Shown here one piece after another: positions 1-64,000 of a stretch of 64,000 nucleotides of DNA (positions are counted from its first letter, which is position 1; each line of letters opens with the position of its first letter). The position numbers and the translations under genes are program-made. Location of the stretch: NCBI GenBank assembly GCA_021809495.1, contig JAKAZI010000001.1, positions 19,406 through 83,405 of the forward strand, in the 5' to 3' direction. Origin of the DNA: Actinomycetes bacterium (GTDB lineage Bacteria; Actinomycetota; Acidimicrobiia; Acidimicrobiales; RAAP-2). Under the pieces are notes generated by a model that saw nothing but the letters and a program-made list of their open reading frames with translations, had not been told where the DNA came from and searched no databases.

Positions 1-1
1 T

Positions 2-4848
<4,847 letters not shown>

Positions 4849-4853
4849 GCGGT

Positions 4854-4883
4854 TTGCCGTTGACCGCCGCTGTGTCGTAGAAT
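4854..4883 (+). promoter_or_regulatory. Predicted promoter of the rpsL (str) operon
   Basis: TTGCCG (4854-4859), an 18-bp spacer and TAGAAT (4878-4883) form a plausible sigma-70-type promoter in the rpoC-rpsL gap. This leaves a leader of about 55 nt before the rpsL GTG. A short GGCGGT/ACCGCC inverted repeat (4848-4868) overlaps the -35 region. The more consensus-like TTGACC at 4860 is only 12 bp from the -10 box and was not used. Confidence 0.6.
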
Positions 4884-4946
4884 TGACAGTCCGCGTGCTG
4901 ACGTTGTCTGCACGCCCCGAAGAAGTACATCGAGAAGAGGTTTCGC

Positions 4947-5318
4947 GTGCCCACCATCGCGCAACTGGTCCGCAAGGGCCGGCAGGACAAAGTATCCAAG
5001 ACCAAGACGCCAGCGCTGAAGGGCGCGCCCCAGCGTCGCGGCGTGTGCACCCGCGTGCACACGGTCACGCCCAAGAAGCCGAACTCGGCGTTGCGCAAGG
5101 TGGCCCGCGTGCGGCTCACCTCGGGGGTCGAGGTCACGGCCTACATCCCCGGCGTCGGCCACAACCTCCAGGAGCACTCGATCGTCCTGGTTCGCGGCGG
5201 CCGTGTGAAGGACCTCCCGGGTGTTCGCTACAAGATCATCCGCGGCGCCCTTGACACCTCTGGCGTGCGCGACCGCAAGCAGGCCCGTAGCCGCTACGGC
5301 GCCAAGAAGGAGAGCTAA
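4947..5318 (+). CDS. rpsL: 30S ribosomal protein S12
   Basis: S12 of the decoding centre, 123 residues. The start is GTG at 4947, preceded by the purine-rich GAGAAGAGG. The streptomycin-contact loops [11 protein letters not shown] and GGRVKDLPG are both wild type, with the lysines that are replaced in classic streptomycin-resistant mutants. This suggests, from established knowledge of S12, a streptomycin-sensitive ribosome. It is the first gene of the str cluster and overlaps rpsG by 1 bp (TAATG). Confidence 0.98.
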
Positions 5319-5788
5319 TGCCTCGCAAAGGACCCGCCGAGCGCCGTGAACTGGTGCCCGACCCGATCTACAAGTCGGTCCTGGTGACCCAGGTGACCAA
5401 CAAGATCCTGGAGCGCGGCAAGCGCACCATCGCCGAGCGCATCGTCTACAGCGCCCTCGAGACCGTCGAGCAGAAGGCCGGCGGCGACCCCGTCGCGACC
5501 CTGAAGCGCGCCCTGGAGAACGTCCGTCCCGAGCTCGAGGTACGCAGCCGGCGCGTCGGCGGCACGACCTACCAGGTCCCCGTCGAGGTCCGCCCCCGTC
5601 GCGCGACCACCCTCGCCATCCGCTGGCTGACCGACTTCGCGAAGAAGCGTCGCGAGAAGACGATGGCCGAGCGCCTGGCCAATGAGATCATCGACGCCGC
5701 CAACGGCGTCGGCGCGGCCGTCAAGCGCCGCGAGGACATGGCCAAGATGGCCGAGTCCAACAAGGCCTTCGCGCACTACCGCTGGTAA
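5318..5788 (+). CDS. rpsG: 30S ribosomal protein S7
   Basis: S7, 156 residues, which nucleates assembly of the 30S head and contacts the E-site tRNA. The start [20 protein letters not shown] and the end [12 protein letters not shown] are typical of bacterial S7. The ATG overlaps the rpsL stop by one base, the TAATG junction that recurs through this cluster. A GAGAGA-rich stretch and fusA follow after 22 bp. Confidence 0.98.
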
Positions 5789-5810
5789 CGAGAGAGAAAA
5801 CCCGATCACT

Positions 5811-7901
5811 ATGACCGCACGTGAAATCCCCCTGGACAAGGTCCGCAACATCGGCATCATGGCGCACATCGACGCCGGCAAGACCACGACGACCGAACGG
5901 ATCCTGTTCTACACGGGCAAGAACTACAAGATCGGCGAGGTCCACGAGGGCGCGGCGACCATGGACTGGATGGTCCAGGAGCAAGAGCGTGGTATCACCA
6001 TCACCTCGGCCGCGACCACCTGCCACTGGAACGGTCACCGGATCAACATCATCGACACCCCCGGCCACGTCGACTTCACCGTCGAGGTGGAGCGCTCGCT
6101 GCGCGTGCTCGACGGCGCCGTGGCGGTCTTTGACGCCGTGGCGGGCGTGGAGCCCCAGACCGAGACGGTCTGGCGCCAGGCCAACAAGTACCACGTGCCG
6201 CGCATCTGCTTCGTGAACAAGATGGACCGCGTCGGGGCCGACTTCTTCCGCTGCGTCGACATGATCGCCGACCGCCTCGACTGCGTGCCCGCGGTGATCC
6301 AGCTGCCGATCGGCGCCGAGTCGAACTACGAGGGCCTCATCGACCTCACGACCATGAAGGCCCTGGTCTGGCACGACGACGACCGCGGCGAGAACTACGA
6401 CGAGGTCGAGATCCCCGAGGCGCTGCGCGCCCAGGCCGAGCAGTACCACACGGCCCTGCTCGACGTGCTGACGACCTTTGACGACGAGCTCATGGAGAAG
6501 GTCCTCGGCGAGGAGACGATCACCCCCGCCGACATCCACCGGGCGCTTCGCGTGGGCACCCTCGAGAACCACTGCGTGCCGATCCTGAACGGGACCGCCT
6601 TCAAGAACAAGGGCGTCCAGCCCATGCTCGACGCGGTCGTCGACTACCTGCCCTCGCCGGTGGACCTGCCCCCCACCCAGGGGACCAAGCCCGGCAAGGA
6701 CGAGGTCGTCGAGCGCAAGCCGAGCGACGACGAGCCCTTCTCGGCGCTCGCCTTCAAGATCATGACCGACCCCTACGTCGGCAAGCTCACCTACCTGCGC
6801 GTCTACTCGGGCTCGCTCGAGAAGGGCGAGACGGTCGTCAACACCACCAAGGGCATGAAGAAGGAGCGCCTCGGGCGCCTGCTCTTGATGCACGCGAACA
6901 ACCGCGAGGACCTCGACACGATCCGCACGGGTGACATCGTCGCCGCGGTGGGACTCAAGCAGGTCACGACCGGTGACACCCTGTCGGACACCTCGAGCCC
7001 CGTCCAGCTCGAGACGCTGACCTTCCCCGAGCCGGTCATCCACGTCGCCGTCGAGCCCAAGACCAAGGCCGACCAGGAGAAGCTCGGCAAGGCGCTCTAC
7101 GCGCTCTCCGAGGAGGACCCGACGTTCCGCGTGCGCACCGACGAAGAGACCGGTCAGACGGTCATCTCGGGCATGGGCGAGCTGCACCTCGAGGTGCTGG
7201 TGGACCGCATGCTTCGCGAGTTCTCGGTCGACGCCAACGTCGGTAAGCCCCAGGTGGCCTACCGCGAGACGATCCGCAAGAAGGTCGAGAAGGTCGAAGA
7301 GAAGTACGTCCGCCAGACCGGTGGTAAGGGTCAGTACGGCCACGTCGTGATCACCCTCGAGCCCACCGGGCCCGGCGGCGGCTACGAGTTCGTCGACGAG
7401 ATCACCGGCGGGGTCATCCCCAAGGAGTACATCCAGCCGGTCAACCAGGGCATCACCGAGGCGCTGACCTCGGGCGTGCTCGCCGGTTACCAGGTCGTGG
7501 ACGTGCGCGTGCGGCTCACCTTCGGTAGCTACCACGACGTCGACTCCTCGGAGATGGCCTTCAAGATCGCCGGTTCGATCGCGGTCAAGAAGGCGGCCCG
7601 CCTGGCCAATCCCGTCCTGCTCGAGCCCGTGATGGCCGTCGAGGTCGTCACGCCCGAGGACTACATGGGTGACGTCATCGGTGACCTTTCGAGCCGGCGT
7701 GGCCGGATCGAGGGCATGGAGCAGAGGGGCAACAGTCAGGCAATTCGCGCCTTGGTGCCACTGGCCGACATGTTCGGCTACGCTACTGACCTGCGTTCGC
7801 GCACCCAGGGGCGCGCGACGTACACCATGCAGTTCCACTCGTACGCGGAAGTCCCAGACGCGATCGCCAAGGAGATCGTCGCGAAGGCCACTGGCGCGTA
7901 G
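5811..7901 (+). CDS. fusA: Elongation factor G
   Basis: Translocation GTPase EF-G, 696 residues when started at ATG 5811. The ORF-track start at 5682 lies inside rpsG and is rejected, because the family begins right at the sequence [17 protein letters not shown] motifs are present in order: AHIDAGKT (P-loop), [10 protein letters not shown] (switch I), DTPGHVDF (switch II) and NKMD. Domains II-V follow, with the [15 protein letters not shown] block of domain IV. The leader carries GAGAGAGA 13 nt before the start, further than an ordinary Shine-Dalgarno. Confidence 0.97.
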
Positions 7902-8012
7902 GAGGCTGGGCAACCAGTGCATTTGAGGTCCAAACCGTCGTCGGGGCGGGCCGCAAGAAACCAGACGTGCCCACCGCGGGCCCGTCACGAGAGAGAAAGT
8001 TAGTCCCCGACA

Positions 8013-9200
<1,188 letters not shown>

Positions 9201-9202
9201 TC

Positions 9203-9526
9203 GTGGCCGACAACCGTCAAATGATCCGGATCCGGCTGAAGGCCTTCGACCACGGAGTCCTCGACCAGTCAACGGCGAAGATCGTCCAGACGGTCGAACG
9301 GACCAACGCCCGCGTCCAGGGACCGGTGCCGCTGCCGACCGAGACCCACCGCTACACGGTGGTTCGCGGTCCCCACAAGCACAAGGACAGTCGCGAGCAC
9401 TTCGAGATGCGCGTGCACAAGCGCCTGCTCGACATCGTGGACCACACCGCCAAGACGGTCGACTCGCTCCAGCGTCTCGACCTGCCGGCCGGCGTGGACA
9501 TCGAGATCAAGATTCGTCAGGGTTGA
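9203..9526 (+). CDS. rpsJ: 30S ribosomal protein S10
   Basis: S10, 107 residues from GTG 9203, two bases after the tuf stop. The conserved core [10 protein letters not shown] and [18 protein letters not shown] identify it. An in-frame ATG at 9221 (MIRIRLKAF) is a possible alternative giving 101 residues; I prefer 9203 because relatives have a few residues before IRIRLK. S10 is normally the first gene of the S10 operon. Here it is the last gene of the tuf transcript and is separated from rplC by a strong hairpin and a long leader. Confidence 0.96.
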
Positions 9527-9534
9527 ACCGTCGA

Positions 9535-9560
9535 CCCCGCCGGCCTTTGCGCCGGCGGGG
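9535..9560 (+). terminator. Perfect GC-rich hairpin after rpsJ (terminator or attenuator)
   Basis: CCCCGCCGGC, the loop CTTTGC and GCCGGCGGGG form a perfect 10-bp stem 8 bp after the rpsJ stop. There is no U-tract, which is common for actinobacterial terminators. It probably ends or attenuates the rpsL-fusA-tuf-rpsJ transcript. Confidence 0.6.
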
Positions 9561-9576
9561 TCCGATGGTGTACGGT
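9547..9576 (+). promoter_or_regulatory. Predicted promoter for the rplC operon
   Basis: TTGCGC (9547-9552), an 18-bp spacer and TACGGT (9571-9576) are placed to start a transcript that carries the ~150-nt structured leader before rplC. The -35 box overlaps the loop of the preceding hairpin. This is a sequence-pattern prediction only. Confidence 0.4.
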
Positions 9577-9584
9577 AGGTAGCC

Positions 9585-9734
9585 CGCCTTACGGGGTGGG
9601 AAAAGTGATGTGTTCAGTTGCCTCCGCGGAGGGACGCTGAACCGAACCAGTCGAGCGCTCCGTTCGGGTTTATCACCTGAACGGGGCGTCTGTGTGTCGG
9701 GATCCGACGCTCAGAACAGCAGAGAGAGGCAAAC
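9585..9734 (+). promoter_or_regulatory. Structured 5' leader of rplC-rplD operon (candidate r-protein autoregulatory RNA)
   Basis: This noncoding stretch holds several complementary segments. GTTCAG (9612-9617) pairs with CTGAAC (9637-9642) around CCTC-CGCG-GAGG. CGTTCGGG (9661-9668) pairs with CCTGAACG (9676-9683) with one G-U. GCGTC (9686-9690) or GTCGG (9696-9700) can pair with the GACGC or CCGAC at 9704-9710, and the two pairings exclude each other. The AGAGAGAGG ribosome-binding site follows. L4-mediated control of S10-operon leaders is established in other bacteria; the link here is inference. Confidence 0.45.
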
Positions 9735-10394
9735 GTGGCGACCAAAGCGATCGTCGGCGAGAAGGTGGGCATGACCCAGATCTGGGATGACCAGAACCGG
9801 GCCGTTCCCGTCACGGTGGTACGGGTGAGCCCGGCCCGCGTCGTCCAGGTGAAGACCCCGGAGAAGGAGGGCTACAGCGCCGTCCAGGTGACCTGGGGCA
9901 CGCGTCGGCTGAACACGCTGACCAAGCCCGAACTCGGACACTTCGAGAAGGCGGGCGTCGCGCCCGGCACCAAGCTCGTCGAGCTGCGCCTCGACGACGT
10001 CGCCGGGTACGTCGTCGGCCAGGAGATCCTCGCGTCCACCTTCGAGAAGGGCGAGAAGATCGACGCGACGGCCGTCGCCAAGGGCAAGGGCTTCGCCGGT
10101 GGCATGAAGCGCCACAACTTCAAGGGCCAGGGCGGCGCGCACGGTAACCACAAGCACCACCGCGCGCCGGGCTCCATCGGCGCCTGTGCGACGCCGGGAC
10201 GCGTGTTCAAGGGCACGCGCATGGCCGGGCGCATGGGTGGCTCCCAGGTGACCACGACCAACCTCGAGGTGGTCAGCGTCGACGTCGACCGTCACCTCGT
10301 GCTCGTCAAGGGTGCCGTTCCGGGCCCGCGCGGCGGGGTCGTGGTGCTGCGCACCTCGGTGAAGAACCCGATGAAGGCCGGAGGTCTGCGATGA
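9735..10394 (+). CDS. rplC: 50S ribosomal protein L3
   Basis: L3, 219 residues, a primary assembly protein of the 50S subunit near the peptidyl-transferase centre. It starts with GTG at 9735, five bases after AGAGAGAGG. Family signatures are KAIVGEKVGMTQIW at the N-terminus and GFAGGMKRHNFKGQ plus HRAPGSIGACATPGRVFKG in the extended loop. It is the first gene of the unbroken S10-spc run here and overlaps rplD by 4 bp (ATGA). Confidence 0.98.
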   Translation: MATKAIVGEKVGMTQIWDDQNRAVPVTVVRVSPARVVQVKTPEKEGYSAVQVTWGTRRLNTLTKPELGHFEKAGVAPGTKLVELRLDDVAGYVVGQEILASTFEKGEKIDATAVAKGKGFAGGMKRHNFKGQGGAHGNHKHHRAPGSIGACATPGRVFKGTRMAGRMGGSQVTTTNLEVVSVDVDRHLVLVKGAVPGPRGGVVVLRTSVKNPMKAGGLR

Positions 10395-11071
10395 GCGACG
10401 TCTTTACCCTGCGCGGTCCCGTGAAGAAGGACCGTCCCGCACCCGTCTCGCGCAGCGTCGAGCGCCGCAGCCTCGACGGCGCGACGCTCGGCACCGTCGA
10501 GCTCGAGCCCACGATCTTTGGCATCGAGCCCAACATGGCCGTGCTGCACCAGGTCGTCACGGCCCAGCTGGCCGCGAAGCGCTCGGGCACCCAGTCGACC
10601 AAGACCCGCAAAGAGGTCTCGGGTGGTGGCAAGAAGCCGTTCCGCCAGAAGGGCACCGGCGGGGCCCGCCAGGGCACCATCCGCGCGCCGCACTACCCCG
10701 GCGGTGGTATCGCGCTCGGGCCCAAGCCGCGCAAGTACGACCAGAAGACGCCCAAGAAGATGATCCGCCTGGCCCTCTACTCGGCGCTGTCGGATCGCGC
10801 GGCCGAGTCGCGCGTGGCGCTGGTGGACTCCTTTGACACCTGGACCGAGCCCAAGACCAAGACCGCGCTCGGGGCGCTCAGCGCACTGGGCCTCGAGGGC
10901 AAGATCCTCGTCGTGATCAACCGCGGCGACGCCGTCGCCTACTACTCGTTCAACAACCTCGACCACGTCAAGACCATCGACGAGGGCGAGATCAACGCTT
11001 ACGACGTGCTCGAGGCGGACTGGGTGCTCTTCACCGACGCCACGCTGCCGCGCGCCAAGGAGGACAACTGA
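10391..11071 (+). CDS. rplD: 50S ribosomal protein L4
   Basis: L4, 226 residues. The conserved loop GGKKPFRQKGTGGARQGTIRAPHYPGGGIALGPKPR lines the exit tunnel; the recognisable blocks are KPFRQKGTGGARQG and GPKPRKY. In gammaproteobacteria L4 represses its own operon by binding the S10 leader, which is why the structured leader before rplC is of interest. The ATG overlaps the rplC stop by 4 bp, and the TGA overlaps the rplW start by 1 bp. Confidence 0.98.
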   Translation: MSDVFTLRGPVKKDRPAPVSRSVERRSLDGATLGTVELEPTIFGIEPNMAVLHQVVTAQLAAKRSGTQSTKTRKEVSGGGKKPFRQKGTGGARQGTIRAPHYPGGGIALGPKPRKYDQKTPKKMIRLALYSALSDRAAESRVALVDSFDTWTEPKTKTALGALSALGLEGKILVVINRGDAVAYYSFNNLDHVKTIDEGEINAYDVLEADWVLFTDATLPRAKEDN

Positions 11072-11361
11072 TGCGCGACGCCATGAGCATCCTGATTCGC
11101 CCGGTGGTCTCTGAGAAGACCTACGCCCTGATGGACCGGGGCACCTACGTCTTCGTCGTCGACCCCCGCGCCACCAAGATCGACGTGCGCAACGCCGTCG
11201 AGCAGGCCTTCAGCGTGAAGGTCGTCAACGTCAACACCCTGAACCGCAAGGGCAAGTCGACTCGCAACCTGCGCACCGGCGTGCGCGGCTCGCGTCCCGG
11301 CTCCAAGCGCGCCATCGTCACCCTGCGCCAGGGCGACACGATCAACCTCTTCGAGAGTTAA
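11071..11361 (+). CDS. rplW: 50S ribosomal protein L23
   Basis: L23, 96 residues, at the tunnel exit where it docks trigger factor and the secretion machinery. The core [16 protein letters not shown] and the C-terminal [19 protein letters not shown] match the family. AAGGAGGA lies 5 bp before ATG 11071, which favours this start over the in-frame ATG at 11083. It overlaps rplD by one base and is followed by rplB after 8 bp. Confidence 0.97.
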
Positions 11362-11369
11362 GGAACGCC

Positions 11370-12203
11370 ATGGCACTGCGTCACCGCAAACCCACGAGCC
11401 CGGGCCGCCGGTTCCAGACGGTCTCGGACTTCGCCGAGATCACCAAGGACCACCCCGAGAAGTCGCTGCTCGAGCCCAAGCCCCGCACGGGCGGACGCAA
11501 CAGCTACGGCCGCAAGACGTCGCGTCACCGCGGCGGCGGCCACAAGCAGCAGTACCGCGTCATCGACTTCAAGCGAAACAAGGACGGCGTGCCGGCCACG
11601 GTCGCGGCGATCGAGTACGACCCGAACCGTTCGTGTCGCATCGCCCTGCTGCACTACGCCGACGGTGAGAAGCGCTACATCCTCGCCGCCCACGGCCTGA
11701 AGGTCGGCGACGTCGTCTCCTCGGGTCCCAAGGCCGACATCCGTACGGGTAACGCCCTGCCGATGCGCTTCATCCCGACCGGTTCGACCGTGCACAACGT
11801 CGAGCTGCGCCCCGGCGGCGGCGGCAAGATGGCCCGCAGCGCCGGCATGAGCGTCCAGCTCGTGGCCAAGGACGGCGGCTTCGCCACCCTGCGTCTGCCC
11901 TCGACCGAGATGCGCCGCGTCCCGATCGACTGCCGCGCGACGCTCGGCGAGATCGGCAACTCCGAGCACGAGCTCATCAAGGTGGGCAAGGCCGGTCGCA
12001 ACCGCTGGAAGGGCATCCGCCCCCAGACTCGTGGTGTGGCCATGAACCCCGTCGACCACCCGCTCGGTGGTGGTGAGGGCAAGACCTCGGGTGGACGCCA
12101 CCCGGTCTCCCCGTGGGGTCAGCCAGAAGGTCGTACGCGTCTGCCGAAGTCCTCGGACGCGCTCATCATTCGTCGTCGTCGCGGACGCGGATCGCGGAGG
12201 TAG
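11370..12203 (+). CDS. rplB: 50S ribosomal protein L2
   Basis: L2, 277 residues, the largest protein near the peptidyl-transferase centre and important for subunit association. It has the N-terminal [19 protein letters not shown] block and the C-terminal [16 protein letters not shown] segment with the conserved histidine. The length is standard. AAGGAACGCC just before the ATG serves as the ribosome-binding site. The gene sits in the canonical position between rplW and rpsS. Confidence 0.98.
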
Positions 12204-12206
12204 GAA

Positions 12207-12485
12207 ATGTCACGCAGCTTGAAGAAGGGTCCGTTCATCGACGCCCACCTGTTGAAGAAGGTGGATGCCATGAACGCGGCCAACGAGAAGAAGGTCATCA
12301 AGACCTGGAGCCGACGTTCGACCGTCATCCCCGACATGGTCGGGCACACCTTCGCCGTCCACGACGGCCGTCGCCACGTGCCGGTCTTCGTCAACGAGTC
12401 GATGGTCGGCCACAAGCTCGGCGAATTCGCCCCGACGCGGACCTTCAAGTTCCACGCGGGCCAGGAAAAGACGGGTAGGCGATAA
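12207..12485 (+). CDS. rpsS: 30S ribosomal protein S19
   Basis: S19, 92 residues, in the 30S head where it contacts S13 and the A-site finger bridge. The sequence [19 protein letters not shown] is a textbook S19 start, and [16 protein letters not shown] is the conserved C-terminal block. The ATG follows GGAGGTAGGAA, which overlaps the end of rplB. The TAA overlaps the rplV ATG by one base. Confidence 0.98.
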
Positions 12486-13159
12486 TGACCGGTCCGAAGA
12501 CCAACGAACGCCCCGGGACCCGCGCGGTACTGCGCGGGTACCACATGTCGGCGAGCAAGGCCCGCGTGGTGCTCAACCTCATCCGCGGCGAGGACGTGAA
12601 CACGGCGCGCGAGATCCTCGCGCTCACCAGCCGTGAAGCAGCCGACGTCGTCGGCAAGGTGCTCGCCTCGGCCGTCGCCAACGCCGTGAACAACGACGGA
12701 CAGTCGGCCGACGAGCTCTACGTCTCGGCGGCCTTCGCCGACGAGGGCGTGACGATGAAGCGGTTCTCGCCCCGTGCGCGCGGTCGCGCCGGCAAGATCC
12801 TCAAGCGGGCCTGTCACATCACGGTGATCGTGTCACGCCTCGAAGAAGACCGACTCGAGGTGCTGCGCGCCGCGCGCAACGCCCAGGCGACCGCGTCGCG
12901 CAGCCGCCGGGTGGCGTCCTCGCGCAAGCGCGCCGACCAGCAGGCGAGCCTCAACAAGCGCGAGGCGGCCCAAGAGGCCGAAGCGCTCGAGGCCGAGGCG
13001 ACCGAGGTCGAGACCGATGTCACGACCGACGTCGTGACCGACGTCACGACGACCGACGTCGTCGAGACGACCACCGAGACGAGCGACGAGGCGACCGACG
13101 AGACGGACGCGAGCGACGAGGCGACCGATGTCGTCGAGACCGAAGAGACGGAGAAGTAA
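12485..13159 (+). CDS. rplV: 50S ribosomal protein L22 with a long acidic C-terminal tail
   Basis: L22 at the polypeptide exit tunnel. The normal fold occupies roughly residues 1-125 ([20 protein letters not shown] through the tunnel hairpin [18 protein letters not shown]). It then continues to 224 residues, while L22 is usually about 110-150. The extra region is first Arg/Ala-rich, then a low-complexity acidic stretch of Thr, Asp, Glu and Val repeats such as [20 protein letters not shown]. The tail is in frame, with no sign of a frameshift. The next gene, rpsC, begins directly after the stop. Confidence 0.95.
13006..13156 (+). repeat. Low-complexity GACC/GACG-rich repeat encoding the L22 acidic tail
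   Basis: Short imperfect units of the type ACGACCGACGTC and GACGAGGCGACC repeat through this stretch and encode Thr-Asp-Val and Asp-Glu-Ala-Thr repeats. The units are degenerate, have no unique spacers and lie inside rplV. They look like slippage-prone coding repeats, not a CRISPR or integration site. Confidence 0.7.
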
Positions 13160-14083
13160 ATGGGTCAGAAGGTAAATCCCTACGGGTTCCGTCTCGGCAT
13201 CACGACGGACTGGAAGTCGCGTTGGTTCAAGGAGAAGGGGTACAAGGACCTCGTCGTCGAGGACTGGAAGATCCGCGACTACCTGACCCGCCAGCTCGAG
13301 AGCGCCGCCGTGAGCCGCATCGAGATCGAGCGCAACTCCGACCGCATCCGCGTCGACATCCACACGGCCCGTCCGGGTATCGTGATCGGCCGTCGCGGTG
13401 GCGAGGCCGACCGCCTGAAGAAGGACCTCGAGAAGATCACGGGTCAGAAGAACAAGATCTCCCTGAACATCCAGGAGATCAAGCAGCCCGAACTCGACGC
13501 GGCGTTGATCGCCCAGGGGATCTGCGACCAGCTGATCCGTCGCGTGGCCTTCCGCCGCGCGATGAAGCGGGGCATCCAGACCGTCCAGAAGGCCGGCGCC
13601 TTGGGCGTGAAGATCCAGGCGTCGGGTCGTCTCGGCGGCGCGGAGATGTCGCGGCGCGAGTCCTACCGTGAGGGCCGGGTCCCGCTGCACACGCTGCGCG
13701 CGGACATCGACTACGGCTTTCGCGAGGCGCGCACCTCGACGGGGCGCATCGGTGTGAAGGTCTGGATCTACAAGGGCGACATCCTGCCCTACCAGTTGAC
13801 CAACGACGAGAAGATCGTTCGCGAGGCCGCGATGGCGGCCGGCGACGCGGTCCCGGTCGGCTCGGGTGCCGCGCCCAAGGGCGTCGTGCGCGCCGGCGGC
13901 GGACGTCGCCGGGCGGTCGAGGCCGAGGCCCCGGTGGCCCCGGTCGTCGTCGAGGAGCGCCCGGCCGACCTGCTGGTCGCCCCCGAGGACGTCGAACGGC
14001 AGTTGAGTGTCGAAGAGGAGATCGAGCGTCGCACGGCGCAGGATCACACCGACACGCCGCACTTTCGAAAGGACGTGGAGTAA
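13160..14083 (+). CDS. rpsC: 30S ribosomal protein S3 with C-terminal extension
   Basis: S3, 307 residues, part of the mRNA entry channel and helicase. It starts [20 protein letters not shown] and has a KH type 2 domain with [20 protein letters not shown] near residues 72-91. The core ends around residue 215. A further ~90 residues, rich in Ala, Val, Glu and Arg, form a tail longer than in most bacteria, although actinobacterial S3 is often extended. The ATG follows the rplV stop with no gap. Confidence 0.96.
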
Positions 14084-14085
14084 TC

Positions 14086-14523
14086 ATGTTGATGCCCCGC
14101 AAGGTGAAGCACCGCAAGCAGCAGCGCGGCCGCATGACCGGAATGGCCAAGGGCGGCACGGAGCTGATCTTCGGTGACTTCGGGATCCAGGCATTGGAGG
14201 CCGGGTGGATCACGGCGCGCCAGATTGAGGCCGCCCGTATCGCGATGACCCGCCACGTGCGCCGTGGTGGCAAGGTCTGGATCCGGGTCTTCCCGGACAA
14301 GCCCGTCACCCAGAAGCCGGCCGAGACCCGCATGGGTTCGGGCAAGGGCAACCCGGAGTTCTGGGTCGCCGTCGTCAAGCCCGGCCGCGTGATGTTCGAA
14401 CTGGGTGGGGTCGACGAGGCCCTCGCGCGCGCCGCCATGGAGCGCGCCATCCAGAAGCTGCCGATCAAGGCGAAGTTCGTCGTGCGTCCCGGGACCCACG
14501 GCACCCCGGAGGTGACGATCTGA
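14086..14523 (+). CDS. rplP: 50S ribosomal protein L16
   Basis: L16, 145 residues, which helps position A-site t[22 protein letters not shown] matches the actinobacterial form [12 protein letters not shown], which supports ATG 14086 over the second ATG at 14092. [20 protein letters not shown] is the conserved core. The gene lies two bases after the rpsC stop and overlaps rpmC by one base. Confidence 0.98.
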
Positions 14524-14756
14524 TGGCTAAGACCAGTGAGCGTCGGGCCGAGCTGCGTCAGCTCGGCGACAACGAACTCGTTGAGCGTCTCGGTGAGACG
14601 CGGCGCGAGTTGTTCAACCTCCGGTTCCAGCTGGCCACCGGCCAGTTGGACGACTCCGCGCGGTTGCGCGAGGTCCGCAAGGACATCGCCCGGCTCGCCA
14701 CCCTCGTTCGCGAGCGTGAGATCGCGGCCGCCGAGGCCCAGGAAGCAGGTGAGTGA
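14523..14756 (+). CDS. rpmC: 50S ribosomal protein L29
   Basis: L29, 77 residues, at the tunnel exit beside L23. The two-helix hairpin contains [20 protein letters not shown] and [20 protein letters not shown]. It is slightly longer at the C-terminus than the ~65-residue E. coli protein, ending in an Ala/Glu-rich helix. The start overlaps the rplP stop (TGATG). Confidence 0.96.
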
Positions 14757-15034
14757 TGACTGACGAGACCAACCCCGTGAAGCGCGAGAACCCGCGCAAG
14801 GTGCGCGAGGGCATCGTCGTGTCGGACAAGATGAACGCGACGCTGGTCGTCGCCGTGAACGAGCGGGTGAGCCACCCGCGCTACGGCAAGACGGTCCAGC
14901 GCACGAAGAAGCTGTACGTGCACGACGCGGCCAATGACGCCAAGGTGGGCGACCGGGTTCGGGTCCAAGAGACCCGTCCGCTGTCCAAGCTGAAGCGCTG
15001 GCGCCTGACCGAGATCGTGGAGCGTGCGCGATGA
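14756..15034 (+). CDS. rpsQ: 30S ribosomal protein S17
   Basis: S17, 92 residues from ATG 14756. The ORF track begins one codon earlier at a GTG (14753). I prefer the ATG because it forms the same TGATG stop/start overlap as its neighbours, but either is possible. The OB-fold core [20 protein letters not shown] and [18 protein letters not shown] identifies the protein. It overlaps rplN by 4 bp (ATGA). Confidence 0.95.
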
Positions 15035-15399
15035 TCCAGCAGGAATCCCGACTCAAGGTCGCCGACAACTCGGGCGCCAAGGAAGTGCTGTGCATTCGCG
15101 TGCTCGGCGGATCGCGGCGTCGCTACGCCTCGATCGGTGACGTCTTCATCGCCACGGTGAAGGACGCCATCCCGGGCGCCGCGGTGAAGAAGGGTGACGT
15201 GGTGCGCTGCGTCGTCGTGCGTACCGCCAAGGAGAAGCGTCGTCCCGACGGCTCCTACATCAAGTTCGACGAGAACGCGGCCGTGCTGATCAACGATCAG
15301 CTCCAGCCGCGCGGCACCCGAATCTTCGGGCCCGTCGGGCGCGAACTGCGCGACAAGAAGTTCATGCGAATCATTTCGCTGGCGCCGGAGGTGTTGTAA
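15031..15399 (+). CDS. rplN: 50S ribosomal protein L14
   Basis: L14, 122 residues, which contributes to inter-subunit bridges. [20 protein letters not shown] and the C-terminal [20 protein letters not shown] are diagnostic and of standard length. The ATG overlaps the rpsQ stop by 4 bp and the TAA overlaps the rplX ATG by 1 bp, so the whole spc segment is probably read as one coupled message. Confidence 0.98.
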
Positions 15400-15704
15400 T
15401 GAAGATTCGTAAGGGTGACGACGTGCTCGTGCTCGCCGGCAAGTTCCGCGGTGAGCGGGCCATCGTCGAAGAGGCCAAGCCCCAGAGTGACAAGGTCGTG
15501 CTCGACGGGCTGAACATCGCCAAGCGGCACACCAAGCAGACCGGCGCCATGATGCAGGCCGGGATCATCGACAAGGTCATGCCGATGCACGTGTCCAACG
15601 TCGCGCTGTGGTGCGACGGTCACAAGGGGCCGGCCAAGGTCGGCTACTCCGAAGTGGACGGCACCAAGGTGCGCGTCTGTCGCAAGTGTGGGGAGGCGCT
15701 GTGA
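15399..15704 (+). CDS. rplX: 50S ribosomal protein L24
   Basis: L24, 101 residues, an assembly initiator near the tunnel exit. It begins with the KOW motif [20 protein letters not shown]. The C-terminal part has CDG near residue 71 and a CRKCG pair near the end, a possible zinc ribbon as in other cysteine-containing L24 proteins. The TGA overlaps the GTG start of rplE by 3 bp (GTGA). Confidence 0.97.
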
Positions 15705-16258
15705 GCGTACGTCCACGTCTGAAGACCCGGTACGACGAGGAGATCCGCGCGGCGTTGCAGGCCGAGCTGGGTCTGGCCAACGTCATGCAGGTCCCACGAC
15801 TCGAGAAGATCGTCCTGAACTCGGGCGTCGGCCGCGCCACCCAGCAGGCCTCGCTGCTCGAGGGCGCCCAGCGCGACCTCGAGCTCATCACGGGCCAGAA
15901 GCCGATCGTCACCCGCGCGAAGAAGTCCATCGCGAGCTTCAAGCTGCGCGAGACCCAGCCGATCGGCGTCAAGGTGACGCTGCGCGGCGATCGGGCGTGG
16001 GAGTTCTTCGACCGGTTGATCAGCCTCGCGATCCCGCGCATCCGTGACTTCCGCGGTCTGTCGGCCAAGTCCTTCGACGGGCACGGGAACTACACCTTTG
16101 GCATCAACGACCAGTTGATCTTCCCCGAGATCGACTACGACAAGATCGATGCGCCGCGTGGATTCGACATCACGATCGTCACCACGGCCGCGACCGACGA
16201 GCAGGGTCGCGCATTCCTGCGCGCCTACGGCTTCCCCTTCAAGCAGGAGACTCGATAG
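15701..16258 (+). CDS. rplE: 50S ribosomal protein L5
   Basis: L5, 185 residues, which binds 5S rRNA and contacts P-site tRNA. The start is GTG 15701 overlapping the rplX stop; the track start at 15608 lies inside rplX. The conserved stretches are [36 protein letters not shown] and GRGNYTFGIxDQ-like [20 protein letters not shown]. The gene ends two bases before rpsN. Confidence 0.97.
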
Positions 16259-16260
16259 AC

Positions 16261-16446
16261 ATGGCGAAGAAGTCGCTTCGAATCAAGCAGCAGCAGACCC
16301 CCAAGTTCTCGACGCGCGCCTACACGCGCTGCGAGCGCTGCGGCCGGCCGCGCTCGGTGTACCGCAAGTTCGGACTCTGCCGCATCTGCCTGCGCCAAAT
16401 GGTGCACGCGGGTGAAGTGCCGGGTGTCACCAAGGCGAGTTGGTAG
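16261..16446 (+). CDS. rpsN: 30S ribosomal protein S14, zinc-binding type
   Basis: S14 type Z, 61 residues, in the 30S head. The zinc site CERC...CRIC (C24, C27, C40, C43) is intact: [20 protein letters not shown] followed by [11 protein letters not shown]. No zinc-free S14 paralogue is seen in this window. It sits at its canonical position between rplE and rpsH, with a 2-bp gap before it. Confidence 0.97.
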
Positions 16447-16454
16447 GAGATCTC

Positions 16455-16859
16455 ATGACGATGACCGACCCGATCGCCGACATGCTCACGCGTATTCGCA
16501 ACGCGAACGCGGCCATGTTCGACCACGTATCCATGCCGAGTTCGAAGTTGAAGGAGAACCTCGCCACGCTGCTCCAGCGTGAGGGCTTCATCAACAGCTT
16601 CACCGTGACTCGCACCGAGGGCAAGCCCGGCGCCACCCTGCGCATCGAGCTGAAGTACTCGGCCGACCGACAGAAGACCATCGTGGGCTTGAAGCGCGTC
16701 TCCAAGCCCGGTCTGCGTATCTACAAGAAGTCCGACCAGATGCCCAAGGTGCTCGGCGGCGTGGGCGTGGCCGTCGTCTCGACGAGCCACGGTCTCATGA
16801 CCGACCGCGAAGCCCGCAAGGCGAAGCTGGGCGGCGAGGTGCTGTGTTATGTCTGGTAA
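16455..16859 (+). CDS. rpsH: 30S ribosomal protein S8
   Basis: S8, 134 residues, a central 16S rRNA binder and in E. coli the spc-operon autoregulator. I place the start at ATG 16455 ([18 protein letters not shown]), with TAGGAGA 4 bp upstream, instead of the track start at 16440, which overlaps rpsN. The C-terminal block [21 protein letters not shown] and final YVW are conserved. Confidence 0.97.
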
Positions 16860-16888
16860 CCGGCCCGTGAATCACCAGGAGGAAGCTC

Positions 16889-17428
16889 ATGTCGCGCATC
16901 GGTCGTAACCCGATCACGGTCCCCTCGACGGTCACCGTCGACGTGGTGGACAGCGTGGTGACGGTCGCCGGCCCCAACGGGACGATGACGCGCACGCTGC
17001 CCGACGGGATCACGATCACCCGCGAGGGGGACGTGCTCGCCGTCGAGCGTCGCAACGACGAGACCCAGTACCGTGCCCTGCACGGACTCACCCGGACCCT
17101 GGTCGCCAACATGGTCGTCGGCGTGACGACCGGCTGGACCAAGGAGCTCGAGATCATCGGCGTCGGTTACCGCGCGGCCGCCTCGGGCGCCGACGCGCTC
17201 GACCTGTCGCTCGGCTTCAGCCACCCGGTCAAGTTCACCGCGCCCGCCGGGGTCACCTTCGAGGTCCCCACGCCGACGCGCGTCGTCGTCAAGGGCGCCG
17301 ACAAGGAAGTCGTCGGCCAGGTGGCCGCGACCATCCGCAAGATTCGTAAGCCCGAGCCCTACAAGGGCAAGGGTGTGCGCTACCTCGGTGAGAAGGTTCT
17401 GCGCAAGGCTGGAAAGGCGGCGAAGTAA
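16889..17428 (+). CDS. rplF: 50S ribosomal protein L6
   Basis: L6, 179 residues, near the factor-binding site of the 50S subunit. It starts [17 protein letters not shown] and has the second-domain signature [19 protein letters not shown] perfect AGGAGG lies 5 bp before the ATG. It is preceded by a 29-bp gap, one of the few open gaps in the spc run, and overlaps rplR by 1 bp. Confidence 0.98.
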
Positions 17429-17784
17429 TGGCCCGTACGACTCGTGAACTCCGCCAGCGCCGTCACCGGCGACTGCGCAAGCACCTGGCCGGCACGGCCG
17501 AGCGGCCCCGCGTCGCCCTGAGCCGCTCCAACCGCCACATCTCGGCCCAGATCATCGACGACGACGCGGGCCGCACGCTCGCCGCCGCCTCGTCGGTGGA
17601 GACCTCGCTGCGCAGCGTCTCGGGTGGCAACATCGAGGGCGCCAAGGCCGTCGCGGCGGTGCTCGCCGAGCGGGCCCAGGCCGCCAACATCACCACCGTG
17701 GTCTTTGACCGCGGGGGTTTCGACTACCACGGGCGCGTCGCCGCCTTCGCCGACGCGCTGCGTCAGGCCGGACTGGAGTTCTAA
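17428..17784 (+). CDS. rplR: 50S ribosomal protein L18
   Basis: L18, 118 residues, which binds 5S rRNA together with L5. The core [20 protein letters not shown] and the C-terminal [20 protein letters not shown] are diagnostic. The gene has TAATG overlaps at both ends, with rplF before it and rpsE after it. Confidence 0.98.
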
Positions 17785-18341
17785 TGGATCTGGAACAGTA
17801 CGAAGAGCGGACCATCAAGGTCAACCGCGTGTCCAAGGTCGTCAAGGGTGGTCGTCGGTTCTCCTTCACCGCATTGATGGTGATCGGTGACGGCAACGGC
17901 CGCGTCGGTCTGGGCTACGGCAAGGCCAAGGAGGCCGGTCTGGCCGTGCAGAAGGGACTCGAAGAGGCTCGCAAGAACATCTTCGAGGTGCCCCTCGCCG
18001 GGTCCACGATCGTCTACCCGGTGATCGGCAGCTCCGGCGCCGGTCGCGTGCTGATGAAGCCCGCCGCGCCCGGTACCGGTGTGATCGCCGGCGGCGCCGC
18101 GCGCGCCATCCTCGAGATGGCCGGCGTGAAGGACATCATCGCCAAGTCGTTGGGCTCGTCCAACGGCATCAACGTCGCCCACGCGACCATCGAGGGGCTC
18201 AAGCAGTTGCGCCGCCCCGAGCGCATCGCCGCCCAGCGTGGAAAGGCCCTCGACGAGGTCATCCCGTCGGGGACGCTTCGCGCCTACCGCGAACGCCAGC
18301 GTGAGGGCGACCTGTTCAAGACGGAGACCACGCATGGCTAA
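17784..18341 (+). CDS. rpsE: 30S ribosomal protein S5
   Basis: S5, 185 residues, involved in decoding fidelity and mRNA unwinding. The double-stranded RNA-binding part has [20 protein letters not shown] and the second domain has [19 protein letters not shown]. Its last 8 bases overlap the start of rpmD in another frame (18334-18341), the largest overlap in the cluster, but both ends are well supported by conservation. Confidence 0.98.
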
Positions 18342-18519
18342 GTTGAAGGTGACCCAAGTCCGATCGTCGATCGCCACCAAGCCCAAGCACCGCGGCACGC
18401 TGCGCGCGCTCGGGCTGCGCGGCATCGGCCAGTCCAACGTGCTGCCCGACCGTCCCGAGATTCACGGGATGATCGCCCGCGTGCCGCACCTGATCACCGT
18501 AGAAGAGGTGGCTGAATGA
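18334..18519 (+). CDS. rpmD: 50S ribosomal protein L30
   Basis: L30, 61 residues, from ATG 18334 inside the end of rpsE. The track start at 18238 is spurious because the family begins at [12 protein letters not shown]. The signature [20 protein letters not shown] matches bacterial L30. The TGA overlaps the rplO ATG by 4 bp. Confidence 0.97.
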
Positions 18520-19001
18520 AGTTGCACGATCTCCAGGCCCCCGCCGGCTCCAAGCACCGCAAGAAGATCGTCGGTCGCGGTATCGGCGGACACGGCGGCA
18601 AGACCGCCGGCCGCGGCACCAAGGGTCAGAAGGCCCGCCGCCAGATCCCCGCGGGCTTCGAGGGTGGCCAGCTGCCCCTGATGCAGCGCATCCCCAAGCT
18701 CAAGGGCTTCACGAACCCGTTCCGCGTGGAGTACACGCCCGTCAACCTCGACGCGATCACCGCGCTCGGGGCCGACGTCGTCACGCCCGAGGTGCTCGTC
18801 GCCAACGGGCTGGCGCGAAAGAACGACCTCGTGAAGGTGCTCGGTCGCGGCTCACTCGACAAGGCGGTCTCAATCTCGGCGCACGGATTCTCGGCGTCGG
18901 CTCGCAGCGCCATCGAGGCGGCCGGTGGCAGCGTCACCGTCTTGGACAAGCCCTTCGCGGTTCGTCCGCCGGCCTCCGGCAACCAGCACCAGAACCGCTA
19001 G
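18516..19001 (+). CDS. rplO: 50S ribosomal protein L15
   Basis: L15, 161 residues, a late-assembly protein. It has the glycine-rich N-terminal tail KHRKKIVGRGIGGHGGKTAG and the conserved FEGGQLPLMQRIPKLKGF. The C-terminal residues form the globular domain, ending with the short GNQHQNR. The stop is 9 bp before the secY GTG. Confidence 0.97.
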   Translation: MKLHDLQAPAGSKHRKKIVGRGIGGHGGKTAGRGTKGQKARRQIPAGFEGGQLPLMQRIPKLKGFTNPFRVEYTPVNLDAITALGADVVTPEVLVANGLARKNDLVKVLGRGSLDKAVSISAHGFSASARSAIEAAGGSVTVLDKPFAVRPPASGNQHQNR

Positions 19002-19010
19002 GGCGTCGTC

Positions 19011-20300
19011 GTGCTGCGTCGACTCGCGAACATCTTTCGCGTACCGGACCTTCGCAACAAGGTCATCTTCACGGTCGCGATCATCTGCCTCTACCAGCTC
19101 GGCGCCAACCTGCCCATCCCCGGGGTCAGTTGGTCCCAGGTCCAGGTGCTCCAGTCCAAGGCCGGCGCGTCGGGCGTGCTCGGCTTCTTGAACCTGTTCA
19201 GTGGCGGGGCGCTCACGCGCCTCGCGGTCTTCGGCCTCGGGGTCATGCCCTACATCACGAGCTCCATCGTGATCCAGCTGCTCACCACCGTCATCCCCAA
19301 GCTGACCGAGTGGCGTGACCAGGGCGCCGTGGGCGAGAAGCGCATCACCCAGACGACGCGCTACCTCACCATCGGCCTGGCGCTGCTGCAGTCGACCGGC
19401 CTGATCTACGCCTTCCACGGCCACGACCAGGCCCTGCTCGGCTTCAACATCGACCTGATCCCCCGGTTCAACCTGTGGCTGGGCCTGTTCATGGTGGCCA
19501 TCATGACCGCCGGGACGGCCTTCGTGATGTGGCTCGCCGAGTTGATCACCCAGCGCGGCGTCGGCCAGGGGATGAGCCTCTTGATCTTCGCGAACGTCGT
19601 GGCGGGCCTGCCCTCGGGCGGTCGCGCGGTCTACGCCGAGGGCGGGCCGGTCAAGTTCTACACCATCGTGGTCATCTCGATCGCCCTGCTGGTGCTCATC
19701 GTCTTCATGGACAACGGCCAGCGCCGGATCCCGGTCACCTTCGCGCGACGGGTCGTCGGGCGCAAGGAGATGGGCGGTAATTCGACCTACATCCCCTTGA
19801 AGGTGAACCAGTCGGGCGTGATCCCGATCATCTTCGCCTCCTCGGTGCTCTACATCCCGGTCCTGTTGTCCAACGTCGTGCCGTGGACGGGCTTCCAGCA
19901 CTTCGTCAACTCGTCGTTGCAGCCGACCAGCTTCTTCTACATCCTCTCGGACTTCGCGCTCATCTTGGCCTTCACGTTCTTCTACGTGTACATCGCCTTC
20001 GAGCCCCACCAGCAGGCCGAGTTGCTGCGCCAGCAGGGCGGCTTCGTCCCGGGCATCCGCCCGGGCCTGCCGACCGAGAAGTACTTCGCCAAGATGCTCT
20101 CGCGCATCACCACGGTCGGCGCGGTCTTCCTCGCCGGCGTCGCGGTGGTGCCCGCGGTCCTGATGGCGCTGTGGCACATCAACCGCTTCCCGTACTACGG
20201 CACGACCTTGCTGATCGCGGTCGGCGTCGCGCTCGAGACGATGCGCCAGATCGACAGCCAGCTCATGATGCGCAACTACGAAGGGTTCCTCAAGCGCTGA
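19011..20300 (+). CDS. secY: Protein translocase channel subunit SecY
   Basis: Core of the SecYEG translocon, 429 residues with about ten predicted membrane helices. It starts at GTG 19011 (LRRLANIFRVPDLRNKVIFT); no clear Shine-Dalgarno is seen. The plug and lateral-gate region FLNLFSGGALTRLAVFGLGV and the cytoplasmic loop with the FARRVVGRKEMGGNSTYIPL stretch match the family. Exported and membrane proteins from this window, such as the MMPL protein, would use it. adk follows after one base. Confidence 0.98.
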   Translation: MLRRLANIFRVPDLRNKVIFTVAIICLYQLGANLPIPGVSWSQVQVLQSKAGASGVLGFLNLFSGGALTRLAVFGLGVMPYITSSIVIQLLTTVIPKLTEWRDQGAVGEKRITQTTRYLTIGLALLQSTGLIYAFHGHDQALLGFNIDLIPRFNLWLGLFMVAIMTAGTAFVMWLAELITQRGVGQGMSLLIFANVVAGLPSGGRAVYAEGGPVKFYTIVVISIALLVLIVFMDNGQRRIPVTFARRVVGRKEMGGNSTYIPLKVNQSGVIPIIFASSVLYIPVLLSNVVPWTGFQHFVNSSLQPTSFFYILSDFALILAFTFFYVYIAFEPHQQAELLRQQGGFVPGIRPGLPTEKYFAKMLSRITTVGAVFLAGVAVVPAVLMALWHINRFPYYGTTLLIAVGVALETMRQIDSQLMMRNYEGFLKR

Positions 20301-20301
20301 C

Positions 20302-20958
20302 ATGGCCCGGTTGATCCTCGTCGTCCTGGGTAAACAGGGAGCCGGTAAGGGCACCCAGTGCAAGCGGCTGGCCGAGCGGTACTCCATTCCGCACGTGTCC
20401 ACCGGCGACATGCTGCGCGCGGCCGTGAAGGCCGGCACGCCCGTCGGGCGTGACGTCGCCGCCGTGCTCGAGGCCGGCGAGCTCGTCTCGGACGACCTCG
20501 TGAACCGGTTGGTCGCAGAGCGCTTCGCCCAGCCCGACGCGGCCGCGGGCGCCCTGCTCGACGGCTTTCCGCGCACCTTCGCCCAGGCCGCGGCCCTCGA
20601 GGCCATCCTCGGTGCCGACGGCGTCAAGCTCTGCGTGAACCTCGAGGTGTCGGTCGAACTGGTGACCCGGCGTCTTTCGGCGCGACGGGTCTGCGTCGAC
20701 TGCGGGGCGATCTACACCGACACCGACCCCGAGGCCGTGTCGGGCGTCTGCTCGAACTGCGGGGGCCAGGTGGTCCAGCGCGCCGACGACCAGCCCGGGG
20801 CCATCCGCAGCCGCCTCGAGGCCTACGAGCGCGACACCGCGCCGCTGCTCGACTTCTACGCCGAGCGCGACCTGCTCGTCACGGTCGACGGCTCGCTCGA
20901 TCCCGACGAGGTCACGGCGTCGATCCTCGCCGTGATCGACGAACGGCTCTCGCGATGA
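20302..20958 (+). CDS. adk: Adenylate kinase
   Basis: Converts AMP and ATP to two ADP in the cytosol; 218 residues. The P-loop GKQGAGKGT lies at residues 10-18, and the AMP-binding DGFPRT follows near residue 88. The long LID domain carries a four-cysteine zinc site (CVDC...CSNC). The zinc LID is common in Gram-positive adenylate kinases. The gene starts one base after secY and overlaps map by 4 bp, as in most actinobacteria. Confidence 0.97.
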   Translation: MARLILVVLGKQGAGKGTQCKRLAERYSIPHVSTGDMLRAAVKAGTPVGRDVAAVLEAGELVSDDLVNRLVAERFAQPDAAAGALLDGFPRTFAQAAALEAILGADGVKLCVNLEVSVELVTRRLSARRVCVDCGAIYTDTDPEAVSGVCSNCGGQVVQRADDQPGAIRSRLEAYERDTAPLLDFYAERDLLVTVDGSLDPDEVTASILAVIDERLSR

Positions 20959-21695
20959 GGCGTTCGCCCGACGAACTGGCCAAGATGCGCAAGGCCGGCC
21001 GGGTCGTCGCCGAGATCCACGAGGCCACCCGCGCCGCGATCCGCCCGGGCGTCACGACGGCCGAGCTGAACGAGGTGGCCGCGGCCGTGCTCGAGAAGCG
21101 CCACGCGCGCTCGAACTTTCTTAACTACAACGGCTTTCCCGCGGTGATCTGCACGAGCCCCAACGACATGATCGTCCACGGGATCCCCGGCGACGTCGTG
21201 CTGCACGAGGGCGACATCATCTCGGTGGACTGCGGCGCGATCGTCGAGGGCTACCACGGCGACGCCGCCTACACGACCGGGGTCGGTGCGATCAGCGCCG
21301 AGGCGAAACGCCTCATCGAGGTGACCGAGCGTTCCCTCTGGGCCGGCATCGACCAGCTCGTGGTCGGCAACCGGCTCCACGAGGTCGGCCGCGCGGTCCA
21401 GCGCGTCGCCGAGGCGGCCGGGTACGGGGTGGTGCGCGAGTACGTCGGCCACGCCATCGGCACCGAGATGCACGAGAACCCCCAGGTGCCCAACTACTGG
21501 CCCGGCACGCCCGGTCCGACCCTGAAGAGTGGCATGGTCTTCGCCATCGAGCCGATGGTCAACGTCGGAACCTACGACACCTACACGCTCGACGACGGCT
21601 GGAGCGTCATGACGGCCGACGGGTCGCTGTCGGCGCACTTCGAACACACCATCGCGGTGACCGACGACGGCCCCGAGGTCTTCACCGTCCTCTAG
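20955..21695 (+). CDS. map: Methionine aminopeptidase, type I
   Basis: Removes the initiator Met from nascent proteins; 246 residues. The five metal ligands can be placed at D92, D103, H166, E199 and E230, with H75 in VHGIPG. There is no N-terminal SH3-binding zinc extension, so this is the short form. In most actinobacteria infA follows directly. Here the next gene is on the opposite strand and its stop codon overlaps the map stop by 4 bp. Confidence 0.97.
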   Translation: MRRSPDELAKMRKAGRVVAEIHEATRAAIRPGVTTAELNEVAAAVLEKRHARSNFLNYNGFPAVICTSPNDMIVHGIPGDVVLHEGDIISVDCGAIVEGYHGDAAYTTGVGAISAEAKRLIEVTERSLWAGIDQLVVGNRLHEVGRAVQRVAEAAGYGVVREYVGHAIGTEMHENPQVPNYWPGTPGPTLKSGMVFAIEPMVNVGTYDTYTLDDGWSVMTADGSLSAHFEHTIAVTDDGPEVFTVL

Positions 21696-22366
21696 TCGCT
21701 GACTCCGAGCACGCTCGCGAGGCGCGCCATCGCGGCGGCGGTTCGCTCGCCCCACCAGAAGAGGTCGCGGCCGTCCACGTAGCGAACCGGGGCCACGGTC
21801 TCGAGTTCGGCGCGGTGGCGCTCGGCGAAGGGGTAGGGCTCGCTCGGCGCGAGCACCAGGTCGGGACGGGTCGCCGCCATCTCGTCGAGGCCGACGTGCG
21901 GGTAGGCCCCCCGGTGCGCGAGGGCGTTCTCGAATCCGAGGTGGGCGAGCAGGGACGATCCGTAGGTCGGCGCGCCGAGCGCGATCCAGGGCCGGCGCCA
22001 GATGGGCACGACCACGCGGTGGCGCGGCGCTCGGGGTGCGGCCCGACGCGTCGCCGCCCAGGGGTGGCCGACCACCTCGGCGAGCGCGGCCAGCTCACGG
22101 TCGACGTCGGCGAGGCTGCGCACGGCCGTCGCGTGCACGGCCAGTCCCCGCGCGAGCAAGGCGTCGTAGTCCTCGCGCCGGTTCTCCTCCTCGTCGAGCA
22201 CGACGAGGTCGGGCGCGAGCGCGACGATGGCCTCGAGGTCCGGGTCCTTCGTCCCCCCGACGCGCGCCACCCCCGCCACGTCACAGAACCGGGTCACGGC
22301 GACCGGGCGCCGACCCCACGCCTCGAGGGTCTCGCTCACCGAGGGGACCAGGCTGACGACGCGCAC
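21692..22366 (-). CDS. BtuF-like cytoplasmic helical-backbone metal/corrinoid receptor
   Basis: A 224-residue protein resembling the substrate-binding proteins of iron-siderophore and B12 ABC transporters. Both lobes are recognisable: MRVVSLVPSVSETLEAWG with VGGTKDPDLEAIVALAPDLV, then LGFENALAHRGAYPHVGLDE with ATRPDLVLAPSEPYPF. It lacks a signal peptide or lipobox, and no permease or ATPase gene is nearby, so a role as a cytosolic binding or sensing protein is more likely than transport. It is the last gene of the - strand island and starts right after the response regulator stop. The ligand is unknown; cobalamin or another metal chelate is a guess. Confidence 0.75.
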   Translation of the reverse strand: MRVVSLVPSVSETLEAWGRRPVAVTRFCDVAGVARVGGTKDPDLEAIVALAPDLVVLDEEENRREDYDALLARGLAVHATAVRSLADVDRELAALAEVVGHPWAATRRAAPRAPRHRVVVPIWRRPWIALGAPTYGSSLLAHLGFENALAHRGAYPHVGLDEMAATRPDLVLAPSEPYPFAERHRAELETVAPVRYVDGRDLFWWGERTAAAMARLASVLGVSD

Positions 22367-23011
22367 CTAGGGCTCGGGGTGGGCCCGGTCGTGGTAGCGC
22401 TGGGCGAAGAGCGCGGCCTCGGTGCGCCGCTGGAAGCCGAGCTTGGCGAGCAGGTTCGACACGTAGTTCTTCACGGTCTTTTCCGCGAGGAACATCTCGG
22501 CGGCGATCTCGCGGTTGGAGAGGCCCTCACTCAGCAGCTCCAGGATCCGGCGCTCCTGGTGGCTCAGGCTCTCGAGGCGGATGTCCTCGGTGATCTGGCG
22601 GCGCAGGCGCTCGCGGGCCCGTTCGATCTGGTCGCTACTGAGCAGCATCTCGCCGTTGGCGACGCGGCGAATCGAGTCCACCAGGTCGTCGCCGCGCACG
22701 TTCTTCAAGACGTAGCCCTTGGCCCCGGCGAGCACCGAGGCCGACATGGCCTCGTTGTCCGCGAAGGACGTGAGCATCAGGCACGCGAGGTCGATGCGCC
22801 GATCGCGCAGCGTGCGACAGAGGTCGACCCCGCTGCCGTCGGGCAGGCGCACGTCGAGCACGGCCACGTCGATGGCGTCGACGTCGACGGACTCGGCCTC
22901 CTCGACCGAGGCGGCCTCGGCCACGACCGACAGGTCGTCGTGGGCCTCGAGCAACTCGCGCAGACCCCGGCGCACGATCTCGTGGTCGTCGACCAGGAGC
23001 AGCCGGATCAC
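22367..23011 (-). CDS. DosR/DevR-like NarL-family response regulator
   Basis: A 214-residue response regulator from GTG 23011, giving [20 protein letters not shown]. The track start (GTG 23053) would overlap the kinase by 41 bp, and the family begins at the internal start. The receiver has D53 in [12 protein letters not shown]. The C-terminal LuxR-type HTH reads [20 protein letters not shown], then [20 protein letters not shown]. This is very close to mycobacterial DosR ([20 protein letters not shown] in that family). It is directly downstream of its likely partner kinase. The similarity is from my memory of DosR, not a search. Confidence 0.88.
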   Translation of the reverse strand: [214 protein letters not shown]

Positions 23012-23012
23012 G

Positions 23013-24164
23013 TCAGTCCTGTCTGAGGGCGGTCCATCGAACCAGTGTGCCACGCCCGGGCTCGGATTCGAACGTGGCGTCGCCGCCGAGCTCGCGCGCC
23101 CGGCTGCGCATGTTGCGAAGCCCCCGTCCGGGGCCGACGGGGGCGGTGAACCCGACGCCGTTGTCGCGCACGCTCAGCACGAGCATCGGCCCCTCGACGG
23201 CGAGGGTGACCTCGGCCTCGCTCGCGCGGGCGTGGCGAGCGACGTTAGAGAGCGCCTCGCGCAGCGCCTGGAGGGCGTGGCGGGCACAGCGCGTCGAGAG
23301 CTCGAGGTCGGCCTCGTTGGGCAGGCGCAGCGTGACCTTGATGCCGAGGCGCGTGGCGACCTCGTCGGACATCGCGCGCAGGCGCGCCACGAGGTTCGTG
23401 CCGTCCACGTCGTCCTGGTCGATCTCGAAGATCGTCGTGCGGATCTCGTGGATGGTCGTGTCCAGTTCGTCCACCGCGCGGTTGATCCGCTCGCGATCGG
23501 CCTCGTTCAGGGTGGAGCGCAGCGTGATCTGCAGGGCGAGCCCGACGCCGAAGAGCCGCTGGATCACGGTGTCGTGCAGGTCGCGCGCGAGTCGCTCGCG
23601 CTCTTCGCCGAGGGTGAGCTCGCGCAGGTGGTGGCGGATCGTGGCCTGGTCGATCACGAGGCCCGCCGCGCGGCCGAAGGCCTCGACCAGGATCTCGTCC
23701 TCCTCGTCGAAGGGTCGTCCGTCGGTCCGATCGGTCAGGTAGAGGTTGCCAAAGACGTGGCCGTCGGCGCTCGTGACCGGAACGCCGAGGAAGTTGGTCA
23801 TCACCGGGTGGTGCGCGGGGAAGCCGGCTGCGCCCCCGTGGTGCGCGAGGTCCTCCACGCGCACCGGCGCGCCGCCGAGGATCGTCTCGCCGAGCACGCC
23901 GCGCCCGTGGGGGGCGGCGCCGATGCGTTCGCGCAGTTCGTCGTCGACGCCGTAGGTCACGAAGCGCGAGAGGGTAGCGCCGTCTCTCCCGACCACGCCG
24001 AGGGCGCCGTAGCGGGCCCCGACGAGCTGGCTCGCGGTCTCGACGATCAGCGTCAGCAGGTCCGAGAGGTCCGCGTCGGTCTCGATAAGCATGATCGCGT
24101 CGATCAACGCGTGGAGCCTCGCAGGATCGGTGATCCGATGAAAGGGCACGCCCGATTCTCCCAC
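23013..24164 (-). CDS. DosS/DevS-like sensor histidine kinase with one (predicted heme) GAF domain
   Basis: A 383-residue cytoplasmic kinase with no membrane segment. A single GAF domain (about 25-175) contains GFPAHHPVM and FGNLYLTDRT. H119 and Y142 align with the heme ligand H149 and distal Y171 of mycobacterial DosS, so it may sense O2, NO, CO or redox state through heme. The HisKA_3 phosphosite is H197 in RLARDLHDTVIQRLF, followed by an HATPase domain with LREALSNVARHARAS and DNGVGF. DosS and DosT have two GAF domains and this has one. The start is GTG 24164. It is co-oriented with the regulator (1-bp gap). Confidence 0.88.
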   Translation of the reverse strand: MGESGVPFHRITDPARLHALIDAIMLIETDADLSDLLTLIVETASQLVGARYGALGVVGRDGATLSRFVTYGVDDELRERIGAAPHGRGVLGETILGGAPVRVEDLAHHGGAAGFPAHHPVMTNFLGVPVTSADGHVFGNLYLTDRTDGRPFDEEDEILVEAFGRAAGLVIDQATIRHHLRELTLGEERERLARDLHDTVIQRLFGVGLALQITLRSTLNEADRERINRAVDELDTTIHEIRTTIFEIDQDDVDGTNLVARLRAMSDEVATRLGIKVTLRLPNEADLELSTRCARHALQALREALSNVARHARASEAEVTLAVEGPMLVLSVRDNGVGFTAPVGPGRGLRNMRSRARELGGDATFESEPGRGTLVRWTALRQD

Positions 24165-24176
24165 ACCGCGTAGCGG

Positions 24177-24572
24177 TTACCCGATCCGTTCCCCCGAGAT
24201 GATCGTGAGCGGCAGGGCGATGATCGACGCCCCACCGGCCACCGCGCGGGTGAGGGCCACCGAGAGCGCGGGCTCCCCGGCGGGCACCGCCGCGATCCCC
24301 GAGGCCATGACCGCCCAGGTGGCCCCGTCGGGCTCGAGGCCGTCGATCTGGACCGAGAGGACGTCGCCGCGTCGCGCGGCGACCACGACGGCCTCCTCGG
24401 CGCTGGCGAGCAGGAGTTCGTGGTCGTCGACCACGGCGATGCGGGCCGGCAGGGCCGCGGGCAGGCAGCGCACGGAGATCACGACCCGGGCGTAGTCGGC
24501 GTGGCGCAGCAGGCCCAGGCACTCGTCGCGCGGTATCGTGGCGCGTCGCACGCGGTCCCCCGGTACACTCAT
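24177..24572 (-). CDS. Pyridoxamine 5'-phosphate oxidase-like flavin split-barrel protein
   Basis: A 131-residue protein with the pattern DECLGLLRHADYARVVISVR, then LPARIAVVDDHELLLASAEE. It resembles the small FMN- or F420-binding split-barrel family that includes NimA-like proteins. The catalytic residues of true PNP oxidase are not evident, and the substrate is unknown. It is the first gene of the - strand island, 12 bp before the kinase, so it is probably co-transcribed with it. Flavin/F420 proteins of this type often accompany redox-responsive regulons in actinobacteria, which fits but does not prove a role in redox sensing. Confidence 0.6.
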   Translation of the reverse strand: MSVPGDRVRRATIPRDECLGLLRHADYARVVISVRCLPAALPARIAVVDDHELLLASAEEAVVVAARRGDVLSVQIDGLEPDGATWAVMASGIAAVPAGEPALSVALTRAVAGGASIIALPLTIISGERIG

Positions 24573-24615
24573 GCAACCAGCATGAACCGAGTTTCTCCAC
24601 CCTCACTAGGGCCGG

Positions 24616-24664
24616 GGGTCACTTTTTGGACCCGTGGACGGCGCGTGCGCGGCCCCGTGGGTCC
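24616..24664. promoter_or_regulatory. Inverted repeats in the divergent region between the DosRS-like island and infA
   Basis: GGGTC-N8-GACCC (24616-24633) is a perfect 18-bp dyad. The adjacent GGACCCGTGG (24628-24637) can pair with CCCCGTGGGTCC (to 24664) through about 10 bp including two G-U pairs. The region separates the - strand island from the infA promoter. It could be an operator or a transcription barrier; function is not established. Confidence 0.35.
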
Positions 24665-24670
24665 GCGCTT

Positions 24671-24698
24671 TTGCGTTCGGTGAAAAAAACGGTAGAAT
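24671..24698 (+). promoter_or_regulatory. Predicted promoter of the infA-rpmJ-rpsM-rpsK-rpsD-rpoA operon
   Basis: TTGCGT (24671-24676), a 16-bp spacer with a run of seven A residues, and TAGAAT (24693-24698) form a good promoter. The -10 is identical to that proposed for rpsL. A separate promoter is expected, because the ribosomal operon is interrupted here by genes on the other strand. The leader is about 75 nt. Confidence 0.6.
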
Positions 24699-24779
24699 GG
24701 TCAGCCGACCTGTGGGCGAGCCCACGGTCATCTGCGACGAGCCGCTCGTCGCCGTATTGCCGTAACAAGGAGAAGGAAC

Positions 24780-25004
24780 CTGAGTAAGCCGAAGGAAGAC
24801 GCGTTCACCGTTGAGGGAACGGTCGTCGAGCCACTACCGAACGCCATGTTTCGTGTCGAGTTGGAGAACGGGTACACCGTCCTCGCGCACAGCTCGGGCA
24901 AGATGCGCATGCACCGCATCCGCATCCTGCCCGGCGACAAGGTCCAGGTGGAGATCACGCCCTACGACATGACCCGCGGCCGCATCACCTATCGCTACAA
25001 ATAA
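24780..25004 (+). CDS. infA: Translation initiation factor IF-1 with apparent CTG start codon
   Basis: IF-1, 74 residues, an OB-fold factor that binds the ribosomal A site during initiation. It is absent from the ORF track because no ATG, GTG or TTG opens the frame. The frame reads [20 protein letters not shown] then [20 protein letters not shown] and ends [10 protein letters not shown], a complete IF-1. AAGGAG (24767-24772) lies 7 nt before CTG 24780, an ideal spacing, so CTG is the likely initiator. The first in-frame ATG is at codon 23, inside the conserved NAMFRVEL. An in-frame ATT at 24756 has no Shine-Dalgarno. A single-base sequencing error is the alternative. Confidence 0.93.
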
Positions 25005-25030
25005 TCAGGGACTGAGTCGAGAGAGAAGAC

Positions 25031-25144
25031 ATGAAGGTTCGCGCCAGCGTCAAGACCATGTGTGAGAAGTGCAAAGTCATCAGACGGAACGGTCACGTCC
25101 GCGTGATCTGCGAGAACCCGCGTCACAAGCAGCGTCAGGGCTAG
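25031..25144 (+). CDS. rpmJ: 50S ribosomal protein L36, zinc type
   Basis: L36, 37 residues, too short for the ORF track. It reads [20 protein letters not shown] and continues with [17 protein letters not shown]. The C2CH zinc ligands are C11, C14, C27 and H32. The leader is GAGAGAAGAC immediately before the ATG. It lies 26 bp after infA and 10 bp before rpsM, in the canonical order. Confidence 0.96.
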
Positions 25145-25154
25145 GAGAGAAAAG

Positions 25155-25532
25155 ATGGCTCGTATTGCCGGTGTCGACATCCCGCGCGAGAAGCGCACGG
25201 TGATCTCGCTCACGTACATTTTCGGCGTTGGTCCCACGACCGCCCAGCAGATCTGCGCGGCGACGGGGATCGACGAGTCGATCCGCGTGAAGGACCTCAC
25301 CGATGGTGACGTCAACAAGTTGCGCACCTACATCGACCAGAACGTCACGGTCGAGGGTGACCTGCGCCGCGACGTCGCCCAGGACATCAAGCGCAAGATG
25401 GAGATCAACTGCCTCCAGGGGATCCGCCACCGCAAGGGCCTGCCCGTACGCGGTCAGCGCACCCGCACCAACGCCCGCACCCGTAAGGGACCCAAGCGCA
25501 CCGTCGCCGGCAAGAAGAAGGTAACCAAGTAA
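25155..25532 (+). CDS. rpsM: 30S ribosomal protein S13
   Basis: S13, 125 residues, at the top of the 30S head where it contacts L5 and P-site t[23 protein letters not shown] and the C-terminal [20 protein letters not shown] are classic. GGAGAGAAAAG precedes the ATG. The TAA overlaps the rpsK ATG by one base. Confidence 0.98.
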
Positions 25533-25930
25533 TGGCGAAGCCCACCACCAACGCTCGCAAGGGACGTCGCAAGGAGCGCAAGAACGTCGCCTTCGGCGTC
25601 GCGCACATCAAGAGCTCGTTCAACAACACGATCGTGTCGATCACCGACCCCGAGGGCAACGTCCTGTCGTGGGCCTCGTCGGGCAACGTCGGCTTCAAGG
25701 GATCGCGCAAGTCCACGCCGTTCGCCGCACAGCTGGCCGCCGAGAAGTGCGCGCGCGCCGCGATGGAACACGGCGTGAAGAAGGTCGACGTCCTGGTCCG
25801 CGGACCGGGCTCGGGCCGCGAGACGGCGATCCGCTCGCTCGCCGCGGCCGGTATCGAAGTGGTGGCCATCAAGGACGTGACGCCGTTGCCCCACAACGGC
25901 TGCCGTCCGAAGAAGCGTCGTCGAGGCTAA
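25532..25930 (+). CDS. rpsK: 30S ribosomal protein S11
   Basis: S11, 132 residues, at the 30S platform near the E site. The blocks [20 protein letters not shown] and [15 protein letters not shown] are diagnostic. It has the standard length and gene order (rpsM-rpsK-rpsD-rpoA), with a 1-bp overlap with rpsM and a 9-bp gap to rpsD. Confidence 0.98.
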
Positions 25931-25939
25931 GGAAGAATC

Positions 25940-26584
25940 ATGGCTCGTTACACCGGTCCCGTTTGCCGACTCTGTCGGCGTGAGCGCACCAAGCTCTACC
26001 TGAAGGGGGAGCGCTGCTTCACCCTGAAGTGCCCCGTGTCGGAGAACTCCGACCGCCAGACCCGCGCCTTCCCGCCCGGCATGCACGGTCGTGACCGTCA
26101 GCGCCAGGGCTCGGAGTACCTGACCCAGCTTCGCGAGAAGCAGAAGGCCCGGCGCATCTACGGTCTGCTCGAAAAGCAGTTCCGCAACCTCTACGAAGAG
26201 GCCAGCCGTCGCCCCGGCATCACCGGGACGAACCTGCTGCAGTTCCTCGAGCTTCGCCTCGACAACGTGGCCTACCGTGCCGGGTGGGGCGCCTCGCGCT
26301 CCCAGGCCCGCCAGTTCGTGCGCCACGGCCACGTGATGGTCAACGCCAAGCGCGTGACCATCCCCAGTTTCCGGGTCCGTCCCGGTGACGTCGTGACCCT
26401 GAAGGTCGCCACCCGCGAGAACTTCAACGTCAAGCGCAACCTCGACATCATGGACCGCTCGGTGCCGGGTTGGCTGGAGAAGGGCGAGGACGGCTTCGCC
26501 GTCACCGTTCGCATCGTTCCCCAGCGCGAGCAGATCGACGAATCCATCCGCGAGCAGCTCATCGTCGAGCTGTACTCGAAGTAG
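25940..26584 (+). CDS. rpsD: 30S ribosomal protein S4, zinc type
   Basis: S4, 214 residues, a primary 16S rRNA binder. The N-terminus YTGPVCRLCRRERTKLYLKG and RCFTLKCPVS carries a four-cysteine zinc site (C9, C12, C26, C31). The S4 RNA-binding domain reads RLDNVAYRAGWGASRSQARQ. In E. coli S4 represses the alpha operon. No clear S4-type pseudoknot could be recognised here by eye. Confidence 0.98.
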   Translation: MARYTGPVCRLCRRERTKLYLKGERCFTLKCPVSENSDRQTRAFPPGMHGRDRQRQGSEYLTQLREKQKARRIYGLLEKQFRNLYEEASRRPGITGTNLLQFLELRLDNVAYRAGWGASRSQARQFVRHGHVMVNAKRVTIPSFRVRPGDVVTLKVATRENFNVKRNLDIMDRSVPGWLEKGEDGFAVTVRIVPQREQIDESIREQLIVELYSK

Positions 26585-26614
26585 TCGCAGTCCGTAGTCC
26601 CAGAAGGAGCCCGC

Positions 26615-27556
26615 ATGCTGATCATCCAACGACCAACCATCGACGCCATCGGCGACGAGGAGAACAACCGCCAGGCCTTTGGAATCGGACCACTCGACCC
26701 CGGCTTCGGCCACACCCTGGGTAACTCGCTGCGTCGGACCCTGCTGTCGTCGATCCCCGGCGCGGCCGCGACGCGCGTGAAGTTCGACGCGGTGCTGCAC
26801 GAGTTCGGTGTGATCGAAGGCGTGAAGGAAGACGTCCAGGACATCTGCCTGAACCTGAAGGACCTGCTCTTGCGCGTGCACAGCGACGAGCCGGTCGTGC
26901 TGCGCCTCGACAAGCGCGGCGAGGGTCCCGTGCTCGCCTCGGACCTCTCGACGACCGCTGACGTCGAGATCTTGAACGGCGACCTGCACCTGGCCTACCT
27001 GACGTCGGCCAAGGGCTCGCTCAGCTTCGAGCTGACCGTCGAGCGTGGCAAGGGCTACGTCGGCGCCGAGGGCAACAAGGGCACCTCGACGATCGGGGTG
27101 ATCCCCCTCGACGCGATCTTCTCGCCCGTTCGCCGCGTGTCCTTCGAAGTCGAGCCGGTACGCGTCGAGCAGTCCAAGGACTTCGACCGCCTGGTCATCG
27201 AGGTCGAGACCGACGGGTCGATCAGCCCCGCCGAGGCGCTGTCCTCGGCCGGCAAGACCCTCGGGGCGCTCGTGGACCTGATCGCCCACTTCGACGAAGA
27301 GGCGCCGTCGCTCGAGTTGGGCGACGTCGGCACGGCCCAGGCCGCCGCCAGCGAGCTCGACATCCGCATCGAGGAGCTCGGTCTCACCGAGCGCTCGCGT
27401 AACTGCCTGAAGCGCGCGGGCATCAACACCGTGGCCCAGCTGATCAACGCGACCGAGCGGGACCTCACGTCAATCACCAACTTCGGCGCCACGTCGCTGA
27501 AGGACGTCACCGACCGTCTCGACGAGCGCGGTCTTTCACTGCGAGTAGAGGACTAG
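26615..27556 (+). CDS. rpoA: RNA polymerase alpha subunit
   Basis: Alpha subunit, 313 residues. The N-terminal dimerisation domain has LDPGFGHTLGNSLRRTLLSS. The C-terminal domain has the helix-hairpin-helix LGLTERSRNCLKRAGINTVA that contacts UP elements and activators. The start ATG 26615 is 6 bp after GAAGGAG. A 30-bp gap separates it from rpsD and 2 bp separate it from rplQ. Confidence 0.98.
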   Translation: MLIIQRPTIDAIGDEENNRQAFGIGPLDPGFGHTLGNSLRRTLLSSIPGAAATRVKFDAVLHEFGVIEGVKEDVQDICLNLKDLLLRVHSDEPVVLRLDKRGEGPVLASDLSTTADVEILNGDLHLAYLTSAKGSLSFELTVERGKGYVGAEGNKGTSTIGVIPLDAIFSPVRRVSFEVEPVRVEQSKDFDRLVIEVETDGSISPAEALSSAGKTLGALVDLIAHFDEEAPSLELGDVGTAQAAASELDIRIEELGLTERSRNCLKRAGINTVAQLINATERDLTSITNFGATSLKDVTDRLDERGLSLRVED

Positions 27557-27558
27557 TC

Positions 27559-27921
27559 ATGCGCGGGACTCCTACCAAGGGCAAGCGGTTCGGGGGCGAC
27601 AACGCCCACCAGAAGGCCATGATGGGTAACCTCGTGGCCTCGATGATCGCGGCCGAGTCGATCGTGACGACCGAGGCCAAGGCCAAGGCGTTGCGCCCCA
27701 TCGTCGAGAAGGTCGTCACCGCGGCGAAGAACTCGCCCGAAGGCTCCGTGCACGCCCATCGCCGCGTCGTGGCGTTCATCCGCGACAAGGACATGGCCCA
27801 GAAGCTCTTCACCGAGATCGCGCCGCGCTACAGCGACCGTCCCGGTGGCTACACCCGGATCTTGAAGCTCGGGCCGCGTCAGGGCGACAACGCCCCGATG
27901 GCGCGCATTGAGTTCGTCTGA
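27559..27921 (+). CDS. rplQ: 50S ribosomal protein L17
   Basis: L17, 120 residues, located at the tunnel exit. It starts MRGTPTKGKRFGGDNAHQKA, slightly unlike the common MRHxxxGRKLxR start, but the core MMGNLVASMIAAESIVTTEA, AKALRPIVEKVVTAAK and the end GDNAPMARIEFV are clear L17. It ends the alpha operon and overlaps the probable truA start. Confidence 0.96.
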   Translation: MRGTPTKGKRFGGDNAHQKAMMGNLVASMIAAESIVTTEAKAKALRPIVEKVVTAAKNSPEGSVHAHRRVVAFIRDKDMAQKLFTEIAPRYSDRPGGYTRILKLGPRQGDNAPMARIEFV

Positions 27922-28765
27922 TCAATCGCTGACCGCCACCCGTCGGTGGCGGATGGACCTCGCCTACGACGGCGCCGCCTTCGCCGGTTTCGCGCCCCAA
28001 CCCGGGCGCGACACGGTCGTGGGGGCCCTCGGTGAGGCGATCGCGAGGACGTTGCGCCTCGACGCCGCGCCCTTCATTGTCGGGGCCGGACGCACCGACG
28101 CCGGCGTGCACGCGCTCGCCCAGGTGATTTCACTGGACCTCGGGGCCGCGGTTCTGAGCGAGGACAGCACCGACTGGTTCCTGCGCTCGCTCAACCACCA
28201 GCTGCGCGGACGAGTCGTGGTCGCGCGCGCGCGGGTGCTCGACGACTTCCACGCCCGCTTTGACGCCACGTGGCGTCAGTATCGCTACCTCGTCGCGACG
28301 GGGCCGGCCCTGGCTGCGACGAGCGCCCTCGCCTGGGCGGTGGCGGCACCGCTCGACCTCGCGGCGATGAACGACGCCTCGGCGTGTCTGGTCGGCGTGC
28401 ACGACTTTCGGGCGTTCTGTAAACGCGCCCCCGACAAGACGCCCGACGAACCCCTGCTTCGCCACGTGTACGAGGCCACGTGGACCGACGAACCGGACCG
28501 TTTGGGCGTCGCCGCCGCCGGGGGGTTCGTCGTCTTTCGTATCCGCGCGAACGCCTTCTGTCACAACCAGGTGCGCCGCCTCGTGGGATCGCTCGTCGCG
28601 GTCGGGCGAGGTGAACTGGAGCCCGAGGAGATCGCCGCGCGCCTGCAGAGCGGTGACGCGCGCCGACTGCCGGCCCCGGCCCCGGCGGCCGGCCTGGCAC
28701 TCGTGGGCGTCGGCTACGACGACCTCCACGGCGGTCCGTCGGGCCCGGGCGCGCCGATCCGCTGA
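27908..28765 (+). CDS. truA: tRNA pseudouridine synthase A
   Basis: Forms pseudouridine at positions 38-40 of the tRNA anticodon arm; 285 residues. The catalytic D64 lies in GAGRTDAGVHA, and the supporting blocks are FHARFDATWRQYRY and CHNQVRRLVGSL. The start is uncertain. TTG 27908, overlapping rplQ by 14 bp, keeps the conserved RWRMDLAYDG, whereas ATG 27953 would cut into it. No good Shine-Dalgarno is seen, so translational coupling to rplQ is likely. A strong hairpin follows the gene. Confidence 0.93.
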   Translation: MSSSDQSLTATRRWRMDLAYDGAAFAGFAPQPGRDTVVGALGEAIARTLRLDAAPFIVGAGRTDAGVHALAQVISLDLGAAVLSEDSTDWFLRSLNHQLRGRVVVARARVLDDFHARFDATWRQYRYLVATGPALAATSALAWAVAAPLDLAAMNDASACLVGVHDFRAFCKRAPDKTPDEPLLRHVYEATWTDEPDRLGVAAAGGFVVFRIRANAFCHNQVRRLVGSLVAVGRGELEPEEIAARLQSGDARRLPAPAPAAGLALVGVGYDDLHGGPSGPGAPIR

Positions 28766-28812
28766 CCAGACAACGGCGAAACGCTCGCGTACTTCGGGCC
28801 CAGGGTGAGAGC

Positions 28813-28854
28813 GGCTCGGCGACGGACCCGTCTGAGCCCGACCGTCGTCGAGCC
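28813..28854 (+). terminator. Hairpin after truA, probable end of the alpha operon
   Basis: GGCTCGGCGACGG (28813-28825) pairs with CCGTCGTCGAGCC (28842-28854): 13 bp with one G-U, around a 16-nt loop. It lies about 50 bp past the truA stop. No U-tract follows. It separates the ribosomal operon from the sulfur cassette. Confidence 0.5.
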
Positions 28855-28991
28855 GACGACACCGGGCGTCCGCGAGTGCGCCGCGACAACGGCACGCGCG
28901 GTGGCGTCCGAGCTGTCAACCGGCTGACGGGTGGCGGATCTCCTCTGTAATAAATAGGGAGAAACTATAAGACGTGACAAATACCAATGAT

Positions 28992-29005
28992 GGGACTTTG
29001 GGCCC
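28992..29005. promoter_or_regulatory. DosR-box-like operator upstream of the sulfur cassette
   Basis: GGGACTTTGGGCCC matches the core GGGACTWWAGTCCC of the published mycobacterial DosR box at 12 of 14 positions; the outer flanks do not match. Its centre is about 43 bp before the presumed leaderless start at 29042, so it abuts the -35 region, where a class II activator would bind. A DosR-like regulator is encoded 6 kb upstream. Confidence 0.45.
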
Positions 29006-29028
29006 TGTTCGCGCGAGAGCGGGCTTCG

Positions 29029-29034
29029 TACGCT
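29029..29034 (+). promoter_or_regulatory. -10 box for a leaderless transcript of the sulfur cassette
   Basis: TACGCT lies 7 bp before the ATG at 29042, so transcription would start at or next to the start codon. No convincing Shine-Dalgarno is present. An AT-rich patch with TATAAG at 28966-28971 is a second possible -10 further upstream. Confidence 0.4.
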
Positions 29035-29041
29035 CAGGTTT

Positions 29042-29743
29042 ATGCAAGACATGCAACGCAGCAGGCAGAGTGTGCAGCACCTGGCACCAGCACGCGACTT
29101 CCTGAGCGCGCAAGAGGTAGGGCAGTTGCTCAAGGTCGATCGTTCCACGGTCTATCGGATGGCCGAGAGCGGGGGACTGCCCTCCGTGAAGGTGGGCCGA
29201 CAGTGGCGGTTCCCCGCCGCCGCGATCGAGCGCCTGCTGCGAACCGGTGAGCGCGTCGGCGCAACGACCCGCGAAGACCGCGAGGCCATGGTGCGCGCGG
29301 TCGGTTCGTCCCTGCCGCTGATCGAGCTCTCGGCCCAACTGCTCGGGGTCATGATGATCGCGACCGACATGGACGGACAGCCCGTGACCGACCTCGTCAA
29401 CCCCTGCGGGTGGTTCGCCCAGCACGCCGAGGACCAGGGTTTCGTGTCGACCTGCCTGGGCTACTGGAAGCAGCTCGCCGACGACCCGGACTTCGACGTC
29501 CGCTTCCACCTCGGACCGCTCAACGTCGAGTGCGCGCGCACCTTCGTGCGGGTGGGCACGCAGCTCGTCGGCATGCTCTTCGTCGGCGGCATCGATCCGA
29601 CGGGCGAGGACGAGCGACCGCTCTATCGGCTCAACGCCGAAGGTCGGACCCGGGTGCTGACGTACCTGCCGGCCGTCGCCGCGGCGATTTCGCGGCTCGC
29701 GGCGCAACCACGTACGAGCGTCGAGACAGGGAGGACCATATGA
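29042..29743 (+). CDS. HTH (excisionase-type) transcription regulator fused to a PocR-like sensory domain
   Basis: A 233-residue predicted regulator. Residues 20-66 form an excisionase/MerR-like helix-turn-helix (FLSAQEVGQLLKVDRSTVYR, then RQWRFPAAAIERLL). Residues 90-215 resemble the PocR ligand-binding domain: GVMMIATDMDGQPVTDLVNP followed by C122, C138 and C164. PocR domains bind small organic or metal ligands; the three cysteines could suit sulfur or redox sensing, which is inference. It is the first gene of the cassette and overlaps the SQR-like gene by 4 bp, so it may control its own operon. Confidence 0.72.
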   Translation: MQDMQRSRQSVQHLAPARDFLSAQEVGQLLKVDRSTVYRMAESGGLPSVKVGRQWRFPAAAIERLLRTGERVGATTREDREAMVRAVGSSLPLIELSAQLLGVMMIATDMDGQPVTDLVNPCGWFAQHAEDQGFVSTCLGYWKQLADDPDFDVRFHLGPLNVECARTFVRVGTQLVGMLFVGGIDPTGEDERPLYRLNAEGRTRVLTYLPAVAAAISRLAAQPRTSVETGRTI

Positions 29744-30981
29744 AACGGCTTCTGATACTGGGCGGCGGGACTGCCGGAACGATGGCGGCGAACCGCCTTC
29801 GCAAGCGGCTCGACCGCGCCGAATGGGAGATCACGGTCGTGGACCAGAACGAGGCCCACGTCTACCAACCCGGGAACCTGTTCGTGCCCTTTGGCATCTA
29901 CGAGCCGAACGATCTGGTGAAGCCGCGTCGCCGGTTCTTGCCCGAGGGGGTGGAGCTGGTGCTCGGCGAGATCGATCGCGTCGAGCCCGAGGACAACCGC
30001 GTCGTGCTCGCCGACGAGCGGGTGCTCGCCTACGACTACCTGATCATCGCCACGGGCACCTCGCCGCGCCCCGACCAGACGCCGGGCATGCTCGGGCCAC
30101 AGTGGCGAAAGAGCATCCACGAGTTCTACACGCTCGAGGGTGCGACGGCCCTGGCCGACACGCTCGCCGACTGGCAGGGTGGGCGCATGGTCGTGCACAT
30201 CGTGGACATGCCCATCAAGTGCCCCGTCGCGCCGCTCGAGTTCACGTTCCTCGCCGACGCGTTCTTCACCGAACGAGCGATGCGCGACCGGGTGGAACTG
30301 GTGTTCGTGACGCCGCTCGACGGTGCGTTCACCAAGCCGATCGCCTCCAAGCACCTCGGCGGAATCCTCGAGGAGCGCGGGGTCAGCCTCGAGAGCGACT
30401 TCATGGTCGAACGCATCGACGCCGACGCGAAGACGCTCGTCTCCTTTGACGAGCGCGAGGTCCCCTTCGACCTGCTCGTCACCATCCCGCTCAACATGGG
30501 CGCGGACTACGTGGCGCGCTCGGGTCTGGGTGACGACCTCAACTACGTGCCCGTCGACAAGCAGACGCTGCTCGCCAAGGGTTACGACAACATCTTCGCG
30601 CTCGGTGACGCCTCGGACATCCCGACCTCCAAGGCCGGCTCGGTCGCCCACTTCTCGATCGAGTTGTTCGAGGACAACTTCATCAGCCACATCCACGGTC
30701 GTCCCATGACCAAGCTCTTCGACGGCCACGCCAACTGCTTCATCGAATCCGGCCACGGCAAGGGCATGCTCATCGACTTCAACTACGACACCGAGCCGCT
30801 GCCCGGCAAGTACCCACTGCCCGGCTTCGGCCCGTTCAGCCTGCTGCGCGAGTCCGAGGCGAACCACTGGGGCAAGATGACCTTCCGCTGGGTCTACTGG
30901 AACCTGCTGCTCACCGGTAAGGAGATGCCCTTCGAGCCACTGATGTCGATGGCCGGCAAAGAGGTCGAGGTGCACGCATGA
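29740..30981 (+). CDS. Sulfide:quinone oxidoreductase-like FAD flavoprotein
   Basis: A 413-residue pyridine-nucleotide-disulfide-family enzyme. The start is ATG 29740 after GGGAGGA; the track start lies inside the previous gene. It has the FAD-binding LLILGGGTAGTMAANRLRKR, ATG motif YLIIATGTSPRP and FALGDASDIPTSKAG. Only two cysteines occur, C161 in MPIKCPVAPLE and C333 in GHANCFIES. They align with the redox disulfide of SQR, and the third SQR cysteine is absent. Predicted function is oxidation of sulfide or a persulfide with electrons passed to quinone at the membrane. NADH dehydrogenase-like activity is the alternative. Confidence 0.8.
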   Translation: MKRLLILGGGTAGTMAANRLRKRLDRAEWEITVVDQNEAHVYQPGNLFVPFGIYEPNDLVKPRRRFLPEGVELVLGEIDRVEPEDNRVVLADERVLAYDYLIIATGTSPRPDQTPGMLGPQWRKSIHEFYTLEGATALADTLADWQGGRMVVHIVDMPIKCPVAPLEFTFLADAFFTERAMRDRVELVFVTPLDGAFTKPIASKHLGGILEERGVSLESDFMVERIDADAKTLVSFDEREVPFDLLVTIPLNMGADYVARSGLGDDLNYVPVDKQTLLAKGYDNIFALGDASDIPTSKAGSVAHFSIELFEDNFISHIHGRPMTKLFDGHANCFIESGHGKGMLIDFNYDTEPLPGKYPLPGFGPFSLLRESEANHWGKMTFRWVYWNLLLTGKEMPFEPLMSMAGKEVEVHA

Positions 30982-31700
30982 GCGTCACGACCTCGCCAAC
31001 CGTGGAAGAACGCCTCGAGCGCATGGCCGAGCAACTCGCCGAGGTCACCGACGAGTTGCGCCGCCAGCGCGAGAGCCGCGAGCGCTGGCAGGAACTGCTC
31101 GACGACCTCGCGCCACTCGCCGAACAGGCGATGTCCACCACCATCAGCCACCTCGACCTCGACTCGAGCGACGTGGAGAATCTGTTCAACCTCGCCCACA
31201 CCTTCGCGCGCAACGCGTCGGTGCTCGAGGCGTGGATCGGCCCGCTGCGCTCGATGTCGGCACTGGCCGAGGAGCTGGCCCCGCTCGCCACCCCCGCCGT
31301 CGCCAGTCTGAACGAGCGACTCCAGCAGCTCGACGAGCGGGGCTACTTCGCCTTCGCCCGGCGCAGCGTCGACGTGCTGGACAACGTGGTGACCTCCTTT
31401 AGCGAAGAGGACGTCAGGTTGCTCGGCGAGAACATCGTGCTCATCCTCCAGACGATCAGACAGATGACCCAACCCGAGGTCATGGGCATGCTTTCGCGCA
31501 CCGCGCTGACCATGCAGCAAGAGGAGCCGGCGGCCGAGGCGCCGTCGCTTCGCGGGCTCGTGCGACAGTTCCGCGACCCGCTGGTGCGCCACGGACTCGC
31601 CCGGACCCTCGTCGCGCTGCGATCGGTGGGTGCGGAGTCGAACCGGCGACGCGAGCCAGATACGCAAGCGACGCCTGATCAGAAGAGCAAGAGGAGGTAG
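30978..31700 (+). CDS. DUF1641 family protein
   Basis: A 240-residue helical protein. A coiled-coil-prone N-terminus (VEERLERMAEQLAEVTDELR) is followed by the DUF1641-like LGENIVLILQTIRQMTQPEV with MGMLSRTAL. DUF1641 proteins are known from neighbourhoods of SQR-like flavoproteins and formate dehydrogenases, but the biochemical role is unknown. It could be a membrane-surface or quinone-interaction partner of the SQR-like enzyme, which is inference. It overlaps the preceding gene by 4 bp, and GAGGAGG-like GAGGTAG precedes the next gene. Confidence 0.75.
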   Translation: MSVTTSPTVEERLERMAEQLAEVTDELRRQRESRERWQELLDDLAPLAEQAMSTTISHLDLDSSDVENLFNLAHTFARNASVLEAWIGPLRSMSALAEELAPLATPAVASLNERLQQLDERGYFAFARRSVDVLDNVVTSFSEEDVRLLGENIVLILQTIRQMTQPEVMGMLSRTALTMQQEEPAAEAPSLRGLVRQFRDPLVRHGLARTLVALRSVGAESNRRREPDTQATPDQKSKRR

Positions 31701-31705
31701 TCATC

Positions 31706-32020
31706 ATGACCACAGCGACAATCAACGGCAGCGAAGTCCACGTCGACGCGGAGGGTTTCCTGACCGACTACGACGAGTGGACGGAGGAACTGGCGCAGGT
31801 GCTCGCCGCGAACATCGGCATCGAGCTGACCGACGAGCACTGGGACGTCATTCGCTTCCTGCGCGAGGACTTCCCCCGCCAGGGCGAGACGGCGACGATC
31901 CGGCGCACGTCAACGGTGGGCGGCTTTGACACCAAGAGGCTGTTCGTACTGTTCCCGAAGAAGCCGGCGAAGAAGATGGCCTACATCGCTGGACTGCCCA
32001 AGCCGAGGGGCTGCGTGTAA
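31706..32020 (+). CDS. tusE: TusE/DsrC-family sulfur-transfer protein with a single C-terminal cysteine
   Basis: A 104-residue DsrC/TusE/DsvC-fold protein. The core reads TDYDEWTEELAQVLAANIGI and ELTDEHWDVIRFLRED, and the C-terminal arm is YIAGLPKPRGCV. The penultimate C103 is the conserved persulfide-carrying cysteine. The second DsrC cysteine, 11 residues earlier, is replaced by Ala (MAYIAGLP). This is the TusE-like condition, so it likely relays a persulfide and does not make the intramolecular trisulfide used with dissimilatory sulfite reductase. AAGAGGAGG-like AAGAGGAGGTAG precedes the ATG. Confidence 0.88.
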   Translation: MTTATINGSEVHVDAEGFLTDYDEWTEELAQVLAANIGIELTDEHWDVIRFLREDFPRQGETATIRRTSTVGGFDTKRLFVLFPKKPAKKMAYIAGLPKPRGCV

Positions 32021-32043
32021 CAACCGAAAGAGGAGGCAACGCA

Positions 32044-32559
32044 ATGACTGAAGAGAAGGTCGAATCGACCGCGCCGGTACCGAATTTCGATGGGGGCGAG
32101 ACGGATCGCAAACTCGCCATCATCTGTTCCAAGGGCAATCTCGACATGGCCTACCCCGGGCTGGTGCTCGGCAACGCCGCCCTCGGTGAGGGCATCGAGG
32201 TCCACCTGTTCTTCACCTTCTGGGGATTCGACATGATCACCAAGAAGCGCATGAACAACCTGAAGTTGACGCCGCTCGGCAACACCGCGATGCACATGCC
32301 CCAGGGACTCGGCGGCGTGCCGGGCGTGACGGCGATGGCGACCGCGATGATGCGCAAGCAGATCGAGGCCGTTGGCGTGCCCGAGGTGCCGGACTTCCTC
32401 GAGCAGATCGTGGCGTCGGGCGGACACCTGTGGGCGTGCAAGATGTCGGCGGACATGATGAAGCTTGAAAAGGACGATCTCTACGACGCCGTCGAGGGGA
32501 TTATCAACGCGAGCGACTTCATCGAAATCGCCGACGGAGCCCAGCTCCTGTTCATCTAG
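32044..32559 (+). CDS. DsrE-like (DsrE2/DrsE family) sulfur carrier
   Basis: A 171-residue DsrE/DsrF-superfamily protein. It begins with a flexible N-terminus, then KLAIICSKGNLDMAYPGLVL, VHLFFTFWGFDMI and GGHLWACKMSADMM. Cysteines C28 and C132 are both in family-conserved positions; the ACKMS cysteine is the likely persulfide carrier. Its placement beside a TusE-like protein mirrors established sulfur-relay systems (DsrE to TusE/DsrC). AGAGGAGGC precedes the ATG. It is the last gene of the cassette and is followed by a small hairpin. Confidence 0.85.
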   Translation: MTEEKVESTAPVPNFDGGETDRKLAIICSKGNLDMAYPGLVLGNAALGEGIEVHLFFTFWGFDMITKKRMNNLKLTPLGNTAMHMPQGLGGVPGVTAMATAMMRKQIEAVGVPEVPDFLEQIVASGGHLWACKMSADMMKLEKDDLYDAVEGIINASDFIEIADGAQLLFI

Positions 32560-32573
32560 AGGGCGCGGAACAC

Positions 32574-32588
32574 CCGAGCGGCGCTCGG
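32574..32588 (+). terminator. Small hairpin after the sulfur cassette
   Basis: CCGAGC-GGC-GCTCGG forms a 6-bp stem 15 bp after the DsrE-like stop and before the leaderless M13 peptidase promoter. No U-tract follows. It is a weak candidate terminator. Confidence 0.3.
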
Positions 32589-32643
32589 TCGCGAGGGGAC
32601 TGAACCCGAGACGACGAGTCGATCGGTGATGGCCATGTATCGG

Positions 32644-32649
32644 TAGGCT
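32644..32649 (+). promoter_or_regulatory. -10 box of a leaderless promoter for the M13 peptidase gene
   Basis: TAGGCT ends 7 bp before GTG 32657, matching the position of -10 boxes in other leaderless genes of this window (glmS, ubiA, the amine-oxidase-like gene). No Shine-Dalgarno lies before the GTG. Confidence 0.5.
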
Positions 32650-32656
32650 CCCATTT

Positions 32657-34600
32657 GTGACTTTCGAGACCCCCGGCACCGACACCTTCGACCTGGACCC
32701 GTCCATCCGGCCCCAGGACGACCTCTTTCGCCACGTCAACCAGCGGTGGTTCGACGCGACACCCATCCCCGAGGACCGCGCCAGCTACGGCACCTTCTGG
32801 CTGCTCGCCGAGGCCGCCGAGCGCAGCGTGCGCGAGATCGTCGAGGCGGCGCGCGACGCGCAGCCCGGGACCGAAGCGCGCAAACTCGGCGACCTCTACG
32901 CGAGCTTCCTCGACGAGGCGCGTCTCGAGTCCCTGGGGGTGGCACCGATCGCACCGACGCTCGCGGCCGCACAGGCCCTCACCTCGATTCCTGGTTTTCT
33001 CACCCTGGTCGGCTCGCTCGAGCGCGAGGGCCTCGCCGGTTTCTACCAACTCTTCGTGGACAATGACCCGGGCGACCCCACGCGCTACCTCGTCTTTCTC
33101 GAACAGGGCGGCCTGTCGCTGCCCGATGAGAGCTACTACCGCGAAGAGCACTTCGCCGAGGTTCGAGCCGCCTTCGTCGCCCACGTCGCGCGCAGCCTGG
33201 AACTCGCCGGGCTCGACGACGCCGCGGCGCGCGCGCAGCGGGTGATGGCCCTCGAGACCGAACTGGCCGGCGGACACTGGGACACCGTGCGCTCGCGCGA
33301 CGTCAGCGCCACCTACAACCTGGTGACCCGCGACGCCTGGCTGGCCCAGGCACCGGTACTCGCCGACTGGGTCGACACCGTCGGCTCGGCACCCTTTGGC
33401 GAACTCGTGCTTCGCCAGCCGAGCTTCACCGCCACCCTCGCGGCGATGCTCGACGAGGCGCGCCTGGAGTCCTGGCGCGACTGGCTGACCTGGCAGGTGG
33501 TGCGCGGCGCGTCACCGTACCTGTCCGCGGACTTCGTCAACGCCCACTTCGACTTCTACGGCCGCACCCTCACCGGCGCACCGGAGCTGCGCGCGCGCTG
33601 GAAGCGCGCCGTCGCCCTCGTCGAGGGCGCGATGGGCGAAGCGGTCGGGCACCTCTACGTGGAGCGACACTTCGCCCCCGAGGCCAAGGCCCGCATGGAC
33701 GAGCTCGTGGCGAACCTGATCGAGGCCTACCGAGCGTCGATCGCGCAACTCGACTGGATGGGACCCGCGACGCGTGAGCGGGCCCTGGCCAAGCTCGACG
33801 CCTTCACCCCCAAGATCGGCTACCCGCCGCGGTGGCGGGACTACTCGGCGCTGAGCGTCGCCGCGGGCGACCTGATGGGCAGCGTGCGCGCGGCCAGCGC
33901 CTTCGAGTTCGACCGCCAGATGGCCAAGATCGGCCAGCCGGTCGACCATGACGAGTGGTTCATGACCCCCCAGACGGTGAACGCCTACTACAACCCGGGG
34001 ATGAACGAGATCGTCTTTCCCGCGGCGATCCTCCAGCCCCCCTTCTTCGACGCGAACCGCGACGACGCCGCCAACTACGGCGCGATCGGGGCCGTGATTG
34101 GCCACGAGATCGGTCACGGCTTCGACGACCAGGGTTCGAAGTTCGACGGGTCGGGTCGTCTCGCCGACTGGTGGGACGACGAGGACCGCGCGGCCTTCGA
34201 GGCGCGCACGAAGGCCCTGATCGACCAGTACGACGCCCTGGTGCCGCGCGAGGTCCCCGGCCAGCACGTGAACGGGGGACTCACGATCGGCGAGAACATC
34301 GGCGACCTCGGCGGACTGGCCATCGCGTGGCGCGCCTACCGGCTCGCGTGCGCCGACGCCGACCCCGTGATCGACGGACGCACGAGCGCCGAGCGGTTCC
34401 TGTTCGCCTGGGCCGTGAGCTGGCGCCACATCGCCCGGCCGCCCGAGGTCGAGCGCCTGCTCGCGATCGATCCCCACAGTCCGCCAGAATTCCGCTGTAA
34501 CCAGGTAGTACGGAATTTGGACGTCTTCTACGACGCCTTCGGGGTCGCGCCGGGGGACGCTTTGTGGCTCGATCCGAGCGAGCGCGTCGCGATCTGGTAG
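32657..34600 (+). CDS. M13 family (neprilysin-like) zinc metallopeptidase
   Basis: A 647-residue oligopeptidase. The zinc site is H483 and H487 of IGHEIGHGF with E546 in GENIGDLGGL. The substrate-binding block VNAYYNPGMNEIVFPAAILQ and the C-terminal EFRCNQVVRNLDVFYDAFGV are typical of the family. No signal peptide or transmembrane anchor is seen, so it probably acts in the cytosol or is released without a Sec signal. The GTG start at 32657 lies 7 bp after a TAGGCT -10 box, suggesting a leaderless message. It has its own transcription unit between the sulfur cassette and rplM. Confidence 0.93.
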   Translation: MTFETPGTDTFDLDPSIRPQDDLFRHVNQRWFDATPIPEDRASYGTFWLLAEAAERSVREIVEAARDAQPGTEARKLGDLYASFLDEARLESLGVAPIAPTLAAAQALTSIPGFLTLVGSLEREGLAGFYQLFVDNDPGDPTRYLVFLEQGGLSLPDESYYREEHFAEVRAAFVAHVARSLELAGLDDAAARAQRVMALETELAGGHWDTVRSRDVSATYNLVTRDAWLAQAPVLADWVDTVGSAPFGELVLRQPSFTATLAAMLDEARLESWRDWLTWQVVRGASPYLSADFVNAHFDFYGRTLTGAPELRARWKRAVALVEGAMGEAVGHLYVERHFAPEAKARMDELVANLIEAYRASIAQLDWMGPATRERALAKLDAFTPKIGYPPRWRDYSALSVAAGDLMGSVRAASAFEFDRQMAKIGQPVDHDEWFMTPQTVNAYYNPGMNEIVFPAAILQPPFFDANRDDAANYGAIGAVIGHEIGHGFDDQGSKFDGSGRLADWWDDEDRAAFEARTKALIDQYDALVPREVPGQHVNGGLTIGENIGDLGGLAIAWRAYRLACADADPVIDGRTSAERFLFAWAVSWRHIARPPEVERLLAIDPHSPPEFRCNQVVRNLDVFYDAFGVAPGDALWLDPSERVAIW

Positions 34601-34606
34601 GTCAAC

Positions 34607-34636
34607 TTGCCTCGGGACCCCCGGAGTTTGTAGGCT
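34607..34636 (+). promoter_or_regulatory. Predicted promoter of rplM-rpsI
   Basis: TTGCCT (34607-34612), an 18-bp spacer and TAGGCT (34631-34636) resemble the rpsL promoter in layout. They leave a ~45-nt leader before the rplM GTG. Confidence 0.55.
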
Positions 34637-34686
34637 AGAGAGTCCCCCGAGCCCGTCGTGGCGGCGGGGCCTGGTAAGGAAGAACT

Positions 34687-35133
34687 GTGCGTACCTATAG
34701 CCCGAAAGCTAACGACATCACACGTGCCTGGCACGTCATCGACGCCGAAGGATTAGTGCTCGGTCGACTCGCGACCGTCGTCGCCTCGCTGTTGCGTGGC
34801 AAGCACCGGACCTACTTCGCGCCGCACTTGGACACCGGTGACTTCGTCGTGATCGTCAACGCCGACAAGGTCGTGCTCACGGCCAACAAGGCGGCCCAGA
34901 AGTTCGCCTACCACCACTCGGGTTACCCGGGCGGACTGCGCTCGACCTCGTGGTCGAAGCTGCTCGCCGAGGACCCCGCGACGCTCGTCTTTGACGCCGT
35001 GAAGGGCATGGTCCCGCACAACCGTCTCGGTCGCGCCCAGATGGAGAAGCTCTTCGTCTACGCCGGCCCCAAGCACCCGCACGCGGCCCAGCAACCCGTT
35101 CCGTTCGACACCTCAGCGATTCGCCGCGGTTAA
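34687..35133 (+). CDS. rplM: 50S ribosomal protein L13
   Basis: L13, 148 residues, an early-assembly protein that autoregulates its own operon in E. coli. It starts at GTG 34687 after [27 protein letters not shown]. The signatures [20 protein letters not shown] and [20 protein letters not shown] are clear. It is co-transcribed with rpsI (8-bp gap). Confidence 0.98.
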
Positions 35134-35141
35134 GGAGACTG

Positions 35142-35531
35142 ATGACCACGCCTATTCAGACCACCGGACGTCGTAAGGAAGCGGTGGCGCGCGTGCGCCT
35201 GCGCCCGGGCACCGGCACCATCACGATCAACCACCGGGCCTTTGACAACTACTTCACCTCGGCGACGCACCGCCAGATGGTGATGGAGCCGCTGCGGCTC
35301 ATCGACGTCCAGCAGAACTACGACATCGACGCCACCATCGAAGGTGGCGGCGTCGCCGGGCAGGCCGGCGCGCTGCGCCTGGGCATCGCCCGCTCCCTGC
35401 TCGAGGTCGACGAGACCGTGCGCCCGGCGCTGAAGAAGGCCGGACTCTTGACGCGCGACGCGCGCAAGAAGGAGACCAAGAAGTACGGCCTCAAGAAGGC
35501 CCGTAAGGCTCCTCAGTACTCGAAGCGTTAG
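35142..35531 (+). CDS. rpsI: 30S ribosomal protein S9
   Basis: S9, 129 residues, whose C-terminal tail touches P-site tRNA. The signature [19 protein letters not shown] and the tail [17 protein letters not shown] are diagnostic. AAGGAGAC precedes the ATG. It is followed by glmM after 3 bp, the standard actinobacterial order. Confidence 0.98.
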
Positions 35532-35534
35532 TCG

Positions 35535-36830
35535 GTGCCCGTGCGATTCGGCACGGACGGCATCCGCGGACGCGCCTACGACGAAGTCTCCGTCGACCTC
35601 GCCTATCGGCTCGGTCGCGCGGTGGCCGCCGTCTTTGACGCCCCGGTCGTCGTCGGTTACGACACCCGTGAGAGTTCGCCGGTCCTCGCGACCGCGGTGC
35701 TGGCCGGACTCGTGGACGGCGAGGCGGCGGTCACCGACCTCGGGGTCATCCCGACCCCCGGCGTGGCCGTGGTCGCGCGAGCGCGCGCCAGCGTCGGCGT
35801 CGTCGTCTCGGCCTCGCACAACCCCTACTTCGACAACGGGCTGAAGGTGCTCGGCCCGGGCGGGTCCAAGCTCGACCACCTGACCGAGGCGGTGCTCGCC
35901 GCGGCCCTCGAGGCCGCCGCCCCCGCGCCCGCTGACCTCGATCGCCACGTGTGCGTTGACGAGGCGGCCCAGGGTCAGTACCTCAACCTGCTGCGCGAAC
36001 TCGTGCCCGGCGACTTCAGCGCGTTGCACGTGGTGCTCGACTGCGCGAACGGGGCCGCGAGCGAGGTGGCACCCGCGCTGATGCGCGCGAGCGGCGCGCG
36101 CGTGAGCGTGATCCACGACGCCCCCAACGGCACCAACATCAACGCCCACTGCGGCTCGACCCACGTCGAGGACCTGGTGGCGACGGTGCGCGAACTCGGC
36201 GCGGACGTCGGACTCGCCTTTGACGGCGACGCCGACCGGCTCATCGCCGTGGACGCGACCGGGACGGTCCGCGACGGGGACGACCTCATGGTCTTGTTCG
36301 CGCTCGACCTGGCGAGGCGGCGCGAGCTCGGCGGTGGCGTGGTTGTGACCACGATGAGCAACCTTGGCCTGCGCCGCGCGCTCGAGGCGGCGGCCCTCGA
36401 CGTCGTGGAGACCGACGTGGGGGACCGTAACGTCCTGCTCGCACTCGAGGACCGCCAGTGGTGCTTCGGTGGCGAGCAGTCCGGCCACCTGATCTTCTGT
36501 GAACTCGCGCCCACCGGCGACGGCCTGCTCACCGGCATGCTGCTGCTCGACCTCATCGCGCGTCGCGGGCCACTCGCCGAACAGGCGAGCGCCGCGTGGC
36601 ATCGGGTGCCCCAGGCGCTGGTGAACGTCGCGCGCGAGGACTTCGACGACGCGGTCGTCGACCGGCTGAGCGAGGAGCTCGTCGCGCGCTATCGACTCGC
36701 CGACGAGGACTGGCGAATGGTCGTGCGTCCCTCGGGCACCGAGCCCGTCGTGCGGGTGATGGTCGAGGCCCTCGACGGCGACTTCGTCGACGAGTTCACG
36801 TCGGCGTTGCGCGCGGCCTTCGCCGCCTAG
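35535..36830 (+). CDS. glmM: Phosphoglucosamine mutase
   Basis: Interconverts glucosamine-6-phosphate and glucosamine-1-phosphate for UDP-GlcNAc synthesis; 431 residues. The GTG start gives MPVRFGTDGIRGRAYDEV. The phosphoserine S94 lies in VVSASHNPYFDNGLK, the metal loop is FDGDADR, and the sugar loop is GGEQSGH. The C-terminal phosphate-binding RPSGTEPVVRVMVE is intact. It precedes glmS, the previous step in the same pathway. Confidence 0.97.
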   Translation: MPVRFGTDGIRGRAYDEVSVDLAYRLGRAVAAVFDAPVVVGYDTRESSPVLATAVLAGLVDGEAAVTDLGVIPTPGVAVVARARASVGVVVSASHNPYFDNGLKVLGPGGSKLDHLTEAVLAAALEAAAPAPADLDRHVCVDEAAQGQYLNLLRELVPGDFSALHVVLDCANGAASEVAPALMRASGARVSVIHDAPNGTNINAHCGSTHVEDLVATVRELGADVGLAFDGDADRLIAVDATGTVRDGDDLMVLFALDLARRRELGGGVVVTTMSNLGLRRALEAAALDVVETDVGDRNVLLALEDRQWCFGGEQSGHLIFCELAPTGDGLLTGMLLLDLIARRGPLAEQASAAWHRVPQALVNVAREDFDDAVVDRLSEELVARYRLADEDWRMVVRPSGTEPVVRVMVEALDGDFVDEFTSALRAAFAA

Positions 36831-36856
36831 CGAGAAGGCCGTCGCGGACCCCCGAG

Positions 36857-36862
36857 TAGGCT
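36857..36862 (+). promoter_or_regulatory. -10 box of a leaderless glmS promoter
   Basis: TAGGCT ends 6 bp before the glmS ATG at 36869, so the transcript probably starts at the A of the ATG. No Shine-Dalgarno is present in GGGCCC before the start. The -35 region is weak. Confidence 0.5.
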
Positions 36863-36868
36863 GGGCCC

Positions 36869-38710
36869 ATGTGCGGCATCATCGGGGTCGTCGGCGATAC
36901 CGACACCGTTTCGACGCTCCTGTCCGGCCTCGAGCGTCTGGAGTACCGCGGTTACGACTCGGCGGGCGTCGCGCTGGTGCGACCCGGCGAGACCTGGCGG
37001 GCGCGCTGCGCGGACGGGACCGAGTCGGTCGCGGCGCTGCGTCTGGCCTGTGACGACGCACCGGTGGGCTTCCGTTCGGGCATCGGCCACACGCGCTGGG
37101 CCACCCACGGCGCCCCCGAGGCGGTCAACGCCCACCCGCACCTGGACTGCTCGGGCAACGTCGCGATCATCCACAACGGCATCATCGAGAACCATACCGA
37201 ACTCCAGGAGGGACTCGAGGCCCGCGGACACGTCTTCACCTCGGTGACCGACTCCGAGGTCCTCGCCCACCTCATCGAAGAGGCCCGCGGCCAAGGACTC
37301 GAGCTGCTCGACGCGGTGCGCGCCGCCCTCGCGGTCGTGCGCGGGGCCTTCGCGCTCGCCGCGATGGACGCCACCGAGTCCGACGTCATCGTCGCCGCGC
37401 GCCGGATCTCGCCCTTGGTCGTGGGCACCGCGGCCGGGGTCACCTACCTCGCGAGTGACGTGCCGGCGATCCTCGATCGCGCGAGCGCCTTCTACGCCGT
37501 CAACGACGACGAGGTGGTGCGTCTCGGGCCCGAGGGGTTTCGCGCCGTCGACCTCGAGGGCGCCCCGGTGCGACTGCACCAGCTCACCATCGACTGGGAC
37601 CTCGAGACCGCCGAGAAGGGCGGTCACGACGACTTCATGACCAAGGAGATCCTCGAGCAGCCCGACGCGCTGCGCGCGACGCTGCTCGACCGGCGCCGTC
37701 CCGACGGGACGATCACCTTCGACGAGCTGCGCGTGAGCGACGACGAGCTGCGCGCGGTCAAGCGGGTCGTGCTCGTCGCGGCGGGCACGTCGCATCACGC
37801 GGCGCTCGTGGCCAAGTACGCGATCGAGCGCTGGGCGCGACTGAGCGTCGAGGTCGACATCGCGAGCGAGTATCGCTACCGCGACCCCGTCGTCGAGATC
37901 GGCACGCTCGTCATCGGGGTCTCCCAGAGCGGCGAGACCATCGACACCATCCAGGCGGTGCGCGAGGCCAAGCGTCGCGGCGCCCGCGTCGTGGCGATCG
38001 CCAACATCGTCGATTCGAGCCTCGCGCGCGAGGCCGACGCCGTGATCTACACCCGCGCGGGCCTCGAGGTCTCGGTCGCCTCCACGAAGTCCTTCGTCGC
38101 CCAGGTGGCCGCCCTCGAGCTGCTGGCGCTGCGTCTCGCCCAGTTGCGCCAGTCCCTCGACGAGGGGGAGATCGACGCCCTGGTGCGCGGCCTCGGTGCC
38201 GTGGGCGCACTGGTCGACAAGGCCCTCGGGCGTCGCGACGCGGTCACCGAGGTCGCCACGGCGCTCTTGGACGCGCGCGACTTCTTCTTCCTCGGCCGCC
38301 ACGTCGGCTTCCCGACGGCCCTCGAAGGGGCCCTCAAGCTCAAGGAGATCTCGTACCGACACGCCGAGGGCTACCCGGCCGGCGAGCTCAAACACGGACC
38401 CCTCGCGCTGATCGAACCGGGCGTCGTCGTCGTCGCGGTCGCGACCGACCTCGCCCTGCACGAGAAACTGCTGTCCAACCTGGCCGAGGTGAAGGCCCGC
38501 GGCGCCACCGTCGTCGCGGTCGCGACGGACGACGACGAGACCATCGACTCCGTCGCGGACTACGTCTTGCGCGTGCCGGCCACCGAGCCGATGTTCTCGC
38601 CGATGGTCGACGTCGTCGCCCTGCAGCTCTTCGCCTACGCGACGGCCCGCGGGCTCGGGCGTAACGTCGACCGGCCGCGCAACCTGGCTAAGACGGTGAC
38701 GGTCGAATAG
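36869..38710 (+). CDS. glmS: Glutamine--fructose-6-phosphate aminotransferase (isomerizing)
   Basis: Makes glucosamine-6-phosphate from fructose-6-phosphate and glutamine; 613 residues. The N-terminal Cys of MCGIIGVVGD becomes the catalytic residue after Met removal. The glutaminase domain has GIGHTRWATHG and HNGIIENHTE. Two SIS domains follow (GTSHHAALVAKYAIE, SQSGETIDTIQAVREAKRRG), ending with RPRNLAKTVTVE. No glmS ribozyme is expected, because the gene appears leaderless with its -10 box 6 bp before the ATG. Confidence 0.98.
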   Translation: MCGIIGVVGDTDTVSTLLSGLERLEYRGYDSAGVALVRPGETWRARCADGTESVAALRLACDDAPVGFRSGIGHTRWATHGAPEAVNAHPHLDCSGNVAIIHNGIIENHTELQEGLEARGHVFTSVTDSEVLAHLIEEARGQGLELLDAVRAALAVVRGAFALAAMDATESDVIVAARRISPLVVGTAAGVTYLASDVPAILDRASAFYAVNDDEVVRLGPEGFRAVDLEGAPVRLHQLTIDWDLETAEKGGHDDFMTKEILEQPDALRATLLDRRRPDGTITFDELRVSDDELRAVKRVVLVAAGTSHHAALVAKYAIERWARLSVEVDIASEYRYRDPVVEIGTLVIGVSQSGETIDTIQAVREAKRRGARVVAIANIVDSSLAREADAVIYTRAGLEVSVASTKSFVAQVAALELLALRLAQLRQSLDEGEIDALVRGLGAVGALVDKALGRRDAVTEVATALLDARDFFFLGRHVGFPTALEGALKLKEISYRHAEGYPAGELKHGPLALIEPGVVVVAVATDLALHEKLLSNLAEVKARGATVVAVATDDDETIDSVADYVLRVPATEPMFSPMVDVVALQLFAYATARGLGRNVDRPRNLAKTVTVE

Positions 38711-39084
38711 TGGGTGTGCGCGGTGTGGGGGTCGACGTCGTGGACGTGGCGCGGTTCCAGTTGGCCCTGACGCGCCGGCCGCGCATCGTGACGCGGCTCT
38801 TCACCGAGGGCGAGCAGCGCGACGCGCGCGGCAAGACCGAGCGGCTCGCGGCGCGCTTCGCCGCCAAAGAAGCCGTCATGAAGACCCTTGGGGTGGGTGT
38901 CGGCTCGGTGCCCTGGCAGTCGATCGAGGTGGTGCGACTGGCGAGTGGTGCGCCGACCATCGCGGTCCACGGGCCGGCCGCGGAGCTGGCCGCGCGCCGC
39001 GGGGTGACCCGCTTTCACGTCTCACTGACCCACAGCGACCTCAGCGCGATCGCCATGGTCGTCGGGAGCGACGATGCCGGTTGA
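38710..39084 (+). CDS. acpS: Holo-[acyl-carrier-protein] synthase
   Basis: Transfers phosphopantetheine from CoA to acyl carrier protein; 124 residues. The Mg2+ ligands are D9 in GVGVDVVDV and E54 in FAAKEAVMKTLG, and the end has the FHVSLTHSDLSAIAMV strand. GTG 38710 overlaps the glmS stop by one base, and the 3' end overlaps alr by 11 bp. It appears to belong to a cell-envelope precursor operon with glmS and alr. Confidence 0.95.
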   Translation: MGVRGVGVDVVDVARFQLALTRRPRIVTRLFTEGEQRDARGKTERLAARFAAKEAVMKTLGVGVGSVPWQSIEVVRLASGAPTIAVHGPAAELAARRGVTRFHVSLTHSDLSAIAMVVGSDDAG

Positions 39085-40225
39085 GGGCGTGCGCCGCCCG
39101 GCCTGGGCCGAGATCTCGCGCTCGGCGCTCGCGCACAACATCGCGGCCCTGCAGCGGGTGCTCGGTGACACCAAACTCTGCGCCGTCGTCAAGGCCAACG
39201 GCTACGGCCACGGCGCGCCGCTCGCGGCGCGCGCGGCCCTGGACGGTGGCGCCCACGCGCTCGCCGTCGCGATCGTCGACGAGGGCATCGAGCTGCGCGG
39301 CAGCGGGGTGACGGCGCCGATCCTGCTGCTCGCCGAGATCCCGCCCGAGACGATCCCCGACGCGCTCAGCCACTCGCTCTCCCTGACGGTGGGTTCGCTC
39401 CAAGGCGCCCGCCACGCCGCGGCGGCGGCCGAGCGGCTCGGCGGACTGCACCGGGTCCACGTGAAGATCGACACCGGCATGCATCGCATGGGCGTGCCCC
39501 CCGAGCTGGTCGACGAGGTCGTGGACGTGCTGCTCGCGTCGTCGGCCATCGACCTCGAGGGCGTCTACACGCACTTCTCGACCGCCGACGGCCCGAGTGA
39601 CGAGGACCGCGCCTTCACGCGACAACAGCTTGCGCTCTTCGAGGGGGTCATCGCGCGCCTTAACGCGCGCGGCGTTCACCCGCGCATCGTGCACGCCGCC
39701 AACTCGGCGGGTGCGCTCGGCTACCCCGCCTCGCGGCTCTCGATGGCGCGCGTCGGGCTCGCCCTCTACGGCTACCTGCCCGACCCGTGGCTTGCGACGA
39801 CCCTCGCCGAGGCGGGGGTGACACTCGAGCCGGCCCTGACTCTGCGCGCCCAGGTCGTCGCGGCCCGGCGCCTCGAGTCCGGTGAACGGCCGAGTTACGG
39901 TCGACGCCGCGCGCTGACGAAGGCGGCGACGGTCGTGACCGTGCCCTTCGGCTACGCCGACGGCTACCCGCGCCGGCTCTTCGAGGCCGGTGCCAACGTG
40001 CTCATCGGCGCCCGGCGCTACCCCCTCGCCGGCACCGTCACGATGGACCAGTTGCTCATCGACGTCGGCGACGACGAGGTCGCCGTCGGCGACGACGTCG
40101 TGCTGCTCGGTCGCCAGGGCGACGAGTTGATCAGCGCCGACGAGTGGGCGACGCTCGCCGGCACGATCACGTGGGAGATCCTCTGTGGCATCGGCGCGCG
40201 GGTGCCGCGGGTCCTGGTGGATTAG
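39074..40225 (+). CDS. alr: Alanine racemase
   Basis: PLP enzyme that makes D-alanine for peptidoglycan; 383 residues. The PLP lysine is K40 in CAVVKANGYGHG. The catalytic tyrosine lies in VPFGYADGYPRRLF, and TVTMDQLLIDVG is the conserved C-terminal barrel segment. It overlaps acpS by 11 bp and is followed immediately by the uracil-DNA glycosylase gene, so it is within a long co-directional operon reaching to pdxH. Confidence 0.97.
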   Translation: MPVEGVRRPAWAEISRSALAHNIAALQRVLGDTKLCAVVKANGYGHGAPLAARAALDGGAHALAVAIVDEGIELRGSGVTAPILLLAEIPPETIPDALSHSLSLTVGSLQGARHAAAAAERLGGLHRVHVKIDTGMHRMGVPPELVDEVVDVLLASSAIDLEGVYTHFSTADGPSDEDRAFTRQQLALFEGVIARLNARGVHPRIVHAANSAGALGYPASRLSMARVGLALYGYLPDPWLATTLAEAGVTLEPALTLRAQVVAARRLESGERPSYGRRRALTKAATVVTVPFGYADGYPRRLFEAGANVLIGARRYPLAGTVTMDQLLIDVGDDEVAVGDDVVLLGRQGDELISADEWATLAGTITWEILCGIGARVPRVLVD

Positions 40226-40771
40226 ATGTCCCTGGACGTCGCGGCCCTGTCGAGCTGCACGCGCTGTCGGCTCAGCGAGTCGCGCACGCGCGTGGTCATC
40301 GGCACCGGGCCAACGGACGCGGCGCTGGTGCTCGTCGGCGAGGCCCCGGGCCGCCAGGAGGACGAGGGCGGCGAGCCCTTCATCGGTCGCAGCGGTCAGC
40401 TGCTCTTCAAACTCATCGAGGAGGTCGTGGGCCTTACGCGCGCGCAGTGCTACGTCACCAACACCGTGAAGTGCCGCCCCCCGGCCAACCGCGTGCCGGC
40501 GCGCGACGAGCTCGAGGCCTGCCGGCCGTGGCTCGTCGACCAGCTGGCCGACCTGTCCGCGCGCGTGACGCTCACCCTCGGACTGACGGCGGCGCGCGAG
40601 GTGCTCGGCGCCACCCTGTCGATGTCGGCCGTGCACGGCCGCGCCCGTCACCTGGGCACCGGCACGGGGATCGCGACCTACCACCCCGCGGCCGCGCTGC
40701 GCGACCCCGCGCTCGTCGCGGTGATGCGCGCCGACCTCGCGATCGTGCGCACCCTCGTGGCGGCGTCGTGA
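40226..40771 (+). CDS. Family 4 uracil-DNA glycosylase (4Fe-4S)
   Basis: Removes uracil from DNA; 181 residues. Motif A is GEAPGRQEDEGGEPFIG, and the C-terminal motif is TYHPAAALR. Cysteines C11, C14, C83 and C99 provide the four ligands expected for the iron-sulfur cluster. The ATG follows the alr stop directly, and the TGA overlaps the tsaE GTG by 3 bp. This thermostable-type glycosylase is common in actinobacteria. Confidence 0.94.
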   Translation: MSLDVAALSSCTRCRLSESRTRVVIGTGPTDAALVLVGEAPGRQEDEGGEPFIGRSGQLLFKLIEEVVGLTRAQCYVTNTVKCRPPANRVPARDELEACRPWLVDQLADLSARVTLTLGLTAAREVLGATLSMSAVHGRARHLGTGTGIATYHPAAALRDPALVAVMRADLAIVRTLVAAS

Positions 40772-41238
40772 GCCGCGTCACCGCCGACCCCTCGGCGACC
40801 GAACGGGCGGGCGAGGAGTTCGCGCGACTGCTGCGCCCCGGCGACGTCGTGCTGCTCTCGGGGCCGCTCGGCGCGGGCAAGACCACCTTCGTACGCGGCC
40901 TCGCGCGCGGACTCGGCGTGCTCGAGCGCGCGACGAGCCCGACGTTCACCATGGTGCGCGAGCACCGCTGCCACAACGACCTCGGCATCGTTACCCTGCA
41001 TCACGCCGACGTCTACCGGATCCAGAGCCTGGACGAGGTCGTCGACCTCGCGCTCGGCGAGCTCGTCGAGGAGGCGGCCGTCGCGGTCGTCGAGTGGGGC
41101 GAACTCGCGGCCCCGGTCTTCGGTGAGGACGTCCTCACGGTCTTCATCGGCGTCGGGTCCGACGACCGACGCACCATCGACGCGGACGGGGCCGGGGCGC
41201 GCGATCGCGCCGAGGCGCTCGCTCGGTGGGCGTCGTGA
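40768..41238 (+). CDS. tsaE: tRNA t6A biosynthesis ATPase TsaE
   Basis: ATPase partner of TsaB-TsaD in threonylcarbamoyl-adenosine formation at tRNA position 37; 156 residues. The start is GTG 40768; the track start at 40144 lies inside alr. The Walker A motif SGPLGAGKTTFVRGL is at residues 31-45, followed by SPTFTMVREH and VEWGE. It heads the tsaE-tsaB-rimI-tsaD run, in which all neighbours overlap by 3-4 bp. Confidence 0.95.
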   Translation: MSRVTADPSATERAGEEFARLLRPGDVVLLSGPLGAGKTTFVRGLARGLGVLERATSPTFTMVREHRCHNDLGIVTLHHADVYRIQSLDEVVDLALGELVEEAAVAVVEWGELAAPVFGEDVLTVFIGVGSDDRRTIDADGAGARDRAEALARWAS

Positions 41239-41903
41239 TCGCGCTCGCGATCGAGACCGCGACGACGGCCTGCTCGATCGGACTGGTCGACGGGAGTCGA
41301 CGCGAGGCGCGCCTGCTCGCTTCGGATCGACGACACGTCGAGGTCCTCGCCCCGGGCATCCAGGCGCTGCTCGCCGACTGCTCGCTTCGCGCGAGCGACC
41401 TCGAGCGGGTGGTGGTGGACCGGGGCCCCGGCCTGTTCACCGGACTGCGCGTCGGCCTCGCGACGGCGCTCGCGCTCGCCGACGCGACGGGCGCCGGACT
41501 CGTCGGGGTCACCTCGCTCGAGCTGCTCGCGCACGGCGCGCACGGCGATGGCGTTCGCGGGCGTTTCGTCGCCGTGGTCGACGGCCGGCGCGGTGAGGTC
41601 TTCACCCAGAGCTTCGAGCTCGGCGACGAGGTCGCCGCCCTCGGCGCCGCGGCGGTCGAGCGACCACGCGACGTCGTGATCGCCTGGGCGACCAACGGCG
41701 TTCGCGTCACCTTCGCCGGCGACGGGGTGGCGCGCTACGCGAGCGACTTCGACGCCGTGCCCAACGGCACCGTGCACCCGCTGCTCGTGCCGCCGGTCCT
41801 CGCCGCGCTCGAACTCGCCGGGCGCGAGCCGGGCCCGGTCGCGCCGCTCTACCTGCGCGAGGCCGACGCGGTCGCGAACTTCGTCACGCGAGACGGCGCG
41901 TGA
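41235..41903 (+). CDS. tsaB: tRNA t6A biosynthesis protein TsaB
   Basis: Scaffold/activator paralogue of TsaD; 222 residues from GTG 41235, which overlaps the tsaE stop as GTGA. The track start, GTG 41226, is 3 codons earlier and also possible. It has the ASKHA-fold start IALAIETATTACSIGLVDGS and the RGPGLFTGLRVGLATALALA block. The metal-binding histidines of TsaD are absent, as expected for TsaB. Confidence 0.93.
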   Translation: MIALAIETATTACSIGLVDGSRREARLLASDRRHVEVLAPGIQALLADCSLRASDLERVVVDRGPGLFTGLRVGLATALALADATGAGLVGVTSLELLAHGAHGDGVRGRFVAVVDGRRGEVFTQSFELGDEVAALGAAAVERPRDVVIAWATNGVRVTFAGDGVARYASDFDAVPNGTVHPLLVPPVLAALELAGREPGPVAPLYLREADAVANFVTRDGA

Positions 41904-42394
41904 ACGATCGCCCGACGACCTGGACGATCCGTCTCGCCGAGCGCCGCGACGTGCCGGCGCTGCTCGAGATCGAAGAGGCGCAGTTCCCCGAGCCGTGGTC
42001 GCGCGGGATGCTGCTCGACGAACTCGCCAACGTCGCCACCCGCCGCTACACCGTCGCCGTCGAGGCCGGCGTCGTGCTCGGCTACCTCGGGGTGATGTTC
42101 GTGCTCGACGAGCTGCACGTCAACACCATCGGGGTTCGCCGCGAGTTCGAGGGCCGCGGCGTCGCCTCGTCACTGCTCGACGAAGCCTGGGGCGACGCGG
42201 CCGCGCGCGGGATCACGCGCGCGACGCTCGAGGTCGCGGTCTCCAACAAGCGCGCCCAGGCCCTCTACGCGCGCTACGGCTTCGCGCCGGTCGGCGTGCG
42301 CAAGAACTACTACGAGAAGAGCCACGAGGACGCCCTGGTGCTCTGGGCGGACCTGGAGGTCCCCGGGGGGATCGGACCTACGCTGGAACCGTGA
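41900..42394 (+). CDS. rimI: Ribosomal protein S18 alanine N-acetyltransferase-like GNAT
   Basis: A 164-residue GNAT acetyltransferase. The acetyl-CoA loop is RREFEGRGVASSLLDEAW, and LEVAVSNKRAQALYARYGFA followed by VGVRKNYY is the RimI-type signature. Known RimI acetylates the N-terminus of S18, and its co-location with tsaB and tsaD is common in bacteria. GTG 41900 overlaps the tsaB stop by 4 bp. Confidence 0.93.
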   Translation: MNDRPTTWTIRLAERRDVPALLEIEEAQFPEPWSRGMLLDELANVATRRYTVAVEAGVVLGYLGVMFVLDELHVNTIGVRREFEGRGVASSLLDEAWGDAAARGITRATLEVAVSNKRAQALYARYGFAPVGVRKNYYEKSHEDALVLWADLEVPGGIGPTLEP

Positions 42395-43401
42395 GCGTCG
42401 TGCTGGGCATCGAGACGAGTTGCGACGAGACCGCGGCCGCGGTCGTAGACGACGCGTGGCGGGTGCGCAGCTCGGTCGTCGAGTCCTCGATCGACCAGCA
42501 TCGTGACTTCGGTGGCGTGGTGCCCGAGCTCGCGGGGCGCGCCCACGTCGCCACGATCGTCCCGGTCGTGCGCGCCGCGCTCGAGTCGGCCGGGCTCGAC
42601 GTGCGCCACCCGGCCATCGACGCCGTCGCGGTGACCGCGGGTCCCGGGCTCATCGGCTCGCTGCTCGTGGGCCTCGCCGCGGCGAAGGCCTACGCGCTCA
42701 GCTGGGACGTGCCCCTCGTGACCGTGAACCACCTCGAGGGCCACCTGTTCGCGCCCCTGCTCGAGACGCCCGACCTCGCCTGGCCGGTGTTGACGCTGCT
42801 CGTCTCGGGCGGGCACACGATGCTCGTCTACCAGCGCGGTCCCGGCGACCACGAGGTGATCGGCGAGACGATCGACGACGCGGCGGGCGAGGCCTACGAC
42901 AAGATCGCGCGCTGGCTCGGACTCGGCTACCCCGGGGGTCCGCCCATCGACCGACTCGCCGGGGACGGGGACCCGACCTCGCTGCGACTGCCGGTCTCGA
43001 TGACCGGCGACGACCTCGACTTCTCGTTCTCGGGCCTCAAGTCCGCCGTCGTGCGCGCGGGCGAGAAGCGCCCCGATCTCGTCGTGGCCGACGTCGCGGC
43101 CGCCTTCCAGGGCGCCGCCGTCGAGCAGTTGACCCGCAAGCTGCGCCGCGCCCTCGAGCGCTACGACGTCGCGGGGGTCGCGATCGCCGGCGGGGTCGCC
43201 GCGAACTCGGCGCTGCGCGCCGCGGTCGCCCAGATCGCGAAGGACGCGGGCATCGCCGCCCACGTGCCGAGCCTCGCCATGTGCACCGACAACGCCGCCA
43301 TGATCGCGGCCGCCGGGCTCGCGCGCTTCGGCCGGGGTCACGTGAGCCCACTTGACGTCTCGGCCGATCCCAACTGGGCGCTCGCCGACGTGAGGCCGTG
43401 A
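42391..43401 (+). CDS. tsaD: tRNA N6-adenosine threonylcarbamoyltransferase TsaD
   Basis: Catalytic subunit of t6A37 synthesis; 336 residues from GTG 42391 (MSVVLGIETSCDETAAAVVD). The metal histidines H114 and H118 lie in NHLEGHLFAP. SGGHTML and MCTDNAAMIAAAG are conserved. A TACGCT box lies 7 bp before the GTG, so a secondary leaderless transcript is possible besides the operon message. It overlaps rimI by 4 bp. Confidence 0.97.
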   Translation: MSVVLGIETSCDETAAAVVDDAWRVRSSVVESSIDQHRDFGGVVPELAGRAHVATIVPVVRAALESAGLDVRHPAIDAVAVTAGPGLIGSLLVGLAAAKAYALSWDVPLVTVNHLEGHLFAPLLETPDLAWPVLTLLVSGGHTMLVYQRGPGDHEVIGETIDDAAGEAYDKIARWLGLGYPGGPPIDRLAGDGDPTSLRLPVSMTGDDLDFSFSGLKSAVVRAGEKRPDLVVADVAAAFQGAAVEQLTRKLRRALERYDVAGVAIAGGVAANSALRAAVAQIAKDAGIAAHVPSLAMCTDNAAMIAAAGLARFGRGHVSPLDVSADPNWALADVRP

Positions 43402-44006
43402 TGGCGCGCTGGGTGGCCCTCGACGAAGGCGACTGCGACCGCGACCCGATGGTCCAGTTCGCGCGCTGGTTCGACGAGGGGTCGGTCATGGTCGACCGCG
43501 AAGCGGTCGCGCTCGTCACCGCGAGCGCCGACGGACGTCCGAGCGCGCGCATGGTGCTGCTGCGCCACCTCGACGCGACCTCGATCGGGTGGTACACGAA
43601 CTACGAGAGCGTCAAGGGCCGCCAGCTCGCCGAGAATCCCCACGCCGCGATCCTCTGGTACTGCGAGCCCCTCGGCCGCCAGGTGCGCTTCGAGGGGCTC
43701 GTTGCACCGATGAGCGACGCCGAGTCCGACGTGTACTTCGCCCAGCGACCCCGCGGCCACCAGATCGGCGCCCACGCGAGCCGCCAGAGCGAACCGCTCG
43801 CGAGCCGCGCGGCGCTCGAAGCACGCGTGGCGGAGCTCGAAGCGAGCTACGCGGGCCGCGACGTCGCGCGCCCCGCGCACTGGGGCGGCTACCGGCTCAC
43901 CCCGACGTTCGTCGAGTTCTTCCAGCAGCGCGCCGACCGGCTCCACGACCGGCTCTGGTACACCGCGACGCCCGACGGGTGGCGCATCGAGCGCCACTAC
44001 CCCTAG
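43401..44006 (+). CDS. pdxH: Pyridoxamine 5'-phosphate oxidase
   Basis: FMN-dependent oxidase of the B6 salvage pathway; 201 residues from ATG 43401 (TGATG overlap with tsaD). The track GTG at 43398 is one codon earlier. Family blocks are RPSARMVLLRHLD, WYTNYESVKGRQLAENPHAA and RLTPTFVEFFQQRADRLHDR ending in IERHYP. One divergence is FFQ where most relatives have FWQ. It is the last + strand gene before the convergent MFS gene. Confidence 0.93.
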   Translation: MARWVALDEGDCDRDPMVQFARWFDEGSVMVDREAVALVTASADGRPSARMVLLRHLDATSIGWYTNYESVKGRQLAENPHAAILWYCEPLGRQVRFEGLVAPMSDAESDVYFAQRPRGHQIGAHASRQSEPLASRAALEARVAELEASYAGRDVARPAHWGGYRLTPTFVEFFQQRADRLHDRLWYTATPDGWRIERHYP

Positions 44007-44019
44007 CGCGCCGCGCTCG

Positions 44020-45258
44020 TCACTCGAGGACGTCGCTCGTCACCCGGTGATCGCTCACCGCGCGTAGCGCGAGGGCGCCGAAGATGAGTGCCGCCGCGAG
44101 CGAGGCGAGTCCCCCCATCCGGTAGACGCTGCGCGGGGCGAGCAGTCCGAGGGCGGCGCCACCGAGGAGGAAGGCCCCGACCTGGGCCGACTGGGTGAGC
44201 GCGTTCACCGCCGCGAAGGCCCGCCCGCGCAGTGCCTCGGGGGTTCGCAGCGTGAAGAGGGTCATCGCCGCCACGTTCACGATCCCCACCGCGAGGCCCG
44301 CGATCGCCATGAAGGGGTAGATCTCGCCCACGTCGGTGACGAAGCTCACCCCCGACACCGACAGACCCGCGAGCACGACCATCAGCATGAGGCGTCGCAC
44401 GAGCGGGTAGATCTCGTGGCTCTGGCGTCCGGCGAGAACTGAACCGACGATCGTCCCGGCGCCGAAGGCCGCGCCGAGCGCGCCGTAGTCGAGCGGCGTG
44501 CCGTGCAGGGTGCGGATCACGAAGAAGACCTCCGCGACGTTCACCATGCCGAGCGCGAGCAAGAAGACGAAGAAGTCGAGCACGACCGGCGCGAGGACGC
44601 GGTCGCGCGCGACGTGGCGCAACCCCGCGGTCATGCGCCGGTCCTCCTCGTCCTCGTGCGCGACGGGCCGCCGGTCGGCGTGCAGCAGGGCGGTCCCGAC
44701 CGTGCCGAGGGCGAAGCTCACCGCGTCGAGGTAGAGCGGCACGCTCTGGCCGGTCCAGCCCACCAGCAGCCCGCCGAGGACGGGACCGAGGATGAAGGCG
44801 ACGCCCTGGGTCGCCTGGAGGGTGCCGGTCGCGCGGTTCACGTGCTCGTCACCCACGATCGCGGGCAGCAGGGCCGAGTAGCCGGGCATGGAGAACGACA
44901 CCGAGACGTTCAAGACCACGACGAGGGCGATGGTGGTGGGAATCGCGTGCCAGTAGCCGAGGCCGACGCTGACGACGGCTTCGGCACAGCCGAGGGCGAT
45001 GAGGAGGGGTTTGGCGCGGATCCGGTCGACCACGTGGCCGGCGACCGGCGCGAGCAGGGCGACCGGGGCCATGGCAGCGATGCCGAGGGCGGCGACCGCC
45101 CAGGCGTGCCCGAGCGGGGCGACGCGCAGGTAGAGCGCCACCATGGCCAGTCCGTCACCGACGAAGGAGATGCCGCGAAAGACCGCGAGCAGTGCCACGT
45201 CGCGGCGCTGGGCCCCGGTGAGCCCCCCGGACTCGTTTGACTGCGAAGATGTTCCCAC
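44020..45258 (-). CDS. MFS transporter (MDR/enterobactin-exporter-like)
   Basis: An MFS permease with about 12 predicted membrane helices, of the drug or siderophore-exporter type. I start it at GTG 45258 (412 residues, MGTSSQSNESGGLTGAQRRD). The track start at 45321 would run through the groES operator. Typical features are the loop 2-3 motif GHVVDRIRAKPLLIA and the central TLQATQGVAFILGPVLGGLL. The substrate is unknown. It is divergent from groES and convergent with pdxH, so it is a single-gene unit. Confidence 0.82.
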   Translation of the reverse strand: MGTSSQSNESGGLTGAQRRDVALLAVFRGISFVGDGLAMVALYLRVAPLGHAWAVAALGIAAMAPVALLAPVAGHVVDRIRAKPLLIALGCAEAVVSVGLGYWHAIPTTIALVVVLNVSVSFSMPGYSALLPAIVGDEHVNRATGTLQATQGVAFILGPVLGGLLVGWTGQSVPLYLDAVSFALGTVGTALLHADRRPVAHEDEEDRRMTAGLRHVARDRVLAPVVLDFFVFLLALGMVNVAEVFFVIRTLHGTPLDYGALGAAFGAGTIVGSVLAGRQSHEIYPLVRRLMLMVVLAGLSVSGVSFVTDVGEIYPFMAIAGLAVGIVNVAAMTLFTLRTPEALRGRAFAAVNALTQSAQVGAFLLGGAALGLLAPRSVYRMGGLASLAAALIFGALALRAVSDHRVTSDVLE

Positions 45259-45314
45259 CGGTGTCGACTCTACGGTGCCCCGTGCCAGCACCGGCGGCCC
45301 TCGACGCGCGGCGG

Positions 45315-45344
45315 TTGGCACTCGGCGGTTGTGTCTGCTAAATT
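45315..45344 (+). promoter_or_regulatory. Predicted groESL promoter
   Basis: TTGGCA (45315-45320), an 18-bp spacer and TAAATT (45339-45344) form a promoter lying inside the first CIRCE element. HrcA bound there would block RNA polymerase directly. Confidence 0.6.
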
Positions 45345-45369
45345 GGCAGTCGCACTATTCGAGTGCTAG
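45315..45369. promoter_or_regulatory. Tandem CIRCE operators (HrcA binding) before groESL
   Basis: Two inverted repeats of the CIRCE type (TTAGCACTC-N9-GAGTGCTAA) lie 1 bp apart. The first is TTGGCACTC-N9-GTCTGCTAA (45315-45341). The second is TTGGCAGTC-N9-GAGTGCTAG (45343-45369). Each departs from consensus at three positions. They overlap the promoter. Double CIRCE elements before groES are known in Streptomyces. Confidence 0.85.
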
Positions 45370-45389
45370 ACGCACAGGAGGCAGTCACC

Positions 45390-45683
45390 ATGAAACTCAA
45401 CCCCCTCGAGGACCGGATCGTCGTCCGGCCGAACGTCGCCGAGGCCACAACGGCGTCCGGCCTCGTCATCCCCGATACCGCCAAAGAGAAGCCCCAGCAG
45501 GGTGAAGTGCTCGCCGTTGGACCGGGCCGTCGCGCTGAGTCGTCGGGTGAGTTGATCCCCACCGGTGTTTCGGTCGGTGACACCGTCGTCTACTCGAAGT
45601 ACGGCGGGACCGAGATCGCCGTTGACGGCGAGGACCTCTTGATCCTCTCGAGCCGCGACGTCCTCGCGACGATCACGAAGTAG
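45390..45683 (+). CDS. groES: Co-chaperonin GroES
   Basis: The 10-kDa lid of the GroEL chamber; 97 residues from ATG 45390, 8 bp after CAGGAGG. The track start at 45363 lies within the operator. The mobile loop is [20 protein letters not shown], and the core is [13 protein letters not shown]. The upstream tandem CIRCE elements predict heat-shock control by HrcA. groEL follows after 6 bp. Confidence 0.98.
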
Positions 45684-47321
<1,638 letters not shown>

Positions 47322-47342
47322 CGAGTCGCCACGCAGCGACTC

Positions 47343-47382
47343 AACGACGAGAGCCGGGCCATTGGGCCCGGCTCTCGTCGTT
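47343..47382 (+). terminator. Perfect 18-bp hairpin terminator after groEL
   Basis: AACGACGAGAGCCGGGCC and GGCCCGGCTCTCGTCGTT form an unbroken 18-bp stem with a 4-nt loop (ATTG), 21 bp after the groEL stop. A short TTGGTTGGT follows without a clear U-run. The next promoter -10 box begins only 7 bp later. Confidence 0.8.
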
Positions 47383-47388
47383 GGTTGG

Positions 47389-47394
47389 TAGGGT
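47389..47394 (+). promoter_or_regulatory. -10 box of a leaderless promoter for the FAD oxidoreductase gene
   Basis: TAGGGT ends 8 bp before GTG 47403. No Shine-Dalgarno is present. The promoter -35 would lie within the groEL terminator stem. Confidence 0.4.
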
Positions 47395-47402
47395 ACCGAC
47401 CC

Positions 47403-48620
47403 GTGGAACCCGTTGACGTGATCGTGGTCGGTGCGGGACTGGCGGGACTACGCGCCGCCCAGGTGCTCGAGGGCGCGGGCCGCTCAGTGCTGGTGCTTGA
47501 ACGAGCGCCGGTAGTCGGTGGCCGTCTCGCGAGCCGTACGCTCGATGGTTTCATCGTCGACGAGGGCTTCCAACTCGTCAACCCCGCCTACCCCGAATTG
47601 ATCGCGACTGGCGTGGGCGCCGATACCGACCTGCGCAGGTTCCCCGGCGTGGTCCGCTACGTGGACGCGGGTCGCGTCCTTACGCTGCCCGGCTCGAGCG
47701 GTCCCTGGCGTGACGCGCTCGCGATCGCGCGATCGGGCGACGGCGCTTGGCTCGATCTGGCTCGGGTGGGGGTACTCACGCTCGTAGCGGCGCTGTCGCC
47801 GGTCAGTTGGATACGTCGGCGCCGCGATGAACCGGCGCGACGTGCGCTCGAACGCTGGGGTGTCTCCGAGGCGTTCGTTGAGGCGTTCCTGCAGCCGTTC
47901 CTGCGCGGGGCCCTGCTCGACGACGACCTCGAGACCTCGTGGCGCTTCACCCAGTTACTGCTTCGCAGTTTCGTGCGGGGGCGTCCGGGCACCTACCCGA
48001 CGGGCGTGGCGGCGCTGCCCGCGGCGCTCGCGGGCCGGCTCGCCACGGGGACCGTTCGACTCGGCGAATCGGTGAACGCGATTGACGCGACAACGGTCGC
48101 CACCACGTCACAGATCTATCGCGCGAAGCGCGTGATCGTGGCGACCGACGCGACAAGTGCCCACGAGCTGGTTGGGGTTCCACCCGTGCGCTGGCGTGCC
48201 CAGACGACCTGGTGGTACGCGACGCCGCGGTTAGCAGACGGTGCGGTGCTACGGCTGGACCGCCAGCGCGGCTTTCTCACTTCGACCCTCGACGTCAGCG
48301 CCGTCGCACCCGAGCGCGCTCGACCGGGCCGGTCACTGGTCGCGGCCGCCACGAACGGCATCGCCGGATCCGGCGACGAGCCGGGGGTGCGCGAGGACGT
48401 AGCGAGGATCTACGACCTCGGCGTCAGCGATGTGGAGCTCGTCACCACGACGGTCGTGGCCCAGGCGCTCGCTCACACGCCCGCGCCGCTGTCGCTGTCA
48501 CGTCCCTCGACCTGGGGCGACGTCGTGCTCGCGGGCGACTACCTCCAGACGCCGTCGATCCAGGGTGCGTTGGTAAGCGGCCGCCGCGCCGCCGAGGCGG
48601 TACTGACGGCGTTCGTCTAA
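47403..48620 (+). CDS. FAD-dependent amine-oxidase/phytoene-desaturase-like oxidoreductase
   Basis: A 405-residue flavoprotein from GTG 47403; the track TTG at 47385 lies in the presumed promoter. The N-terminal dinucleotide-binding motif VIVVGAGLAGLRAAQVLEGA is followed by VVGGRLASRTLDGFIVDEGF. The C-terminal FAD signature is WGDVVLAGDYLQTPSIQGAL then VSGRRAAEAVL. It belongs to the amine oxidase/protoporphyrinogen oxidase/carotenoid desaturase superfamily. The substrate cannot be told from sequence. No carotenoid genes are adjacent. Confidence 0.85.
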   Translation: MEPVDVIVVGAGLAGLRAAQVLEGAGRSVLVLERAPVVGGRLASRTLDGFIVDEGFQLVNPAYPELIATGVGADTDLRRFPGVVRYVDAGRVLTLPGSSGPWRDALAIARSGDGAWLDLARVGVLTLVAALSPVSWIRRRRDEPARRALERWGVSEAFVEAFLQPFLRGALLDDDLETSWRFTQLLLRSFVRGRPGTYPTGVAALPAALAGRLATGTVRLGESVNAIDATTVATTSQIYRAKRVIVATDATSAHELVGVPPVRWRAQTTWWYATPRLADGAVLRLDRQRGFLTSTLDVSAVAPERARPGRSLVAAATNGIAGSGDEPGVREDVARIYDLGVSDVELVTTTVVAQALAHTPAPLSLSRPSTWGDVVLAGDYLQTPSIQGALVSGRRAAEAVLTAFV

Positions 48621-48771
48621 CCTGGTGAGATTTGGTAACTGGCGCAGTTATGGACGGTAAACTGAGTCAGATTTCGAAATGACATTCGTTGTGTGCGGAG
48701 TGCCGTCGTGATCGCGGTGACCTAGTCTCGTAGTCCCGACGGGTGAGCCGCCGCGGCGCGTGAGGACGGGC

Positions 48772-49383
48772 ATGATTCAACGTATTTCGCTGACCAAGTC
48801 GCACATCATTGAGGTAGCGGCACAGTTGGTGCGCGAGGTCGGCGCGTCGGGCTTTCATATCAGTGACCTCGCGAGCCGCGCCGATGTCGGCGTGCCGACG
48901 ATCTACTATCACTTCACCTCGCGCGAACAGGTCATCGCGGAGGCCCAGCTCGCCAACTACTTCGAATTGACGGTCGGGCTGCGCGACCACTTCACGAGCG
49001 CGGTGGTGGCTGTGGTCAACCGTGACGAAGGTGCCTTTAACGACGCGCTTCGCGGGGATATTGAGGAAGCCTGGTCACTCGGGGGATTCGATGAGCAGAT
49101 GGGCATCATGAACCTGCTGATCGACGTGTGGGCCGACGAGCGGACCCGTCAGGCCTTTAAGGACATGCTCGACGCGCAGTACGCGCGCTGGGTCTCGGTA
49201 TTGAGCGATGCGAAGGACCTCGGCTGGCTCGATGACACCTACGACTCCGGGCTGCTGGTCGCGATCTTCTGGGCGGCGTCGGTCGGACAGGCGGTGATCC
49301 CGCGACGTTCGGGTCTGGACGTGCACAGCGCCGCGGTGAGCGACTTCTGCCTCGGCGTGCTGCGCGGTCACCCCAAACGCTAG
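48772..49383 (+). CDS. TetR-family transcriptional regulator
   Basis: A 203-residue TetR/AcrR repressor. The N-terminal HTH reads SKSHIIEVAAQLVREVGASG-like TKSHIIEVAAQLVREVGASG, then VGVPTIYYHFTSREQVIAEA. I use ATG 48772 with GAGGACGG upstream instead of GTG 48760. The ligand domain is unclassified. The stop overlaps that of the convergent MMPL gene, so it may regulate that exporter. The 151-bp upstream gap contains AATGACATT (48678-48686), a small palindrome that could be part of an operator, with low confidence. Confidence 0.9.
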   Translation: MIQRISLTKSHIIEVAAQLVREVGASGFHISDLASRADVGVPTIYYHFTSREQVIAEAQLANYFELTVGLRDHFTSAVVAVVNRDEGAFNDALRGDIEEAWSLGGFDEQMGIMNLLIDVWADERTRQAFKDMLDAQYARWVSVLSDAKDLGWLDDTYDSGLLVAIFWAASVGQAVIPRRSGLDVHSAAVSDFCLGVLRGHPKR

Positions 49384-51557
49384 GGCAGCGACGGGTCGAC
49401 GGCCAGTTCGTCCTCGGTCGCTTCGACTGCGACGTGGGGTACGATCCGGTCGAGCCAACTCGGCATCCACCAGTTAGCCCGTCCGACGAAGTGCATCAGG
49501 CTCGGCACGAGCACGGTGCGCAAGATGAAGGCGTCCATCAGCACCGCGCCGCCGAGTCCGACGCCGAACTCGGCGATGATCCGCTGACCGCCGAAGGCGA
49601 AGGAGAGGAAGACCGAGATCATGATCAAGGCGGCCGCAGTGATCACGCGGCCGGTGTTGGCCTGACCCCGGATGATCGCCTCTTCGTTGTCTGCAGTATT
49701 GAGCCACTCCTCGTGCATGCGTGAGACCAGGAAGACCTGATAGTCCATCGAGAGTCCGAAGAGGATAGCGATCATGATGATCGGCAGGAATGACTCGACG
49801 GGTCCGGTGCCCGCGCCGAGCAGGGTGCTACCCCAACCCCATTGGAAGACCGCGACGACGAGCCCGAAGGACGCCCCCGCGGCGAGCAGGTTCATCGCCG
49901 CCGCGACGAGCGGCACGAGCACGCTTCGGAATGCCACCATCAACAGCAGGCAGCCGAGCAGCACGATCACCCCGATGAAGAGGGGAATCTTGCTTGACAG
50001 AACGGTTGCGAAGTCGGCGAAGACCGCGGTCAGTCCACCGACGTAGATCGCGGTGTGCGACGATGCCGTCACCCGCGGGATGTAATTGTCGCGCAGCGAG
50101 TTGATCAAGGTGTTGGTGGCCGTCGCCTGGGGGCTCGACGCGGGCACGACGGTGATGATGCCGATGGTGTCGCGGTTGGCGAGCACGAGCGGGGTCACCG
50201 CGGCCACGTCGGGTCGGTGGACCAGGCTCGCGTCTAGGCGGCGCATAGCGGCGACGTCGGCCGTCGAGTGCAGGTCGCCCACGACCACGAGGGGGCCGTT
50301 AAAGCCCGGGCCGAAGCCCTTGGCGAGCAGGTCGTAGGCCTGGCGCGTTGTCGATGATGGCGGGTTCGACCCCTGGTCCGAGCTGCCCAAGTGCAGTGAG
50401 AAGTAGGGTGACGCGACGACCGCGATCAGCGCGAGGGCCGCTACCGAGAGCACGCGCGGGTGTCGCGAGACGAAGTACGCCCAGCGCTGCCAGGGTCCAG
50501 CGACGACGACGGGCTCGGGGCCGTGCTCGGCGAGGGCCCGTCGCTCGCGTCGACTCAAGACGCGGTGCTTCTGGAAGGCGAGCAGCGCCGGCAGCAGGGT
50601 GAGCGAGGCGAGCATCGTGATCGCGACGGTGATCGAAGCCGAGACGGCGACGCCGTTCAAGAATGACAAGCGCAACACGAGCATGCCGGCGAGCGCGACC
50701 ACCACCGTCGAGCCGGCGAAGAGCACCGCGCGCCCCGAGGTGTTAATCGCGGTCACGATGGCCTCTTCGACCCCGAGGCCGCGTTTGAGACCCTGGCGCG
50801 AGCGCGTCACGATGAACAGCGCGTAGTCGATGCCCACGCCGAGTCCGATCAGGGATCCGAGTATGGGAGCGAAGTCGGCGATGTTGATCACGTGGCTGAG
50901 CAGCGTTGACGCGGCTGAGGCGACGCCGATCGCGAAGAGCGCCACGCCGAGGGGCAGCAGCATCGCGAGGAACGAGCCGAAGGCGAAGAGCAGGATCAGC
51001 GCGGTCGCGATGAGCCCAAAGATCTCGCCGGGACTGCCGGTAGGCGCGTCGAGCTGGCCGAAGGCGTTGCCACCGAACTGGACGTTGAGACTGGACGAGC
51101 GGATACTTGAGCCCACCGTCTGAACGGCGCGGATATCAGCGAGGGGGAGGCGGAAGGCCTGTTGGCTGAAGTTCACGACGGCGTAGGCGATGGTTCGCTG
51201 GCGGTCGATCTGCGCGGCGCCGGGGCAGGGCGCGGCCGTCGGACAGAACGGTGAGACGACGCCCGCCACGTCGGGCAGTGTGGCGACCTTCTTCAGCATC
51301 GCGTCGATCGTCGCGCGCTGCTGGTCGAGCGTGCCCGTTTTTGCCTGGAAGACGATCTGGTCGGCGTCGCCGGCCTTGGCGGGGATCTTCGCGAGCAGTT
51401 CGACCGCGTGGGTGGAGTTGGTACCGGGCAGACTGAATGCGTTGGCGTAGGCCGAGCCCGCGCTGTGGGCGAGGAGATTGATGATGACGATCAGTACAAC
51501 CCATACGCTGAGCACGTACCACCGGCGACGTACCGCCAGGCGCGCGAGGGATTTCAT
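49380..51557 (-). CDS. MMPL/RND-family membrane transporter
   Basis: A 725-residue RND-superfamily exporter, starting at ATG 51557 (MKSLARLAVRRRWYVLSVWV). The 1029-aa track ORF extends upstream through the nudix gene. It has about 12 membrane helices in two repeats separated by extracytoplasmic loops. The charged helix motifs GLGVGIDYALFIVTRSRQ and LFGLSMDYQVFLVSRMHEEW carry the proton-relay Asp-Tyr pairs of MMPL proteins. It is half the size of large mycobacterial MmpL proteins with C-terminal domains. Lipid or drug export is likely; the substrate is unknown. Confidence 0.92.
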   Translation of the reverse strand: MKSLARLAVRRRWYVLSVWVVLIVIINLLAHSAGSAYANAFSLPGTNSTHAVELLAKIPAKAGDADQIVFQAKTGTLDQQRATIDAMLKKVATLPDVAGVVSPFCPTAAPCPGAAQIDRQRTIAYAVVNFSQQAFRLPLADIRAVQTVGSSIRSSSLNVQFGGNAFGQLDAPTGSPGEIFGLIATALILLFAFGSFLAMLLPLGVALFAIGVASAASTLLSHVINIADFAPILGSLIGLGVGIDYALFIVTRSRQGLKRGLGVEEAIVTAINTSGRAVLFAGSTVVVALAGMLVLRLSFLNGVAVSASITVAITMLASLTLLPALLAFQKHRVLSRRERRALAEHGPEPVVVAGPWQRWAYFVSRHPRVLSVAALALIAVVASPYFSLHLGSSDQGSNPPSSTTRQAYDLLAKGFGPGFNGPLVVVGDLHSTADVAAMRRLDASLVHRPDVAAVTPLVLANRDTIGIITVVPASSPQATATNTLINSLRDNYIPRVTASSHTAIYVGGLTAVFADFATVLSSKIPLFIGVIVLLGCLLLMVAFRSVLVPLVAAAMNLLAAGASFGLVVAVFQWGWGSTLLGAGTGPVESFLPIIMIAILFGLSMDYQVFLVSRMHEEWLNTADNEEAIIRGQANTGRVITAAALIMISVFLSFAFGGQRIIAEFGVGLGGAVLMDAFILRTVLVPSLMHFVGRANWWMPSWLDRIVPHVAVEATEDELAVDPSLP

Positions 51558-51588
51558 GACACTCCTGGACTCAATGAGGCGAACCGCA

Positions 51589-51596
51589 ATTATACA
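51589..51596. promoter_or_regulatory. Overlapping divergent -10 boxes between MMPL and Nudix genes
   Basis: On the - strand TATAAT (51594-51589) is a perfect -10 consensus 31 bp before the MMPL start. On the + strand TATACA (51591-51596) sits 12 bp before the Nudix GTG. The two overlap, so the promoters would compete for RNA polymerase. Confidence 0.45.
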
Positions 51597-51608
51597 AGAG
51601 GTACAGGG

Positions 51609-52412
51609 GTGCTGGCCAAGGCACGTGCGCCGCTCGTGACGTCGCCGCGCCTCGAGCGTTTCCCGGGACACGAGTACCCCCAGGTGATCCCCGACCCAGA
51701 CGAGGTACGCCCGGGTGGCGCGGCGCCCTGGGCGAGCCTTACGGCCGAGTCGCGCCGCTCGGTGTCGGTGTCGACGGTCGTGACGCAACTCGTCGAGCGG
51801 GGCCGATCCCTCGAGTCGGGGCTCCCGGAACTCTCCGAGGAACTGCAGGTTCTCTCGCGCGACCCGGACTTCACGATCCGTCCCTCGGCGGTGCTGGTGG
51901 CGCTGCTCGACGTCCAAGGTGAGGCTCACGTCGTCTTGACGCGCCGGTCCCTCTCGCTTCGCCACCACCGTGGTGAGATCGCCCTGCCCGGGGGTCGCCG
52001 CGACGGCGACGAGGACGCCGTGGCGACGGCGCTGCGCGAAGCGAACGAGGAGATCGGACTCGACCCGTCCCTGGTCTCGCCGGTTGCGCTGCTGAGCCCG
52101 ATCGCCTCGATCGTGTCCAACTCGGCGATCTGGCCGGTGGTGGGAACAGTCGAGGGTCGGCCCCGGCTCCATGCCCAGCCCGGTGAGGTCGACCGGGTCT
52201 TCAGCGTCGCACTGGCGGACCTGCTCGGTGACGACGTCTTCGTCGAAGAGCGGTGGCGCCGCTCGAGTCCGCGGCCTGGGACCGACGACGACGGCTTCTT
52301 TCCGATCTACTTCTTTCGGGTGCCCGGGGACCTCATCTGGGGCGCGACGGCGCGGGTCCTCGTCGAGTTGCTCGCGATCGCGACCGGCGTCGCCGGTGAA
52401 GACGACGGTTGA
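51609..52412 (+). CDS. Nudix hydrolase of the CoA pyrophosphatase type
   Basis: A 267-residue Nudix enzyme from GTG 51609; the track start at 51408 overlaps the MMPL gene. The Nudix box is GGRRDGDEDAVATALREANE followed by EIGLDP. The preceding LTRRSLSLRHHRGEIALPGG matches the signature of CoA-pyrophosphatases (LLTxRSxxxRxxxGxxxxPGG). The ~60-residue N-terminal region LERFPGHEYPQVIPDPDEVR is not recognised. It probably hydrolyses CoA or acyl-CoA to phosphopantetheine and 3',5'-ADP. Confidence 0.88.
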   Translation: MLAKARAPLVTSPRLERFPGHEYPQVIPDPDEVRPGGAAPWASLTAESRRSVSVSTVVTQLVERGRSLESGLPELSEELQVLSRDPDFTIRPSAVLVALLDVQGEAHVVLTRRSLSLRHHRGEIALPGGRRDGDEDAVATALREANEEIGLDPSLVSPVALLSPIASIVSNSAIWPVVGTVEGRPRLHAQPGEVDRVFSVALADLLGDDVFVEERWRRSSPRPGTDDDGFFPIYFFRVPGDLIWGATARVLVELLAIATGVAGEDDG

Positions 52413-52467
52413 CTCCGGTAGATTAGAGAGATCCAGAACCCCGGCCGGGGCGGTATCGGAGGACACC

Positions 52468-53631
52468 ATGGCGGAAGTAGAGATCGGTATCTATAAATCG
52501 GCGCGACAGGCGTACGGTTTCGACGACATCGCCATCGTGCCCTCACGGCGCACGCGCGACCCCGAGGACGTGGACATCTCCTGGCAGATCGACGCCTACA
52601 AGTTCGAGCTGCCGATGCTCGGCTCGGCGATGGACGGCGCCGTCTCGCCGGCCACCGCGATCGAGATCGGACGGCTCGGCGGACTGGGCGTCTTGAACCT
52701 CGAGGGACTCTGGACCCGCTACGAGGACCCGATGGCGCTCTTCGAGGAGATCCGCGACCTCGACGACGACAAGGCCACTGCCCGCATGCAGCAGATGTAC
52801 TTAGAGCCCATCAAGCTCGAGCTCGTCGCCGAGCGGATCCGTGAGATGAAGAAGGCCGGCATCGTCACCGCCGCATCCGTGACACCCCAACGCACCGACT
52901 GGATGTCCAAGACCATCACCGACTCGGGACTCGACATCCTCGTGATCCAGGGCACCGTGGTCTCGGCGGAGCACGTGTCGCGCACGGCCGAGCCGCTCAA
53001 CCTGAAGAAGTTCATCCGCGAGTTCGAGATCCCGGTCATCGTCGGCGGCTGTGCGAGCTACCAGGCGGCGCTGCACCTCATGCGCACCGGCGCCGCGGGC
53101 GTGCTCGTCGGCGTCGGACCGGGCAACGCGTGCACGTCACGCGCCGTGCTGGGCATCGGCGTCCCCCAGGCGACCGCGATCGCCGACGTCGCGGGCGCGC
53201 GCATGCGCCACCTCGACGAGACCGGTGTCTATGTCCACGTCATTGCCGACGGCGGCATGAGCAAGGGCGGCGACATCGCCAAGGCCATCGCCTGTGGCGC
53301 GGACGCCGTCATGATCGGCTCGCCGCTCTCGAGCGCGGTCGAGGCACCGGCGCGGGGCTTCCACTGGGGCATGGCCACCTTCCACCCGACGCTGCCGCGC
53401 GGCACGCGGGTGCGCACCCAGGTGCGCGGCACGCTGTCGGAGATCCTGCTCGGACCGGCCCACGAGAACGACGGACGGCTCAACCTCTTCGGCGCGCTGC
53501 GCACCTCGATGGCGACGTGCGGCTACGAGACGTTAAAGGAGTTCCAGAAGGCCGAGGTCATGCTCGCGCCGTCGTTGCAGACCGAGGGTAAGTCGCTCCA
53601 GCGCGCCCAGGGTGTGGGCATGGGCCATTGA
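52468..53631 (+). CDS. guaB3: GuaB3 family IMP dehydrogenase-related protein
   Basis: A 387-residue TIM-barrel protein of the IMPDH/GMP reductase family without CBS domains. The start ATG 52468 has CGGAGGACACC in front; the track start at 52171 lies inside the Nudix gene. The catalytic loop is [20 protein letters not shown] with C222, and the phosphate loop is [20 protein letters not shown]. Actinobacteria typically carry guaB1, guaB2 and guaB3, and GuaB3 function in this phylum is not settled. It is directly followed by guaA, which ties it to GMP metabolism. Confidence 0.92.
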
Positions 53632-55166
53632 CCAGTGTCCTCGTCGTCGACTTCGGTGCCCAGTACGCCCAGCTGATCGCGCGGCGCGTGCGCGAAGCGC
53701 ACGCGTATTCCGAGATCGTCCCGGCGTCGATCAGCGCGGCCGAGGTTCGAAACAAGAAGCCCGCCGCGATCATCCTGTCGGGTGGACCCAAGTCGGTCTA
53801 CGAGAGCCCGGCGCCGACCCTCGACCCAGGCATCTACGACCTCGGCGTGCCGATCCTCGGCATCTGTTACGGCGCCCAGCTCATGGCCCAGCAGCTCGGG
53901 GGCGAGGTCGGCCACACTGGCTCGGGTGAGTACGGCCGCACCGAGCTCACCCGTACTGGCGCCTCGTCACTCGTTGACGCTTGGCCCGAGACCGGTGCGT
54001 GCTGGATGAGTCACGGCGACGCGATCACGCGCGCGCCCGACGGCTTCGTGGTCACGGCTTCGTCGCCCGGCGCGCCGGTCGCGGTCATGGAGGACGACGC
54101 GGCGCGGCGTTACGCGGTGCAGTTCCACCCCGAGGTCGCCCACACCGAACGCGGCCAGGAGCTGATTGCGCACTTCCTGCACGACTTGGCCGGCGTCGCG
54201 CCGACGTGGACCAACACCTCGATCATCGACGAACAGGTCGCCGCCATCCGCGAGCGGGTGGGCGACGCGAAGGTGCTGTGTGCGCTCTCGGGTGGGGTCG
54301 ACTCCGCGGTCGCCGCGGCGCTGGTGATCCGCGCCATCGGCGCCCAGCTCACCTGCGTCTTCGTCGACACCGGTCTCATGCGCCTCGGCGAGGGCGAGCA
54401 GATCGAGTCGACCTTCACCCAGCAGTTCGGCGTCGAACTCATCCACGTCAAGGCCCAGGACCGCTTCTTTGACGCACTCGCCGGGGTCACCGATCCCGAG
54501 GCGAAGCGCAAGATCATCGGTGAGCTCTTCATCCGCGAGTTCGAGGCCGTCGCGCGCGACCTCGGCGCCGGCGGCGACGGGCCGAAGTTCCTCGTCCAGG
54601 GAACGCTCTACCCCGACGTCATCGAGTCGGGCTCGGGCCACGCCGCCACGATCAAGAGCCACCATAACGTCGGCGGACTGCCGGCGGACCTCTCGTTCAC
54701 ACTCATTGAGCCGTTGCGCAAGCTCTTCAAGGACGAAGTGCGTCACGTCGGCGAGGAGCTCGGCCTGCCCGAGGGCATCGTCTGGCGCCAGCCCTTCCCG
54801 GGCCCGGGCCTCGGGGTGCGCATCGTCGGCGAGGTCACCCGCGAGCGCGCCGAGATCCTGCGCCGCGCCGACGCGGTGGTGGTCGACGAGATCCGTCGCG
54901 CCGGGCTCTACCGCGAGCTCTGGCAGAGTTTCGCGGTGCTGCCGGTGGTTCGAACCGTCGGGGTGATGGGCGACGGACGCACCTACGCCTACCCGATCGT
55001 GATCCGGGCGGTCACCAGTGACGACGCCATGACCGCCGACTGGGCCCGCCTGCCCTACGACCTCGTCGAGCGGATCGCCAACCGGCTGATCCGCGAGGTC
55101 GAGGGCGTGAACCGCGTGGCCCTCGACGTGACGAGCAAGCCGCCGGGCACCATCGAGTGGGAGTGA
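53628..55166 (+). CDS. guaA: GMP synthase (glutamine-hydrolysing)
   Basis: Converts XMP to GMP; 512 residues. The start is TTG 53628 overlapping the guaB3 stop (TTGA), as there is no other start before the conserved [20 protein letters not shown]. The class I glutaminase triad is C80 (GICYGAQL), H167 and E169 (FHPEVAHTE). The ATP-pyrophosphatase loop is SGGVDS at 221-226, and the C-terminal dimerisation domain ends in [11 protein letters not shown]. It overlaps pcrA by 4 bp. Confidence 0.97.
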
Positions 55167-57427
55167 CGCGGTACTTCTCGGACGAGTCGCTCTTTGACGA
55201 GCCGGCGTCCGCGCCCGATCCCGCGGCGCTCCTGAGCGACCTGACCGAGCCCCAGCGCGCCGCCGTCGTCCAGCGCGGGGGACCGTTGCTCGTGGTGGCC
55301 GGTGCGGGTTCGGGCAAGACTCGTGTACTGACTCGACGCATCGCGCACCTGCTCGCGACCGGTGACGCCCGGCCCCACGAGGTTATGGCGATCACCTTCA
55401 CCAACAAGGCCGCCGACGAGATGCGCCGGCGCGTGGTGGAGCTCGTGGGCGAGGCGGCGACGCGCATGTGGGTCTCGACCTTCCACTCGGCCTGCCTGCG
55501 GATCCTGCGCAGCCACGCCGACCTGCTCGGCTACGAGCGGGGTTTCTCGATCTACGACGCCGGGGACGCGCGCTCGGCGGTCGAGGTGATCTTAAAAGAG
55601 CTCAACCTCGACCCGAAGCGTCTGCCGCCGCGCAGCGTCTCCTCGGCGATCTCGGCGGCGAAGAACGAGTCGGTGAACGCCAGTCGCTACGCCGAGCGCT
55701 ACGGGGACGACCCGTTCCACCGTCGTGTCGCAGAGATCTTCGCGCACTACGAGAAGCGCCTGCGGCTCGCCAACGCGATGGATTTCGACGACCTGCTCGT
55801 GAACGCCCTGGAACTGCTGAAGCGTGACGAGACGGTGCGCGCGAGCTACCAGGACCGGTTCCGCTACCTGCTCGTCGACGAGTTCCAGGACACCAACGGG
55901 GTCCAGAACGAACTCGTGCTGCTGCTCAGCGAACGCCACCGCAACCTGTGCGTGGTCGGTGACGCCGACCAGTCGATCTACCGGTTCCGCGCGGCCGACG
56001 TGCGCAACATCCTGCTCTTCGAGGAGCGTTTCCCCGACGCCGACGTGATCGTGCTCGAACAGAACTTCCGCTCGACCCAGACGATCCTCGACGCGGCGAA
56101 CGCCGTGATCGCAAAGAACCCCGGACGGCGCGCGAAGCACCTCTTCACCGAGGGCGACCAGGGCACCAAGATTCGCCTCTACCGGGCCGGGGACGAGTAC
56201 GAAGAGGGCCGCTACCTCGCCACCGAGCTGCGCCGGCTGCGCGTCGAGCACCGTCTCGAGTGGCAGGACATGGCTGTCTTCTACCGCACCAACGCCCAGA
56301 GCCGCGTGCTCGAAGAGGAGTTCCTCCACGCCGGCGTGCCCTACCGGGTGATCGCCGGGCTGCCCTTCTACAACCGCAAAGAGGTCAAGACCGCCCTCGC
56401 CTACGCGCGACTCGTGGTGAACCCGCGTGACGAAGCCTCGGCGCGGCGCGTGATCAACGAGCCCAAGCGCGGCGTCGGAGACGCCGCCCAGGCCAAGCTC
56501 GGCGCCTACGGCGCCGAGCGCGCGATCTCCTTCGCCGAGACGCCGTGGTACGCGGCCGAGGCCGGACTGACCGGACGGGCCCTGGCGGGCGCGACGCGCT
56601 TCGCGATGGCCCTCGACCACCTGCGCGCGCGTCTGACCGAGCTCACCCCGCGCGAGATGATCGACGCCATCGTCTCCGAGACCGGACTCGGCGACGCGCT
56701 GCGCGAGGGACCCCCCGACGAGGCGGCGAGTCGACTCGAGAACCTCGGTGAGTTGGCGTCGGCCGCGGCGCAGTACGAGACGATGCTCGACTTCGTCGAG
56801 CGCGTCGCCCTGGTCGCCGATTCGGACCAGCTCGACCGCGGCGCCGGCGCGGTCTCGCTGATGACCCTGCACGTCGCCAAGGGACTCGAGTTCCCCGTCG
56901 TCGCGATCACCGGCCTCGAGGAGACGATCTTCCCGCACCGGCGGGCCCTCGCCGACGAGGACGAGCTCGAAGAGGAGCGACGGCTCTGCTACGTCGGGAT
57001 CACCCGGGCGATGTCCCACCTCGTGCTCACCCACGCCTGGAGTCGAACCCAGTGGGGACAGCGCACGGACGCGCTGCCGAGTCGATTCCTCACCGAGATC
57101 CCCCCCGAACTCGTCCACGACGTCTCGCGCAGCGCGCCGCTGCGCCGCCGCGAGGTCGAGTTCGAAGAAGGGTTCGTCGGACGGGCGAGTGAGTTCGCCG
57201 CCGGGCGCGCCATCGGCGCGGGGGCGGCCCCGCCGGTGCGCTCGACCGGGGCCGAGACCCTCGGCCTCACGGCGGGCGAGCGGGTCGTGCACGACCGCTA
57301 CGGCGCGGGGATTGTGGTGCGCGTCGAAGGTGAGGGCGCGCGCTCGCGCGCGACGGTCTCCTTCGTCGAACACGGCACCAAACAACTGGTGCTCGCGATG
57401 ACCCCGCTTCGCCGCGCCGATACCTGA
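55163..57427 (+). CDS. pcrA: ATP-dependent DNA helicase, UvrD/PcrA type
   Basis: Superfamily 1A 3'-5' helicase for repair and replication restart; 754 residues from GTG 55163 (GTGA overlap with guaA; GTG 55157 is possible). Motifs in order are LTEPQRAAV (Q), [15 protein letters not shown] (I), VDEFQDTN (II), [14 protein letters not shown] (III), [13 protein letters not shown] and [14 protein letters not shown] (VI). The C-terminus ends in a Tudor-like domain ([20 protein letters not shown]), as in PcrA/UvrD1 proteins that contact RNA polymerase. About 30 unrecognised residues precede motif Q. Confidence 0.95.
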
Positions 57428-57474
57428 TCGCGTGTCGTTTCTAAAACGTCCTTAAGAAACCCTGATGACGCTGA

Positions 57475-58749
57475 ATGGCGTTAAGACCCGTCGTGGAAGA
57501 ATGGAACCTCATGGATGCCGCCCGCCCCGTCTACCGGCCGCCGTCGGCGCCGCGCAACCACCGCCTGCCCGAGCGGGTCTACTGGCGCCGGCGCGCGATC
57601 GTCGCGCTCGCGACCATCTCGCTCACGATCGTGGTCTACCTGGGAGGCACGCTCGCGATGGCGTTGCGTAACCCGACCTACGGCGTGAGTTACATGGCGC
57701 GCGGGGCCGAGTGGGGCCGCCAGCACGGCCTGGGTCCCTTGGTGACCTGGGTGGAGACCGAGTACTACAAGCTCAATCCGGCCAAGATCGGCGGCAAACC
57801 GCAAGCGAATTCCTTCGGCTCGGGCGTCACCGCCGTCAAGGTGCCGAGCGCCGGTCACCTGCCCGAACCGCCGCGCGTGATCAGCCCCGCGGCGAACCCG
57901 CTGCCTGGTGAGGGCGTCTGGCACGTGGCTGGGCGCACCGCCAACGGCGTGCCCGCGGTCTACGAGGCCTTCATCCGCCCCGACTCGGTTCACACGAGCT
58001 ACGTGGTCGGCATCGCCTGGATGGACACGACGCTGCTGCGTGCCCAGCTCTACTCGGGCTCGTTCATCCCCGGGGGCAACTACCACTTCATCTACTCGGC
58101 GCCCATCACCCCCTTCGCGAGTCGTTCGCTGGTCGCGGCCTTCAACGCCGGCTTTCGCATGCAGGACGCTAACGGCGGCTACTACACCCAGGGCCAGATG
58201 ATCCTGCCCCTGCGCAAGGGTGGCGCCTCGGTCGTCGTCTACAAGGACGGCACGATGACGGTGGGTGCGTGGGGGTCGCCGGGCTTCACGATGAACAACC
58301 AGGTCGCCTCGGTGCGCCAGAACCTCAACCTGCTCGTCATCAACGGCCGGCCGGCCCCGGACCTGTCGAACCCGGCCCTCTGGGGCGCGACCCTCGGGGG
58401 GACCTTCAACGTCTGGCGCTCGGGGCTCGGGGTCACCAAGGACGGCGCCATCGTCTACGTCGGCGGTCCGGCGCTGTCGATCACCGACCTCGCCAACGTG
58501 CTGGTGCGCGCCGGCGCGGTCACCGGGATGCAGCTCGACATCAACACCGACTGGGTCCAGTACTCGACCTACACCGGGGCGCCGAACGCCGTCATCACCG
58601 GCGCGAACGGCACCAGCCTGCTCTCGACGATGAACGGGCCGCCGTCGCGGTACTTCGCAACCTGGTGGAACCGTGACTTCTACACGATGTCGCTGCGCAG
58701 TGTGCCCAAGACCACCGGGATCGCGTCGGCCACCTCGTCCAAGGGCTAA
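57475..58749 (+). CDS. Membrane-anchored phosphodiester glycosidase (NAGPA-like) domain protein
   Basis: A 424-residue protein with one membrane helix near residues 40-62 (AIVALATISLTIVVYLGGTL) and a large predicted extracytoplasmic domain. The second half resembles the NAGPA/DUF2233 fold: SLVAAFNAGFRMQDANGGYY, LNLLVINGRPAPDLSNPALW, GAVTGMQLDINTDWVQYSTY. This fold cleaves phosphodiester-linked sugars in other proteins; the substrate here is unknown, though wall teichoic acid-like or glycolipid targets are plausible. The start may instead be ATG 57511. It has its own unit 47 bp after pcrA. Confidence 0.7.
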   Translation: MALRPVVEEWNLMDAARPVYRPPSAPRNHRLPERVYWRRRAIVALATISLTIVVYLGGTLAMALRNPTYGVSYMARGAEWGRQHGLGPLVTWVETEYYKLNPAKIGGKPQANSFGSGVTAVKVPSAGHLPEPPRVISPAANPLPGEGVWHVAGRTANGVPAVYEAFIRPDSVHTSYVVGIAWMDTTLLRAQLYSGSFIPGGNYHFIYSAPITPFASRSLVAAFNAGFRMQDANGGYYTQGQMILPLRKGGASVVVYKDGTMTVGAWGSPGFTMNNQVASVRQNLNLLVINGRPAPDLSNPALWGATLGGTFNVWRSGLGVTKDGAIVYVGGPALSITDLANVLVRAGAVTGMQLDINTDWVQYSTYTGAPNAVITGANGTSLLSTMNGPPSRYFATWWNRDFYTMSLRSVPKTTGIASATSSKG

Positions 58750-58775
58750 CCGCTCGAACCTGTCAGACTTGAGCC

Positions 58776-59189
58776 GTGCGGACCAAGACGCTGGTGGCGG
58801 TCGTCGTGGGCCTGGCTGCGCTGATGATCGTGGCGGCGCTCTGGCTCGCGAGCGACTCGCCGAGCGCCCCGGTCGCGCCGCGACTGGTCGAGACCTTCCA
58901 CGTCGCCCCGTGTCGCCCGGGTCTCGTCGGCGCCGAGGGCTGCGCGGAGCGTCGCGTCCTCAGGCTCGACGCCACCATCAACCGGCTTCGCGCCGAGATC
59001 GTCAACGCCGCGCCCTACGCGGCGCGTGACTTCATCACCGCCGAACGCTCGTGGTACGACGCGCGCGAGCGCACCTGCGCCGCGCGCACGCGCGGCGTCG
59101 AGTCACTCGCGAGTTCGAGGTGTCTGATCAACGCCGACCTGCTCCACCTCAGCGTCCTCGTCGAACGACTGGACGACGCGGCGGGCTAG
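58776..59189 (+). CDS. Small exported or anchored LprI-like protein
   Basis: A 137-residue protein starting with GTG. The N-terminal helix TLVAVVVGLAALMIVAALWL is a signal peptide or anchor. The rest has four cysteines and the pattern FITAERSWYDARERTCAART, then SSRCLINADLLHLSVL. This resembles the lysozyme-inhibitor LprI/DUF1311 family, whose motif is W-x-x-Y-R-x-x-C followed by C-L. The function is inferred only from that pattern. The stop overlaps the convergent dprE2-like gene by 4 bp. Confidence 0.5.
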   Translation: MRTKTLVAVVVGLAALMIVAALWLASDSPSAPVAPRLVETFHVAPCRPGLVGAEGCAERRVLRLDATINRLRAEIVNAAPYAARDFITAERSWYDARERTCAARTRGVESLASSRCLINADLLHLSVLVERLDDAAG

Positions 59190-59953
59190 CGGTTGGCGAC
59201 CTTGCGCCAGATCGGTCCGGGCAGGTGGCGCAGCGCGAAGAACACGTAGCGCAGGATCGGCGGGCTCCAGATCACCCGCGTCGAGCCCGCGAGGCCGTGC
59301 ACCACGTTCTCGGCGACCTCGTTGACCCCCGTCGTGAAGGGGATCTCGGGTTCACCGGTGGTCATCTTGGAGCGAACGAACCCCGGGCGCAGGATCTGCA
59401 GGGTAACGCCGGTTCCCTCGAGGGAGTCGGCGAGCCCGTCACAGAGCCGGTCGAGGCCGGCCTTGGCGCCCGAGTAGAGATACGAGATGCGCCGCACGCG
59501 GATCGCGGCCACCGAGGACATCACGAGGATCCGCCCGTGGCCCTGGGCGACCAGGCGCCGGCGAACCTCGCTGAGCGCCGCGACCGGCCAGGCGTAGTTC
59601 ACGATCGCCATGGTCGCGGCCATCGTCGGGTCGTCCTCGTACTCGAGCTGTTTGCCGAGCAGCCCGACGGCCTCGATCACCAGGTCCACCGGCTCGCCGA
59701 GCGCCTCGAAGCACGCCGAGACCGCCCGGGCTGCGTCGAGGGGCTCGGTCGCGTCAAAGAGGACCGTGTGGGTCGTCGTCGCGCCGTAGTCGCGGGCCTC
59801 GGCCGCCGCCTCGTCGAGCAGCGCCTGGTTGCGACCCGCGAGCACGACGCTGTGGGCGCGCGCCGCGCAGAGCTTCTTTACGACCGCGCGCGCGATGTCC
59901 GAACTGCCGCCGAGCACGACGATGGTCTGGGGTTGGCCGAAGGCGTTCTCCAT
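59186..59953 (-). CDS. dprE2: Decaprenylphosphoryl-2-keto-ribose reductase (DprE2-like SDR)
   Basis: A 255-residue short-chain dehydrogenase. The cofactor loop is VVLGGSSDIARAVVKKL, and the catalytic residues are S147, Y160 and K164 (SYLYSGAKAGLDRLCDGLAD). In mycobacteria DprE2 reduces the keto intermediate made by DprE1 to decaprenyl-phosphoryl-arabinose (DPA), the donor for wall arabinan. The assignment rests on family resemblance plus position as the third gene of ubiA-dprE1-dprE2. It lies 4 bp after dprE1 on the - strand. Confidence 0.88.
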   Translation of the reverse strand: MENAFGQPQTIVVLGGSSDIARAVVKKLCAARAHSVVLAGRNQALLDEAAAEARDYGATTTHTVLFDATEPLDAARAVSACFEALGEPVDLVIEAVGLLGKQLEYEDDPTMAATMAIVNYAWPVAALSEVRRRLVAQGHGRILVMSSVAAIRVRRISYLYSGAKAGLDRLCDGLADSLEGTGVTLQILRPGFVRSKMTTGEPEIPFTTGVNEVAENVVHGLAGSTRVIWSPPILRYVFFALRHLPGPIWRKVANR

Positions 59954-59957
59954 GGAT

Positions 59958-61286
59958 TTATCCTTCTCTGAGGCGCAGCCGGCGGGCGAGGTCGCTCGTC
60001 AGGTGGCGTTGCGGGTCGATCGTATCGGCGATGGCGGCGAACTCGCCGAGGCGGGGGTACATCGCGCGCACGGTCGACGGCGAGAGGCGCGCGTCCTTGG
60101 CGAGGTAGACCCGGCCCCGCGCTTGCACCACGAGTTCGTCGAGCTCGTCGAGCAGCGGCGCGAGGGCCGCGGGCCCGACCGGCAGGTCGAGCGCCAGGGT
60201 CCAGCCCGGCTGGGGGAAGGACAGCGGCGCGGGGTCCGCGGCGCCGAAGCGCTTCAGGACCGCGAGGAAGCTCGGCACGCGCGACTGCGAGAGCCGGGCG
60301 ATGACGCGCGTGACCGCCTCGGCCCCGTCGTCGGGCACGCAGAACTGGTACTGCACGAAGCCCCGGGGGCCGTAGAGGCGGTTCCAGTCGCGCAGTCCGT
60401 CGAGGGGGTGGAAGAACGAGGCGATCGATTGCGCCTCGCCCACGCGGTGTCGCGGCGCGGCGCGGAACCAGAGTTCGTTAAAGGCGGTGATCGTGAAGGG
60501 GTTCAAGAGTCCGGGGGGTGCGGTCACGGGCACGGCGAGGCGCGCCGCGCGCGGGGCGACGCGCGCGGCGTTCGTGACGTCGTCGCGCGTGGCGTGGTCG
60601 CCGCGGGTCAGGATCGAGCGGCCCATGCGCCGCCCGCGCGCCATGCAGTCGACCCAGGCGACCGAGTAGCGGTACCCGTTGTCGCCCTCGACCATGGCGG
60701 CCATGACCTCGTCGAGATCGTCGTAGCGGTCGGTGTCCACGAGGACCTGGTCGCTCTCGATGGCGAGCAGTTGCAGGGTGACCTCGCTCAACACCCCGGT
60801 GAGGCCCATGGCGCCAAAGGTCGCCCAGAAGAGCGCCGGCTCGACCTCGGGGCTGAGCTGGTGCACCCCGGTCGGGGTGACCAGGCGCATCGAGCGCACG
60901 TGGCGCGCGAAGGAGCCGTCGACGTGGTGGTTCTTGCCGTGCACGTCGGCCGCGACCGCGCCACCGATCGAGACCTGGCGGGTGCCCGGGGTGACCGGGA
61001 CGAACCAACCCTGGGGGATCGACAGCGCGAGCAGGTCCTCGATCGAGACCCCGGCGCCCACCGTGACGATCCCGTCGGGCCCGATCGGCCCGATCGCGTC
61101 GAGCCCGCGGTTGTCGAGCACGAGCCCGCCGCCCACCTGGGCCGCGTCGCCGTAGCTGCGTCCGAGCCCGCGCGCGATCACCGCCGGGGCGACCAGGGCC
61201 CGTTCGACCTCGTCCTCGGTGCTCGGGGTCTCGACCTCGCAGAGACTGCCGGCCGTGCGGCCCCAGCCGGTGAGCCGGGTCTTCAC
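59958..61286 (-). CDS. dprE1: Decaprenylphosphoryl-ribose 2'-oxidase (DprE1-like)
   Basis: A 442-residue VAO-family FAD oxidase. The FAD-binding blocks are ARGLGRSYGDAAQVGGG and VTPGTRQVSIGGAVAADVHG with KNHH. The substrate domain has GPRGFVQYQFCVPDDGAEAV, the catalytic lysine region VYLAKDARLS and YPRLGEFAAI. It oxidises the C2 hydroxyl of the polyprenyl-phospho-ribose. The residue aligned with mycobacterial Cys387, the covalent target of benzothiazinones, is A365 (GWTLALDLP). The start overlaps the ubiA stop by 4 bp. Confidence 0.93.
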   Translation of the reverse strand: MKTRLTGWGRTAGSLCEVETPSTEDEVERALVAPAVIARGLGRSYGDAAQVGGGLVLDNRGLDAIGPIGPDGIVTVGAGVSIEDLLALSIPQGWFVPVTPGTRQVSIGGAVAADVHGKNHHVDGSFARHVRSMRLVTPTGVHQLSPEVEPALFWATFGAMGLTGVLSEVTLQLLAIESDQVLVDTDRYDDLDEVMAAMVEGDNGYRYSVAWVDCMARGRRMGRSILTRGDHATRDDVTNAARVAPRAARLAVPVTAPPGLLNPFTITAFNELWFRAAPRHRVGEAQSIASFFHPLDGLRDWNRLYGPRGFVQYQFCVPDDGAEAVTRVIARLSQSRVPSFLAVLKRFGAADPAPLSFPQPGWTLALDLPVGPAALAPLLDELDELVVQARGRVYLAKDARLSPSTVRAMYPRLGEFAAIADTIDPQRHLTSDLARRLRLREG

Positions 61287-62191
61287 GCGTAGATCCCGAT
61301 GAAGAGCAGCACGGCCCAGGACAGCCCCAGCAGCTGGACGATCCGGTTGCGCCAGAGCAGGTCCTCGGGGGCCTGGCCCTCGCCGGCCTCGGCGGCGCGC
61401 ATGATGTAGAGCATCGCGTAGACGACGGGGATCACGGTGAGCCGGATCGGCACCATGTGGTGGCGCAGGCTCGACAGCCCGCCGTAGGAGGTGTCAAAGG
61501 CCCACAGGCAGTAGGTGGTGATCACCACGGTCGCGGTCATGGTGAGCGCCGAGTGCAAGAAGTCCGGGCTGTACTCGGCGAGCACCTTGCGCGTCGCGCC
61601 GGCGCCGACCTGCTGGAGCTCACTGGAGCGCTTGCCGACCACGAGGAACAGGGCCCCGAAGGAGATCACGACGAGGAACCAGGCCGAGACGTAGATGTGC
61701 GAGGCCGCGGCCCCGGCGTAGGCGCGCAGGAAGAAGCCGCTCGCTACGAAGCCGAGCTCGATGATCGCGACGTTCTTCACGCCGAAGTTGTACGCGAGGT
61801 GGATCGCCAGGTAGAGCGAGAGGATGAGGTAGAGCCCCTCGGGCTGCCAGAGCAGCATCGGCAGGGTGAAGGCGATCAGGGCGAGCACGATCGCCGCCGC
61901 GAGCGCCCAGCCGACGCTGAGCTGGCCCGCGGGGATGGCGCGGTGGCGCTTGGTGGGGTGTCGTCGGTCGGCCTCGAGGTCGCGGACGTCGTTGAGCAGG
62001 TAGATCGCTGATGAGAGGGCGCAGAAACAGATGAAGGCCGCCGCCGTATGGCGCTCGACGTCGGCGTGGGTGGCGACGCCCGCGGCGACCGGGGCGACGC
62101 CGATCAGCCCGTTCTTGATCCACTGGACCGGTCGCATCGCTGAGATCAGGGCGCGAACAGTTCCGCGTGCAGTCGCCACGTCGCTCGCCAC
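61283..62191 (-). CDS. ubiA: Decaprenyl-phosphate phosphoribosyltransferase (UbiA family)
   Basis: A 302-residue integral membrane prenyltransferase-fold enzyme with about nine helices. The Mg2+ motif [20 protein letters not shown] (N67, D68, D71, D75) matches DPPR synthase (mycobacterial Rv3806c) closely. It transfers phosphoribose from PRPP to polyprenyl phosphate, the step before DprE1. The start is GTG 62191. A TAGCGT -10 box lies only 6 bp upstream, so the operon is probably leaderless. It is divergent from the B12-binding mutase subunit gene. Confidence 0.92.
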
Positions 62192-62197
62192 AGGTCC

Positions 62198-62203
62198 ACG
62201 CTA
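62198..62203 (-). promoter_or_regulatory. -10 box of a leaderless ubiA-dprE1-dprE2 promoter
   Basis: On the - strand TAGCGT ends 6 bp before the GTG start of ubiA. No Shine-Dalgarno is present in GGACCT before the start. Confidence 0.45.
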
Positions 62204-62257
62204 GCCGCGCCCCGTGCGGCGCACTCCGGCGCGATGGGGAGCCTTCCTGGGGGGTTC

Positions 62258-62263
62258 TATGCT
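62258..62263 (+). promoter_or_regulatory. -10 box of a leaderless promoter for the B12-binding subunit gene
   Basis: TATGCT ends 8 bp before ATG 62272; the sequence between (GGCATCCG) has no Shine-Dalgarno. A TTCCTG-like -35 is badly spaced. Confidence 0.45.
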
Positions 62264-62271
62264 GGCATCCG

Positions 62272-62682
62272 ATGGAACGCACGTACCGAGTGGTGGTGGC
62301 CAAGCCGGGCCTGGACGGCCACGACCGCGGTGCGAAGGTGATCGCGCGGGCGCTGCGCGACGCGGGATTCGAGGTCGTCTACACCGGTCTACACCAAACA
62401 CCCGAGCAGATCGCCCACGCCGTCGTCCAAGAGGACGCCGACGCGCTGGGCCTCTCGCTGCTCTCAGGCGCGCACCGGGTGCTCGTGCCGCGGGTGATCG
62501 ACCTGCTCGCCGCGGCCGGGCGCGAGGACGTGACCGTGGTGGTCGGCGGGATCATCCCCGACGCGGACATCCCCGACCTCGAGGCGGCGGGCGTGGCGAG
62601 GGTCTTTACCCCGGGCGCCTCACTCGGTGAGATCGGGACGTGGCTCGAGGCCACCCTCGACGCGCGCGAGCACACCTCCTGA
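62272..62682 (+). CDS. Stand-alone B12-binding subunit of a methylmalonyl-CoA-type mutase
   Basis: A 136-residue cobalamin-binding domain from ATG 62272; the track start at 62167 lies in the promoter. The B12 signature is DGHDRG (D15, H17, G20) in [29 protein letters not shown] and [14 protein letters not shown] complete the Rossmann-like fold. Such small subunits pair with a separate catalytic chain in methylmalonyl-, hydroxyisobutyryl- or ethylmalonyl-CoA mutases. Linkage to sucC-sucD fits methylmalonyl-CoA to succinyl-CoA conversion. The large subunit is not in the window. Confidence 0.92.
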
Positions 62683-62722
62683 GCGGATTATTCGGCAGTA
62701 CTGGCAGAGAAAGCGGACGACG

Positions 62723-63865
62723 ATGGACCTTTTTGAGTATCAGGGGAAGCAGTACTTCTCGCGATTCGGCATCGCGGTGTCGCCCGGCGGGGTCGCCGAC
62801 ACCGTCGACGAAGCGCTCGACGTGGCCGCGCGCGTCGGCTACCCCGTGGTCATCAAGGCCCAGGTGAAGGTCGGCGGGCGCGGCAAGGCCGGCGGCGTGA
62901 AGCTCGCCACCAGTGACGACGAGGTGCGCACCCACGCCGGGGCGATCCTCGGGCTCGACATTAAGGGCCACGTCGTCAAGCGGCTCTGGGTCGAGCACGC
63001 CAGCGACATCGCCAAGGAGTACTACGCGTCCTTCACCCTGGACCGCCCGAACAAGGTCCACCTCGGCATGCTGAGCGCCCAGGGCGGGGTGGAGATCGAG
63101 GTCGTCGCCGAGGAGAGCCCCGACGCGATCGCCATGCTCCAGATCGACCCGCTCGTCGGGCTCGACGTCGCCACGGCGCGCCGCTGGGTCGCCGAGGCGG
63201 GCCTCGACGAGGAGGCGCGAGTCCAGGCCGCCGACCTGCTCGTCAAGCTCTACACCTGCTACGTCGAGGGCGACTGCGACCTCGCGGAGGTGAACCCGCT
63301 CATCTTGACCCCCGACGGCCGGGTGCACGCCCTGGACGCGAAGGTCACCCTGGACGAGAACGCGTCGTTCCGCCACCCCGAGTGGGAGGAGTTCCGCGCT
63401 ACCGAGACCGAGGACCCGCGCGAGAAGATGGCCAAGGAGAAGGGCCTCAACTACATCGGTCTCGACGGAACCGTCGGGATCATCGCCAACGGCGCCGGAC
63501 TCGCGATGTCGACGCTCGACGTCGTGAACCAGGTCGGCGGCTCGGCCGCGAACTTCCTGGACATCGGCGGCGGCGCGAACGCCGACGTCATGGCGGCTGC
63601 CCTCGAGGTGATCAACACCGACCCCAAGGTCAAGGTGATCTTCGTCAACATCTTCGGGGGTATCACGCGCGTCGACGAGGTCGCCAAGGGCGTCATCGAG
63701 GCCCTTGGGCGCGTCACGATCACCTCGCCCATCGTGCTGCGACTCGACGGCACCAACGCGGTCGAGGGGCGCGCCATCTTGAAGCCGCACCTCAACGACC
63801 GGCTTCTCACCGAACCGACCATGTTGGACGCCGCCCGTCGGGCCGTGGCCTTCGCGAACCAGTAA
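62723..63865 (+). CDS. sucC: Succinyl-CoA synthetase beta subunit
   Basis: ADP/GDP-forming succinyl-CoA ligase beta chain; 380 residues from ATG 62723. The ATP-grasp domain has VVIKAQVKVGGRGKAGGVKL and AEVNPLILTPDGRVHALDAK. The C-terminal CoA-ligase domain has ANFLDIGGGANADVMAAALE and VNIFGGITR. GAGAAAGCGG precedes the start. sucD begins 9 bp later, the usual order. Confidence 0.97.
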   Translation: MDLFEYQGKQYFSRFGIAVSPGGVADTVDEALDVAARVGYPVVIKAQVKVGGRGKAGGVKLATSDDEVRTHAGAILGLDIKGHVVKRLWVEHASDIAKEYYASFTLDRPNKVHLGMLSAQGGVEIEVVAEESPDAIAMLQIDPLVGLDVATARRWVAEAGLDEEARVQAADLLVKLYTCYVEGDCDLAEVNPLILTPDGRVHALDAKVTLDENASFRHPEWEEFRATETEDPREKMAKEKGLNYIGLDGTVGIIANGAGLAMSTLDVVNQVGGSAANFLDIGGGANADVMAAALEVINTDPKVKVIFVNIFGGITRVDEVAKGVIEALGRVTITSPIVLRLDGTNAVEGRAILKPHLNDRLLTEPTMLDAARRAVAFANQ

Positions 63866-63874
63866 GGACCGATA

Positions 63875-64000
63875 ATGAGCATCTTCGTAGACGAAAACAC
63901 CAAGGTCATCGTCCAGGGACTGACCGGCGGCCAGGGCCGCTTCCACGGACTACGCAACCGCGACTACGGCACCAAGATCGTGGGCGGCGTGACGCCCGGC
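63875..64000 (+). CDS. sucD: Succinyl-CoA synthetase alpha subunit, N-terminal fragment (runs off window)
   Basis: The first 42 codons of the alpha chain are visible: [20 protein letters not shown], then [20 protein letters not shown]. This is the CoA-binding N-terminal domain with the conserved GLTGGQG loop. The phosphohistidine region lies beyond the window end. AAGGACC precedes the ATG. Confidence 0.95.

Follow-up and report, generated by a model that had tools for sequence, protein, structure and literature searches.

Small-molecule acceptors are known to serve sulfide:quinone oxidoreductase (SQR), and relays that pass sulfur from one protein to the next have been described in other systems. 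In Allochromatium vinosum, sulfur is transferred from DsrE-Cys78 to DsrC-Cys111, and in Escherichia coli, TusE passes sulfur to MnmA (PMC3397948). On the electron side, the gene for a DUF1641 protein adjoins that of the quinone-linked dehydrogenase in the ForCE system, and menaquinone reduction by ForC requires ForE (PMC8808070; PDB 8rqz). The oxidase to be discussed here falls in yet another described group, the type III SQR family NF049943, which is named for a selenocysteine subtype.

In this article, I describe a locus that joins two open questions within a single compact operon, namely what the sulfur acceptor of bacterial SQR is and what DsrC/TusE proteins do without DsrAB. The locus lies in a window of 64,000 nucleotides (the whole stretch of DNA that was analysed) from an uncultured bacterium of acid drainage. 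An earlier note, made from the sequence alone, had placed five co-directional genes at 29042-32559, with two 4-bp overlaps followed by gaps of 5 and 23 bp, and this arrangement was found to be correct. The five genes seem to be new to the literature as a set, no prior description having been found in the papers searched, the coverage of which was partial. In order, the features are:

28766..29041, + strand: intergenic stretch 5' of the regulator gene, presumably with the promoter/operator (read directly)
29042-29743, + strand: HTH_17 and PocR-like regulator, 233 aa (HTH_17 E=8e-15; PocR in relatives)
29405-29407, 29453-29455 and 29531-29533: codons of regulator Cys122, Cys138 and Cys164
29740-30981, + strand: type III SQR, 413 aa, ATG at 29740 (NF049943)
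30220-30222 and 30736-30738: codons of the SQR redox cysteines, Cys161 and Cys333
30978-31700, + strand: DUF1641 (ForE-like) all-helical protein, 240 aa (PF07849 in relatives; ForE1 profile match)
31706-32020, + strand: TusE-type DsrC-family carrier, 104 aa (PF04358 E=4e-33; TIGR03342)
32012-32014: codon of the penultimate, C-terminal Cys103 of this carrier
32044-32559, + strand: DsrE2-like (DsrE_2) sulfurtransferase, 171 aa (PF13686 E=2.6e-33)
32437-32439: codon of the conserved Cys132 of DsrE

The flavoprotein and its relatives

The second gene had been called SQR-like, and the family evidence agrees: the protein scores 640.8 bits against NF049943 (cut-off 525, E=8.5e-193) in a full-length match over residues 2-408 that takes in the FAD domain, its closest solved relative is human SQR (E=1.7e-42) with both redox cysteines aligned, and Cys161 and Cys333 are invariant (110/110). 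By family membership it is probably a type III SQR, with predicted activity on sulfide. It differs from the selenocysteine subtype in carrying Cys333, the codon being TGC, and from the family description in that its gene is accompanied by a dedicated TusE-DsrE pair. NDH-2 belongs to the same two-dinucleotide-binding-domain superfamily and can likewise have a DUF1641-like protein as its partner, both of which might suggest a dehydrogenase acting on NADH or another substrate; yet a family match at 640 bits and invariant cysteines, one of them replaced by selenocysteine in relatives, make a wrong SQR label very improbable.

These relatives form a sister branch of the window SQR, and it is only in this branch that a phylum search found UGA exactly at the Cys333 position (7 genomes). 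Their surroundings contain apr, qmo-like and dsrEFH genes: in 5 genomes dsrEFH is no more than a few kb away, and in 1 a divergent dsrC stands beside the SQR. This is an independent link of type III SQR to the same relay as in the cassette. The in-frame TGA of SQR paralogues scoring ~220 bits was also considered as selenocysteine; in L114 and L115 it is the ordinary stop codon that follows the coding sequence, and the paralogues were not taken further. Haloarchaeal SQRs of the type III family adjoin TusA, one with DUF1641, and the haloarchaeal locus L162 resembles the cassette in setting an SQR beside a sulfur carrier and DUF1641, but its carrier is TusA rather than TusE-DsrE and its SQR is 37% identical. 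Only haloarchaeal and Chlorohelix relatives, about 33-38% identical, were returned by a search of a plasmid collection.

Conservation and spread of the cassette

Conservation of the gene order beyond one strain had been set beforehand as a test of the proposal, which withstands it: the order SQR-(DUF1641)-TusE-DsrE recurs in about 107/110 loci from Actinomycetota, Chloroflexota and Deinococcota, with TusE next in 108 and DsrE in 107 of the 110, the few absences falling at contig ends. In an unselected sample of 397 genomes of the phylum, all 27 such SQRs outside Dsr-bearing families have a same-strand DsrC-family gene no further than 1 kb away. Conversely, 27 of the 30 DsrC genes from non-Dsr lineages belong to the cassette; two of the other three (G417, G508) are apparently in a dsr locus, and the third (G493) lies in a cassette whose SQR is broken. 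Chance is far from accounting for the arrangement. About half of the cassettes are without DUF1641 and the regulator, and the three-gene form is without DUF1641 and usually without the regulator, so DUF1641 is not essential to the chemistry, and neither gene belongs to the core; the self-contained system of the earlier note goes too far on this point.

In the window lineage, exactly these five genes are inserted between truA and an M13 peptidase gene, and these two flanking genes adjoin directly at the empty site in the sister genomes G122 and G075. Among close relatives the cassette is patchy (35/150 genomes over the cut-off). The set behaves as a genuine unit that is portable between genomes, and it hints that sulfide oxidation has been overlooked in Actinomycetota of soil and acid drainage. 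The operon is also carried by the cultured genera Nocardioides, Kribbella and Micromonospora and is open to testing with purified proteins and gene deletions.

The carrier pair and its possible partners

Both genes taken for carriers do belong to carrier families, DsrC/TusE and DsrE_2, by the matches listed above. The TusE-type protein scores 86.7 bits against TIGR03342 (cut-off 53.5) and has the penultimate cysteine of that family, Cys103 being present in 106/108; it lies far below the cut-off of the TusE equivalog NF008562 (76.7 bits against 191), and where DsrC-pathway proteins have a second, Cys100-type cysteine in the C-terminal arm it has Ala92, a position that is Ala/Ser in 107/108. Its neighbour belongs to the wider PF13686 family but scores 112 bits against the DsrE2 equivalog NF047629, under the cut-off of 210, and Cys132 is found in 104/107, the remaining 3 being gaps. 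Furthermore, TusE and DsrE distances correlate beyond the effect of SQR (partial r=0.72, 0/500 permutations), and the pair has been exchanged together in L036-L038.

Like the DsrEFH-DsrC relay of A. vinosum (PMC3397948), the cassette combines a DsrE-type donor bearing an active cysteine with a DsrC-family acceptor bearing a penultimate one; unlike it, the cassette has one DsrE2-like protein and is without DsrF, DsrH and DsrAB, its carrier is without the second DsrC cysteine, and the relay is tied to SQR. With TusBCD-TusE of E. coli it shares a carrier type with a single C-terminal cysteine, but the cassette has no TusB/C/D genes and the carrier partner is SQR. The TusE-type character of the carrier (Ala92) and the delivery to MnmA in E. 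coli (PMC3397948) favour a supply of sulfur for biosynthesis, in which SQR persulfide would pass through DsrE and TusE, in place of a TusBCD-like route, and serve cofactor assembly or the thiolation of tRNA by MnmA; a basic tRNA modification would hardly be so patchily distributed among close relatives, however, and a quinone-linked oxidase would be an odd partner, so that I regard this as unlikely. Slightly less likely again is a relay running in reverse, in which DsrE/TusE would bring a protein-bound thiol or persulfide and the flavoprotein would oxidise the carrier (or reduce it with quinol), comparable to DsrMK acting on DsrC trisulfide. This would suit the tight TusE-DsrE coupling and the apr, qmo-like and dsrEFH neighbourhood of the selenocysteine branch, but the carrier lacks the second cysteine on which a DsrC trisulfide depends, and both SQR redox cysteines are kept.

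Now considering the wider genome, the reported lack of Dsr and Hdr genes adjoining the cassette is borne out at the locus. dsrA has no match in the window's own genome and is below the cut-off in 12/12 cassette genomes tested, all 12 of which have a single DsrC-family gene, the cassette's, and in only 7 of which TusA was found. In the window's genome, too, the TusE-type carrier gene is the only one of the DsrC family. The hdrB/CCG genes that accompany carriers in sHdr systems are not adjacent, and no CCG domain was found in G000 or G132; elsewhere the own genome, which is 89% complete, has a TusA-DsrE2-HdrA-like-HdrA-like locus (L178). The earlier note is supported on a conserved cassette unconnected to Dsr; its self-contained system again goes too far on the sulfur end point, which the cassette does not encode. 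The cassette flanks contain no conserved genes naming a final acceptor, and persulfide dioxygenase-rhodanese genes adjoin only a few cassettes (L063, L079, L180). These few would fit ordinary sulfide detoxification, in which mycothiol, a thiol of low molecular weight, would receive the sulfane sulfur of SQR while DsrE/TusE did no more than buffer or sense persulfide, and the carriers could be secondary because SQR works with small-molecule acceptors; yet the carriers are in practically every cassette and their cysteines are nearly invariant, making this slightly more doubtful than a reversed relay.

I therefore favour, with a probability of roughly 0.6, a module that oxidises sulfide and brings along a sulfur relay of its own, made of proteins. 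The type III SQR would oxidise H2S at Cys161/Cys333 via FAD and give two electrons to (mena)quinone; the sulfane sulfur would not simply be released, but would be taken by DsrE Cys132 and then by Cys103 at the swinging C-terminus of the TusE-type protein, a direction I infer by analogy with Allochromatium (PMC3397948); and the carrier would deliver to an acceptor encoded elsewhere, candidates being mycothiol, rhodanese/persulfide dioxygenase, TusA-Hdr and tRNA thiolation. Against this module count the downstream acceptor that is not conserved in the flanks, the incomplete presence of TusA, the three-gene form without DUF1641, the small-molecule acceptors known for SQR and the weak YjlC match given below. 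More tentative, at somewhat less than even odds, is the proposal that the DsrC/TusE-family carrier and DsrE are a dedicated direct protein acceptor of SQR sulfur and that the ForE-like subunit couples the flavoprotein to menaquinone, which would amount to a portable route independent of Dsr and Hdr in the three phyla. If true, orphan DsrC-family genes in genomes without DsrAB would be explained, and DUF1641 quinone-coupling subunits would extend from formate dehydrogenase to sulfide oxidation.

Probable quinone coupling and possible control of the operon

Two labels of the earlier note hold for families and not for the window proteins alone. Against PF07849, the DUF1641 protein reaches a sub-threshold 15.9 bits (cut-off 21), whereas E<=1 is reached by 36/36 of its relatives, the best of them at 4.6e-11; similarly, the regulator reaches 11.7 bits against PocR (PF10114; cut-off 23.9), whereas 28/29 of its relatives match (best 7e-20). 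A profile search with DUF1641 found ForE1 (8rqz, E=9e-6) and, weakly, YjlC / 'NDH-2 membrane coupling protein' (E=0.014-0.025), while the structure route gave an AlphaFold model with pLDDT 75 and pTM 0.35 and no usable Foldseek match. By analogy with ForCE, where the partner is a formate dehydrogenase rather than a flavoprotein SQR, the DUF1641 protein is a probable quinone/membrane coupling partner, which would bind SQR and, in the way that ForE assists ForC, aid its docking to quinone or the membrane; unlike ForE, it has a long N-terminal helical extension.

The regulator had been described as cysteine-bearing, and Cys122, Cys138 and Cys164 are indeed kept in 32, 34 and 31 of 37 sequences, respectively. 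It may sense sulfide or persulfide via these cysteines and switch the operon. Its predicted structure (pLDDT 90) was matched by Foldseek to regulators of the IclR type, but weakly, at a TM of about 0.3. A promoter would presumably lie in the upstream region listed above, in which a sigma-70 consensus scan found none and an alignment with four relatives gave no clear conservation of a promoter/operator; the sequence is AT-rich near 28940-28990. Read directly, AGGAGG-like ribosome sites stand 5' of the DsrC/TusE and DsrE genes.

The cassette and its gene order

Each part of the cassette comes from a known family, and the whole is a sulfide:quinone oxidoreductase (SQR) module predicted to carry its own TusE-DsrE relay; no description of this combination and its distribution was found in the literature searched, which was covered in part.

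Genes of the cassette (window positions, strand, assignment)
29042-29743, +, HTH_17 + PocR-like regulator (HTH_17 match)
29740-30981, +, type III SQR (NF049943, full length)
30978-31700, +, DUF1641 protein (family-level support in relatives)
31706-32020, +, TusE-type carrier (PF04358/TIGR03342)
32044-32559, +, DsrE-type carrier (PF13686)

All five gene positions claimed by the earlier note are borne out at 29042-32559, with junctions, from regulator to DsrE, of a 4-bp overlap, a 4-bp overlap, a 5-bp gap and a 23-bp gap; its DUF1641 and PocR labels find good support among relatives, the window proteins themselves falling under the Pfam cut-offs. The closest loci that bear names are from Actinomycetota MAGs (L031, JA1.bin36; L032, Acidimicrobiaceae), so the source is an uncultured bacterium of this group, probably from acid drainage. 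The SQR scores 640.8 bits (cut-off 525) against NF049943, "type III sulfide quinone reductase, selenoprotein subtype", a model that passes Cys-form SQRs above its own cut-off, so automatic annotation may label ordinary cysteine proteins as selenoproteins.

The gene order, whose conservation beyond one strain the earlier note wanted checked, is kept among 110 loci collected by SQR similarity alone, where TusE comes after the SQR in 108 loci and DsrE in 107; such absences as were observed, few in all, coincide with contig ends. A compact three-gene form without DUF1641, with TusE typically 20-130 bp past SQR, occurs in Nocardioides, Kribbella, Micromonosporaceae, Intrasporangiaceae and others, and the four- or five-gene form in Acidimicrobiia, Kineosporiaceae, Chloroflexota and one Trueperaceae MAG; some five changes along the tree of SQRs suffice to explain DUF1641 presence, two DUF1641-less rows ending at a contig edge. 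Because this set had been selected by SQR identity, 397 genomes of the phylum, picked regardless of the cassette, were added and counted with the Dsr-bearing families f31 and f34 set aside: 27/27 genomes with this SQR (18 families) carry a same-strand DsrC-family gene within 1 kb of it, and the DsrC-family gene belongs to the cassette in 27 of the 30 genomes that possess one. Two of the three others apparently sit in a dsr locus, judging by neighbouring reading frames (one with a CobB/DsrN-like protein among them), and the third in a cassette with a broken SQR. The cassette copy is the sole DsrC-family gene in 12/12 cassette genomes, and no dsrA over the cut-off was found in the 12 tested. In that broken-SQR cassette, L152 (genome G493), TusE-DsrE is retained beside an SQR fragment, which looks like cassette decay or a frameshift.

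In the window's genome and in that of a relative, G132, truA and an M13 peptidase gene flank the five genes, and since this flanking pair adjoins in G122 and G075 (~55 bp apart), the inserted block is exactly the five genes; several other congeners have rplM directly beside truA. G095 carries the cassette at a different site (L166), and no conserved flanking genes beyond the truA/M13 site were found across cassette loci. In the window's subclade the peptidase gene (neprilysin-type, 32657-34600) is placed between truA on one side and rplM-rpsI on the other; several other congeners lack it at that site.

Redox cysteines and the TusE-DsrE pair

Among solved structures, those of human mitochondrial SQR come closest to the window SQR (E=1.7e-42), and their two redox cysteines, the catalytic pair of the human enzyme, align with Cys161 and Cys333. 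Both positions are kept as cysteine in 110/110 cassette SQRs. In a sister branch confined to one Actinomycetota family, seven SQRs (L125-L128, L130, L142, L144; wider context L154, L156-L161) have an in-frame UGA, for selenocysteine (Sec), exactly at Cys333 (DGHAT-U-F vs DGHAN-C-F), which marks Cys333 as a redox residue and fits the HxxU motif given for this family (PMC13188914).

The two carriers, TusE and DsrE, evolve together, with distances that correlate at r=0.79, and at r=0.72 with SQR distances removed (0/500 permutations). TusE Cys103, present in 106/108, and DsrE Cys132, in 104/107 (the other three are gaps), are almost invariant, and the second DsrC cysteine is Ala or Ser in 107/108 cassette TusE proteins, the replacement described in DsrC-family proteins of organisms without DsrAB (PMC3397948). 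Near the Sec SQRs, dsrEFH lies at most a few kb away in five genomes and dsrC is adjacent in a sixth, and in members from haloarchaea or Chlorohelix tusA stands immediately upstream (DUF1641 immediately downstream in one); together with the TusE-DsrE pairing, this shows the SQR clade in repeated association with persulfide carriers. By analogy with Allochromatium, where persulfide on DsrE-Cys78 passes to DsrC-Cys111 and not back (PMC3397948), sulfur in the cassette would move from DsrE to TusE.

In L036, L037 and L038, the SQR is 75-77% identical to the window's, and TusE and DsrE have been exchanged jointly for a distant lineage's pair (43-48% identical). Four of the five dsrEFH-linked Sec SQRs are also near aprBA and HdrA/QmoA-like genes. 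On the Halobaculum (L162) and Haloarcula (L164) plasmids tusA overlaps the SQR gene, L162 continuing with DUF1641 and a further FAD oxidoreductase with its own DUF1641; two-domain flavoproteins are repeatedly trailed by DUF1641.

Accessory proteins and other sulfur genes

A profile of 36 DUF1641 relatives matches ForE1 (PDB 8rqz, E=9e-6) and, weakly, YjlC (E=0.014-0.025), a protein that also has a deposition under the name "NDH-2 membrane coupling protein". Since the formate dehydrogenase ForC depends on ForE for menaquinone reduction and binding (PMC8808070), and SQR and NDH-2 belong to one flavoprotein superfamily, DUF1641 likely couples SQR to the membrane or quinone, dispensably so given the three-gene form.

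The regulator, which may sense sulfide or persulfide, has three conserved cysteines (32/37, 34/37, 31/37) and a confident predicted structure (pLDDT 90), for which Foldseek returned similarity, weak throughout, to IclR-type regulators; three Chloroflexota cassettes (L089, L108, L110) have an ArsR-like gene upstream in its place.

As TusA was found in only 7/12 cassette genomes, it is no general next step for the sulfur. No CCG/HdrB domain was found in the window's genome (89% complete), where another contig, ending nearby, carries a second sulfur-carrier locus, TusA-DsrE2-HdrA-like-HdrA-like (L178, G000:C18:23000-34000), with one HdrA-like protein fused to a GltD-like domain. Persulfide dioxygenase-rhodanese-type genes lie near the cassette in L180, L063 and L079, L180 also has an OsmC-like gene adjoining dsrE, and L039 has both OsmC-like and thioredoxin genes near the cassette.
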